Assembly (NCBI GenBank): GCA_022826485.1
Contig: JAJDUU010000033.1
Span: forward strand, 1-45,275
Source: Chloroflexota bacterium
Lineage (GTDB): Bacteria > Chloroflexota > UBA11872
Reading direction: 5' to 3'
Length of the DNA: 45,275 bases
Positions within the stretch are counted from its first letter, which is position 1. Each line of letters opens with the position of its first letter. The notes under the pieces are model-generated. The model was not told where the DNA came from and did not search any database. It was given only the letters and a program-made list of their open reading frames with translations. Of the stretch, positions 1 through 45,275 are shown in pieces. The translations under genes were made by a program, and so were the position numbers.

Positions 1-73
1 CACCGACGGTTGCTGGACCGTGCACTTCATGACCGACCAACTGGCCACCATCGACCTCCGGAACCCCGCCTAA
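1..73 (+). CDS. IS481-like transposase, C-terminal end (5' truncated by window edge)
   Basis: The window opens inside a reading frame that ends with TAA at 71-73. It encodes about 23 residues, with TDGCWTVHFMTDQLATIDLR before the final NPA. This resembles the C-terminal tail of IS481/IS3-type integrase-fold transposases, where a DGxW...V.F....ATIDLR ending is common; that recollection is from family knowledge, not a search. The terminal inverted repeat follows the stop directly, as expected for the 3' end of such a gene. The catalytic DDE residues lie outside the window. Confidence 0.6.
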   Translation, partial: TDGCWTVHFMTDQLATIDLRNPA

Positions 74-125
74 ATGTGTAAACCATGTCTCCGAACGTCT
101 GTAAACCCTGTGTCCGGTCTGGACA
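74..125 (+). mobile_element. Right terminal inverted repeat of IS481-like element
   Basis: The reverse complement of this stretch matches the IS start at 45163-45215, so the two form imperfect terminal inverted repeats. The outermost bases are TGTCCAGACC here and TGTGCAGACC on the other copy. The inner block GTTCGGAGACATGGTTTACA is nearly identical in both. Two tandem motifs of the form TGTAAACCxTGTxTCCG are visible within the end (about 76-92 and 100-117) and could be paired transposase binding sites. The IS ends at 125 and is followed by CCCTG, which also precedes the other copy. Confidence 0.7.
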
Positions 126-274
126 CCCTGGGGGAGAGGGAGCCGGACCCGCTCCCCGGTCCTTGGTGGCGGGGCTTTTGCAAGGGTCTCCCCCGTATCG
201 AGTACGGGGCAGGCTCTTCGCGGGATTGACGAGATGGGTCGCCGGAATGACGGAGGCGGTATCGCCGCGCTTAG
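126..274. repeat. Repeat remnants between IS and cupin gene
   Basis: No gene is supported here. Positions 126-146 are the right half of a CTCTCCCTGGGGGAGAGGG family repeat, cut by the IS at its centre. Positions 191-217 carry the hairpin element CCCCGTATCGAGTACGGGG plus CAGGCTCT. It lies between GGTCTC and TTCGCGGG, which are contiguous (apart from CC) elsewhere, for example at 9602-9616. Positions 216-232 are a partial copy of the CGCGGGAATGACGGA family. Any terminator for the operon to the right could also lie in these palindromes, but no T-run was seen. Confidence 0.6.
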
Positions 275-646
275 TTAGTCGGGCGAGCGGCCGTAGTCGT
301 CGGAGAAGCGGACCACGTCGTCGGGGTGCGGGGTGGATACTTCCAGCACCCGCACGGGGCCGTGCGGGGCGGCGAAGCGATGCACGGTTCCGGCTCGCAC
401 GCGGAAGGCCTCGCCGGGCGCCATGTCGTGCGTCTGCACGGTTTCCGGCGCGGAACCGACGGTCAGGGCCAGCGTTCCTTCGAGCACGTAGATCGTCTCG
501 TCCTTCTCCACGTGCGCTTGCAGGCTCAGGCGATGGCCCTCGCCGATCTCGATCACCTTGCCCAGGTAATGCTCGCAGTTGGCGTAGATGATCTCGCGTC
601 CCCAGGGCTTGTCCACGATGGTGACGGCGTCGGACGGCGCGCTCAT
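275..646 (-). CDS. Cupin protein, mannose-6-phosphate isomerase type II-like
   Basis: This encodes 123 residues starting MSAPSDAVTIVDKPWGREI. The family is the small cupin that matches the C-terminal isomerase domain of bifunctional ManC/AlgA proteins, which interconvert fructose-6-P and mannose-6-P. Visible hallmarks are KPWGREI near the N-terminus, the metal-binding cupin pattern LSLQAHVEKDETIYVLEG at about residues 41-58, and GEAFRVRAGTVHRF at about 82-95. A longer frame begins at 715, but the ATG at 646 overlaps the phosphomannomutase stop as ATGA, which supports coupled translation and this start. It is the last gene of the GDP-sugar operon. A regulatory or sugar-binding cupin role cannot be excluded. 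Confidence 0.8.
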   Translation of the reverse strand: MSAPSDAVTIVDKPWGREIIYANCEHYLGKVIEIGEGHRLSLQAHVEKDETIYVLEGTLALTVGSAPETVQTHDMAPGEAFRVRAGTVHRFAAPHGPVRVLEVSTPHPDDVVRFSDDYGRSPD

Positions 647-2067
647 GGGACCCCGGCCGCGGTGCGCCCAATGTCGAGCAGACGATCGACGCGGTCGGCG
701 GACGTCGTTTCGCAATAGATGCGGAGCAGCGGCTCGGTGCCCGAGAAGCGCACGAGCAGCCAGCTCTCGTCGGCCAGGTAGTGCTTGAAACCGTCGAAAT
801 CGCCGCGTCGAGCCACGGGCGTGCCGTCGATCGTCTCGGGCGCCCAGGCCTCCATGCGGGACATGATCGCCTCTCGCTCGGCGGCGGGAAAACGCAGGTC
901 CAGGCGGCGGTAGTGGTATTCGCGCCCGAGCTTCTCGAAGAGCATCTGCACCAGCTCGGACGGGGTCTTGTCCTCGCAGATCATGAGGTCCAGGAAGAAC
1001 AGGCCGGCGACGATGCCGTCGCGCTCGGGCATGTGCAGACCGAACACGTAGCCGCCGCTCTCCTCGCCGCCCATCACCGCGTTGGTATCGCGCATGGTCG
1101 GCGCCACGTACTTCATGCCGACGCCCGTCTCGTGCACCGGCACGTCGTACAGCCGCCCGAGCCGCTCGAGCATGGCGGACGTGGTGAGCGTCTTCACCAG
1201 CGGCCGGCGGTCGTCGCGGTGCTCCAGCATGTAGTAGGCCAGCAGGGCGATGGTGCGGAGCTGATCGACGAAGTCACCGTGCTCGTCGACCACGCCGAGC
1301 CGGTCGGCGTCGCCGTCGACCGCCAGACCCACGGTGGCCCGCGCGTCACGCACGGCCTGACCCAAGGCGTCCGTCTGGGGCGGAATCGGCTCGGGTCGCG
1401 CCAGCCCTGGAAACGCCGGGTTCCACTCGGAGTGAATCTCACTGACCCGGAGCTTGCCGCCTTCGAGAAAGCGCGGCAGCCAGCCGGCCCCCGAGCCGAA
1501 CATGGCATCGACCACCACGCGGCGATTCCGCTGCCGCAGTCCGGGCAGGTCCAGCAGGTTCGGCACGTGCCGGAGATAGCTGGACCCCGGATCGAAAGTC
1601 CTGACCTGGCTGGTCTGCGGCGGGCCGAGGCTGCGAATCGTCTCCGGCGTGACGCGGGCGACGGCCGCTTCGACCTTCTCCAGGCTGGCGGGCGGCAGGG
1701 CGGCGCCGCTGGCGGTGCGGATCTTGAAGCCGTTGTCGCTCGGTGGATTGTGGCTGGCGGTGATCATCACGGCGCCCGCCGCGCCCACGCCGGCGATGCT
1801 GAACGCCGCGACGGGCGTGGGGCAGGGCCGGTCGACGAGGAACGCCGGGATGCCGTTGGCGGCCAGAACCTCGGCAGCCGTGCGGGCGAACTCGGGCGAT
1901 CCGAAGCGACGGTCGTAGCCGACGACGATGCCGTTTTGCCACGACCACTCGCGGCGCACGAAGTTGGCAAAACCCTGGGCGACGCGCCGCACGTTGGCAA
2001 AGGTGTACTCGTCGGCGATGCCCGCGCGCCAGCCGTCGGTGCCGAAGCGGATGGTCTCGGCGGTCAT
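643..2067 (-). CDS. Phosphoglucomutase/phosphomannomutase family protein
   Basis: This is a 474-residue alpha-D-phosphohexomutase that moves phosphate between C6 and C1 of hexoses. The phosphoserine loop TASHNPPSDNG places the catalytic Ser at about residue 105. The metal loop DGDADRLG is near residue 250, the sugar loop GGEESGGYVF near 332, and the phosphate-binding RFSGTEPLLRIY near 440, so all four canonical sites are intact. Length fits the family (about 450-480). Lying between GDP-mannose enzymes and a mannose-6-P isomerase-type cupin, it most likely makes mannose-1-P. Sequence alone does not exclude glucose-1-P or glucosamine-1-P activity. It begins 22 bases after the reductase stop. 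Confidence 0.88.
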   Translation of the reverse strand: MTAETIRFGTDGWRAGIADEYTFANVRRVAQGFANFVRREWSWQNGIVVGYDRRFGSPEFARTAAEVLAANGIPAFLVDRPCPTPVAAFSIAGVGAAGAVMITASHNPPSDNGFKIRTASGAALPPASLEKVEAAVARVTPETIRSLGPPQTSQVRTFDPGSSYLRHVPNLLDLPGLRQRNRRVVVDAMFGSGAGWLPRFLEGGKLRVSEIHSEWNPAFPGLARPEPIPPQTDALGQAVRDARATVGLAVDGDADRLGVVDEHGDFVDQLRTIALLAYYMLEHRDDRRPLVKTLTTSAMLERLGRLYDVPVHETGVGMKYVAPTMRDTNAVMGGEESGGYVFGLHMPERDGIVAGLFFLDLMICEDKTPSELVQMLFEKLGREYHYRRLDLRFPAAEREAIMSRMEAWAPETIDGTPVARRGDFDGFKHYLADESWLLVRFSGTEPLLRIYCETTSADRVDRLLDIGRTAAGVP

Positions 2068-2089
2068 GATTGGCTGAGGCCCACGAGGC

Positions 2090-3061
2090 TCAGGCGACGA
2101 CGGTTGTGGGTGACGCGAGGCGCTGGCGCACCTCGGTCAGGGCATCTCGCAGCGAATCATCCAGGGTGCGAGCAGCGCGCCAGCCGGTGTCGCGGGCGAT
2201 CAGCGATGGGTCGCCAACGACGACACGGCCCCTCGCTCCGGCGGGAGCCGAGCGATCCCGGACCTCGGCCTGGATACCGGCGATCTCGATGAGCCGGTCG
2301 ACCACGGAGCGCAGGGATGTCGCACGGCCCGTGGCGACGTTGTAGGCGGCTCCCGACCGACCCCGCGCCGCCACGGCTTGAATGGCCTGCGCGGCGTCGC
2401 GCACATCCACGAAGTCCAGGGCGTCGCGCAAACTCAAGGTATTGATGACCGGGGGAGCGCCGTGGTCGAGAATTTCGGCTGCCTGCCTGATCTGGGGCGC
2501 GGGAAAATACTCCTCGGGCCGGCCGGGGCCGATCACGTTGAACAGGCGCAGCCGGACGATATCCAGTCCTTCGGATCTATGGTGCTGGCTCGCCTGCAAG
2601 TCCGCCGCCGCCTTGGTGACCGCGTACACGCCTTCGGGACGTGGTGGATCGTCCTCGCGGATGGGACGGCGTCGGTCATCGCGTCCGTATTGCAGCGCCG
2701 AACCCACGACGACGAGCCTCGCCTGTGGGGCCATCGCGCGCAGGGCCAGGATCACCCGCAGCTGCCCCATGACGTTCACGTCATAGGTCCCGATCGGGTC
2801 TTTCTCGGCCTGCCGCGGATCGGCAATGGCCGCGAGGTTGATCACGGTCTCGGGCCGCGCGGATCGAACGGCCGCGCGAATGGAGGCGGCGTCCCGCAGG
2901 TCGAGCGTGACGTCGGCGTTCCCGCCGCGATCCGCGGCGATAACCTCAGCGCCCGCCGTCTCCAGGGCGGCGACGAGATGCTTGCCAATGAATCCGCGAG
3001 CCCCGGTGACCAGCACCCGGGCGCCTTTCCACGAGCGCTCGGCCGCCACCGCCTCGGTCAC
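2090..3061 (-). CDS. NAD(P)-dependent SDR sugar reductase/epimerase, probably GDP-4-dehydro-6-deoxy-D-mannose reductase-like
   Basis: This is a 323-residue extended short-chain dehydrogenase. The Rossmann motif GARGFIGKH is at about residues 20-28, and the catalytic YAVTK is near 145-149. It lies directly after gmd, with a GTG start overlapping the gmd TGA as GTGA. This tight coupling suggests that it acts on the GDP-4-keto-6-deoxymannose made by Gmd, reducing it to GDP-D-rhamnose (Rmd type) or, if it also epimerises, GDP-L-fucose. The family assignment is clear; the exact product is inference from context. Confidence 0.8.
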
Positions 3062-4068
3062 CCGCCGTGCCGCGACGCCATGATCTGCGCGTGCGCCAGC
3101 TCGCTCTCGACTAGCTCCATGTCCGCATCGACCATCAGCGTCACCAGCTCTTTGAAGGTGACGCTCGGCTCCCAGCCCAGCTTTTCGCGGGCCTTGGCCG
3201 GGTCGCCGATCAGGCGGTCGACCTCGGCCGGCCGAAACAGGTCTTCGCTGGTGTAGATGTGATCGCTGGCGTTGAGCCCCAGGTGATCGAAGGCCAGCTC
3301 GGCGAACTCCTCGCCGGAGTGCGTCTCACCCGTCGCCAGCACGTAGTCATCCGGCTCGGGCTGCTGCAGCATCAGCCACATGGCCCGCACGTAGTCGGGC
3401 GCGTAGCCCCAGTCCCGCGTGGTGGTCAGGTTGCCGAACGGCACCTTGTCGATGATGCCGTGGCGCACGCGGGCGGCGTTGTAGCTCATCTTGCGGGTGA
3501 CGAACTCGAGCCCGCGGCGCGGCGACTCGTGGTTGAAGCAGATGCCCGAGCAGGCATACATGTTGAAGCTCTCGCGGTAGTTGATGGTGATCCAGTGGGC
3601 GTAGAGCTTGGCCACGCCGTAGGGGCTGCGCGGATAGAAGGGCGTGGACTCGCTCTGCGGCCACTCCTGCACGGCGCCGAACATCTCGCTGCTGGAGGCC
3701 TGGTAGAAGCGGATGCCGGGATCGACCGCGCGCACCGCCTCCAGCATGCGCGTGGCGCCCAGGGCGGTGACCTCGCCGGTGAGCACCGGCTGATACCACG
3801 AGGTCTGCACAAAGGACTGCGCCGCCAGGTTGTAGACCTCGTCGGGGCGGTGCTTCTTGAGAATCTCGATCAGCGAGTACTGGTCGTGCAGGTCGCCGGG
3901 TTCGAGCGTGATGTCGTCCTGGATGTGCGCGATGCGGCCGTTGTTCTCGGTGCTCGTGCGGCGCACGATCCCGACGACGTGATAGCCGCGCTCAAGGAGA
4001 AACTCGGCCATGTAGGAGCCGTCTTGCCCGGTGATCCCGGTGACGATGGCGGTCGGCATCAGTGGCAT
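3058..4068 (-). CDS. gmd: GDP-mannose 4,6-dehydratase
   Basis: This encodes 336 residues starting [20 protein letters not shown]. Gmd converts GDP-D-mannose to GDP-4-keto-6-deoxy-D-mannose with a bound NADP cofactor. The signature [10 protein letters not shown] at residues 10-19 is followed by [11 protein letters not shown]. The catalytic YGVAK lies near 149-153, and the C-terminal region has the usual GDP-mannose-binding [15 protein letters not shown]. Length matches the family. It is the first gene of a four-gene minus-strand operon; mannose-1-P guanylyltransferase, which would supply its substrate, is not in the window. A second ATG lies three codons downstream. Confidence 0.93.
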
Positions 4069-4132
4069 GTCTCGATGCTCGGTTGCCCTCGCAGTGTACG
4101 CGGCCCGAGGGTGCGGGCTACGTCAGCAGGTC

Positions 4133-6991
4133 TCAGGTAGGCCGCGTGGCCTTGCCGCCGTGGACCGTCGGCTCGTGGCACCACTGGAGCCGCAGCAAGG
4201 CCAGTGGGTCGAGGATGTCTTCCGGCAATCCCAGCAGGTCGACGAGCACGGCTTTGTCGAGCGCTTGGCGCGTTTCGTCGTGGTAGGCCTCGTTGGCCGG
4301 CAAGAATTCGCGTTCGCGGAAGTCCTCGAAGATGGCCTGCGCCCGTTGAAGCTGTGCGTCGCTGAGTTGCCGAGCATCAAGCGTCACCAGAGAAGGCAGC
4401 TGAGTGATCGAAATGATCGCCCGGCCTTGCTGCTGTCGGCCGCCCATCCACCAGAAGGAAATCAAACCCAGCGTGGTGTTGGCCCACAGGGCGACAGCCT
4501 CCTCGCCGTGCTCACCAGTATTGAGGCAGTAGCTCGGCCAGGCTCTGCCACCGATCGAGCGCTCGGGTGTCAAGCAGGCAGACAGGCTCTGCGAGTTGAG
4601 GCGGAAATCGCGGTTGAAGTGAATCCGGGTCGCCGTGCCCCAGACGTCGAGCGCCTGATCGGCACAGTTTTCCCGCACCCGGCCCGCGCTATCCGGCTGG
4701 ACGATTAGGCGCCGCTCGCGCGCCGCATCGTGCCCCCAAAGCATGGGATAGGCCGGGGTCGAGTCACGGATATCCTCCACGTCGAATGGGCCTCGCGGGG
4801 TTCCATCGCTGTTCAGGCCGTTGATGTCACGATCGACTAGCCCCCGCTCGCCCAGGTCAGCCAGCGGCGCTAGGGGCAAGCGAGGCTTCTCCCGTAGGCG
4901 CGCCAGTTGCAATATGCCGTCCCGCAGCGCGAGCGCGGTCTGGGCAACATTCGGCTCTCGCAGCGAGGCGCAGCCGCCGTCGGCTAGCTTTGCGCGGACG
5001 ACGCAGCCCACGTGCTCCCCGCCGAGGAGGAGAAGGTTGCCACGCTGGTCGGGCAGACTGCCGACCGCGCGCGCGATTGCGGCAGCCTCCACCATGCCGC
5101 GCGGTCGGCGATTGAGGTTGAGGTAGAGCACACTCGCATCCGACTCGTCAGCCTCGATCGACTCAGCGCGCTTGACCGCGACGACCAGCGCCTCGGCGAT
5201 GCCCGTGTCCGCCGAGAACGCGCGTTCATGTGCATCACCGGCGGCTGCGATGGTCACCACCGTTAGATTGCAATACTCGCGCGCCAGCAGGCGGCGGGCC
5301 GACGACCATGCATCGCCCGTGATCACCGCGAGCGGCAGCACCAGCGCCAGCACGCCGCCCGGCTTCAGCTTGGCGTGCGCCAGGTCCATGAAGTTTGAGG
5401 CCAATCCGGCGTTGCCATGGCCAGCGGGTTGCTCCAGTTGTGCGCGGATGCGCTGAAGCGCCTCGGACATCTCTCGTTGCTCGTCTTCGCTCGTGGCAAA
5501 CCCGGCGAACGATGGCACCGGCACGTCGTATTCGGCCGCATGGTTCGTCGGACTGGTGAACGGCGGATTCATGATCATGAGGTCCACCGAGTTGTGCGGC
5601 ACCCGTATTTCGTCACCCTGGCGGCCATAGACGATGCCCGTGTCGATGCCGATCTCCTCGCCCGCTCCCCGCACCACGTGCGCCCCAGTTCCGAATAGCG
5701 AGGGCTGTTCGTCATTCACGATGAGGTCGAGCGACCCGATCGCCGCCGCGCGGCCGCTTTCGCCGCTCGGGTATTGATTGCCGTACGGCATGGTGTGGAT
5801 GCGGGTCCGCTCGAAGGTAATGGTCGGATGGGAGCTGGAGAGCGTCGATGCGGTGAGGTGCGTGGCCGCCGGCATGATGTCGGCGCCGATCAGCGCACGT
5901 TCGATCATGGCTTGGTGCAGCGGTTCGTCGTCGCCTCCGGCGCGGCGGTGTCGCGCCGCGACCGCGCGATACGCGGCGGCCAGCAGCGCGCCCGTGCCGC
6001 AGGCAAGGTCGGCGATCCGCAGGTCGCCGTATGCCTCGGGCGACGACCAGTCCACCTCCAGGCGCGCGGCAGCCAGCTCGGCCAGCAGCGCGGCGGACGG
6101 CGGCAGGGTATAGAACGTGGCTAGGAACTTCCGGTCGGTGATGAGCCGCCCAAACATCTGTCCGGAGAGATCGTGGGTGCTGGCCGCTCCGATGCCATGC
6201 AAGTGCACCGCGCCCACGGCCAGACGGTCGAGCACAACCTGCGCCGTCCCGTTGGGAATCGGCGCCAGCACTTCCGCGGCGATCTTGAAGATCGGCCAGT
6301 AGTTGACCTCGTCGAGGATGCGGCGCCAACTCCGGAGCACCTCGGATTTCAACGGCAGGCCGTGCGCGCCGCGAAGCTCGTCGAGCATCGGTAGGCCGTG
6401 CGCCGCCGCGATGGCGATGTGGAAGGTGAGCGCGTTCGTAACGATGGCCATGGCCATGCGCAATGTCTGCTCCCCGCCTTCCTGATGGAGCGCAGTCGCG
6501 ATTCTCTGGAGGGCGGCGGGATAGTCGCGTTGGAGGTCGTCGCGCAGACGGCCCGCAGACTCGCCGACGACGTTCTCGAGAATCAGCATTCCGCGGTCGA
6601 TCAGGCGCTCCGAAACCGCGGTTTGCTCGATCAAGTCCGCCAAGTCGTCGATGCCGCCGCGAAGCCAGCCAGTGCCGGGCCAGCGCACCGGACCATCGGG
6701 GCCCACGGTGTAGACGCAATAGTCGAACACCGTCGCGGCAATGTGCTCGGACAGGCGTGACTGGTCGACGCCGCGGAGCGTGGACGGAGTGCAAACGGCG
6801 ATGACGTGCTCGACGCGATCGCCGGTCTCCGCAATGACCTTGCCCAAGCGGCGCCGGGCGTCTCGCTCAGCGCCTCGCGCCGGCCGGAATTCAGTCTCGA
6901 CGATCACCGTCAGTCCGCCCGGGTGGCGGATCACGACATCAGGGCGCTGCGCGGGCGCGTCGCGGAGCACGCCGGTCTGCTCGGCGGTCAC
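4133..6991 (-). CDS. Large adenine-N6 DNA methyltransferase with PD-(D/E)xK-like N-terminus (orphan restriction/defence-type)
   Basis: At least 952 residues. The class I methyltransferase motif DLACGTGALL is near residue 326, and the catalytic motif IV NPPF of N6-adenine enzymes is near 475. Between them, FYTLPPSAALLAELA is the helical lead-in seen in type I HsdM and type IIG enzymes. The N-terminal stretch PDVVIRHPGGLTVIVETEF has the spacing of a PD-(D/E)xK core (Asp...Glu-x-Glu), suggesting a nuclease or nuclease-derived fold. The C-terminal half is probably target recognition. No specificity or helicase subunit lies nearby, so this may be a single-chain restriction-modification or solitary modification enzyme. 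The only conventional start is the GTG at 6991, yet protein-like sequence (SVVNAALAQVLRGKHPRW) continues upstream to about 7060 before a stop at 7112-7114. The true start may therefore be a non-standard codon such as CTG at 7108. Confidence 0.82.
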   Translation of the reverse strand: MTAEQTGVLRDAPAQRPDVVIRHPGGLTVIVETEFRPARGAERDARRRLGKVIAETGDRVEHVIAVCTPSTLRGVDQSRLSEHIAATVFDYCVYTVGPDGPVRWPGTGWLRGGIDDLADLIEQTAVSERLIDRGMLILENVVGESAGRLRDDLQRDYPAALQRIATALHQEGGEQTLRMAMAIVTNALTFHIAIAAAHGLPMLDELRGAHGLPLKSEVLRSWRRILDEVNYWPIFKIAAEVLAPIPNGTAQVVLDRLAVGAVHLHGIGAASTHDLSGQMFGRLITDRKFLATFYTLPPSAALLAELAAARLEVDWSSPEAYGDLRIADLACGTGALLAAAYRAVAARHRRAGGDDEPLHQAMIERALIGADIMPAATHLTASTLSSSHPTITFERTRIHTMPYGNQYPSGESGRAAAIGSLDLIVNDEQPSLFGTGAHVVRGAGEEIGIDTGIVYGRQGDEIRVPHNSVDLMIMNPPFTSPTNHAAEYDVPVPSFAGFATSEDEQREMSEALQRIRAQLEQPAGHGNAGLASNFMDLAHAKLKPGGVLALVLPLAVITGDAWSSARRLLAREYCNLTVVTIAAAGDAHERAFSADTGIAEALVVAVKRAESIEADESDASVLYLNLNRRPRGMVEAAAIARAVGSLPDQRGNLLLLGGEHVGCVVRAKLADGGCASLREPNVAQTALALRDGILQLARLREKPRLPLAPLADLGERGLVDRDINGLNSDGTPRGPFDVEDIRDSTPAYPMLWGHDAARERRLIVQPDSAGRVRENCADQALDVWGTATRIHFNRDFRLNSQSLSACLTPERSIGGRAWPSYCLNTGEHGEEAVALWANTTLGLISFWWMGGRQQQGRAIISITQLPSLVTLDARQLSDAQLQRAQAIFEDFREREFLPANEAYHDETRQALDKAVLVDLLGLPEDILDPLALLRLQWCHEPTVHGGKATRPT

Positions 6992-7145
6992 TCGGTTGCG
7001 CCAGCGCGGGTGCTTCCCTCGCAGTACCTGAGCAAGCGCTGCGTTGACGACGCTTTCCGCTGTCCGGGATGAGTCGGTTATCTGGAGAGATCCCTCAAAG
7101 GCTGCCAGCCATTAGCCAGCTTGGCAGGCGACCCGGCCATAGTAT

Positions 7146-8231
7146 TCAGTCGGAACCGATAGCACTCGGGAACGCCACGCCGACGGCGGCGCCGGTTTGG
7201 GTGAGGGTGGCGATGATGTCGTCGGTGAGCGGGCAGCCGTTGGCCTCGCGGTCGGCGGCGTTGGCGGCCTCGATGTCGCCGGGGGCGAAGACCTGGTCGA
7301 AGCCGGGGCGGCGGTCGACGGCGCGCATGGCGGCGAGGGTGCCGGCCACGCGCGATTTGAACTCGTCCAGCGGCATCATGCGCGCCACGTCCACGGCCAT
7401 AAAGGCGTGCCCGACGCGTTGGGGGCGGTCCTTGTGCTGCCAATACATGCTGCCGACGTCGACCGTGGACGCGGCGCCGGACAGGATGCCGGCCATGACG
7501 TCGATGAGCAGCGACAGGCCGGCGCCCTTGTATCCGCCCAGGGGCAGCAGCGAGCCGCCGTCGAGGAAGGCCGCCGGGTCGGTGGTGTCGTTGCCGTCGG
7601 CGTCCAGCGCCCAGCCCTCGGGGATCGGTTCGCCGCGGCTCTGCGCCAGGAAGATGTGGCCGGCGGCGACCTGGGTGGTGGCCATGTCGAGCACCAGCTC
7701 GTCGGGCGGGTCGGTGGGCATGGCGATGCAGATGGGGTTGGTGGAAACGAACTTCTCGCTGCCGCCCCAGGGGGCGACGATGGCCTCGCCGTTGGTGAAG
7801 GCCCAGGTCATCAGACCGGCGCGCGCGCCGCGCAACGCCCAATAGCCCTGCGAGCCGTTGTGGTTGGACTCGCGGATGCCGGTCCAGCAGGCGCCGTTGG
7901 CCTTGGCGCGCTCGATGGTGGCGTCGATGGCGAAGTCGCAGACCACGTGGCCCAGACCGTTGTCGCCGTCGACGGCGACGGTGGTGGGCGATTCGGTGAT
8001 GATCCGGGGCCGGGCCTGGGCGTTCACCAGGCCGGCGTTGAGCCGCTCCAGGTAGATGGGGATGCGGGTGATGCCGTGGGTGTCGACGCCGCGCAGGTTC
8101 GAGTCCACCAGCCCGTGGGCCACGACCCGCGCGTCCTTGTCGGCGACGCCCGCGGTGCGGAAGATGGCGGCGGTGAACGCGCGCAGATCGTCCGCGCTGA
8201 ATCGCTGCGCCGGAGGTGAAGCGGTGCCCAT
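7146..8231 (-). CDS. Ldh2/malate-lactate-ureidoglycolate dehydrogenase family oxidoreductase
   Basis: This is a 361-residue member of the NAD(P)-dependent Ldh2 fold, which is unrelated to classical lactate dehydrogenase and oxidises 2-hydroxyacids such as malate, lactate, sulfolactate or ureidoglycolate. Family hallmarks are the N-terminal helical start with RGVDTHGITRIPIYLERL (about residues 47-64), the ESNHNGSQGYWAL block, and STNPICIAMP for cofactor binding. GYKGAGLSLLIDVMAGILSG follows towards the C-terminus. Length is typical (330-360). AAAGGAGT lies just upstream of the ATG and supports the start. It stands alone and diverges from the YqeC-like gene, so the substrate cannot be named. 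Confidence 0.87.
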   Translation of the reverse strand: MGTASPPAQRFSADDLRAFTAAIFRTAGVADKDARVVAHGLVDSNLRGVDTHGITRIPIYLERLNAGLVNAQARPRIITESPTTVAVDGDNGLGHVVCDFAIDATIERAKANGACWTGIRESNHNGSQGYWALRGARAGLMTWAFTNGEAIVAPWGGSEKFVSTNPICIAMPTDPPDELVLDMATTQVAAGHIFLAQSRGEPIPEGWALDADGNDTTDPAAFLDGGSLLPLGGYKGAGLSLLIDVMAGILSGAASTVDVGSMYWQHKDRPQRVGHAFMAVDVARMMPLDEFKSRVAGTLAAMRAVDRRPGFDQVFAPGDIEAANAADREANGCPLTDDIIATLTQTGAAVGVAFPSAIGSD

Positions 8232-8303
8232 GGATCACTCCTTTGCCGAAAGCGGTCGGCGAACCATATCGCCGCTGACCGCCGCCCGGTGGGGTCGCGG
8301 CTG

Positions 8304-9071
8304 ATGCCTCGCCGGGAACTCAGGCCGGTGGACCTGGTGAGCATAGCGACGCCCGGCGACATCGTCGCGATCGTGGGCGCGGGTGGCAAGACCTCGACCA
8401 TGTTTGCGCTCAGCCGGGCGCTGGCCGCGGCGGGGCGGCGCGTGCTGACGACCAAGTCGACCATCATCTACCGACCGACCATGGCGCAGAGCCCCAGCGT
8501 GGTGGAGGTTCCGGCGGAGCGCTGGGCGACCGAGCTGCGCCGGCTGCTGGACGAACGCCGCGAGGTCACGGTGGTGACCGGATCGGCCGGTTCGGACCGC
8601 TGGCAGGGGGTGCCGGCGGACCGGATGACGGAGCTGCGGGAGGCGGCGGGGGCTGACAACGTGATCGTGGAGGCCGACGGCGCGCGGGGTCGGTTGCTGA
8701 AGGCGCCGGCGGACCACGAGCCGGCGATGCCCGCCGGCGCGGTGGTGGTGATGCCGGTCGTGAACCTGCGGGCCGTGGGGGAGCGGATCAGTTCCGAGCA
8801 CGTGCATCGACCGGAGTTGGTGGCGGCGCTGCTGGGCATTCCAGTGGACGGCATGATTGGACTCGAGCACCTGCCGCGGGTGTTGCTGGACGAGTCGGGC
8901 GGCCTGAAGCGAGTGCCGGCGAAGGCCCGCGTGTGGCCGGTGCTGGCGGGCGTGGATGCCGTGGAGCCGTCCCAGGTCGGGGCCTTGCTTCGGCGGCTCG
9001 CGGAGCATCCCCGGGTCAGCGGTCTGCTCACGGCAAATCGGGATGGGCAGTACACGGCGATGACGCTCTGA
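8304..9071 (+). CDS. yqeC: YqeC-like protein (putative selenium-dependent molybdenum hydroxylase accessory)
   Basis: This encodes 255 residues from ATG 8304; an in-frame GTG at 8289 would add five. A P-loop-like GAGGKTS is at about residues 25-31, followed by TTKSTIIYRPT and VIVEADGARGRLLKAP (about 126-141). This is the layout of the YqeC family, predicted to help maturation of selenium-dependent molybdenum hydroxylases. None of the usual partners (a MocA-like nucleotidyltransferase, XdhC or a hydroxylase) lies beside it. It could simply be a P-loop nucleotide-binding protein of that family with another role. It is transcribed away from the Ldh2 gene across a short shared promoter region. Confidence 0.75.
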   Translation: MPRRELRPVDLVSIATPGDIVAIVGAGGKTSTMFALSRALAAAGRRVLTTKSTIIYRPTMAQSPSVVEVPAERWATELRRLLDERREVTVVTGSAGSDRWQGVPADRMTELREAAGADNVIVEADGARGRLLKAPADHEPAMPAGAVVVMPVVNLRAVGERISSEHVHRPELVAALLGIPVDGMIGLEHLPRVLLDESGGLKRVPAKARVWPVLAGVDAVEPSQVGALLRRLAEHPRVSGLLTANRDGQYTAMTL

Positions 9072-9221
9072 CAGCGGGACTTGGAGGGACGGTCGGAGGG
9101 CGGGTCTGGGAGCCGCCCCTACCCGAGCGTACGGGGCGGCAGGTGGGTTAATGGACCTGGCGGGCCTGGATTCCCGCCTCCGGAGACCTTTGTATAAAGG
9201 GGCGATATCCCACGCCCCGGA

Positions 9222-9384
9222 CCCTCACCCTGCCCTCTCCCTGGGGGAGAGGGAACCGGACGACCCTCATCCCACCCTCTCCCTGGGGGAGAGGGAACCG
9301 GAGGACCCTCACCCTGCCCTCTCCCTGGGGGAGAGGGAACCGGAGGACTCTCACCCCACCCTCTCCCTGGGAGGGGGAACCGGA
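9222..9384 (+). repeat. Four tandem copies of a ~42-base palindromic repeat
   Basis: Units lie at 9222-9260, 9261-9302, 9303-9344 and 9345-9384. Each contains CTCTCCCTGGGGGAGAGGG, an inverted repeat able to form a strong hairpin, flanked by ACCCTCAxCC and AACCGGA. The fourth copy is slightly shortened in the loop. Single copies of the same family occur at 17861-17910, 28863-28902, 41168-41205, 41214-41247 and, cut by the IS, at 126 and 45139. No spacer structure typical of CRISPR is present. Confidence 0.85.
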
Positions 9385-9785
9385 TTGCCCCTCATCCCCG
9401 TATCGAGTACGGGGCGAGTTCTACGCCGAGCGTCAGGTGCGGGTCTAGGCTCAACAGGAATGGATTCCCGCCTTCGGAGACCTTTGCATAAGTCTGTAGA
9501 GGCGGGTCCGAGACCCGCCCGACGCCAAGCATCCAAGGCGCTTCCAGGTTCGACCGGACTGGATTCCGGCCTTCGCCGGAATGACGGAGAAGTTACGCAA
9601 AGGTCTCCCTTCGCGGGAATGACGGAGGGAGCGTGGACGCGGGGGATGACCCTCACCCCGGCCGACTCCCTGCGAGCGACCCTTGCGAAATCCAGCCGGG
9701 CTTGGGGGTGACCGGGCGCATCCTCTCCGCCCCCAGGTTCAATGAGGGGTGGATTCCCGCCTTCGGAGACCTTTGAATAAAGAGG

Positions 9786-9872
9786 TAAGGGCGACGCATG
9801 CGTCGCCCCTACGCGTGGGTTCACAGGTTCAGCATCCGGTGGATTCCCGCCTTCGCGGGAATGACGGAGGGG
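9786..9872 (+). repeat. Copy 1 of a ~100-base duplicated repeat block
   Basis: Starting at about 9773 (GAATAAAGAGG), this block runs through the palindrome GGCGACGCATGCGTCGCC, then CCTACGCGTGGG, and into a GGATTCCCGCC...GGAATGACGGA hairpin. It matches 41278-41375 with only a few substitutions, so the two are composite copies of the same ordered set of elements. Confidence 0.8.
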
Positions 9873-9913
9873 TTACGCAAAGGACTGTTCGAGGGAGAGC
9901 GAGTCGGACTCGA

Positions 9914-11135
9914 TCAGCCGCGTACGGCGCGGAGGATGTCGCTCAGGCGCAGGCGGCGGCCGTAGACGAGGAGGCCGATGCGGAAGACTCGGGTGCTGAT
10001 CCAGAGCGCGAACGGGACGCAAGCGGCCAGAATCCCCACGCTGATCGCGAGTGACAGTGTGTCCTGGGATCCCGCCGCCACGCGCAGCAGTCCGGCGACG
10101 GGCGCGGTGATGGGAATCCAACTGAGCGCCACGGCCACCGTGCCGTCGGGATCGCCCTGGATGAACGCGCTCAGCATGAAGGGCACGACGGACGGCAGAA
10201 TCAGGTAGGCGGCGAGCTGCTGGCTCTCCTTGAAACTGGTGGTCAGGGATCCCACGGTGGCGTAGAACGCCGCGAACAGCAGGTAGCCGAGCAGCAGATA
10301 GGCCAGGGCGAGCGGGAGCACCGCGAGGTTGAAGGTCAGGTCGCCGAGATCGTCGAACTGGGCGAGCAGCACCGGCACCAACGCGAGCGCGGGCAGCACC
10401 CACGTCAGCAGCTGCGTGAGACCGGCCAGGGCCTGACCGGCCACCTTGCCGAGCAATAGCTGATCGGGCGTGACCGACGACAGCACGAGCTCGATGACGC
10501 GGGTTTCCTTCTCCTCGCTCACGCCCTCCAGCAGATACCCGGCGCTGGTGAAGACGACGACCATGAACAGCACGGCCGCCACGTAGGGCACGACCGAATC
10601 GAAGATCATGCCAGCGCCGAATCCGGGCGGCGGCGAGCCGTCCTCGCTTTCGGCGCGCAGGGCCACGGGCTGCTGGATGCGGGGGGCGATCTCGGGCGCC
10701 ACGTGCGCTTCAAGCAGCGCGTCGAGAAGGACGGAGCGTATGGCGCCGCGGGCGTCGCCCTCGCGTTCGCCGAAGGTGCCGAACTCGTCCGCCACGAACC
10801 GCACGTCGCCCGACGCCATGTAGCCGGCGTCCACGACGAAATAGCCGTCAATGTCTCCCCGCGAAAGCGCCGCGCGCATCGTCGCCTCGTCGGCGAACCG
10901 CGAGAAATCCGGCGGCAAATCCCGCCCGGCCAGCACGCCGGCGTGGTCGATCAGGCCGTAGCGGTCGTCCGAATCGGACGTGGACGCCTCGGCCACGGCG
11001 CCGCCGATGCGGTCGCCAAAGACGACGAACACCAGCACCGTGATCACCAGGAGCACGGGCAGGGCGGCCGTGCTGATGAGAAAGCTCTTGCGGCCGATCG
11101 TGCGCCGCAGCTCCCAGGCCGCCACCACGGCCGCG

Positions 11136-11143
<8 letters not shown>
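9914..11143 (-). CDS. ABC-2 type exporter permease (NatB-like)
   Basis: This encodes 409 residues from ATG 11143; the open frame extends further upstream but there only shadows the ATPase gene. One membrane helix near residues 20-41 (ISTAALPVLLVITVLVFVVF) is followed by a long extracytoplasmic region. A cluster of about five helices makes up the C-terminal half, beginning VVPYVAAVLFMVVVFTSAGY. EEKETRVIELVLSSVTPDQLLLGK is the conserved cytoplasmic segment of NatB/ABC-2 permeases. It overlaps the ATPase gene by eight bases and forms the membrane half of an exporter. Substrates of this family include sodium and drugs; none can be named here. Confidence 0.85.
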
Positions 11144-12038
<895 letters not shown>

Positions 12039-12145
12039 GGCGCATGTTTAGCACGCCCGCTCGAACCTCCGGCGGGCCGCGGGCTGCCCAAGCTCCGCCG
12101 AATCAGTCAAAATGCGCTGTTTGGTCACGCGGAGACCCAAGGCCC

Positions 12146-13249
12146 ATGCCCGAGCTCGTCCCCATCGATCACGACCGCCTGCTGGAAACGTTCCTGCGCC
12201 TGCTGCGCATCGACAGCTATCACGGCCACGAGGATCGGATCGTGGAAGTCCTGGAGCCGATGCTTCACGCGGCGGGACTGACGACGACGGTCGACGCCCA
12301 CGGCAATCTCATCGCCACCTGGGAGGCCCGGGACAGCGACGCCGAGCCGCTGATGCTCAACGCGCACATGGACACCGTGTGGCCCACGCCCGGCATGGAA
12401 CCCGTGGTGACGGACGAGGGGGTCGCGACGGACGGCTCCAGCGTGCTCGGCGCGGACGACAAGGCCGGCGTGGCGGCCATCGTGGAAGGCGTGCAGGCGG
12501 TGGCCGACGCGGGCTTGCCGCATGGGCCGATCGAGCTGGTCTTTACGGTGGGCGAGGACGTGGGCCACATCGGGTCGCGCGCCTTCGACCCCGAATCCAT
12601 CCAGTCTCGGCGGGGGCTGGTGTTCGATGGCGACGGGCCGGTCGGCTCGGTGGTGTTGGAGGGGCCCGCGGCAGCCGGGTTCACGGCCGTATTTCGCGGT
12701 AAGGCGGCCCACGCCGGCATCGAACCCGAGAACGGCGTCAGCGCCATCGCCATGGCGGCGCGGGCCATCGACCGGATGAAGCTGGGACGTATCACCAACT
12801 ACACCGTCGCCAACATCGGCACCATCAACGGCGGCCAGGCGATGAACATCGTGCCGGCGGAGGTGACGCTGGTGGGACAGGCCCGAAGCCTGCGTCAGGG
12901 GCTCCTCGAGAAGCAGATCGAGCACATGCGCGAGGTCATGGAGGAAGCGGCCAACGAGCTTGGCGGCACGGTCGACTATGAGGAGACCATTCGCATTGCG
13001 GCGTTCGGCTTCAACAAGCAGAACCAGGTCGTCAGGTTGGCGGACCGCGCGATCCGAGCGGCCGGGCTCGAACCGTCACACGTTCGGACGGGCGGCGGCA
13101 GCGACGCGCACGAGTTCAACGCCAAGGGCATCTGGTCGGTGATCCTGGGCATGGGCTGCACAGGGGCGCACACCCTGGACGAGTTCGCGCCGCACGAGGC
13201 CTTGCGACAGGCCGCGCAGGTCGCGGCGCAGGCCATCGTCGTTGCATAG
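12146..13249 (+). CDS. M20 family metallopeptidase, PepT-like (copy 1)
   Basis: This encodes 367 residues from ATG 12146. The zinc ligands of M20 tripeptidase-like enzymes are visible: NAHMDTV with His about 74 and Asp about 76, GADDKAG with Asp about 104, GEDVGHIG with the general-base Glu about 137, and GGGSDAHEF with His about 322. The dimerisation (lid) domain is residues about 170-280. Such enzymes cleave short peptides or related amides in the cytoplasm. The following gene is a close paralogue in the same direction, so the pair arose by tandem duplication. The longer open frame starting at 12044 has no coding support before the ATG. Confidence 0.86.
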   Translation: MPELVPIDHDRLLETFLRLLRIDSYHGHEDRIVEVLEPMLHAAGLTTTVDAHGNLIATWEARDSDAEPLMLNAHMDTVWPTPGMEPVVTDEGVATDGSSVLGADDKAGVAAIVEGVQAVADAGLPHGPIELVFTVGEDVGHIGSRAFDPESIQSRRGLVFDGDGPVGSVVLEGPAAAGFTAVFRGKAAHAGIEPENGVSAIAMAARAIDRMKLGRITNYTVANIGTINGGQAMNIVPAEVTLVGQARSLRQGLLEKQIEHMREVMEEAANELGGTVDYEETIRIAAFGFNKQNQVVRLADRAIRAAGLEPSHVRTGGGSDAHEFNAKGIWSVILGMGCTGAHTLDEFAPHEALRQAAQVAAQAIVVA

Positions 13250-13296
13250 GAGACCCGAGGGCCGCAGGCCCGGTTGGCACGCGCCGGAGCGACGCA

Positions 13297-14409
13297 ATGC
13301 CTGAAAGCCCCGGCCCGGTGGCGATCAATTGGGACCGCCTCCTCGCAAACTTCGTCGACATGCTGGCGGTCGATAGCTACTACGGCGACGAGGAGCGCGT
13401 CGCGGCGATCATTCGGCCGGCGCTGGAACCGCTGGGCATCCGGTTTCGCAACGACCCGGCGGGCAATCTGATCGGGCGCTGGCCGGGCCGCGGGCGCGGC
13501 GACGGACTGATCATGCTCAACGCGCACATGGACACCGTGCGGCCGACGCCGACCATGCGGCCCGTGGTGGACGCCGACGGGGTGCGGTCCGACGGGTCGA
13601 GCGTGCTGGGGGCGGATGACAAGGCCGGGCTGGCCGCGATCATTGAGGCGATTCGCGCGGTTGACGAGGCCGGTCTGGATCACGCGCCGATCGAGCTCGT
13701 GTTCACCGTGGGCGAGGACGTGGGGCACATCGGGTCGAAGGCGTTCGACGCGGCGTCCATCGACGCTCGAACGTCGTTCGTGTTCGACGCCGGCGGGCCG
13801 GTGGGCACCGTGGTGATGCGCGCGCCGGGCCAGATTCGGTGCACGGCCACGCTGCACGGGCGGGCGGCCCACGCGGGGATCGAGCCCGAGCTGGGAGTCA
13901 GCGCCATCAGTCTGCTGGCGCGGGCGGTGGACCGGATGCCGCTGGGGCGGATCGACGACGGAACGACCGCCAACATCGGGCGCATCGAGGGCGGGCAGGC
14001 ATCGAACATCGTGGCCCCCACGGCGCGCATCGAGGCCGAGGCGCGCAGTCTCGACGAGGACACGCTCGCGGCGCAGATTGACGCCATGCGCGCGGCCGTC
14101 GCCGACGCCGCGGCCGACCTGGGCGGCGCGTTCGATTTCGAGGAACACCGGTTCTACGTGGCCTATGAACTGCCGGAGGGCGCGCCCGCCGTGCAGCTTG
14201 CCGACCGCGCGATCGCCGCGTCCGGCCTGACGCCGCGGCATGTCAGCACGGGCGGCGGCAGTGACGCCCACGAGTTCAACCTCAAGGGCATCACCTCGGT
14301 GTGCCTGGGGGTGGGCTATATCGACGTGCACACCACCGAGGAGTTCATGCCGCACGACGCTCTGCGGGACATCACGCAGGTGGCGGCGCAGCTGATCACG
14401 CAGGCCTGA
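13297..14409 (+). CDS. M20 family metallopeptidase, PepT-like (copy 2)
   Basis: This is a 370-residue paralogue of the preceding gene. It keeps NAHMDTV (His about 77), SSVLGADDKAGLAAI, FTVGEDVGHIGSKAF and STGGGSDAHEFNLKG. The two proteins align along their whole length without large gaps. Divergence is greatest near the N-terminus and in the C-terminal part of the lid domain, which hints at different peptide preferences. It starts 47 bases after the first gene and is probably co-transcribed. Confidence in the family is high; the substrate is unknown. Confidence 0.86.
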   Translation: MPESPGPVAINWDRLLANFVDMLAVDSYYGDEERVAAIIRPALEPLGIRFRNDPAGNLIGRWPGRGRGDGLIMLNAHMDTVRPTPTMRPVVDADGVRSDGSSVLGADDKAGLAAIIEAIRAVDEAGLDHAPIELVFTVGEDVGHIGSKAFDAASIDARTSFVFDAGGPVGTVVMRAPGQIRCTATLHGRAAHAGIEPELGVSAISLLARAVDRMPLGRIDDGTTANIGRIEGGQASNIVAPTARIEAEARSLDEDTLAAQIDAMRAAVADAAADLGGAFDFEEHRFYVAYELPEGAPAVQLADRAIAASGLTPRHVSTGGGSDAHEFNLKGITSVCLGVGYIDVHTTEEFMPHDALRDITQVAAQLITQA

Positions 14410-14430
14410 GCCGCGCCGCGGGGCCGACGG

Positions 14431-15177
14431 CTACTGCGGCATCGTCCCGTGGAGCATGGCGGGTCCGGTTGGGCTGCTCGGGGTTTGGTGCATCGGCTCC
14501 TCGGTGACCTCGAAGGCGTGGAACACGTGCACCGGGTGGTCACTCACCACCAGCACAACCGCGCTTCCCGCGTGGTCGGTGCTGAAGTTGGCGCCGCTGA
14601 CGCGATTGCCGCTCGCATCGACTAGCCAGAGGTGGTAGACGTGGTCGAGGCGCGGTGCGTGCAGGCCGTCCACGACCAGCATGACCTGGGAGCCGGCGTC
14701 GTCGAACATGAGTTGCGCCCAGGCGTCTTCGGCGCCCGGCATCCCGTGCAGCGTCACCGAGTGGGGCTCAGTCGCGTAGATGTCGACCAGCGCCGCGCTC
14801 TGGGCCGACAGATCGTCCTGCATGTCGTCAACCGTCTGCTGGAGAGCGCCGACCCGCAGCGTGAGCACGATGACCGCCGCGACCGCCGCCGCGCCGACCG
14901 TGGACATGCCCGCGAATCCCAGCATTGGCCATGAGGGCAGTCGCAGGCGGCTCCTGGGAGGTTCGGCGACGGCCATGACACGACCACGCAGGTCTGCCGG
15001 CGGGGCTTGGGCGCCCGCGTCGAGCGCCAGCGTCTCCAGCGTCTGCCGTACCGCCTCGGCCTCGCGGCGCAGGGCGGGATCGCGCGCCATGACCGCTTCG
15101 AGGTTTCGGGCCTCGGATTCGTTGAGATCATCGAGCGCGTAGCCGCTGATTAGATCGTTTAGCGTCGCTGCGTCCAT
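14431..15177 (-). CDS. RskA-like membrane anti-sigma factor
   Basis: This encodes 248 residues from ATG 15177. The N-terminal 60 residues (ISGYALDDLNESEARNLEA) resemble the zinc-free anti-sigma domain of RskA proteins. A single membrane helix lies near residues 83-105 (MLGFAGMSTVGAAAVAAVIV), then a short coiled segment (LQQTVDDMQDDL). The C-terminal extracytoplasmic RskA domain contains LDHVYHLWLVDASG and ends near PSSPTGP. It follows the sigma factor with only five bases between them, the usual sigma/anti-sigma order. It should hold the sigma factor at the membrane until a signal triggers its release. Confidence 0.85.
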   Translation of the reverse strand: MDAATLNDLISGYALDDLNESEARNLEAVMARDPALRREAEAVRQTLETLALDAGAQAPPADLRGRVMAVAEPPRSRLRLPSWPMLGFAGMSTVGAAAVAAVIVLTLRVGALQQTVDDMQDDLSAQSAALVDIYATEPHSVTLHGMPGAEDAWAQLMFDDAGSQVMLVVDGLHAPRLDHVYHLWLVDASGNRVSGANFSTDHAGSAVVLVVSDHPVHVFHAFEVTEEPMHQTPSSPTGPAMLHGTMPQ

Positions 15178-15182
15178 CGGCG

Positions 15183-15767
15183 CTACCCGACCAGGTCCTG
15201 GTCGCCCAGGCGTTCGCGCAGTTTGCGCAAACCGGCGCGCGTGCGCGTCTTGACCGTGCCGAGTGGCACGTCCAGCCGCTTGGAAATCTCGGATTGCGTG
15301 TAGCCGAAATACGCCAGCCAGAGCACGTCCTGCTCGGTCTGACTCAGGCCGCCGATCGCCTGCCGCAGCTTCTGCCGACGCTCCGTGAGCCAGGCGTGCT
15401 CCCACGGGGCGGGCTCGGCGTCGGCCGGCAGACGACTGTCCAGATCGACCTCGTAGGGATAGAGCTGGGGACGGGCGCTGGCGGCGCGGATGGTGTCGGT
15501 GATGCGATTGCGCGCGATGCGCAGCACCCACGCGGCCAGCGAGCCGCGCGACTCGTCAAACTGGTGGCGGCGCGTCCAGACCTGCATGAATACGTCCTGG
15601 ACGACGTCCTCGGCGACGGCATGGGGAAAGGCGCGACGCGCCATGGACCACACCGTTGGGCTCAGCAAGTCGTAGACCCCGCCCAGCGCGTCGGGTTCGT
15701 TGCGCACGAGCCGACGCCCGAGGATCGCGTCGGGGCGTTCGGCCGGTTCCGAGCGTTCGCTAGTCAT
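15183..15767 (-). CDS. ECF (SigK-like) RNA polymerase sigma factor
   Basis: This encodes 194 residues from ATG 15767; a longer frame upstream to 15947 lacks protein-like composition. Region 2 includes AEDVVQDVFMQVWTRRHQFD and WVLRIARNRITDTIR (about residues 50-90). Region 4 includes LSQTEQDVLWLAYFGYTQSE and the helix-turn-helix ISKRLDVPLGTVKTRTRAGL near the C-terminus. The combination with an RskA-like anti-sigma gene points to the ECF19/SigK-type group. Its target promoters are not visible; it may also drive its own operon. Confidence 0.9.
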   Translation of the reverse strand: MTSERSEPAERPDAILGRRLVRNEPDALGGVYDLLSPTVWSMARRAFPHAVAEDVVQDVFMQVWTRRHQFDESRGSLAAWVLRIARNRITDTIRAASARPQLYPYEVDLDSRLPADAEPAPWEHAWLTERRQKLRQAIGGLSQTEQDVLWLAYFGYTQSEISKRLDVPLGTVKTRTRAGLRKLRERLGDQDLVG

Positions 15768-16005
15768 GCGCGCTGGCGCAAGAGTGCCACGCCGGTCGAC
15801 CGGACCCACAACGAGGCGACGCGGGTAGGGAGGCCTGAGCCCGGCGAGGCCCGGAAGTTCAGCGGCGATGGCGCCGCCGCTCGCGTCGCCGCTGGTCATG
15901 CGGTTGCCGCTCCGGGTTTCGCCCTGCATGCGGCTTCGGCGTGACACGTCGTCGGCGTCTCCGCCGGGCGGAGTCGATCGTGGAGCAGCGGCATAGGCGA
16001 CGGTG

Positions 16006-16038
16006 CGGCGGCAGGCCGCCGAGTGAATCGGGATTCAC
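16006..16038 (-). terminator. Two adjacent hairpins downstream of cimA
   Basis: Immediately after the cimA stop, the minus strand can form GTGAATCCCGATTCAC (16023-16038). This is followed by CGGCGGCCTGCCGCCG (16006-16021). Both are perfect or near-perfect stems. There is no clear T-run, so this is only a candidate terminator or 3'-end stabiliser. Confidence 0.35.
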
Positions 16039-16044
16039 AAACTG

Positions 16045-17619
16045 CTACGAGGGGTTGGCCGCCTCGGATTCATTGCCGCGCGCCCGCAGCAGGGCGTACT
16101 CGTAGCTGTCCTTCAGCGCCAACCATGAAGCCTCGATGATGTTGGCCGAGCTGCCCACGGTGCCCCACTCCCCTTTGCCGTCGGAGGACTGGATGAGCAC
16201 GCGAACCGCCGCGTCGGTCGCCGCGCTGGAGTTGAGGATGCGAACTCGGTAGTCGGCTAGGTGCATCTCGCCCAGCTCGGGGAAGAACCGTTCCAGCGCC
16301 TTGCGGGCGGCGCGGTCGAGCGCGCTGACGGGGCCGTTGCCCTCGGCGGCGGTGTGGAAGATCTCGTCGCCCACGCGAATCTTCACCATTGCCTCGGAGA
16401 GCATGTCGCGCCCGCCGCGAGTCTCCGCCAGGACCAGGAAGTCCACGAAGGCAAACGGCGGCTCGTAGTCTCCGCCCAGACGACGCAGCAAGAGCTCGAA
16501 CGAAGCCTCGGCGCCCTCGAACTGAAAGCCGCGCTCTTCGAGCGTCTTCAACTCGTCGACGACCTGCGCCGCGTCGGTGTCGGAGCCAAGGCCCAACGCG
16601 TCGGCGCGGGCCACGACCGAGCTGCGCCCGGCCAGCTCGGAGATCAGGATGCGGGAGTCGTTGCCGACCAGCAGCGGGTCGATGTGCTGATAGGCGTCGC
16701 TGTGCTTGCGCATGCCGCTGCCGTGATAGCCCGCCTTGTGGGCAAAGGCGCTGTGGCCGGCGAAGGGCGTCTGCGGATCGAGCGTCACGTTGGCGATCTC
16801 GGCGATATAGCGCGCCAGCGCAGCCGTCTGTTGCAGCTGCGCGGGCGCGACGCAGTCATGGCCGAGCTTGAGCTGGAGCGTTGGGATCAGCGTGAGCAGG
16901 TTCGCGTTGCCGCAGCGCTCGCCGAGCCCGTTGGCCGTGCCCTGGACCTGACGCGCGCCTGCCTCGACGCCGGCCAGGGCGTTGGCCTCGGCCACGTCCA
17001 GGTCGTCGTGGGTGTGAATGCCCAGCGGCAGCACCGTCCAGCCGGCGGCTGCCAGGGTCCCCTCCCGGATTCCGGTGGGCAGTGATCCGCCGTTGGTGTC
17101 GCAGAGCACCAGCCAATCGGCGCCGGCCGCGGCGCGCACGCACTGCTCCACATAGGCGCGATCGTGGCTGAGGCCGTCGAAGTAGTGCTCGGCGTCGACG
17201 ATGACCTCGCGCCCGGCCTGCTTGAGAATGGCCACCGAGTCGCGAATCATCGCCAGATTCTCGTCGGGCGAGGTTTCGAGCACCGTCTCGGCCTGAAATC
17301 GCGAGAACTTGGCGACGATGGTCACCGCCGGCGTCTCACAGGCCAGGAGAGCTTGCAAGTTGTCGTCGTCCTCGGCGCGGATGCCCTTGTAGCGCGTCGC
17401 GCCGAACGCGGTTATGCGGGCGTGCTTCCACGTGCGCTCGGCGGCGCGGATGAAGAACTCGCGGTCCTTGGGGTTCGACCCCGGAAAGCCGCCCTCGATG
17501 TAGTGCACGCCGTAGGCGTCGAGGCGCTCGGCGATGCGGAGCTTGTCCTCGGCGGAAAACGAGATGCCTTCGGTCTGCGCGCCGTCGCGCAGCGTGGTGT
17601 CGTAGAGCGAGAGTTGCAT
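16045..17619 (-). CDS. cimA: (R)-citramalate synthase
   Basis: This 524-residue enzyme condenses pyruvate with acetyl-CoA to citramalate, the threonine-independent entry to isoleucine. The start MQLSLYDTTLRDGAQTEGIS is the CimA form of the DTTLRDG motif; LeuA has GEQ at this point. IHTHDDLDVAEANAL (about residues 205-219) carries the metal-binding His pair, and NGLGERCGNANL follows. The C-terminal LeuA-type allosteric domain ends the protein. In Chloroflexota and archaea CimA often lies beside leuCD, which also process citramalate. A repeat-bearing gap of 341 bases separates it from leuD, so it may have its own promoter. Confidence 0.92.
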   Translation of the reverse strand: MQLSLYDTTLRDGAQTEGISFSAEDKLRIAERLDAYGVHYIEGGFPGSNPKDREFFIRAAERTWKHARITAFGATRYKGIRAEDDDNLQALLACETPAVTIVAKFSRFQAETVLETSPDENLAMIRDSVAILKQAGREVIVDAEHYFDGLSHDRAYVEQCVRAAAGADWLVLCDTNGGSLPTGIREGTLAAAGWTVLPLGIHTHDDLDVAEANALAGVEAGARQVQGTANGLGERCGNANLLTLIPTLQLKLGHDCVAPAQLQQTAALARYIAEIANVTLDPQTPFAGHSAFAHKAGYHGSGMRKHSDAYQHIDPLLVGNDSRILISELAGRSSVVARADALGLGSDTDAAQVVDELKTLEERGFQFEGAEASFELLLRRLGGDYEPPFAFVDFLVLAETRGGRDMLSEAMVKIRVGDEIFHTAAEGNGPVSALDRAARKALERFFPELGEMHLADYRVRILNSSAATDAAVRVLIQSSDGKGEWGTVGSSANIIEASWLALKDSYEYALLRARGNESEAANPS

Positions 17620-17960
17620 GCGGAAGTTCCTCGGCAGATGGGAGATTTCAGAATCCGGTCAGGCGTGGGCCGTGGCCCACCGGGCGGCAACTCGCCTAGC
17701 GAGCCGCCGCGCGGACTGCCGCCGCAATGTCACCCGCGCCCGTGAACGCGGACTTCACGGGTCGCGGGGATACCTCGCGTCGGGTAGTCATGGACTGGGG
17801 CCTGTCAGGATCGGAGTGGCGGGAGCTGCCGCCGTGGGCATTGTAGGGCGTCGCACGCCATCACCCTCACCCTCACCCTAACCCTCTCCCAGAGGGAGAG
17901 GGGACCGGACTGATCCCTGGAATGGTAGGGCCGGACTGGCGGCAGCGCGCCTGAAGTTGG
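17620..17960. repeat. Intergenic gap between leuD and cimA with one palindromic repeat
   Basis: No gene is supported. Positions 17861-17910 are a copy of the family with CCCTAACCCTCTCCCAGAGG and a matching GGGAGAGGGGACCGG arm. The rest of the gap shows no recognised motif. A cimA promoter may lie here, but none stands out. Confidence 0.6.
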
Positions 17961-18575
17961 TCACGACGAACCGCCCCCGAATCCGGTGAGGTAGGGGAGT
18001 CGGGCGCTCGTCGCTTGGACGTCGTTGGCGTTTTCTAGGAGTTGGCCGAGCGCGTCCCAGCGGCCCGTCAGGAAGCTGGCCCGGGCGCTGGCGGGAACGG
18101 CGGCGGGGTAGGCGCCCTGGTCCGTCACGACCTGCTCCGCCTCGATGTCAATGGTGAGCTCGGTGTCCGGGGCCTCCTCGATCAGCGCTTGCAGGGCGTC
18201 GGCGTGCTCGGGGGTCGTCGTGAGGCACGGCAGACCGATCGTCACGCAGTTGCCAAAGAAGATCTCGGCAAAGCTCTCGCCGACGATCGCCCGAATGCCG
18301 CGGCGCAAGAGGGCTTGCGGGGCGTGCTCGCGGCTCGATCCGCAGCCGAAGTTCTCGTTCACCACCAGCACGCCGGCGCCCTCGAAGCGCGGGTCGTCCA
18401 GGGGGTGCGCGCCGTTGAGCGCCCGGCGGTCGTCCTCAAAGGCGTGCGGGCCGAGCCCCTCGAAAGTGATCTCGCGCAGATAGCGCGCGGGGATGATCCG
18501 GTCGGTGTCGATGTCGTTGCCTCGAACCGGCACGCCGCGGCCCACGATGCGGTCGATGACAGCTTCGTTACTCAT
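17961..18575 (-). CDS. leuD: 3-isopropylmalate dehydratase small subunit
   Basis: This is a 204-residue swivelling domain of the isopropylmalate isomerase. NDIDTDRIIPARYL (about residues 19-32) and NFGCGSSREHAPQAL (about 73-87) are the LeuD signatures. GESFAEIFFGNCVTIGLP follows. The ATG overlaps the leuC stop by one base (TGATG), so translation is coupled. It partners LeuC in isomerising 2-isopropylmalate and, in organisms with CimA, also citramalate. Length is typical for the bacterial type. Confidence 0.93.
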   Translation of the reverse strand: MSNEAVIDRIVGRGVPVRGNDIDTDRIIPARYLREITFEGLGPHAFEDDRRALNGAHPLDDPRFEGAGVLVVNENFGCGSSREHAPQALLRRGIRAIVGESFAEIFFGNCVTIGLPCLTTTPEHADALQALIEEAPDTELTIDIEAEQVVTDQGAYPAAVPASARASFLTGRWDALGQLLENANDVQATSARLPYLTGFGGGSS

Positions 18576-19978
18576 CAGGCGACCATCCGCCGCACGTCGG
18601 TGACCTCGCCGGCGAGCGCCGCCGCCGCGACCATGGCCGGACTCATCAGCAGCGTGCGGCCGGTGGGGCTGCCCTGGCGGCCCTTGAAGTTGCGGTTGCT
18701 GGACGAGGCGCACATCTGCCGGCCCTGGAGCTTGTCCGGGTTCATGGCCAGGCACATGGAGCAGCCGGCCTCGCGCCACTCGAACCCCGCCTCCTGGAAG
18801 ATCTCGTGCAGCCCGGCCGCCTCGGCCTCGGCGCGAATGCGCTGCGAGCCGGGCACGACCAGGGCCTTGACGCCGTCAGCCACGCGCCCGCCCCGGGCCA
18901 CGCGCGCGGCCTCTTCCAGGTCGCTGAGCCGGGCATTGGTGCACGACCCGACGAACGCCACGTCGATGGGAACGCCCGCCATGGGGCGTCCGGCCTCGAG
19001 GGACATGTGCTCCAACGCCTCCTCGGCGGTGGCGCGGCCGGGTCCGTCGAGCGCTTCGGGCGAGGGCACGACGTCGTCGACGCCCGTGACCTGGCCCGGG
19101 TTGATCCCCCACGTGACCATGGGAGGAATGTCGGCGCCGTCCATGGTCACTACGTCGTCATAGTTGGCGTCGGGATCGGAGGCGAGCGAACGCCACCACT
19201 TGCTCGCGCGCTGGAACTCGTCGCCGGCGGGCGCGTATTCCCGACCCTCGATGTAAGCCTCGGTGGTGGCGTCGGGGTTAACGTAGCCCACCCGCGCGCC
19301 GCCCTCGATGGACATGTTGCAGATGGTCATGCGCTCGTCCATGGACATGGCGTCGAGCACCGCGCCACCGTACTCGTAGGCGTAGCCGACCCCGCCCTGC
19401 ACGCCCAGGCTGCCGATGATGTGCAGGATCACGTCCTTGGCAAAGACCCCCGCGCTGAGCCGGCCGTTCACCTCGATGCGGCGCAACTTAGGCTTGGCCA
19501 CCGACATGCACTGGGTGGCCAGCACGTCCCGCACCTGCGAAGTGCCGATGCCAAAGGCCACCGCGCCGAACGCGCCGTGGGTGCTGGTGTGGCTGTCGCC
19601 GCAGGCAATGGTCATGCCCGGTTGGGTGAGGCCAAGCTCGGGTCCGATGACGTGCACGATGCCCTGCCGACCGGTCGACCGGTCGAAGAATGGCAGGTCG
19701 TTGACGCGCACGTTCTCCTCGATGGCGGCGAACATCTGCTCGGCCATGCCGTCGGCATAGGGCCGTTGCTGTTGATCGGTCGGGATGATGTGGTCCACCG
19801 TGGCGAAGGTCCGCTCCGGGTAGCGCACGCGCAGACCCCGCTCGGCGAGCATCTGGAACGCCTGCGGACTGGTGACTTCGTGCACCAGGTGCAGGCCGAT
19901 GAAGAGCTGCGTCTCGCCGTTGGGGAGACGCCGCACCGTGTGCAGGTCCCAAACGGTGTCCAGCAAGGTGTTGGCCAT
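18575..19978 (-). CDS. leuC: 3-isopropylmalate dehydratase large subunit
   Basis: This is a 467-residue aconitase-family iron-sulfur protein. The start [20 protein letters not shown] is standard. [20 protein letters not shown] (about residues 133-152), [15 protein letters not shown] and [12 protein letters not shown] carry the conserved substrate-site residues and the [4Fe-4S] cysteines. The leuA stop lies eight bases upstream with GGGGACG as ribosome-binding site. Together with LeuD it forms the dehydratase used in leucine and citramalate-dependent isoleucine synthesis. Confidence 0.95.
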
Positions 19979-19986
19979 GGCGTCCC

Positions 19987-21561
19987 CTATTCCTCGCTCG
20001 TCGGCGCGTGCACGATGGCTTGCGCTTCGGGTGTGGCCGACCAGTCCTTGCCCAAGCCGGCCAGCATCCGGTTGAGCGCGTTGATATAGGCCTGCGCGCT
20101 CGCGACCAGGATGTCCGTGTCGGCGCCGTGGCCGTTGAAGACCTTGGCGTCGGCTTCGATGCGAATCGTCACCTCGCCGATGGCGTCGATGCCGCTGGTC
20201 ACGGCATTGACGGAGAACTCGATGAGACGGTTGGGCACGCCGACGATGCGGTTGATGGCCTGGTAGATGGCATGGACCGGGCCGTCGCCAATGGCCGCGT
20301 CCGAAAACTCGGTGCCGTCGTCCGACAGCAGGCGCACGGTGGCCGTGGGCATGGAGCCGGTCCCGGCGCTGACCTGCACGTGCTGCAAGACGAAGGCCTG
20401 GTGGAACGCCTGGCGCTGCCGCTGCTGGGCGATGGCCTCGAGATCGCGGTCGGTGACCTGCTTCTTGCGGTCGGCGATGTCCTTGAAGGCGCGGAACACC
20501 TCCATGAACTCGTCCTCAGCCAGGGCATAGCCCATGGATTTCAGGCGGTCGCGCACCGCGTGGCGGCCCGAGGTCTTGCCCAGGACGATGCTGCTGTCGC
20601 TCACGCCCACGTCGGCGGGGTGCATGATCTCGAACGTCGTGCGCTCCTTCAGCATGCCGTCCTGGTGCAGGCCGGAGGCGTGCGCGAAGGCGTTGCCGCC
20701 GATGATGGCCTTGTTGGGCGGCACGTACATGCCCATGAAGTTGGACACCAGGCGGCTGGTGCGGGCGAGCTCTTTGGTGTCCAGGCGCGTGTCGGCCTGG
20801 AAATACTCCCGCCGCGTGCGCAGCGCCATGGTGATCTCTTCCAGGGCCGCGTTGCCGGCGCGCTCGCCGACGCCGTTGATGGTGCACTCGACCTGGCGCG
20901 CGCCCGCCCGCACCGCTGCCAGCGAGTTGGCCACCGATTGGCCCAGGTCGTCGTGGCAGTGCACCGAGAGCACCACGTCGTCGATCCCCGGCGTGTTCTC
21001 GGTGACGTAGGCCACCATGCGGCCGAACTCGTCCGGCTGGGCGTACCCCACGGTGTCGGGAAAGTTGACGACCGTGGCGCCCGCCTCGATGGCCGCGGCG
21101 AATATGCGGCAGACATAGTCCAGGTCCGACCGCGTGGCGTCCATGGCCGAGAACTCGATGTGCGAGGTGAACTGCCGCGCGTAGGACACGGCGTCGCGCG
21201 TCAGATCGAGCACGTGCTCCCGCCGGGCCCGCAGCTGGTGCTGCAGGTGAATGTCGGACGTTGAGATCACGATGTGCAGCAGCGGGTTGGCGGCCGGCTC
21301 CAGCGCCCGCCAGGTGCTGTCGATCTGCTCATGCTTGAATCCGCTCAGGGCCGCGATTTCAACGTCGCGCAGCTCCTGCGCCAGCAGATTGACGGCCTTG
21401 AAGTCGCCGGGCGAGGTATGGGGAAAGCCGGCCTCGATGACGTCGACGTTGAGTCGCGCGAGCTGCCGGCCAATCTCCAGCTTCTCGTCGATCGTCAGCG
21501 CGCCGCCGGCGGCTTGCTCGCCGTCGCGCAGCGTCGTGTCAAATATTCGAATGTGTCGCAT
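19987..21561 (-). CDS. leuA: 2-isopropylmalate synthase
   Basis: This 524-residue enzyme condenses 2-ketoisovalerate with acetyl-CoA as the first step to leucine. [14 protein letters not shown] (about residues 7-20) is the LeuA form of the signature. [20 protein letters not shown] carries the metal-binding His pair, and [15 protein letters not shown] follows. [16 protein letters not shown] is the conserved part of the linker domain. The C-terminal leucine-sensing domain is present, so feedback inhibition is expected. It follows ilvC after a gap of 149 bases that holds a hairpin. Confidence 0.95.
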
Positions 21562-21624
21562 CGGTCAAACCCTCGGTCGGTTGTGTGGGCGGTCGCGGGA
21601 CGACCGCGTCAAGGCTCCCTAGCT

Positions 21625-21646
21625 CCCCTCTCGCAGCGGAGAGGGG
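21625..21646. repeat. Hairpin between ilvC and leuA
   Basis: CCCCTCTC (21625-21632) pairs with GAGAGGGG (21639-21646) around a six-base loop. It resembles a shortened member of the dispersed GGGAGAGGG family. It could modulate read-through or mRNA stability between ilvC and leuA; no T-run follows, so it is not called a terminator. Confidence 0.55.
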
Positions 21647-21710
21647 CCCGGAAGCGCAAGTCCTAGGACCTGATTGGCGGCGACGAGGGTCACCATGTCG
21701 ATGCGAAGTT

Positions 21711-22727
21711 TCACTCGCGAGTCTTTGGCAGCCAGTCCATCATACTGCGCAATTCGCCGCCGACACGCTCGAGCTCGTGATTGAGGTCGGCGTTGCGCAG
21801 GGCGTTGTACGCGGGCCGGCCCGCCTGGTTCTCCAGAATCCAGTTACGGGCGAAGGTGCCGTCCTGAATCTCGGTGAGAATCTGGCGCATCACCCGACGG
21901 GAGTCTTCGTTGACCACCCGGGGGCCGGAGACCAGATCGCCGTACTCGGCAGTGTCGCTGACCGAGTGCCGCATGTAGGTGAGGCCGCCCTGGTAAATGA
22001 GGTCCACGATCAGCTTCAGCTCGTGCAGGCACTCGAAATAGGCCAAGCGCGGGTCGTAGCCGGCTTCGACCAGGGTGTCGAAGGCCGCTTTGATGAGCGC
22101 CGTGGTGCCGCCGCACAGCACGCTCTGCTCGCCGAAGAGGTCGGTTTCCGTCTCGTCCTTGAAGGTCGTCTCGATGAGGCCGGCCTTCGCCGCGCCCAGC
22201 GCCTTGGCGTAGGACAACGCCACCTCGCGCGCGCGGCCGCTGGCGTTCTGCGCCACGGCGATCAACGCCGGCACGCCGACTTCCTGCTCGAACATGTCGC
22301 GCACGATGTGTCCGGGGCCCTTGGGCGCCACCATGACCACGTCGATCTCCGGCGGCGGGATGATCTGGCCGTAGTGAATGTTGAAGCCGTGGGCGAACAT
22401 GAGCGCCTGACCCGCCTTGAGGTTGGGCCGGATCTGGGTGTCGAACGCCTCGGCCTGGGTCTGGTCGGGCAGCGCGATCATGGTGGCGTCGGAGACGGCG
22501 ACGGCCTCGTCGGTGTCGAGCACGACCAGGTCGGCGTCCTCGGCGCGCTCGCGCGAGGAGCTGCCGGGGCGCAGACCCACCACGACGTCGACGCCCGAGT
22601 CGCGCAGGTTCAGCGCATGGGCGTGCCCCTGGCTGCCGTAGCCGAGCACGGCGACCTTCTTGCCCTCCAGCTCGTCGGAGGCGATGTCGGACTCGTAGAG
22701 AACTTTGCTATCCACGTGCGCTCCCAT
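21711..22727 (-). CDS. ilvC: Ketol-acid reductoisomerase (class I)
   Basis: This is a 338-residue short-form (class I) enzyme that isomerises and reduces acetolactate and acetohydroxybutyrate with [25 protein letters not shown] (about residues 31-50) is the Rossmann motif, and [12 protein letters not shown] has the serine-rich loop expected for NADPH preference. [12 protein letters not shown] and the metal-ligand region [10 protein letters not shown] are intact. The ATG lies within the last codons of ilvN (20-base overlap), which implies coupled translation. An alternative start at the GTG of HVDSK would shorten it by four residues. Confidence 0.94.
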
Positions 22728-23229
22728 TCCGCGAGGCTTTGGTCCCGCGCGCCATGGCGACGACGCCAGTGCGCGTCAACTCGTCGATGCCGTACTCGGC
22801 GATCACGTCCAGGAATCGATCGATTGTCTCGGAAACCCCCGTGATCTGAACAATCATGGTGTCGCGCCCCACGTCCACGATCTCGCCGTGGAAGATGCTG
22901 GCAATGTCCGCCAAACCGGGACGGTCCGCCGGCGACACGCGCACGCGCACCAGCGCCGTCTCCGTCTGCACGGCGGCGACGTCGGTGAGATCTCGGATGG
23001 TGATGACCTCCACCAGCTTGTAGAGCTGCTTTTCGAACTGCTTGACCTCGTCGTCCGTGCCCCGGACTTCGATGGTCATGCGGGAATAGCCCGGCTCCTC
23101 GCAATTGCCGACGGCCAGGCTGGCGATGTTGAATCCGCGTCGGCGGAACATGCTGGCCACGCGGGTGAGGACACCCGGATGGTCGGCCACCATGGCCACG
23201 AGCGTGTGGCTGCGGCTGGTCCCGTTCAT
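22708..23229 (-). CDS. ilvN: Acetolactate synthase small (regulatory) subunit
   Basis: This is a 173-residue regulatory subunit of acetohydroxyacid synthase. The N-terminal ACT domain includes [20 protein letters not shown] (about residues 14-33) and [20 protein letters not shown]. The C-terminal domain is the usual IlvH/IlvN type and ends in a basic tail. It binds valine and stimulates IlvB. Its ATG overlaps the ilvB stop as ATGA. The longer open frame reaching 23601 only shadows ilvB. Confidence 0.93.
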
Positions 23230-24947
23230 CGCGGGTCCTCGATCACGCTGCGCACGCCCGTGCCCGGCACGATCATGGGATAGACGTTCTCGACGCGGTC
23301 CACGTGCACGTCCAGCACCACCGGTCCGTCGTACGCGTGGGCGTCGGCGATGGCCGTGTGCAGCTCGTCGCGCGAGCTCACGGAGACGCCGCGCAGGCCA
23401 AACGCCTCGGCCACCTTGGCGAAGTCGGGATTGTCGAGGAACGCGCCCATGTAGCGGCCTTCGTAGAAGAACTGCTGCCACTGGCGAATCATGCCCAGGT
23501 GCGCGTTGTTGAGGATGGCGACCTTGACCGGAATCTTCTCCGCGGCCAGCGTGTTGAACTCCTGGATGTTGATGAGCAGCCCGCCATCGCCGCTGACGCA
23601 CCAGACGGGCTCGCCGGGCGCGCCCATCTGCACGCCCATGGCCGCCGGCAGGGCGTAGCCCATCGGGCCGAGGCCGCCGGCGCTGAAGAAGCGGCGCGGC
23701 TTCTCATACCAGAAGTGCTGCGAGGCCCACATCTGGTTCTGGCCCACGTCGGCGATGACGCGCGCGTCGCCGCCCGAGGCGTCGTAGATCGACCGCACGA
23801 CCTCCTGCGGCAGCACCGTGTCCGGGCTGTCGGGAATGTCGAGCGACGGGTGGTTCTCGCGCCATTCGTTGAGCTGACCGAGCCACGGACGCCGCTCGCG
23901 ATGCTCGATGAGCGGGTTCAAGGCCTGCAGCGTGAGCTTGAGGTCGCCCACGATGGGCACCTCGGTGTCCAGCACCTTGCCGATCTCGGCCGGGTCGACG
24001 TCGATGTGCACGACCCTGGCGTTCGGGCCAAACTCGTCGACCTTGCCCACGGCCCGGTCGTCGAAGCGCACGCCCAGGCCGATGATGCAGTCGGTTTCGC
24101 CCATGGCGAAGTTGGCATAGGCCAGCCCGTGCATGCCGAGCATGCCGAAGGACAGCGGGTGGGTCTCCGGAAAACCGCCGACGCCGTGCAGCGTGGTCAC
24201 CACCGGGATGTTGCCGCCGGTCGCCAGCTCGAAGAGCTCTGGCGCGGCGCCGGAGATGTCCACGCCATGGCCGGCCATGATCATCGGCCGCTCGGAGGCG
24301 TTGATGACCTCGGCCGCGCGGCGAACCATCCTGAGATTGCCGGCGCGGACCGGACGGTAGCCGCGCAGATTCACCCGGTCGGGCGCGGGAACCGTGGTTT
24401 CTTCGAGAAACACGTCCTTGGGCACGTCCACCACCACCGGGCCCGGACGGCCGGACTTGGCCAGGTAGAAGGCCTCGGCCATGACGCGCGGCAGCTCGTC
24501 GGCGTGCATCACCAGGTAGTTGTGCTTGGTGATGGGAATGCTGATGCCGGTGATGTCGGTTTCCTGAAAGGCGTCGGAGCCGATGGCCGGTCGCGCGACC
24601 TGTCCCGTGATGTAGACCACGGGCACCGAGTCCATGTGGTCGTTGGCCATGCTGGTGACGAGGTTGGTGGCCCCGGGTCCCGAGGTGCTCGTGGCCACGC
24701 CGACCTTGCCGGTGGCCCGCGCATAGCCGTTGGCCGCGAAGCCCGCGCCCTGCTCATGGCGCGCCAGCACGTGCCGGATCCGGTCCTGATAGTGATAGAG
24801 GGCGTCGTAGAACGGCAGCGAGGCGCCGCCCGGCATGCCGAAGATCACGTCGATGTCCTCGGCCAAGAGAGCTTCACAAATCACCTGGCCGCCCGAGCGG
24901 GCGGGCACGGCGCCGTTGGTCGAGCCGTTGGATTCAGAGGCGGTCAT
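23226..24947 (-). CDS. ilvB: Acetolactate synthase large (catalytic) subunit
   Basis: This 573-residue ThDP-, FAD- and Mg-dependent enzyme condenses pyruvate with pyruvate or 2-ketobutyrate. Landmarks are FGMPGGASLPFYDAL (about residues 37-51), RHEQGAGFAANGYARATGKV with the catalytic Glu, and the FAD-region LGVRFDDRAVGKVDEF. The ThDP motif runs from SGDGGLLINIQEF to AILNN. GGAG upstream of the ATG at 24947 supports the start. It is the first gene of the ilv-leu operon and is preceded by a T-box leader, so expression should rise when the cognate tRNA is uncharged. Confidence 0.95.
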   Translation of the reverse strand: MTASESNGSTNGAVPARSGGQVICEALLAEDIDVIFGMPGGASLPFYDALYHYQDRIRHVLARHEQGAGFAANGYARATGKVGVATSTSGPGATNLVTSMANDHMDSVPVVYITGQVARPAIGSDAFQETDITGISIPITKHNYLVMHADELPRVMAEAFYLAKSGRPGPVVVDVPKDVFLEETTVPAPDRVNLRGYRPVRAGNLRMVRRAAEVINASERPMIMAGHGVDISGAAPELFELATGGNIPVVTTLHGVGGFPETHPLSFGMLGMHGLAYANFAMGETDCIIGLGVRFDDRAVGKVDEFGPNARVVHIDVDPAEIGKVLDTEVPIVGDLKLTLQALNPLIEHRERRPWLGQLNEWRENHPSLDIPDSPDTVLPQEVVRSIYDASGGDARVIADVGQNQMWASQHFWYEKPRRFFSAGGLGPMGYALPAAMGVQMGAPGEPVWCVSGDGGLLINIQEFNTLAAEKIPVKVAILNNAHLGMIRQWQQFFYEGRYMGAFLDNPDFAKVAEAFGLRGVSVSSRDELHTAIADAHAYDGPVVLDVHVDRVENVYPMIVPGTGVRSVIEDPR

Positions 24948-25141
24948 TGGGGGGTGCTCCTGTCAGAGGTGAAGAGGTGTTGGATCGAGGGGGGCCGCGA
25001 ACCGGCGCTCTACCGCCGGTTCGCGCCGCCTACCGCGACAGGCAGAGCCCAACCAAGCGGCTCGCCGGCGCGAGCGGCCTGGTGGTCGTTGCTCGGACTC
25101 GCCGTCACGTGATCCTGCATCCTGTCCTCGGCACGTACAAA

Positions 25142-25164
25142 AGCCCGTCCCCAGGGGACGGGCT
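25142..25164 (-). terminator. Intrinsic terminator of the T-box leader
   Basis: The arms AGCCCGTCCCC and GGGGACGGGCT can form a ten- to eleven-base GC-rich stem, followed by TTTTGT on the minus strand. It lies just downstream of the T-box core, as required for tRNA-controlled termination. Confidence 0.85.
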
Positions 25165-25414
25165 CAACCCGCGGTACCACCCCGATTGCCCGGCATCCGC
25201 CGGACCACTCGGCGCCCCGCTAACGGTGGGCGACCGGGCCGGCCTCCCCGTGGATCGACCGGCCGGCTCAAGGGCGACCTTCGGTTCCCACAACCCGCTG
25301 GCTCGCACCGTCTCCAGCTCGCTCAGGGTTGGAGGGGGACCTACTCTTCCCCGTCAACGCCGTTGGTTCTTCGGCTCCTGCCGAGCCACGGCACAGCCGT
25401 CGCCTGACAGGTTC
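25142..25414 (-). promoter_or_regulatory. T-box riboswitch leader of ilvB (likely tRNA-Val specifier)
   Basis: Read on the minus strand, the T-box antiterminator core GGGTGGTACCGCGGG occupies 25168-25182. The intrinsic terminator follows: AGCCCGTCCCC and GGGGACGGGCT (25142-25164) with TTTTGT after it. Upstream, GACGGGGAAGAGTAGGT (from 25355) and GAGCTGGAGACGGTGCGAGC (from 25320) match the Stem I AGTA and distal-loop patterns of T-boxes. In GAAGGTCGCCCTTGAGCC, alignment to the usual spacing before the CTTGAG block places the specifier at GTC (25276-25278), a valine codon; this last step is inference. Valine fits control of ilvBN-ilvC. About 190 bases of leader separate the terminator from ilvB. 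Confidence 0.88.
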
Positions 25415-25420
25415 GGTTCC

Positions 25421-25449
25421 AACGTATCAGGCAGGTCGAGGCTGGGCAA
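25421..25449 (-). promoter_or_regulatory. Candidate promoter for the T-box/ilvB transcript
   Basis: On the minus strand TTGCCC (25444-25449) and TACGTT (25421-25426) are 17 bases apart, just upstream of the T-box Stem I. The -10 match is weak (three of six), so position rather than sequence is the main support. Confidence 0.35.
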
Positions 25450-25895
25450 GACTTTTGGCCGGGGGGTAGCGGGCGGTCTCTTGGCGGAATGGGCTTGCTG
25501 CCTGTGGGCGTGCGGCGAGGAGTCCGCGGCGTTTGCGACCCCTTCCGGCGTCTTAGATTCCTCCCTTCGGTCGGAATGACAAAAGGGGTGGGGCGGAATG
25601 GCAAAGGGGTGGGGCGGAATGACAGGGGTGGGCGTCGAGTGTTCTAAGGCAACTGTGGATGGATTCTAGACCGAGGTGATTCCCCGTTGCGGCGGCCCTC
25701 CCTCCGTCACCCCGGCGGAGGCCGGGGTCCAGGTTCGCCCTACGCGCCCGAGACCCGGACTGGATTCCGGCCTCCGCCGGAATGACGGAGGGGTTTCGCA
25801 AGGGTCTCTCTGCGCGGGGACAGGCCTCCGCCGGAATGACGGATGTCGTGTCGGGCTGACGGGGGCGCCGTTGCGGCATCCCGCATAATGCGCGG
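25450..25895. repeat. Repeat-bearing gap upstream of the T-box
   Basis: No gene is supported. Positions 25553-25580 carry GATTCCTCCCTTCGGTCGG next to AATGACA, a family also seen at 30930-30961. Positions 25572-25632 are three tandem near-copies of CGGAATGACAAAAGGGGTGG. Palindromes of the GGATTCCGGCC...GGAATGACGGA family lie at 25704-25732 (inverse orientation), 25762-25792 and 25822-25843. Promoters for the genes on either side must lie near the edges. Confidence 0.7.
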
Positions 25896-26540
25896 ATGCC
25901 TGCCTTGCCCGACGGATCCGCGCACGAACGGCGCTATGTGGTGTGGGACGTCGAGACGCTGCGGCTGAGCTACGAGGTCGAGGGCGGTTGGAGACGCATC
26001 AGGGACTTCGGCCTAGCGGTCGCGGTGACCATCGACGACCAGGGTGTGCAGCGATCGTGGGAGGAACCCCAGGCCGGCGCGCTGATCGAGTACCTCGAGG
26101 GCTTCCCCCACGTCGTCGGCTTCAACTCGCTGCGGTTCGACTGCGAGGTGATGACGGCCTACGGCCCCGTCGACACGCTGCGGGATCGCAGCCTGGACCT
26201 CTTGGCGGCGATCCAGCGCGAGACCGGCCGCCGCCGTGGTCTCAGCCTCCAGAACATCGCACGGACCATGTTTGGCCAGGAGAAGACGCTGGAGGACGGC
26301 ACCGAGGCGGTTCGACTGTGGCGCACGGGACGCCCGGAGGACCGGCAGCGGGTGATCGATTACTGCGCGCAGGACGTGGTGCTGACGCGGCGGATTCTGG
26401 AATTTGGCATCACCAACGGCTACGTGCTGGCGCCGGTTCCCGACGTCAACAACCAGGGTGCGCCGGTGGGCGTGCAGGTGCCGGTCTCGTGGGGTCGATT
26501 GGCCGGCCTGGCCGGCGGACAGACTCCGGCGGAGTCCTAG
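25896..26540 (+). CDS. DEDD-type 3'-5' exonuclease-like (RNase H fold) protein
   Basis: This is a 214-residue protein with the three metal-binding motifs of DEDD exonucleases: WDVET (about residues 18-22, Asp and Glu), VGFNSLRFDCEV (about 72-83, Asp) and YCAQDVVLT (about 154-162, Tyr and Asp). The YCxxDV form resembles the YprB-like or PolB-like predicted 3'-5' exonuclease group. Between them lie SLDLLAAI and SLQNIARTMFGQEK, typical helix segments of that group. The C-terminal 45 residues look flexible. No helicase or CRISPR partner lies nearby, so the nucleic-acid substrate is unknown. Confidence 0.75.
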   Translation: MPALPDGSAHERRYVVWDVETLRLSYEVEGGWRRIRDFGLAVAVTIDDQGVQRSWEEPQAGALIEYLEGFPHVVGFNSLRFDCEVMTAYGPVDTLRDRSLDLLAAIQRETGRRRGLSLQNIARTMFGQEKTLEDGTEAVRLWRTGRPEDRQRVIDYCAQDVVLTRRILEFGITNGYVLAPVPDVNNQGAPVGVQVPVSWGRLAGLAGGQTPAES

Positions 26541-26773
26541 CCGAAGATCATCAGCGCCGCCACGGTGCCGGTCACGGCGCCGATCGCCGCGCCCATCACC
26601 AGGGCCACCAGCAGCCACATGGCGCCCGAAGGACCCGGAGCCGGTGGGGCGGACGGAAGCGGCGACGCCTCCGCGGGGTTGCGGCGGCTGCCGGGGCGAT
26701 TCACCTCGTCGGCGCCGATGAGCCGGGGTTGATCGAGCTCTGCTCCCGCTGGAGCGCCGCGGCGTTCGCTCAT
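26537..26773 (-). CDS. Small single-span membrane protein
   Basis: This encodes 78 residues from ATG 26773; an open frame to 26812 adds an unconvincing leader. The first 50 residues are hydrophilic and proline-rich (PLPSAPPAPGPSG). The last 28 form one membrane helix, MWLLVALVMGAAIGAVTGTV, with small-residue GxxxG-like spacing, and end almost at the membrane. No family is recognised. Its stop overlaps that of the exonuclease-like gene in the shared palindrome CTAG. The consistent soluble-then-TM layout supports it as real, but it is short. Confidence 0.5.
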   Translation of the reverse strand: MSERRGAPAGAELDQPRLIGADEVNRPGSRRNPAEASPLPSAPPAPGPSGAMWLLVALVMGAAIGAVTGTVAALMIFG

Positions 26774-26868
26774 GCCGCAGGCTATCACGGGGGTATTTCC
26801 CTCCCGTGCCAAAGGGGGCGCGCACGGGCGCCGGGCGCGGATGAGCTTTGCGCGGGCCGTCGCGACGG

Positions 26869-28065
26869 CTAGCTGTCGCCAAGCAGCTCCTGCACCAGAT
26901 CGAGCACGGCGTCGGCCACCGCCTCCTTGCTCCGCAGCGAAACTTCGCGCCGCTCGCCGTCGCGCGTGAGCATGGTGACCTCGTTGGTCGCGGCGGCGAA
27001 GCCGCGATCCGCCGCCGCCACGTCGTTGACCACCACGGCGTCTAGCTCCAACTCGTGCAGCTTGGCGCGGGCGTTGGATTCGTGGTCGTCGGTCTCCGCG
27101 GCGAACGCCACGCGCACGAAATCGCCGCTCAGCGCCGCCAGGAGGTTCGGGTTTTCCACCAACGCCACCGTGGGCACGCCGGCGCGGCGTTTGATCTTGC
27201 CTGCCGCCTGCGCAGCGGGGCGAAAGTCGCCGACGGCTGCGTTCATGATCAGCGCGTCGCAGTCTTGGGTCGCGGTTTGGAGGGCTCCCAACATCGCGTC
27301 GGCCGACTCCACCTGTTGGGTCGCGACGCCGTAGGGCGGGTCCACGGTTGCCGTGCCGATCACGAGCTGGACGCCGGCCCCGCGCTCGACCGCGGCGCGC
27401 GCAAGCGCGACGCCCTGGCGTCCGGTCGCCCGGTTGCCGAGGAATCTCACGGGATCCAAGAACTCGCGCGTCCCCCCGGCGGACACCACGATCGAGCGAC
27501 CCGCCAGTGGTCCGGACCGCCCGAGGACGAGGCGCACGGCGTCGACCAGCGTCTCGGTGGGAGGCAGCCGTCCCGGTCCGGTGGCGCTCGAGGCAAGCCG
27601 TCCCTCGTCGGGCGGAACAATGTGCGCGCCGCGTCCGCGCAGGACGTTCAGATTGGCTTGCGTGGCCGGATGCGCCAGCATGCCGGGCTCCATCGCCGGG
27701 GCGACGACCACGGGAGCGGCGCTGACCAGCGCGATCTCCGTGACGGCATCCTCGGCCAATCCGAGCGCCAGGCGCGCAATGGTGGTGGCGGTGGCCGGGG
27801 CGATGACGACGGCGTCGGCCGCGCGGCCCAGCTCGACGTGGGCGATGCGATGTTCGGGCGTCATGGGCGTGTCCGCCGTGACGACCTGCCGCTGCGTGAG
27901 CGCCTCGAAGGTCATCGGGGCGACGAATTGCTCGGCGCTCCGCGAGAGCGCCACGTCCACGTGCGCGCCGGCCTGCGTGAGCGCGCTGGCCAGCTCCGCC
28001 GCCTTGTAGGCGGCGATGCTCCCCGTGACGCCGAGGACGACCCGCGCGCCCGCCAGCACGCTCAT
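26869..28065 (-). CDS. coaBC: Bifunctional phosphopantothenoylcysteine decarboxylase/phosphopantothenate-cysteine ligase
   Basis: This 398-residue enzyme covers two consecutive steps of coenzyme A synthesis. The N-terminal flavoprotein CoaC half starts LGVTGSIAAYKAAELASAL (about residues 11-29) and retains the His in IAHVELGRAAD and the APATATTIARLA block. The C-terminal CoaB half has SAGGTREFLDPVRFLGNRAT, NAAVGDFRP and KIKRR. The decarboxylase motif usually written PxMNxxMW reads PAMEPGML here. The region that carries the flap Cys in E. coli Dfp reads GRLASSATGPGRL, with Ser. The ATG overlaps the coaX stop as ATGA, giving a two-gene CoA operon. Confidence 0.9.
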   Translation of the reverse strand: MSVLAGARVVLGVTGSIAAYKAAELASALTQAGAHVDVALSRSAEQFVAPMTFEALTQRQVVTADTPMTPEHRIAHVELGRAADAVVIAPATATTIARLALGLAEDAVTEIALVSAAPVVVAPAMEPGMLAHPATQANLNVLRGRGAHIVPPDEGRLASSATGPGRLPPTETLVDAVRLVLGRSGPLAGRSIVVSAGGTREFLDPVRFLGNRATGRQGVALARAAVERGAGVQLVIGTATVDPPYGVATQQVESADAMLGALQTATQDCDALIMNAAVGDFRPAAQAAGKIKRRAGVPTVALVENPNLLAALSGDFVRVAFAAETDDHESNARAKLHELELDAVVVNDVAAADRGFAAATNEVTMLTRDGERREVSLRSKEAVADAVLDLVQELLGDS

Positions 28066-28826
28066 TGGCCGTTCATCGCCTGGCAAATGCGGGCCAGGCC
28101 CTTGAGCGTGAGGTCGGCGTCCACCTGCTCGAAGCCACCGACGTCCTCGGCCAGCCGGGCCGCCAGACCGCCGGTGGCGACGACCCGCCATGGCCCGCCG
28201 GGCTCGGCCGTGAGCCTCCCGACGACGCCGCGCACGAGCTCCACGTAGCCCCAGTAGACGCCGGAGCGCATGGCGTCGACCGTGTTGCGACCCACGAGCC
28301 CCTCGGGTCGGTCGATGTCGATCTTCGGCAATTGCGCGCCCGAGGCCGTCAGCGCCTGGCCGAGCGCGCGGATGCCCGGCGCGATGACGACGCCGCGCAG
28401 GTCGCCCTGGGCGTCGACGACATCGAACGTGGTGACGCTTCCCAGGTCGGCCACGATGACCGGCGCGCCGACCGCCTCGCGCGCGGCGATTGCATTGGCC
28501 ACGCGGTCGACGCCCACCTGCGCCGGTTCATCGACCCGCAGCCGGATTCCCGGCACCGCCTCGGCGCGCACGACGAGGGGCGGGCAGCCGGTGACCACGG
28601 CCAGCGCATCTCCGATGCGACGGGTGAGCGCCGGGACCACCGAGCCGACGACGGCGTGGGTGATCGGCCCGGCATCGACGTAGACGAGCATGGCTCGCAC
28701 GAGATCGGAAAACTCAGTCTCAGTGCGGTTGAGGTCGCTGTGCAGCGCCCAGCGCGCTCGGACCGCGGCGTCGTGGATGACGCCGCACGTCACGTCGGTA
28801 TTGCCGATGTCCACGGCCAGAATCAA
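28062..28826 (-). CDS. coaX: Type III pantothenate kinase
   Basis: This 254-residue ASKHA-fold kinase phosphorylates pantothenate, the first step to CoA. MILAVDIGNTDVTCGV holds the phosphate-1 motif with Asp6. DLGSVTTFDVVDAQG is the second motif, with Ser where Thr or Ala is common. GGVVIAPGI-like sequence (RGVVIAPGIRAL) and PKIDIDRP, GRNTVDAMRSGVYWGY follow as in other CoaX proteins. The type III enzymes are not feedback inhibited by CoA. It is encoded directly ahead of coaBC with a four-base overlap. Confidence 0.92.
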   Translation of the reverse strand: MILAVDIGNTDVTCGVIHDAAVRARWALHSDLNRTETEFSDLVRAMLVYVDAGPITHAVVGSVVPALTRRIGDALAVVTGCPPLVVRAEAVPGIRLRVDEPAQVGVDRVANAIAAREAVGAPVIVADLGSVTTFDVVDAQGDLRGVVIAPGIRALGQALTASGAQLPKIDIDRPEGLVGRNTVDAMRSGVYWGYVELVRGVVGRLTAEPGGPWRVVATGGLAARLAEDVGGFEQVDADLTLKGLARICQAMNGQ

Positions 28827-29197
28827 CGGTGCCGCCTACCTGTCGTTCGTGGGTCTCGAACACCCTCACCCTAACCCTCTCCCTGAGGGAGAGGGGACCG
28901 GGCCGCTCTCTCGGCACGGGAGAGGGACCAAACGGACCTCCCGCTCCGCGATCTCCTTGTCACCCTCACCCCCGTATCAGGGTACGGGGCAAGCTCTATC
29001 CCTCTCCCATCGAGGGAGAGGGAACCGGGCCGTGCTCCGATCAAGGGAGAGGGGACCGGGCGTCTCCTCCAACCAGGGGAGCGCGAACCGGACGGCGGGA
29101 GAGGGAAATGAATGCGCTTGATGCCGAGCGTCGTGACCCACGGCTCAACTTTCGGGCCAAGGTTATGATAGCCGTCGCTCGCCGCCACTCCCTGTGC
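28827..29197. repeat. Repeat-filled gap between coaX and the creatininase genes
   Basis: This divergent intergenic region holds GGGAGAGGG-family palindromes at 28863-28902, 28961-29028 and partly at 29040-29060. The second is interrupted after CCCTCACC by the hairpin CCCCGTATCAGGGTACGGGG at 28970-28997. Promoters for both flanking transcripts must share the remaining sequence; none is convincing. The frame running through it in phase with the creatininase gene only translates repeats. Confidence 0.7.
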
Positions 29198-30031
29198 ATG
29201 GCTGACCTTCCTCGACCGCTGCGACTGACCCACATGACCTGGCCGGAGGTCGAGGCGGCGCGCGACGGGGTGCGCCTTGTGGCCATCCCCCTGGGATCCA
29301 TCGAGCAGCACGGACCGAATACCTCGCTCGACACCGATCTCGTCATTGCCGAAGACCTGACCCTGCGTATGGCGGAGCGCTTTCATCCGTGGATTCTCGT
29401 CGCGCCGACCATTCCCTACGGCATGTCCGCCTACCACATGGGCTTTCCCGGCACGGTCACGCTGCGCCCGCAAACCTATCTGCACGTGATCGAGGACAAC
29501 GTCACGTCGCTGCTGCACCACGGGTTCGATTCGTTCCTCTTCACCAACTGGCACACGGGCAACGAGTCCGCCCTGATCCTGGCGCTGCAAACCTTGCCCG
29601 CGCGGCTGCCGGTGCGCTTCATGGCCGGCATCTCGCTCTACGACCTGGAGGACGAGGCGCTCGCCAAGCGCATCATGCAATCGAACACGGGAGGCCATGC
29701 CGACGAGCTGGAGACGGCGGAGCTGCTGGCGGTGCGGCCCGACCGGGTAAAGACCGGCGCGCTGGAAGCCGCCGCCCTGCGCGGCGGCCTGCGCTCGCCG
29801 CGAAATCGATTCTGGCGGCGCGGCATCCGCATGAACACCGATTTCTCCGACTTCACCGCCAATGGCGCGGTCGGCGACGCCCGCCTGGCGACCGCGGAGG
29901 ACGGTCACGAGATGATCGAGGCGATCGAGCGGCGCACCGACGAGTTGATCCGACGCTTGCTGGAGGCGCCGGAAGACCTGGTCGCCCAGGGGCGGCTGCT
30001 GCGGTGGCGCGATGGGACCGTCGGCGCATGA
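29198..30031 (+). CDS. Creatininase-family amidohydrolase (copy 1)
   Basis: This encodes 277 residues from ATG 29198. The family hydrolyses cyclic or linear amides, with creatinine and formamide-type intermediates as known examples, using a dinuclear metal site. IPLGSIEQHGPNTSLDTD (about residues 29-46) supplies the Glu, His and Asp ligands. The next metal motif reads FTNWHTGNESAL rather than the usual NGHGGN, and GGHADELETAELL provides the last His/Glu. PTIPYGMSAYHMGFPGTVTL is the typical substrate-side loop. It overlaps the next paralogue by ATGA. The substrate is unknown. Confidence 0.85.
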   Translation: MADLPRPLRLTHMTWPEVEAARDGVRLVAIPLGSIEQHGPNTSLDTDLVIAEDLTLRMAERFHPWILVAPTIPYGMSAYHMGFPGTVTLRPQTYLHVIEDNVTSLLHHGFDSFLFTNWHTGNESALILALQTLPARLPVRFMAGISLYDLEDEALAKRIMQSNTGGHADELETAELLAVRPDRVKTGALEAAALRGGLRSPRNRFWRRGIRMNTDFSDFTANGAVGDARLATAEDGHEMIEAIERRTDELIRRLLEAPEDLVAQGRLLRWRDGTVGA

Positions 30032-30864
30032 CCAACGCGTCGCAGCCGCCCATGGTCCTTGCCCAGCAGTCGTGGACCGAGCTTGCATCGGTGCTGGACG
30101 ACATCGAGCTGGTGCTCATCCCCATCGGTTCCACCGAGCAGCACGGCCCGAACCTTGGGCTGGGGCAGGATCACTTGATCGCGCAGGCGTTCTGCGAGTT
30201 GGCCGCCGAGCGGCTGCGCCCGCGCCTGCTGTCGGCGCCGGCGATTCCGTGGGGCATCTCCGATCACCACATGAACTTTCCCGGCAGCATGACGCTGCGG
30301 CCGGAGACGTTCCTGGACCTGCTGGAGGACGTGATCAACAGCCTGGTCCACCACGGCTTGCGTCGGTTTCTGCTGGTGAACGGCCACGGCGGCAACAAAG
30401 CGCTGGCCGGCGCCGCCATCCAGGACTTCGGCATGCGGCTGGACGTGGACTTCGTGGGCGCGGTTTCTCACGGCATGCTCGACCCCGAGGAGGCGCAGGC
30501 TTCGATCCGCGGCGACTTGCCGACCGGACACGCGGACGAGTTCGAGACGTCGTACTCCTACTACCTGGACCCGACGCTCGTGCGTGAAGACGCCCTGGTC
30601 CGCGCCGAGATGGACGAGCGCTTCTACGCCTTCCGCATGAAGCTGGCCGACTTCGACCTGGAATGGCCGAATCCCGAAGGCGCGCTAACCCGCAACGGGG
30701 CGCTGGGCGACGCGATCCGCGGCACGCGCGAGGCGGGGGAGGCCTTGATCGAAGGCGCGATCGCCGAGCTGGGCGAAATCGTGGAGTTTCTGCGCGAGCA
30801 CGCGCCGCGCTGGAACGGACCGCCGAATAGCCAACTGCGGTGGGGGCGCCGGGCGCGCGGATAG
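30028..30864 (+). CDS. Creatininase-family amidohydrolase (copy 2)
   Basis: This encodes 278 residues. All metal motifs are in standard form: IPIGSTEQHGPNLGLGQDHL, LVNGHGGNKALAG and TGHADEFETSYSY. IPWGISDHHMNFPGSMTLRP corresponds to the loop in copy 1. The overlap with the upstream paralogue means the two are translated together and may form a hetero-oligomer or act on successive substrates; creatininases are hexameric. It ends near RRARG at 30864. Confidence 0.87.
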   Translation: MTNASQPPMVLAQQSWTELASVLDDIELVLIPIGSTEQHGPNLGLGQDHLIAQAFCELAAERLRPRLLSAPAIPWGISDHHMNFPGSMTLRPETFLDLLEDVINSLVHHGLRRFLLVNGHGGNKALAGAAIQDFGMRLDVDFVGAVSHGMLDPEEAQASIRGDLPTGHADEFETSYSYYLDPTLVREDALVRAEMDERFYAFRMKLADFDLEWPNPEGALTRNGALGDAIRGTREAGEALIEGAIAELGEIVEFLREHAPRWNGPPNSQLRWGRRARG

Positions 30865-30973
30865 GGCCCAGGTCGCGGTCTTGTGGGGCGATCGGAGGAC
30901 GGCAGGCTCTGGGAGATCATCGCCACGGCCTTAGATTCCTCGCTGGCGCTCGGAATGACAGAACGCGGTCGGC

Positions 30974-31390
30974 CTAGTCGACCACCGCGATCGTGGTGAT
31001 CTCGACCAGCAAGTCCTCGCGCACCAGTCCGGGAATGATCAGCAGCGTGTTTGGTGGGTAGGCGCCGTCGGGATAGGCCTCGGCGAAGGCCTCGCGGCGC
31101 GCGTCCAGGAACGGTTGAACGGCCTCCCGGCCAACGACGTAGGTGGTGAACTGCACCACGTTCGCCCACGACGCGCCGGCGCTTTCGAGCAATCGCCCGA
31201 TGTTGCGGAACGTCTCCAGCGTCTGCGCGTGCGCGCCGCCGTCGCCGGTGAGGCCTCCCGCCGCATCGAGACCAACCTGTCCCGCCAGGTAGAGCGTGCG
31301 GCCGCCCGCCGCCTGCGCCACGTGGGAGTAGGCGCCGATGGGCGGATGCACGCCGGCAGGGTTGTTCACCGATGGGTTGTCGTTGGGCAT
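30974..31390 (-). CDS. Rid (YjgF/YER057c/UK114) family protein lacking the RidA arginine
   Basis: This is a 138-residue trimer-forming Rid fold. GAYSHVAQAAGGRTLYLAGQ (about residues 19-38), ASWANVVQFTTYV and a C-terminal LLVEITTIAVVD fit the family. Archetypal RidA hydrolyses reactive enamine/imine intermediates and needs an Arg in a PxR(S/T) motif; here the site reads YPPNTLLII, with Asn. That places it with the arginine-less Rid subfamilies, whose functions are mostly unknown. It follows the creatininase pair convergently, which hints at a role in amide or amine breakdown. Confidence 0.82.
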   Translation of the reverse strand: MPNDNPSVNNPAGVHPPIGAYSHVAQAAGGRTLYLAGQVGLDAAGGLTGDGGAHAQTLETFRNIGRLLESAGASWANVVQFTTYVVGREAVQPFLDARREAFAEAYPDGAYPPNTLLIIPGLVREDLLVEITTIAVVD

Positions 31391-31447
31391 CAGCTCTGCG
31401 TCCTCACTCGGCGCGGTTCGTCGTGCGCCGGCGATCCCAGATTCCGG

Positions 31448-32230
31448 TCACAGCTCGACTTCGCGAACCGCCGCCTTGTAAATCAAGTCCTCGATCTGGA
31501 CGCGAAACTCGGCGGCGGCGGATTCGAGATCGAACACGATGGACACCGTCTCCTCACTGCCGGCCAGCAATGATTCGGCAAATATCAGCGGTCGGCCTTC
31601 GTAGGCGGGCTTGGGCGTGGTGGAAAGCCCGTTCGTGCCCACTTCGTCAAAGCCGTAGCTTGCGCCGCTGTCGGCGATGAGATTCACGCGTTCGGGCGAA
31701 TACTGGATGAGTTCCGACGTGGAGTTCTGGAACCTGGCCACCACGACGACGTACACCCCGTTTTTTGGCATGACGTCGCGCCCAAAGTATTGGGGGATGG
31801 AGACCACGGCGTACACGTCGAGCAGGGTGATTTGGAGATTCGTGTCCGAGATGGCCGTTTCACCGACGGCGAGATCGGTGACCTCAACTGTCGGTTCCGG
31901 TGTTGCGGCCGCGGTGGTCGCGGTGGCCTGGTCCGGGGTCGCCTCGGCCGTGGCTGCTTGGGCAGCCGTCGCGTCGGAAGCCGTCCCTGAGGACGCCGCC
32001 TCGGTTACCACCACGACCGCTGTTGGTGTCGGGGGGGCCGCAACACTTGAACCAGCCCTGGCGCGCTCTTCGGCTTGCCGGGCAGCCTCGATGCTGGCAA
32101 GCAGCGCCGCTTCACCTGGGGCGTACACGATCCGGAGGACAGCAAGGGTGACGCCAACGACAATCACCGAGGCCACGATGAACTGAACGCTGCCGGGCAT
32201 GCGCCCAATGCCGGAGAGGAGAGTCGTCAC
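31448..32230 (-). CDS. Membrane-anchored DUF4352-like protein
   Basis: This encodes 260 residues. One N-terminal membrane helix (VQFIVASVIVVGVTLAVLRI, about residues 15-34) is followed by a short helical stretch and a Thr/Ala/Pro-rich linker of about 60 residues. The C-terminal beta-rich domain starts near EVTDLAVGETAISDTNLQIT. It has YVVVVARFQNSTSE in the position where DUF4352/telokin-like domains carry their FVVVxVxVxN core. Such proteins are exported and of unknown role. It lies beside the pentapeptide-repeat gene on the same strand. Confidence 0.65.
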   Translation of the reverse strand: MTTLLSGIGRMPGSVQFIVASVIVVGVTLAVLRIVYAPGEAALLASIEAARQAEERARAGSSVAAPPTPTAVVVVTEAASSGTASDATAAQAATAEATPDQATATTAAATPEPTVEVTDLAVGETAISDTNLQITLLDVYAVVSIPQYFGRDVMPKNGVYVVVVARFQNSTSELIQYSPERVNLIADSGASYGFDEVGTNGLSTTPKPAYEGRPLIFAESLLAGSEETVSIVFDLESAAAEFRVQIEDLIYKAAVREVEL

Positions 32231-32320
32231 GTCAGCGTCTCTGCACGAACTATCACCAGCAATACGTCCTGTCTACCGCCAGGCGCTGGATGCTCAGGCG
32301 CCTGACGGTGTCTTGAGATG

Positions 32321-33541
32321 CTAGGCAGGCGAGCGCATGCCGTCAACGCGTGCGTCCGGCAACACAAAGCCTTTCGGAAGGACGGCGCTGTCAAGATTGG
32401 CGCCGGCGAGGTCCGCACCGGCGAGCGAGGCGTCGGTCAGATCGGCGCCGCTGAGGTTGGCGGCCCGGAGATCGGCATTCGTCATGATGGCGCCCCGCAA
32501 GCTGGCGCCGGTAAGCAGCGCTCGCCCCAGGTCCGCGCGGCTTAACTTCGCGAAGCTCAAGTCGGCATTGGGCAGGTCGGCGAAGTGCAAGGTGGCGCCC
32601 GTGAAGTCGGCATGACGGAGGTTCGTTCCGCGAAGCCCAGCGCCATAGAGATACGTGCCGGCCAGCGTGGCGTGGGAAAGGTCGGCGCGGTCGAGCGTCG
32701 CCGCCAGCAGGTCGGACCCGCGGAGATCGGCACTGCGCCCGACCGTGGCATACCCGGAGAGGTTGGATTCGGTGAAGTCGACGAAGCGCAGGTCGGCCTC
32801 ACTGAGGTCCGCGCCCGTGAGATCGGTGCGACTGACTTCGGCGCTGTGGAGGCGGGCGCCGTTGAGCCGAACCTCGGAAAGGGAGGCGCCGCGGATGGTG
32901 GCCTGGGTCAGGTTCACGCCCGTGAGGGTGGCGCCGCTGGCGTCGGTGCCGAACAGCCGCGCGTTTGCTAGCACCGAGTCGGTGAAATCGGCATCGGGCA
33001 GCTTGGCGCCGGTGAACGACGCCCGCGTCAGGTTCGCATCGGTGATGACGGCTCTTGCGGCCATGACGCCTTGCAGCTGGATCGACCGCGCCTCGACCCC
33101 GGCCATGTGCACATCGGTGAGCGTGGCGTCGCGCAGCTCCGCCCACACCATTTGCGCGCCCGCAAGCGACGCACCCACGAAGCGCGAGCGCTGGGCCGCG
33201 ACGCCGGTCAGATCGGCCCCGTCCAGCCGCGCCTCGCTGAGGTCGACATCGACGAGGATCGCCAGCCGCAAGTTTGCACCCCGAAGGTCCGCGCCGGAGA
33301 GATTCGCACCGGCAAGGTCCGCCTTCTGGAGGTGCACGCCCGCGAGATCGGTCCCACGCAGGTCAACGCCGGGACAGCGGGTGGGTTCCTGGAGCCATGC
33401 CTCGGCAAATGCCGACTGAATCGCGCACCCATTCACGACCATGGCGTTCTGACTCAGCACGATCACGACCACCAGCGTGACCAGCGCACCCGCGCCGGCA
33501 ACGATCAGCGTCGCGACGACGGCGCGAAGGGTTGTTCCCAT
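32321..33541 (-). CDS. Membrane-anchored pentapeptide-repeat protein
   Basis: This encodes 406 residues. A membrane helix lies at about residues 8-30 (VATLIVAGAGALVTLVVVIV), and residues about 32-55 form a short region with two Cys. Then some 65 pentapeptides of the A(D/N)LxX type run to the end, for example ADLAGANLSGADLRGANLR. They should form a right-handed quadrilateral beta-helix more than 70 angstrom long. Soluble relatives mimic DNA and protect gyrase, but the membrane anchor suggests an extracytoplasmic or scaffold role. The internal DNA is correspondingly repetitive. No partner is obvious apart from the adjacent DUF4352-like protein. Confidence 0.88.
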   Translation of the reverse strand: MGTTLRAVVATLIVAGAGALVTLVVVIVLSQNAMVVNGCAIQSAFAEAWLQEPTRCPGVDLRGTDLAGVHLQKADLAGANLSGADLRGANLRLAILVDVDLSEARLDGADLTGVAAQRSRFVGASLAGAQMVWAELRDATLTDVHMAGVEARSIQLQGVMAARAVITDANLTRASFTGAKLPDADFTDSVLANARLFGTDASGATLTGVNLTQATIRGASLSEVRLNGARLHSAEVSRTDLTGADLSEADLRFVDFTESNLSGYATVGRSADLRGSDLLAATLDRADLSHATLAGTYLYGAGLRGTNLRHADFTGATLHFADLPNADLSFAKLSRADLGRALLTGASLRGAIMTNADLRAANLSGADLTDASLAGADLAGANLDSAVLPKGFVLPDARVDGMRSPA

Positions 33542-33590
33542 GGATTCGTGGCTTACAAGCCGAGCGTCGTCGGCACGACCCTACCGGAGG

Positions 33591-33619
33591 TTGCGGATCG
33601 AGTATGCGCCACGTAGCAT
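33591..33619 (+). promoter_or_regulatory. Candidate promoter of the dipeptide-type permease genes
   Basis: TTGCGG (33591-33596) and TAGCAT (33614-33619) are 17 bases apart and end 66 bases before the permease ATG. The match to sigma-70 boxes is partial, so this is tentative. Confidence 0.25.
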
Positions 33620-33685
33620 GATTCTGCTGGCGATGCGGCGCCGCGGTGGTAGGCCAGGCACTCGCCAGCCGGTGGAACTGCCGCG

Positions 33686-34648
33686 ATGACTCAATACATC
33701 ACCCGGCGGATTTTGATCTCTATCCCGCTTTTATTTGGGATTTCAATCATCACGTTCCTTATCATTAACATGGCGCCAGGAGATCCGCTTACAGCGCTCC
33801 TGAACCCGGAGGACCAGCTCTCCATCTCAGTGCGAGACGTGGAGGAATTGAGGCGCCGGCTTGGTCTCGATCGCCCGGGGCCGGTGCGATACGCTATCTG
33901 GCTCAAAGAGGCGCTGACAGGGAATTTAGGGTTCTCGTATCAGACGAAGCGTCCGGTGATTGAGATGATTATTGAAAAACTACCGGTGACTATAAGCTTG
34001 ATGGGGGTGGCGTTAGCACTTGCCGTGTCAATTGGGGTGGTGTTTGGCGTTCTTTCGGCTCTCAGGCAATATTCACTTGTCGACTATTCCCTATCGGTCG
34101 TCTCATTTTTCATGATCTCAATTCCCCAGTTCTTCTTTGCGCTCTCCGGCATGTTGATTTTCGCCGTGTGGTTGGGGTGGCTGCCCGTATTTGGCATGTG
34201 GACAGCCGGCCGGGATCCCGAGGTGTGGGATGTTGTCCGCCACGCGATCCTGCCGATCTCGGCCCTGATGCTGCAGGACATCGCGGTGTACATGCGATAT
34301 ACGCGGGCGTCGATGCTCGACACGCTCTCCGCCGAGTACGTGCTGACCGCGCGGGCCAAGGGGCTGAGCGAAACGCTCGTCCTATGGAAGCACGTGTTTC
34401 GCAATGCGCTGGTGCCGCTGGTCACGGTTTTGGGGCTTTCGTTGCCCGCGCTCATCGGCGGCGCGCTGATCATCGAGACCATCTTCTCGTGGCCCGGCGT
34501 TGGTTCGCTGGCCTATACGTCGTTGCTGCAACGTGACTATCCGGTGCAGATGGCCGTGTTGCTCATGGGCGCCACGGCGGTCCTCGCCGCCAACCTGCTC
34601 ACGGACGTGGCCTACGCCTGGGTCGATCCGCGCGTGCGCCACTCGTAA
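33686..34648 (+). CDS. ABC transporter permease, DppB/OppB type
   Basis: This is a 320-residue inner-membrane permease of the peptide/nickel uptake family. The N-terminus YITRRILISIPLLFGISIIT is the typical first helix, followed by NMAPGDPLTALLNPE and FSYQTKRPVIEMI. The cytoplasmic EAA loop reads LTARAKGLSETLVLWKHVFR, and IETIFSWPGVGSLAYTSLLQ follows near the C-terminus. About six membrane helices are predicted. The first 470 bases are clearly more AT-rich than the rest of the gene. It pairs with the next gene; no cognate ATPases lie in the window. Confidence 0.92.
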   Translation: MTQYITRRILISIPLLFGISIITFLIINMAPGDPLTALLNPEDQLSISVRDVEELRRRLGLDRPGPVRYAIWLKEALTGNLGFSYQTKRPVIEMIIEKLPVTISLMGVALALAVSIGVVFGVLSALRQYSLVDYSLSVVSFFMISIPQFFFALSGMLIFAVWLGWLPVFGMWTAGRDPEVWDVVRHAILPISALMLQDIAVYMRYTRASMLDTLSAEYVLTARAKGLSETLVLWKHVFRNALVPLVTVLGLSLPALIGGALIIETIFSWPGVGSLAYTSLLQRDYPVQMAVLLMGATAVLAANLLTDVAYAWVDPRVRHS

Positions 34649-34659
34649 GGCGAAGGCAC

Positions 34660-35634
34660 GTGTCACAGGAAACCCCACCGGACAACCGCCCTCCACCGGC
34701 CGAGGCGGAGGGTGGCGCGGCAGTCACGACCGCACAGCGACGCACGGAGGCGATCGAGCTCCTTGACCTTCCGCCGGAGCTTTCACCCTGGACGCGGGCG
34801 CGGCGACGCTTCATGTCGCACAAGCTGGCCGTCCTCGGGCTCGCCATTCTTCTGAACATGTTCCTGATCGCGATCTTCGCGGATTTCGTGGCTCCCTACG
34901 ATCCGACGCGGAACCACCTCCACAAGCTGCTGGCCCCGCCAGATTCGTTGAACTGGCTGGGGACCGATCGCTCCGGTCGCGACACCTTCAGCCGGGTCGT
35001 ATACGGATCCCGCGTCTCACTGTCCGTGGGCGTTGTGGCGGTGTCGATTTACCTGGCGATCGCGTTTGCCATTGGGGCAACGGCGGGATTGGCGGGCGGT
35101 CGCGTCGACAACATCCTGATGCGCTTTACGGATCTCATCATGACCTTTCCTTCATTCATTCTCATCGTCATCATGGCGGGGATCCTTGGCCCGAGCATCC
35201 TCAACGTGATGGTGATTATCGGGATCTTCGGCTGGCCGGGACTCGCGCGTCTGATTCGCGGTCAGATTCTGGTCCAGCGCGAGCTGGACTACGTGATCGC
35301 GTCACAGGCGCTGGGCGGCAGCCTGCGGCACATCATCCGGCGCCATGTGCTGCCCAACGTTGTCGGGCCAGTGTCCGTGGCGGTCACGCTGGGGGTCGCC
35401 GGAGCGATCCTGGCGGAGGCCGGGCTGAGTTTCCTGGGCCTCGGCATCTCGGAACCGGCGGCAAGCTGGGGGACGATGATCAGCAACGCCCGCGGGATCG
35501 CATTCATCGACGCCGCACCGGCCCTATGGCTGTCGCCGGGGCTCTCGATCGTCTTGGCCGTGCTGGCGATCTACTTCGTTGGGGACGGGCTGCGTGACGC
35601 GTTCGATGTGCGGGGCAGCGGGTCGGGGAACTAG
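34660..35634 (+). CDS. ABC transporter permease, DppC/OppC type
   Basis: This is a 324-residue permease starting at GTG 34660, eleven bases after the DppB-type stop. An N-terminal proline-rich tail precedes SPWTRARRRFMSHKLAVLGL and the first helix. WLGTDRSGRDTFSRVVYGSR is the DppC signature (about residues 105-124). The EAA loop reads VIASQALGGSLRHIIRRHVL, and SFLGLGISEPAASWGTMI follows. It forms the channel with the preceding permease for import of peptides or similar oligomers. Substrate choice would be set by the binding protein encoded convergently downstream. Confidence 0.93.
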   Translation: MSQETPPDNRPPPAEAEGGAAVTTAQRRTEAIELLDLPPELSPWTRARRRFMSHKLAVLGLAILLNMFLIAIFADFVAPYDPTRNHLHKLLAPPDSLNWLGTDRSGRDTFSRVVYGSRVSLSVGVVAVSIYLAIAFAIGATAGLAGGRVDNILMRFTDLIMTFPSFILIVIMAGILGPSILNVMVIIGIFGWPGLARLIRGQILVQRELDYVIASQALGGSLRHIIRRHVLPNVVGPVSVAVTLGVAGAILAEAGLSFLGLGISEPAASWGTMISNARGIAFIDAAPALWLSPGLSIVLAVLAIYFVGDGLRDAFDVRGSGSGN

Positions 35635-35733
35635 CGAAGCCGCTTCCACAGTGAGGAGCGGGGATCCGACCGTCCGCGGTTGATGCTCCCAGGCCGCGCG
35701 CAGCCTGGGCCACCGGAGGGTCGATCCTTAACC

Positions 35734-35802
35734 ACCGAGGCGACGGGGATTGCTCCCCGCCGCCTCGGTGAACGGGCGTCGAGCCGGCCCGCGAGCCGGC
35801 TC
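35734..35802. terminator. Strong hairpins between convergent permease and binding-protein genes
   Basis: ACCGAGGCG-A-CGGGG at 35734-35748 pairs with CCCCG-C-CGCCTCGGT at 35753-35769. GAGCCGGC at 35781-35788 pairs with GCCGGCTC at 35795-35802. Their position between two converging transcripts suggests bidirectional termination, although T-runs are absent. Confidence 0.5.
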
Positions 35803-35812
35803 GATCCGAGGA

Positions 35813-37741
35813 CTATCCGCTGAAGTCCGTGCCGTCCCAGCGCGGGTCGATCCACACCTCTTCGACCTTTGACCGCACCGGCTGCGTGTAGGTGTGCTGC
35901 CAGAGCGGCCCCTGCACACGACGGTGATAGATGTTGCGCACCGATCCGTACGACATCGGGCCGACGACCATCGTGCCCCGTCCGTGGATGTAGGCCGCAA
36001 TCTCGTACCAACGCTCCTGCAACGTCGCGGTGTCGGTGGCCTCATTGGCCTTCTCGTACAGCGCGTCCAGCTCCGGGTCGCAAATGTTCGAGTGGTTGAA
36101 GCCACCATCGTCGTAGAACCAGCCGCACTTCACGCGCTGCCAGCCGTCGTTGAGCGTGTTGAAGCCGCCCATGTTGGCAATGACTAAGTCATGGGAGCGC
36201 TTCTGATACAGCTCCTCGACAACTGCCGAGACATCGATCTTGAAGAACTCGACGTTCAGGCCCACGTCCGCCCAGTACTGCTGGAGCGCCACATCGCGCG
36301 GCCCAGGGTTGCCCCACTTGATGAACTTGATCGCCTGACTGGTGTCGAAGCCAGATTCGGCGATGAGCTCTCGGGCCTCGTCGGGGTTGTAGGTCAACTC
36401 GCGGTAGGTGCCCGGCGGCGGGTCGGCGATGAGCCCGACGTGCGCGAAGCAGTAGTTGGTGAGGAAGCGTGTGCCGCCGTCGAGGGTCTCGATGACGGTC
36501 TCGCGGTCGATGGCGAGGATCATCGCCTCGGTCAGCAACGCGAGGTCGGTGTCGGCGAAGATCTCCGCTTCCCAGTTGAGGAACAGATTGGCGCCGAACG
36601 GCGAGCGCTGCGGCAGGCCTTGCAGGTGCGCAAGCTGACCGAGGCGCTGGAACGACTCCACGCTGCCGGCGCGGACGTAGTCCATCTCGCCGGCCTCGGA
36701 GGCCGCGTCGATGGCGTCGCGGTCGCCATAGCGAATGATCTTGCCGTCAACGTACGGCGAGCCGTAGGCAAAGTCGGGGTTGGACTCCATTTCGAAGAAC
36801 TGACCCTCGACGAAGCGCACGGCCTTCATCGGCCCGTTGGCGATCGGCTTGGAGGCGTACTCCGTGCCCTCGAACGCGTCCTCGGGCGCGATGTTCTCGT
36901 AGATGTGCTTCGGGTACGGCGGCAGGTGGATGGAGCGGTCCTTGAGCGGTCGCCCCCACCAGCCGGGGTCGGGCCGCCGCAGCGAGACCCGCACGGTCAT
37001 CTCGTCGACCTTGACCACACCCCCCGCGTCCTCAACGTTGTCGGTGGGGTTCTCAGCCCAAGCCTGCGCACCCTCGATGTCGATATAGGTGATGTCGCCG
37101 AACTTGGCGCCATAGGCCGGGTGGATGGCCATGTGGAAGCCCCAAATGACGTCGTCGGCGGTGACAGGCACGCCGTCATGCCACTTGACATCGGGGTTGA
37201 TGTGGAAGTTATAGACTCGCCCGCCCTCGATCTCATCCCACGAATTCGCCGCCCCAGGGCCCCAGCCTCCGGGCAGCGACGGGGTGCGGCCGTCGCCCCA
37301 CTGGTCGCCGTACCAGAGTTGCAGCCAGACCACGTCGTTGACGAAGTGATGGCTGCTGCTCCACTGGGCGTAGGGGTTCCAGGCGTTGGACGCCGGGTTG
37401 CCCGTGCCCATGACCAGCGTGCCGCCGCTGACGGGGCCCGTCATCGCTTGTTCGGGCGCTGCCGTGACCATGACTTCCTTGATCACTTCCTTGGTCACGA
37501 CCCGCTCGACCGGCACTTCCTTGATGACCTCTTGCGTCACCACCGTCTCGACCGGGACCTCTTTGATCACTTCCTTGGTGACCACCGTCTCGACCTGGAC
37601 TTCCTTGATGACTTCCTTGGTCACGACCTGCGTTTCACCGCACGCTGCCAGGACGGCCGCGCCGGCGGCGCCAAACAGTCCGGCAGCCGCGCCTTGCAAT
37701 ACGCGCCGCCGCGATACCGCTGTACGCATGGCGTTTTTCAT
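35813..37741 (-). CDS. Extracellular solute-binding protein family 5 (Tat lipoprotein)
   Basis: This is a 642-residue ABC binding protein for peptides or related oligomers. The signal has a twin-arginine motif SRRRVLQ (residues 10-16) and a lipobox LAAC with Cys34, so it should be exported folded and lipidated. Residues about 39-94 are four tandem copies of a 14-residue linker of the form VVTKEVIKEVPVET, a feature common in Chloroflexota binding proteins. The family-5 fold follows (GRVYNFHINPDVKWHDGVPV, ITYIDIEG). It is encoded convergently to two DppBC-type permeases, which are its likely partners. Confidence 0.92.
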   Translation of the reverse strand: MKNAMRTAVSRRRVLQGAAAGLFGAAGAAVLAACGETQVVTKEVIKEVQVETVVTKEVIKEVPVETVVTQEVIKEVPVERVVTKEVIKEVMVTAAPEQAMTGPVSGGTLVMGTGNPASNAWNPYAQWSSSHHFVNDVVWLQLWYGDQWGDGRTPSLPGGWGPGAANSWDEIEGGRVYNFHINPDVKWHDGVPVTADDVIWGFHMAIHPAYGAKFGDITYIDIEGAQAWAENPTDNVEDAGGVVKVDEMTVRVSLRRPDPGWWGRPLKDRSIHLPPYPKHIYENIAPEDAFEGTEYASKPIANGPMKAVRFVEGQFFEMESNPDFAYGSPYVDGKIIRYGDRDAIDAASEAGEMDYVRAGSVESFQRLGQLAHLQGLPQRSPFGANLFLNWEAEIFADTDLALLTEAMILAIDRETVIETLDGGTRFLTNYCFAHVGLIADPPPGTYRELTYNPDEARELIAESGFDTSQAIKFIKWGNPGPRDVALQQYWADVGLNVEFFKIDVSAVVEELYQKRSHDLVIANMGGFNTLNDGWQRVKCGWFYDDGGFNHSNICDPELDALYEKANEATDTATLQERWYEIAAYIHGRGTMVVGPMSYGSVRNIYHRRVQGPLWQHTYTQPVRSKVEEVWIDPRWDGTDFSG

Positions 37742-37901
37742 AGGACTCCTCCCCCTCTTGCTCGGACCGCCTGCACGCCAAAGGCTGGCGCCTGCAGATT
37801 GAGCATTGCCCGATTACCTTATCACCCGAAGTATCCCGGGGTCCGCCCGGACGGCTGGCGACGAGCCGACGCGAGCGGTCCCGAGTGACCAACGGACCGG
37901 G

Positions 37902-38702
37902 TCAGGACCAGCGGCGCTCCGGCGGGTCGAAGACGAAGCCGTGGAATAGGGCGCGGCGCTCGGGCGGCAGCCCGGCGTAGAAGTCCTTGGAGTAGCTCCA
38001 GTGCTCCGGATTTCCGACCATGAAGCCGTGCTCGTAGGCGTAGTAGAGCATGACGCGGCTGGCGTCGGGATCGGTGCTGGGACCCCGCGTGTGCCAGACG
38101 GCGTTGTGGAACATGAACGCCGTCCCCGGCGGTCCGCAGACCTGGACCGCGCCGGGCATGGTGTCGTAGCCCTCCTGCTGCTCGGGCGACGGCTCGGCGG
38201 CGCTGCGATGCGAGCCGGGAACCAGCGTCAGGTTCCCCCGCCCCGGCTCGCGCATGTCCGATAGGTAGTAGCCAACCTTGAGCTGCATCAACGGCGTGGG
38301 CCGTGCGAGCACGCGCAGATAGCCGCCGTCGGGATGCCACTGGGGCGGGCGGTCCGAGGCCCCGACCTCCCAGATGGCGTCCGAGGCGTGGAAATGCGGA
38401 TTGCGGATGAGGAAGGCGTTGACGTAGGGCATGAGGGGCGCGTAGTCGATCAGGTCCAGCAGCGCCGGGTCGTCTTCGAGAATGTGGAAGATTCGCGTGC
38501 TCGGCCCGTCGACGTCGGTGACCCCGTTGGTTTGCGTGCCGGCCTCGGCTTCGCGCCGGCGCCGTTCGATGACTCGCGCCAGATGCTCGGTGAGCAGGTC
38601 CACGTGGTCGGGCGTGAGGAACCCCGGCAGCACGAGGTAGCCGCTCGTCTGGAACGCGTAGATCTCGTCGGGCGTGGGGCTTGCGGGGCTGGCGGCGGTC
38701 AC
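37902..38702 (-). CDS. Phytanoyl-CoA dioxygenase family protein
   Basis: This is a 266-residue Fe(II)/2-oxoglutarate dioxygenase. The N-terminus (FQTSGYLVLPGFLTPDHVDL) is typical of PhyH. QWHPDGGY gives the metal-binding His-x-Asp near residues 122-124, and FMFHNAVWHTRGPSTDPDAS holds the distal His and a candidate 2-oxoglutarate Arg. The closing VMLYYAYEHGFMVG is also characteristic. Family members hydroxylate acyl-CoAs, compatible solutes or natural products; the substrate here is unknown. It lies 23 bases downstream of the aldo/keto reductase gene on the same strand. Confidence 0.88.
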   Translation of the reverse strand: MTAASPASPTPDEIYAFQTSGYLVLPGFLTPDHVDLLTEHLARVIERRRREAEAGTQTNGVTDVDGPSTRIFHILEDDPALLDLIDYAPLMPYVNAFLIRNPHFHASDAIWEVGASDRPPQWHPDGGYLRVLARPTPLMQLKVGYYLSDMREPGRGNLTLVPGSHRSAAEPSPEQQEGYDTMPGAVQVCGPPGTAFMFHNAVWHTRGPSTDPDASRVMLYYAYEHGFMVGNPEHWSYSKDFYAGLPPERRALFHGFVFDPPERRWS

Positions 38703-38725
38703 GGGCGGCTCATCCGTTGGCGCGC

Positions 38726-39676
38726 CTACGCCTCGGCCGGATCGCTCACCGCCGCTTCGATGGCTTCCAGCTCATCCGGACTCATCGCCCAGCCCACGGT
38801 TTCCACGTTCTGCCGCACCTGCTCGGGCCGGGAAGCGCCGGCGATCACCGAGGCGATGACCGGCTGCCGCGCGAGCCAGCTCATGGCCAGCTCCAGCAGG
38901 GTGTGGCCGCTGGCGTCGGCAACGGCGCGCAGCCGCTCGGTCTTGGCGACGTTGGCCGGCGTGCGCCAGCGATCGGCCTGAGAGCCCTCGGCCAGCCGCG
39001 TGCCCGCCGGCGGAGCCTCGCCGGTGCGGTACTTGCCGCTGAGCAAGCCGCTGGCGAGCGGGAAGTAGGGCAGCAGCGACAGGCCGAAAGCCTCACAGGC
39101 CGGGATGACCTCCGCCTCGACGCCGCGGTCGAGCAGGCTGTAGTGGTTCTGCGCCGAGAGAAACGGGGTGAGGTTGGCGCGCTCGGCGGCCGCCGCGGCG
39201 GCGGCGATCTGCCAGCCGGCGAAGTTGGAATGCCCGAGATACCGCACCTTGCCCTGGCGGACGAGCAGATCGAGCGCCGACAGCGTCTCCTCGATGGGCG
39301 TGTTCGGGTCCGGCCGGTGCATCTGATAGAGGTCGATGTAGTCAGTCTTCAGCCGGCGCAGGCTGTCCTCGACGGCCTGCATGATGTGCCGGCGCGAGCC
39401 GCCGACCTGCATGGGACCGTCGCCCATGGGCGAGGCGAATTTGGTGGCGATGACCGCGTCGTCGCGGCAGCCCTTGAGGGCGGCGCCCAGAAACTTCTCC
39501 GAGCGACCGTTCTGGCCGTAGCTGTTGCTGGTGTCGAACAGCGTGATGCCCACGTCGAGCGCGGCGTGGACCACGGCGCGGGTCTGCTTGCGGTCGCAGC
39601 GTCCGCCGAACTGATTGCAGCCGACGCCCACCAGCGAAACTTCCAACCCGGATCGACCGAGCCGCCGGTAGTCCAT
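38726..39676 (-). CDS. Aldo/keto reductase
   Basis: This encodes 316 residues from ATG 39676; an in-frame ATG at 39700 would add eight. The catalytic tetrad is present: Asp and Tyr in FDTSNSYGQNGRSEKFLG, Lys in AVIATKFASPMG, and His in DLYQMHRPDPNTP. The start MDYRRLGRSGLEVSLVGVGC and the C-terminal IASVIAGASRPEQV (NADPH 2'-phosphate site) are standard. It probably reduces or oxidises sugar-like carbonyls. It is divergently arranged with the Gfo/Idh/MocA gene, which supports a role in sugar or polyol turnover. Confidence 0.9.
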   Translation of the reverse strand: MDYRRLGRSGLEVSLVGVGCNQFGGRCDRKQTRAVVHAALDVGITLFDTSNSYGQNGRSEKFLGAALKGCRDDAVIATKFASPMGDGPMQVGGSRRHIMQAVEDSLRRLKTDYIDLYQMHRPDPNTPIEETLSALDLLVRQGKVRYLGHSNFAGWQIAAAAAAAERANLTPFLSAQNHYSLLDRGVEAEVIPACEAFGLSLLPYFPLASGLLSGKYRTGEAPPAGTRLAEGSQADRWRTPANVAKTERLRAVADASGHTLLELAMSWLARQPVIASVIAGASRPEQVRQNVETVGWAMSPDELEAIEAAVSDPAEA

Positions 39677-39807
39677 CGGCGTCTCCAAGCAGCGGCGCAT
39701 GGCCCGTATGGGCGGTAAGTATAGGAAGGCTGCCCATGGAGTCGCCCAATGCGGGCATCATGGGCCGCAGCAGCCGGGGCGCCGGCTCTGAAAAGCGAGT
39801 GAATGGC

Positions 39808-40908
39808 ATGCCTGCGACATACCGCGTTGGAATCATCGGGACGGGCCGCAGTGGCGGATTGATCGAGGACGAGTTGCCGGTGGGCGACCGGCGCAAGCCC
39901 TACGGGCACTACAGCGCGTACGAGGCGATTGCGGAGACCGAAGTGGTGGCCGTGGCGAACCGCGGCGCCGAACGCCTGCGGCGCTTCAGTGAGCGCTTCG
40001 GCGTGACCAACACCTATCTCGACTACCGCGAAATGATCGACAACGAGCAGCTGGACATCGTCAGCATCACGACTCCCGCGCTCACCCGCGCCGAGCCGCT
40101 GATCTATGCGGCCGAGCATGGCGTGCGCGGGATCTACAGCGAAAAGGGGCTGTGCGCCTCACTGGAAGAGGCCGACCGGATTCACGACGCCTGCACGGCC
40201 AACGGCGTGGCATTCAACTGGGGGGCGATGCGGCGTCACGATCCGATCTATCTGGCCATGCGGGACGCCATCGCCGCGGGTGAGATTGGCACGCCGCAAT
40301 TTGCGATCGTCTACGGCTACACAGACCTCATCAAGCACCACCCGCACACGCTGGATACCGCGTCGCTGCTGCTGGGCGACCCGAAGCCGGTCTGGGTGGA
40401 GGGCCGCATGATCGATCCGGGCGATCCCTTTGACCCGACGCCGCGGAAGCCGCCGCCGACCTACGACCCGAAAGGGCATCGCTATGTGGCAGCGGAGGGT
40501 CAGGAGCTTGGCGATCCGATGGTGGGTTTCTTTCGAGTTGGGTACGAGTCCGGTGCGGAAGGGTATTTCGTTCCCCGCCGGGGCGGCCAGTGGGACATCG
40601 AGGTGCACGGCGACAAGGGTCGGGCGGCGGTGTGGGACAACGGCCTCCACGCGACCGTGCGCCGCACCGGCCGCGACTACAGCGACGCGCGGGAGCACCT
40701 GATCCGGGCGATCGGCGAGAGTCCGGCGGTGCTGACGATCCGCAACATCATCCGGGAGCTGGAAACCGGCCAGCGCACGTCCGGCAATATCGACGTGACC
40801 ATGCAAACCGTGGAAGCGCAGTTCGGCATCGCGCACTCGCACTTCAACGGGGGCGCGCGGGTCACGCTGCCGGTGGCCGACCGGACGCTGTACGTTCCGG
40901 GGGGTTAG
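39808..40908 (+). CDS. Gfo/Idh/MocA family oxidoreductase
   Basis: This encodes 366 residues from ATG 39808; an in-frame ATG at 39736 would add 24 weakly conserved residues. The N-terminal Rossmann motif is RVGIIGTGRSGG (about residues 5-16). YSEKGLCASLEEADRIHDAC corresponds to the usual EKP region, with Gly replacing Pro. The C-terminal alpha/beta domain contains FNWGAMRRHDPIYLAMRDAI and GQWDIEVHGDKGRAAVWDNG. Members oxidise or reduce cyclic polyols and sugar acids with NAD(P). Neighbouring aldo/keto reductase and sialidase genes suggest carbohydrate catabolism. Confidence 0.88.
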   Translation: MPATYRVGIIGTGRSGGLIEDELPVGDRRKPYGHYSAYEAIAETEVVAVANRGAERLRRFSERFGVTNTYLDYREMIDNEQLDIVSITTPALTRAEPLIYAAEHGVRGIYSEKGLCASLEEADRIHDACTANGVAFNWGAMRRHDPIYLAMRDAIAAGEIGTPQFAIVYGYTDLIKHHPHTLDTASLLLGDPKPVWVEGRMIDPGDPFDPTPRKPPPTYDPKGHRYVAAEGQELGDPMVGFFRVGYESGAEGYFVPRRGGQWDIEVHGDKGRAAVWDNGLHATVRRTGRDYSDAREHLIRAIGESPAVLTIRNIIRELETGQRTSGNIDVTMQTVEAQFGIAHSHFNGGARVTLPVADRTLYVPGG

Positions 40909-41020
40909 CGCTAGATTCCCGCCATCGGAGACCTATGCATAGGTCTGTAGAAGCGGGTCTCAGACCCGCCCGACGCCAAGCATCCGGCGTGCTTCCAGGT
41001 TCGGCCGGACTGGATTCCGG

Positions 41021-41047
41021 CCCCGTATCGAGTACGGGGCAGGCTCT
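41021..41047 (+). repeat. Hairpin element nested inside another palindromic repeat
   Basis: CCCCGTATCGAGTACGGGG followed by CAGGCTCT splits a copy of the GGATTCCGGCC...CGCCGGAATGACGGA palindrome between its two arms. Other copies of the same element lie at 191-217, 9396-9422 and, diverged, 28970-28997. Confidence 0.8.
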
Positions 41048-41277
41048 TCGCCGGAATGACGGAGGGGTGGATTCCCGCCTCCGCGGGAATGACGGAGGGG
41101 TTGCGCAATGGTCTCCTCTGGCAGAGGGCGAGGGTCGGGTAGACGGCAAAATTAGGGGTTCGGTCCGGCACCCTCTCCCTCAGGGAGAGGGCAGGGTGAG
41201 GGTCCGGGGCGGTTCCCTCTCCCCCAGGGAGAGGGTGGGGTGAGGGCGATCCGGTTCACTCTCCCTCAGGAGACCCT

Positions 41278-41375
41278 TGAATAAAGAGGCAAGGGCGACG
41301 CATGCGTCGCCCCTACGCGTGGGCTCACAGGTTCAGCGTCCGGTGGATTACCGCCTTCGCGGGAATGACGGTGGG
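41278..41375 (+). repeat. Copy 2 of the ~100-base duplicated repeat block
   Basis: It runs from GAATAAAGAGG through GGCGACGCATGCGTCGCC and CCTACGCGTGGG to the hairpin ending GGAATGACGG. It differs from 9776-9872 at only a few positions. Confidence 0.8.
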
Positions 41376-41483
41376 ATTACGCAAAGGTCTCCCTTCGCGG
41401 GAATGACGGAGGGGTGGATTCCCGCCTCCGCGGGAATGACGGACTCACTGCGACCCGCGTGCGTGAACGGATGGAGGCGCCGC

Positions 41484-42548
41484 TTAGGGAGTGGCTCGGG
41501 GCTCTCCCAGATCGGCGACCTGCAAGCGCGTCCAGCGGAGGCTCTCGTAGGGGGCCTCCTCGCCATGCTCGTAGATCAGACCCACGGCGCCGTCGCCCAG
41601 GTCGCAGAGGTCCGAGTAGGCGGCCGGTCCGGGATGCACGACGAGGCCGCTCGACCAGGTGCGCCCGCCGTCGTCGCTGCGCCGCACCGTGAGCCGCTCG
41701 CGCGCCTGGCTGGCGGCGTTGGCGAACACGAGCGGCGCGCCGGGGCCGCCGGCTTGTACAGCCGAGGCCTGGCAGTGGGGATCCACCAGGTCGTGGTGCC
41801 AGTCGTCTTCCGAAAACGACTCGCCGCCGTCCACGCTGCGCGCGAAGCGCCGGCGAAACTTCGGCCGATCGTCACGCCGGTCGCAGCGACGGTTGAGGTA
41901 GAGACTGCCGTCGTCCAGCTCGACGACCACGCACTCGTTCGTGCCGTCGTCGGTCGTGGCGCCGATGCGCCAGGTGGCGCCGCCGTCGTCGCTCAGCAGC
42001 AGGTGGGAGCGGCACCAGTCGACATAGCGCTCATACTGCCGTCCGACGCCGTGATCGCAGGGGATCACGAAGCGTCCGCTGCGCAGCTGAATGCCGTGAC
42101 ACGGCCCGGTGGCGTACCACGTCCAGCCCGGGCGCTTCACCGCGCTGGTGATCTCGCGGGGTGACGCCCAGGTCTGGCCGTCGTCGTCGCTATGGGTCTG
42201 CCAGACCGTGCGCTGGGCCTTGTCCTGCCAGACGAGATCCTCGGGGCCGTCGTGGGGATTGCGGCAGAAGAGCAGCGTGATGCGCCCGGTGTCGCGATCG
42301 ACCACGGGGGCCGGATTGCCGGCCACGTCGCCGCCGCCCGAGACCACCACGCGCATGGCGTCGAAGTCGGATGCGCCCCGCTCGCGCCGGCGCAGCACGG
42401 TGTCGATGTCGCCGGTGTCGGCCCGACTGTTGCGGCGGCCCTCGGCAAAGGCCAGCACGGTGCCGGCCGTGGAGACGGCCAGCGCCGGAATGCGAAACGT
42501 GTGGTACCCGTGCTCCCCGGAAACAAACAGGTCGTGAATCTCGTCCAT
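41484..42548 (-). CDS. Sialidase/neuraminidase-family glycoside hydrolase
   Basis: This encodes 354 residues from ATG 42548; an ATG six codons upstream is possible. YHTFRIPALAV contains the FRIP motif whose Arg binds the substrate carboxylate. Asp-box repeats typical of the six-bladed fold follow: SDDDGQTW, SDDGGATW, SVDGGESF and SDDGGRTW. YEHGEEAPYESLRW near the end holds the conserved Tyr/Glu region. No signal peptide is seen, so the enzyme may be cytoplasmic. True sialidase activity is uncertain, since many family members act on other glycans. Confidence 0.88.
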   Translation of the reverse strand: MDEIHDLFVSGEHGYHTFRIPALAVSTAGTVLAFAEGRRNSRADTGDIDTVLRRRERGASDFDAMRVVVSGGGDVAGNPAPVVDRDTGRITLLFCRNPHDGPEDLVWQDKAQRTVWQTHSDDDGQTWASPREITSAVKRPGWTWYATGPCHGIQLRSGRFVIPCDHGVGRQYERYVDWCRSHLLLSDDGGATWRIGATTDDGTNECVVVELDDGSLYLNRRCDRRDDRPKFRRRFARSVDGGESFSEDDWHHDLVDPHCQASAVQAGGPGAPLVFANAASQARERLTVRRSDDGGRTWSSGLVVHPGPAAYSDLCDLGDGAVGLIYEHGEEAPYESLRWTRLQVADLGEPRATP

Positions 42549-42982
42549 CGCGCCGCCTCGACTCATGCGTCAGCCCACGCGCGGCCAGCATAGAGCGCCG
42601 GACGACCATCGGGAGGCCCGGGGACCCTCAGCCACGGCAGGCGCCTTGTCCGTGCCCATGCGTCGCCCACCGCAGCCCGCCCGAACGCTGAAGGCTGCCG
42701 GCCGTCCCGATAGCTCGCTCAGGCTGCGCGCTTAGTAAGAGATTCGACTGTACTGGTCGTTATATACTACTTGGAGTTTATTTCGTACCCTTGCTATTGC
42801 AGGGTACTAATCTGCGTATCAATTTTCGGTGCGAGGATGCTTTGAAACCAGCGTCTAAACAAGTACATTGCCAGTGGAGCACCGGTGAATGCCGCCTACT
42901 TTCGCCCGCTTCGTTTGGTCTGTACATTACAACGTTGGGGGACAGAAGCCATGCCCTGCGGGCAGGAAGGCACCATTGCCAC
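42549..42982. other. AT-rich gap upstream of the histidine kinase
   Basis: From about 42735 the sequence is markedly more AT-rich than its surroundings. TATACT at 42763-42768 is a good -10-like hexamer but has no convincing -35. GTACCC...TGCTATTGCAGGGTAC at 42785-42807 forms a hairpin with one bulge. The kinase frame stays open back to 42791, but that part has unusual composition and is taken as leader. Confidence 0.45.
42785..42807 (+). promoter_or_regulatory. Inverted repeat in the kinase leader
   Basis: GTACCC-T-TGC pairs with GCA-GGGTAC around TATT. It lies about 20 bases downstream of the -10-like TATACT and 180 bases before the kinase start, so it could be an operator or an mRNA hairpin. 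Confidence 0.35.
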
Positions 42983-44263
42983 ATGGCGTCGCCGCCGGAC
43001 GGCACAACCGTGAGTAGTCAACCGGCACGACTGTTGGGCGCAGCCATTGAGTCCTTTGCGATGCGTCATTGCCGCGCCTATACGACCGATCCGGAAGAGC
43101 TTCGATACCCGGTAACGGTACTGGTTTGGGTGCGCTGGTCAATTGCTGCTATCGGGCTCTTGCTATTGCTGTATCGACCCCAAAATCACATGTATCCATA
43201 TGCTGTGTTTGTTGGACTGTTGATCGTTTTTGTAGCGCTAAACGTCGTCGTTCATTTTCGCCTCGTGACGGGTCGACCCATATATCTGTCGAGTGTGTTT
43301 GTGTTCGGCGTGACGGACGTAATCATGATTGTGATTGGCACCGCGGTCGGCGGCGGATTCGACAACTATTTCTTCTACCTGCTCTATTATCCGTGCCTCG
43401 CCTGGTTCGCGGTATTTTTCAGCTCATTTACGCTCACCTTTGCCTGGGTGACGATAGGGGCCGCGGCGTACGCCATCGTGAGCATTGCCGCAGGGTCCGG
43501 GCTGGATCTCGAGGAGCTGCAAGACAAGACGTTGATCGCCAGGATATATGTGATGTTTGTCGTGGTGGCATCGGTGAATCTGATCGCGAGGGCGGAACGC
43601 ATGCGCAAAGAGGAGGCGGTGCGGCGGGAACGAGAGTTGCAACGAGATCGGATGGAGCTTTCCCAAACCATGCACGACACGACCGCGCAATCGGTGTACA
43701 TGATTGACCTGGGAATCCAGACGGGTCTCGAGTTGGCGGATAAAGGGAATCAGGAGTTGGTCGGTAAGCTCGAGGCAACCTCGAAGCTCGCCAAATCAGC
43801 CATGTGGGAGCTGCGGCATCCCATCGACACCGGGTTGATCTTCGAAGGCAAGGAGCTGAGCGAGGCGTTGAAGGGGCACGCCGCCACGTTTACCGCCATC
43901 ACATCGATCCCCGCCGAGGTGGTGCAGACCGGAACGGAGCCGCCGCTTTCGCCGGGCCGGCGGAGCATGCTCTTCTCGATCGCGCACAACGCCCTGACGA
44001 ACGCGCTGCGACACTCACGCGCCACGGAAGTTTCGATCGCGCTGGACTTCAAGGACACCGGCCTCCAGATCTCGGTGTCGGACAACGGCATCGGCCTGCC
44101 GGACGACTATGCCGAGCGCGGTCGAGGATTCAAATGCATGCGCGTCAACGCCGAGCGACTGGGCGGAAGGCTGGCCGTGGCTTCCGGCAGTTGCGGCAGA
44201 GGCACAACCGTGACTTGCGAGATTGAGTATGCTCCAACCCGAGGAGGTGGTCGGCTTGCCTGA
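42983..44263 (+). CDS. Membrane sensor histidine kinase, NarL/HPK7-type
   Basis: This encodes 426 residues from ATG 42983; GTG 43010 and an upstream extension to 42791 are alternatives. About six membrane helices occupy residues 35-200, for example AAIGLLLLLYR, YAVFVGLLIVFVALNVVVHF and IYVMFVVVASVNLI, with almost no external loop. The phospho-acceptor motif is MHDTTAQSVYMIDLG with His about 231. The ATPase domain has the N-box SIAHNALTNALRHSRATEV, G1 box DNGIGLP and GRGTTVTCEI. It probably senses a signal in or at the membrane and phosphorylates the regulator encoded next, whose start it overlaps. Confidence 0.9.
   Translation: MASPPDGTTVSSQPARLLGAAIESFAMRHCRAYTTDPEELRYPVTVLVWVRWSIAAIGLLLLLYRPQNHMYPYAVFVGLLIVFVALNVVVHFRLVTGRPIYLSSVFVFGVTDVIMIVIGTAVGGGFDNYFFYLLYYPCLAWFAVFFSSFTLTFAWVTIGAAAYAIVSIAAGSGLDLEELQDKTLIARIYVMFVVVASVNLIARAERMRKEEAVRRERELQRDRMELSQTMHDTTAQSVYMIDLGIQTGLELADKGNQELVGKLEATSKLAKSAMWELRHPIDTGLIFEGKELSEALKGHAATFTAITSIPAEVVQTGTEPPLSPGRRSMLFSIAHNALTNALRHSRATEVSIALDFKDTGLQISVSDNGIGLPDDYAERGRGFKCMRVNAERLGGRLAVASGSCGRGTTVTCEIEYAPTRGGGRLA
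44241..44250 (+). promoter_or_regulatory. Strong ribosome-binding site deciding the regulator start
   Basis: GAGGAGGTGG lies inside the end of the kinase gene. The TTG at 44256 follows at ideal distance, while the upstream TTG 44223 and ATG 44229 have no such site. Confidence 0.6.
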
Positions 44264-44966
44264 AATAGCCCAAACACGGGTCATGATTGCGGACGATCAC
44301 TCGATCATGCGAGACGGTCTGCAAGAGGTGCTGGAGCACTCGTGCGGATTCGAGGTGGTGGGGCAGGCGCGGGACGGTGTCGAGGCGGTGGACGTGGCGC
44401 AAAGCTCGCGTCCCGACGTGGTCATCATGGATGTGATGATGCCCAACAAGAACGGCATTGACGCGTGCCGCGAAATCATGGATGCCCTGCCCGATACTCG
44501 GGTGCTGGTCCTGACGGCCTCGACCAACGAGGACACCGTCGTCGATGCCATAGCCGCGGGCGCCACGGGATATCTGCAAAAGTTCTCCGGCAAGGACAAG
44601 CTGGTCACGACTATTCGAGACGTTGTTGATGGCGAGTTTCGTATTCCAGGCGATGTGATTCGACGAGTGCTCGCCGGCATCCGCGACACTGCCGAGACGG
44701 GCGAAACAATTGATATGCAAAAGCTGACGGTGCGCGAGCGGGAAATACTCAAGCTGTATGCCCAAGGCATGTCGTATGCGGACATTGCCGAGGTCAGGGG
44801 CAACCGCCCGCTGACCATCCGCAATGCGATCTACGTCATTCGCGACAAGCTGGGCGCCAAGTCGACCCAGGAGATGGTCGTCTGGGCGGTGCGAAACGGC
44901 TTGCTGGACAACGGCGCATCCTCGGCGTCAGCGGCATCCGCCGCGGGTGGACAGGCCGCCAACTAA
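44256..44966 (+). CDS. NarL/LuxR-type response regulator
   Basis: This encodes 236 residues from TTG 44256, chosen for its ribosome-binding site; ATG 44229 would add nine residues. The receiver domain has the acidic pair in MIADDHS (residues 10-16), the phosphorylated Asp59 in VVIMDVMMP, Thr in VLTAS and Lys in GYLQKFSG. The C-terminal helix-turn-helix is LTVREREILKLYAQGMSYAD followed by IAEVRGNRPLTIRNAIYVIR. An Ala/Ser-rich tail ends it. It overlaps the kinase stop by eight bases, making a classic two-component pair; its target genes are not evident. Confidence 0.93.
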   Translation: MPEIAQTRVMIADDHSIMRDGLQEVLEHSCGFEVVGQARDGVEAVDVAQSSRPDVVIMDVMMPNKNGIDACREIMDALPDTRVLVLTASTNEDTVVDAIAAGATGYLQKFSGKDKLVTTIRDVVDGEFRIPGDVIRRVLAGIRDTAETGETIDMQKLTVREREILKLYAQGMSYADIAEVRGNRPLTIRNAIYVIRDKLGAKSTQEMVVWAVRNGLLDNGASSASAASAAGGQAAN

Positions 44967-45162
44967 ACGGGGAGCGGGCGAGCCCTCGGGCCGGTCGCCT
45001 GACCGGGATCCGCGTCGCAAGACGTCGGCTCTCCCGCGGCGGGGTTGGGCGACCTTGGGAAAGCTTTGATTGAGGCCGCTGCCGGTCCCTTCTGCCTTGG
45101 GGGGACCTTGGCATAAAGAGGCGATATCCCACGCCCCGGACCCTCACCCTGCCCTCTCCCTG
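44967..45162. repeat. Gap with repeats cut by the IS
   Basis: No gene is supported. GGGACCTTGGCATAAAGAGG at about 45102-45121 and GCGATATCCCACGCCCCGG at 45121-45139 repeat the order seen at 9181-9220. CCCTCACCCTGCCCTCTCCCTG then stops at 45162, where the IS begins; this is the left half of the GGGAGAGGG palindrome. Confidence 0.7.
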
Positions 45163-45240
45163 TGTGCAGACCGGAGACATCATTTACACGTGTTCGGAGA
45201 CATGGTTTACACATCTGGACATGCACTGGAGGATCGGGAT
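45163..45240 (+). mobile_element. Left terminal inverted repeat of a second IS481-like copy
   Basis: It starts TGTGCAGACCGGAGACAT and contains GTTCGGAGACATGGTTTACA at 45192-45211, matching the inverted end at 74-125. Two tandem CGGAGACATxxTTTACA motifs are visible. GGAGG at 45228-45232 serves as the ribosome-binding site of the transposase that follows. Confidence 0.7.
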
Positions 45241-45275
45241 GTGCCGTTTGCGGAGCGACGAGTGAGTGATTTGCG
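45241..45275 (+). CDS. IS481-like transposase, N-terminal start (3' truncated by window edge)
   Basis: The frame starts at GTG 45241, eight bases after GGAGG, and reads MPFAERRVSDLR before the window ends. A short N-terminus with ER..SD.R before the helix-turn-helix fits the family, but only 11 codons are visible. Its placement just inside the terminal repeat is the main support. Confidence 0.5.
   Translation, partial: MPFAERRVSDL

What the first reader, a model, noticed from the sequence alone, without database searches (positions are those of the whole stretch)
4133..7111. Orphan methyltransferase with nuclease-like N-terminus and no conventional start for its conserved N-terminal part
The frame upstream of GTG 6991 continues as convincing protein (NAALAQVLRGKHPRWRNRV) for at least 20 residues, yet no ATG, GTG or TTG occurs before the in-frame TAA at 7112-7114. 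Either a CTG or other rare start is used, or an indel separated the original start. The PD-(D/E)xK-like pattern ahead of an N6-adenine methylase suggests a single-chain restriction or phage-defence protein without partner genes.
Basis: partly seen in the sequence, partly recalled or inferred. Interest (0 to 1): 0.5.

Follow-up and report, generated by a model that had tools for sequence, protein, structure and literature searches.

The report
Single-chain restriction-modification enzyme, AUA start
This bacterial gene most likely makes one protein that both marks and cuts DNA, belongs to an unnamed family with an unusual cutting site, and seems to start at a rare codon that would keep its level low.

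Summary
In detail: the frame is open for 992 codons (4136-7111, minus strand) with no ATG/GTG/TTG before GTG 6991. Homologues put the N-terminus about 30 codons upstream of that GTG: 55 of 57 relatives with a complete N-terminus have a conventional start codon 38-47 codons before the conserved PD; only the window and its 92% relative lack one. Both share just two near-cognate codons there, CTG and ATA. ATA (7079-7081) has the better Shine-Dalgarno match and the family's start position, so a conserved AUA start is the best reading. The protein models as a Type IIG-like chain: PD-(D/E)xK-fold nuclease, helical connector, gamma-class N6-adenine methylase, recognition-like domain; first Foldseek match BpuSI. 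The nuclease motif is PD..ExE; 47 of 58 relatives have ExE, 11 ExK, one change on the tree. BamHI naturally has E there, but lysine loss kills BbvCI, so cleavage is unproven. The gene is a single-gene insertion between LDH and GMD genes, absent in four of four congeners examined. No partner gene recurs consistently. Relatives occur in five phyla. A new variant of a known kind; biochemistry is untested.

The parts
4133..7081 (-). Gene of the Type IIG-like protein, 982 codons from the proposed ATA start plus stop
   Evidence: Open frame; full-length homologues
7079..7081 (-). Proposed AUA start codon
   Evidence: Shared with L003; lies 46 codons before PD, while 55 of 57 relatives have a conventional start at 38-47
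7091..7096 (-). GAGGGA, Shine-Dalgarno-like, 9 nt before ATA
   Evidence: Duplex energy before ATA -6.1 (window) and -7.2 kcal/mol (L003) with a generic anti-SD; place
7106..7108 (-). Rival CTG start codon, also shared with L003
   Evidence: Duplex energy -3.1 (window) and -5.5 (L003); 55 codons before PD, outside 38-47
6989..6991 (-). GTG, first conventional start codon, unlikely to be the family N-terminus
   Evidence: GTC in L003; duplex energy -1.5; lies inside the conserved N-terminal part
7078..7140 (-). Short upstream ORF, ATG to TAA, whose stop overlaps the ATA by two bases
   Evidence: Open in L003 too, but all 5 changed codons change the residue; place
6647..7081 (-). PD-(D/E)xK-fold nuclease domain, residues 1-145; E9, P47-D48, E62-x-E64
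   Evidence: Domain model pLDDT 92.1; fold comparison; D48, E62, E64 invariant in 19 of 19 rows
6182..6646 (-). Helical connector, residues 146-300 (boundaries approximate)
   Evidence: Secondary structure of the model
5162..6181 (-). Gamma-class N6-adenine methyltransferase domain, residues 301-640 (boundaries approximate); DLACGTGALL 358-367, NPPF 505-508
   Evidence: Alignment and structure matches
4136..5161 (-). Recognition-like C-terminal part, residues 641-982 (boundaries approximate)
   Evidence: Aligned with the C-terminal parts of CamA, M.BseCI, BrxX; contains the most divergent stretch in several pairs of close relatives
4107..7166 (-). Inserted segment between the LDH and GMD genes, absent from four congeneric genomes
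   Evidence: Empty sites in L059, L060, L061, L063; limits read by eye and located

Best explanation
The gene encodes a single-chain, Type IIG-like restriction-modification enzyme. The C-terminal domain reads a DNA sequence, the middle domain methylates an adenine there with AdoMet, and the N-terminal PD-(D/E)xK-fold domain, with an ExE active site as in BamHI, cuts unmodified DNA. Translation starts at AUA 7081-7079 behind GAGGGA, which would keep the level of a risky enzyme low. Shown by computation: no conventional start in two genomes, the family's N-terminal position, the predicted domain order and fold, the ExE clade, the single-gene insertion, purifying selection and uneven divergence along the gene. 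Inferred: use of AUA, cleavage, methylation, and defence against phages or plasmids.
For: Start: 55 of 57 complete relatives have a conventional start 38-47 codons before PD; ATA is at 46. Window and L003 share only CTG and ATA as near-cognate codons ahead of the conserved N-terminal residues. SD energy at ATA -6.1/-7.2 against -3.1/-5.5 at CTG. dN/dS 0.16 from ATA on and 0.26 over codons 10-47, where synonymous change is in excess (8 of about 29 against 7 of about 82 sites, Fisher P 0.022). AUA starts are reported in S. aureus infC, ccpN and citZ; non-canonical starts gave about 10% of AUG reporter expression in poor medium, up to 30% for ccpN AUA in rich medium (PMC13009471, passages). Architecture: model pTM 0.86; first Foldseek hit BpuSI, E 8.3e-19 over 1084 columns; DrdV Z 21.1, rmsd 8.0-8.1, about 600 aligned, model 3-943 or 1-925. 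Nuclease: domain model pLDDT 92.1; best Z 7.5 (rmsd 3.8, 115 aligned), rows including Hjc, SSO0001, McrBC, DrdV, BsaXI, PaqCI. D48, E62, E64 invariant in 19 of 19; ExE in 47 and ExK in 11 of 58, one change on the tree; nuclease-domain dN/dS 0.12-0.29 in the 8 pairs compared. No consistently recurring partner.
Against: No activity is shown. Foldseek alone gives the nuclease domain no match at E 0.001 or better, and no VIA Z reaches 8. The BpuSI match is not one rigid superposition: Foldseek TM 0.35/0.39, rmsd 15.4, and its VIA alignment (Z 21.0, rmsd 10.2) starts at model residue 148, so it does not test the nuclease domain. No PDB sequence match for the single protein; only E 0.03 for the profile, to BrxX. 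In BbvCI lysine mutation abolishes cleavage and R1(K169E) serves as an inactive subunit (PMC6326814, passages). The SD is moderate, the anti-SD used was generic and not read from this genome, and for one S. aureus non-canonical start (cvfC1 AUU) the paper stresses a very strong SD. The start evidence rests on two related genomes. dN/dS is higher in codons 10-47 (0.26) than in the rest (0.07-0.20 by segment).
Confidence: 0.6

Rival explanations
1. An orphan or regulatory methyltransferase (CamA-like) whose nuclease-fold domain no longer cuts; the ExE site marks loss of cleavage and the domain only helps to bind DNA.
For: Best VIA matches of methylase plus C-terminal part are CamA, Z 23.4, rmsd 5.0, 451 aligned. 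Lysine mutation kills BbvCI cleavage (PMC6326814, passages).
Against: E64 is as invariant as D48 and E62 in 19 of 19 rows, and 47 of 58 relatives have ExE; a dead site should drift. The nuclease domain is under purifying selection in the 8 pairs compared. BamHI naturally has E at this place (PMC4081073, passage).
Confidence: 0.27
2. Translation starts at CTG 7108, or initiation depends on coupling to the short upstream ORF whose TAA overlaps the ATA.
For: CTG is shared by window and L003; the uORF is open and its stop overlaps ATA in both. In L003 the SD energy before CTG is -5.5, not far from the -7.2 before ATA.
Against: CTG has the weaker SD energy in both and lies 9 codons before ATA, outside the 38-47 range of the relatives. 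All 5 changed uORF codons are non-synonymous. Coupling would still use ATA as the start, so it modifies rather than replaces the main reading.
Confidence: 0.18
3. The gene lost its start and is a young pseudogene or makes only a truncated protein from a downstream GTG.
For: No conventional start for the full-length protein. Broken or partial relatives exist in other genomes, for example G015, G021 and G012:C11. Both genomes share a GTG at frame codon 47, downstream of the first conserved helix.
Against: Both genomes keep 992 open codons, dN/dS is 0.16 over the gene, and the N-terminal residues conserved in the family are kept in both. GTG 6991 is absent in L003.
Confidence: 0.08
4. A component of a multi-gene system such as BREX (PglX) or MADS (mad2).
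For: PADLOC mad2 E 2.6e-14 over residues of the methylase part, weak PglX; BrxX among structure matches. An ABC-type ATPase at 11139-12038 hits PADLOC mad3 (6.6e-27) and mad8 (1.1e-11).
Against: That ATPase lies next to a predicted permease and also hits twelve other ATPase-type defence models, so I read it as an ordinary ABC transporter. The other 7 neighbours tested have no hit at E 0.001. No ORF near the gene recurs in more than two other unrelated loci of the 18 compared. NCBIfam MADS2 scores 17 bits against a cut-off of 720.
Confidence: 0.04

Closest known systems
Type IIG enzyme BpuSI (PDB 3s1s)
   Same: First Foldseek match over 1084 columns; described as N-terminal endonuclease, gamma-class methylase and C-terminal specificity domain (PMC4081073, passage), the order predicted here
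   Different: 13% identity; domains not superposable as one body (TM 0.35/0.39); the VIA alignment starts at model residue 148; BpuSI is accompanied by two MTases, none recurs here; here ExE site
DrdV (PDB 7lo5, 7lvv); Type IIG/IIL by recall
   Same: VIA alignment spans model residues 3-943 or 1-925, Z 21.1, rmsd 8.0-8.1; it also matches the nuclease domain alone, Z 6.1-6.3, rmsd 4.0-4.1, 110 aligned
   Different: About 12% identity; recognition sequence here unknown
CamA, adenine methyltransferase (PDB 8cy0 and others); orphan by recall
   Same: Methylase plus C-terminal part align, Z 23.4, rmsd 5.0, 451 residues
   Different: The alignment begins at model residue 320; nothing is aligned to the nuclease domain
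BrxX/PglX of BREX
   Same: Residues 159-979 align, Z 21.4, rmsd 5.2, 636 residues
   Different: No BREX partners among the neighbours tested; the alignment does not include the nuclease domain
BamHI active site
   Same: E in place of the catalytic K (PMC4081073, passage)
   Different: No combined methylase (recall); the resemblance is of the motif only, homology was not tested

Membership tests
Type IIG (combined R-M-S chain) | Endonuclease domain in the same chain | tested here: met
   As a fold, not as an activity: domain model and fold comparison, best Z 7.5, nuclease regions of DrdV and BsaXI among the rows; Foldseek alone was weak
Type IIG (combined R-M-S chain) | Gamma-class N6-adenine methylase, motif I before NPPF | tested here: met
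   DLACGTGALL 358-367, NPPF 505-508; structure matches
Type IIG (combined R-M-S chain) | Specificity module in the chain or as a partner | tested here: met
   As a fold: residues beyond 641 align with C-terminal parts of CamA, BrxX, M.BseCI; variable region at 601-840 in several pairs. Sequence recognition itself untested
Type IIG (combined R-M-S chain) | Cleaves DNA, stimulated by or requiring AdoMet | not testable with these tools
   Needs purified protein
PD-(D/E)xK nuclease superfamily | PD..(D/E)xK catalytic residues | tested here: inconclusive
   PD..ExE here; ExK in 11 of 58 relatives; K replaced by E in BamHI (PMC4081073)
PD-(D/E)xK nuclease superfamily | Core fold | tested here: met
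   Z up to 7.5, supported by the agreement of many rows rather than by one strong match; Foldseek best E 0.033
BREX PglX | Co-located BREX genes | tested here: not met
   Eight neighbours tested; no recurring BREX-like neighbour in 18 loci
MADS mad2 | Curated NCBIfam score and partner mad genes | tested here: not met
   17 of 720 bits; neighbours, apart from one ABC ATPase with mad3 and mad8 hits
Orphan methyltransferase (CamA-like) | No nuclease | tested here: inconclusive
   A nuclease-fold domain is present, but its activity is unknown

The most novel reading that the evidence does not exclude
An undescribed family of single-chain restriction-modification enzymes in which the third catalytic residue switched once between lysine and glutamate and the ExE site was then kept throughout a large clade in at least five phyla, many members probably from sponge symbionts. 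The enzymes move as single genes and change specificity by recombination behind a conserved nuclease end, and in one lineage translation is throttled by a conserved AUA start.
Probability: 0.4. Interest if true: 0.62.

Novelty: new variant of a known kind. Interest (0 to 1): 0.46.

Why it matters
If true, gene callers that accept only ATG/GTG/TTG would cut off the first catalytic helix of this enzyme. The single K/E switch, with relatives on both sides, would let one test directly how PD-(D/E)xK nucleases work without the catalytic lysine. The family may account for part of the enrichment of restriction-modification genes in sponge symbionts reported in PMC8163846 and PMC5099237 (passages), and the mosaic genes may be a natural set for studying change of specificity.

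Tried and rejected
GTG 6991 as start: absent in L003 and inside the conserved N-terminus. Fusion with the upstream LDH gene: an in-frame TAA at 7112-7114 stands between. Indel that removed the start: not needed, the frame is continuous to the family's start position. uORF as a conserved peptide: all 5 changed codons are non-synonymous. Phage origin: no relative in phages at E 1e-5 nor in viral contigs by the pattern method (36 stretches matched a pattern, none confirmed). Sigma-70-like promoter: none found in 7050-8300. Pfam: no match reaching its cut-off for the protein; for the 19 nuclease domains the best E was 0.023.

A recurring neighbour: tyrosine-recombinase genes (Pfam Phage_integrase) lie 83 nt, 4.1 kb and 1.3 kb downstream in L018, L017 and L009, on the other strand. 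They are 34-38% alike and absent from the other loci as far as the held DNA reaches; they look like Xer-type recombinases (recall), so I do not take them as partners, but a link to insertion is not excluded. One search was cut in its output, so one search repeated the comparison with a looser limit.

Rows dropped: three of 61 ORFs without a recognisable motif (L090, L037, L019 at 3572) before the ExE/ExK count; L009 (contig edge) from the start count; ORFs under 700 aa were not counted. The partner comparison used 15 of the 18 loci (short L007, L011, L012 left out) plus three plasmid loci, and contig ends limit the flanks. The tree left out the nuclease domain and used a quick search. I found no description of this family in the listings of the paper searches aimed at it, which are not exhaustive. 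Paper searches for BamHI residues led nowhere useful.

Full report
Observation. The minus-strand frame from TAA 7112-7114 to the stop 4133-4135 holds 992 sense codons, and its first ATG/GTG/TTG is GTG 6991.

Relatives. The search for related loci gave 18 loci. In the window's family 16 of 19 genomes hold a match, up to 5 per genome; in its order 18 of 24; in a phylum sample 34 of 301 genomes and 12 of 179 genera. These tallies count every match at E <= 0.001, fragments and weak methylase-only hits included. Relatives covering 96-98% of the protein lie on plasmids of Nitrosospira, Aminobacter and Sulfuricystis, and a 23% fragment on three Dinoroseobacter plasmids. None was found in phages or, by the pattern method, in viral contigs.

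The start. Of 61 distinct ORFs of 700 aa or more, 58 have a recognisable PD..Ex(E/K) motif and 57 of these a complete N-terminus; 55 of 57 have ATG, GTG or TTG 38-47 codons before PD. The two without are the window and L003, which share the surrounding genes. Between them the only shared near-cognate codons ahead of the conserved N-terminal residues are CTG (frame codon 1, counted from 0) and ATA (codon 10); GTG 6991 is GTC in L003, and the next shared conventional start is GTG at codon 47. Duplex energy with a generic anti-SD is -6.1 and -7.2 kcal/mol before ATA, -3.1 and -5.5 before CTG, and -1.5 before GTG 6991. ATA lies 46 codons before PD, within the range of the relatives; CTG, at 55, does not. 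dN/dS is 0.16 from ATA on and 0.26 for codons 10-47, where synonymous change exceeds replacement (8 of about 29 against 7 of about 82 sites, P 0.022). E9, N13, H24, P25, W27 and E34, nearly invariant in the 19-row alignment, are kept in both. I conclude that the N-terminus is still translated, most likely from AUA. AUA starts are reported in Staphylococcus aureus, where non-canonical starts gave about 10% of AUG reporter expression in poor medium and up to 30% for one in rich medium (PMC13009471, passages). That a weak start limits a dangerous enzyme here is my inference.

Upstream ORF. An ATG at 7140 opens 20 codons whose TAA (7080-7078) overlaps ATA by two bases. It is open in L003 too, but all five changed codons are non-synonymous, so it is not conserved as a peptide. 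Termination-coupled initiation at AUA remains possible.

Architecture. AlphaFold2 on 19 sequences gave pLDDT 83.4 and pTM 0.86. Foldseek's first match is Type IIG BpuSI (E 8.3e-19, TM 0.35/0.39, rmsd 15.4), then BrxX, DrdV and CamA. VIA-align gives CamA Z 23.4 (rmsd 5.0, 451 aligned, model 320-956), BrxX Z 21.4 (rmsd 5.2, 636 aligned, 159-979), DrdV Z 21.1 (rmsd 8.0-8.1, about 600 aligned, 3-943 or 1-925) and BpuSI Z 21.0 (rmsd 10.2, 619 aligned, 148-980). Motif I is DLACGTGALL (358-367) and motif IV NPPF (505-508).

Nuclease domain. Residues 1-150 alone gave pLDDT 92.1. Foldseek found nothing at E 0.001 or better (best 0.033). VIA gave Z up to 7.5 (rmsd 3.8, 115 aligned); the 50 rows shown include Holliday-junction resolvases, SSO0001, McrBC, DrdV, BsaXI, Can2, SPARDA, PaqCI and R2 proteins, which by my recall are nearly all PD-(D/E)xK folds. 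Each Z is modest; the agreement is the evidence. The motif is PD48..E62-x-E64; D48, E62 and E64 are invariant in 19 of 19 rows, E9 nearly so. Of 58 relatives 47 are ExE and 11 ExK, and a tree built without the nuclease domain needs one change, SH-aLRT 100. The root is at the midpoint, so the direction K to E is an inference. A review states that K is replaced by E in BamHI, by Q in BglII and NotI and by N in MspI (PMC4081073, passage). Against this, lysine mutation abolishes BbvCI cleavage and R1(K169E) is used as an inactive subunit (PMC6326814, passages).

Selection and mosaicism. Among L004, L005 and L016, whose upstream flanks match, dS in the nuclease domain is 0.24-0.27 but 1.05-1.43 in residues 301-600 and 1.29-1.84 in 601-840; protein identity is 85-97% in residues 1-180 and 48-67% in 601-780. 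This fits replacement of the methylase and recognition parts by recombination behind a conserved 5' end. The pattern is not uniform: window and L003 have dS 0.14 in 301-600 and 0.66 at 841-982, while L007 and L008 are least diverged in 601-840 (dS 0.12) and L010 and L013 show no such jump. I ran no formal recombination test.

Context. LDH and GMD genes are neighbours in G002, G003, G004 and G005 (four of four examined) with the gene absent between them; in the window and G001 it stands there, in the window as about 3.06 kb (about 4107-7166) with no other evident gene. In 18 loci compared, no nearby ORF recurs in more than two other unrelated loci; the widest case is a tyrosine-recombinase gene near the gene in L009, L017 and L018. 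PADLOC finds hits in one of eight neighbours, an ABC-type ATPase. Third-position GC is 0.81 against 0.81-0.95 in four neighbours, which neither proves nor excludes recent transfer.

Distribution caveat. The 18 named loci span five NCBI phyla. Only some titles point to sponges by name (Candidatus Synechococcus spongiarum, Palauibacter rhopaloidicola); that most others are sponge bins is recalled. L012, labelled Gammaproteobacteria, is a 6.2-kb contig whose flank is 96.7% identical to the Palauibacter locus L010, so it may be mis-binned and should not count as cross-phylum transfer.

Verdict. A real, probably functional, single-chain Type IIG-like protein of an unnamed family with an ExE nuclease variant and a probable AUA start. 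The family and domain-order claims are well supported; cleavage, methylation and defence are inferred.

Noticed in passing
window 9060-9915: An 856-bp repeat-rich segment absent from the otherwise collinear L003; the search of the own genome listed 100 matching places, nearly all partial, so pieces of it are scattered widely.
   Followed up: partly
L012 and L010: The Gammaproteobacteria-labelled contig L012 matches the Palauibacter locus L010 at 96.7% over 1.4 kb of flank; probable mis-binning, or a strain variant.
   Followed up: partly
L007 and L011: Two contigs of one Synechococcus spongiarum genome carry near-identical loci (94% over 4.98 kb) that differ most in residues 601-840: paralogues or strain mixture.
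   Followed up: partly
L018:11017-12054, L017:15005-15928, L009:4127-5158: Tyrosine-recombinase genes 83 nt, 4.1 kb and 1.3 kb downstream of the gene in three loci, opposite strand.
   Followed up: partly
G015:C101:8181-8853, G012:C11:35474-35671, G021:C24:9555-9779: Broken or partial relatives of the family; stop codons lie in a matched stretch of each, so loss also happens.
   Followed up: no
window 12044-13249 and 13297-14409: Two adjacent, similar-looking peptidase-like genes (by eye), perhaps a tandem duplication.
   Followed up: no
G000:C28:190422-193364 (L002, L025): A second, 35% identical full-length relative with ExE in the same genome.
   Followed up: partly
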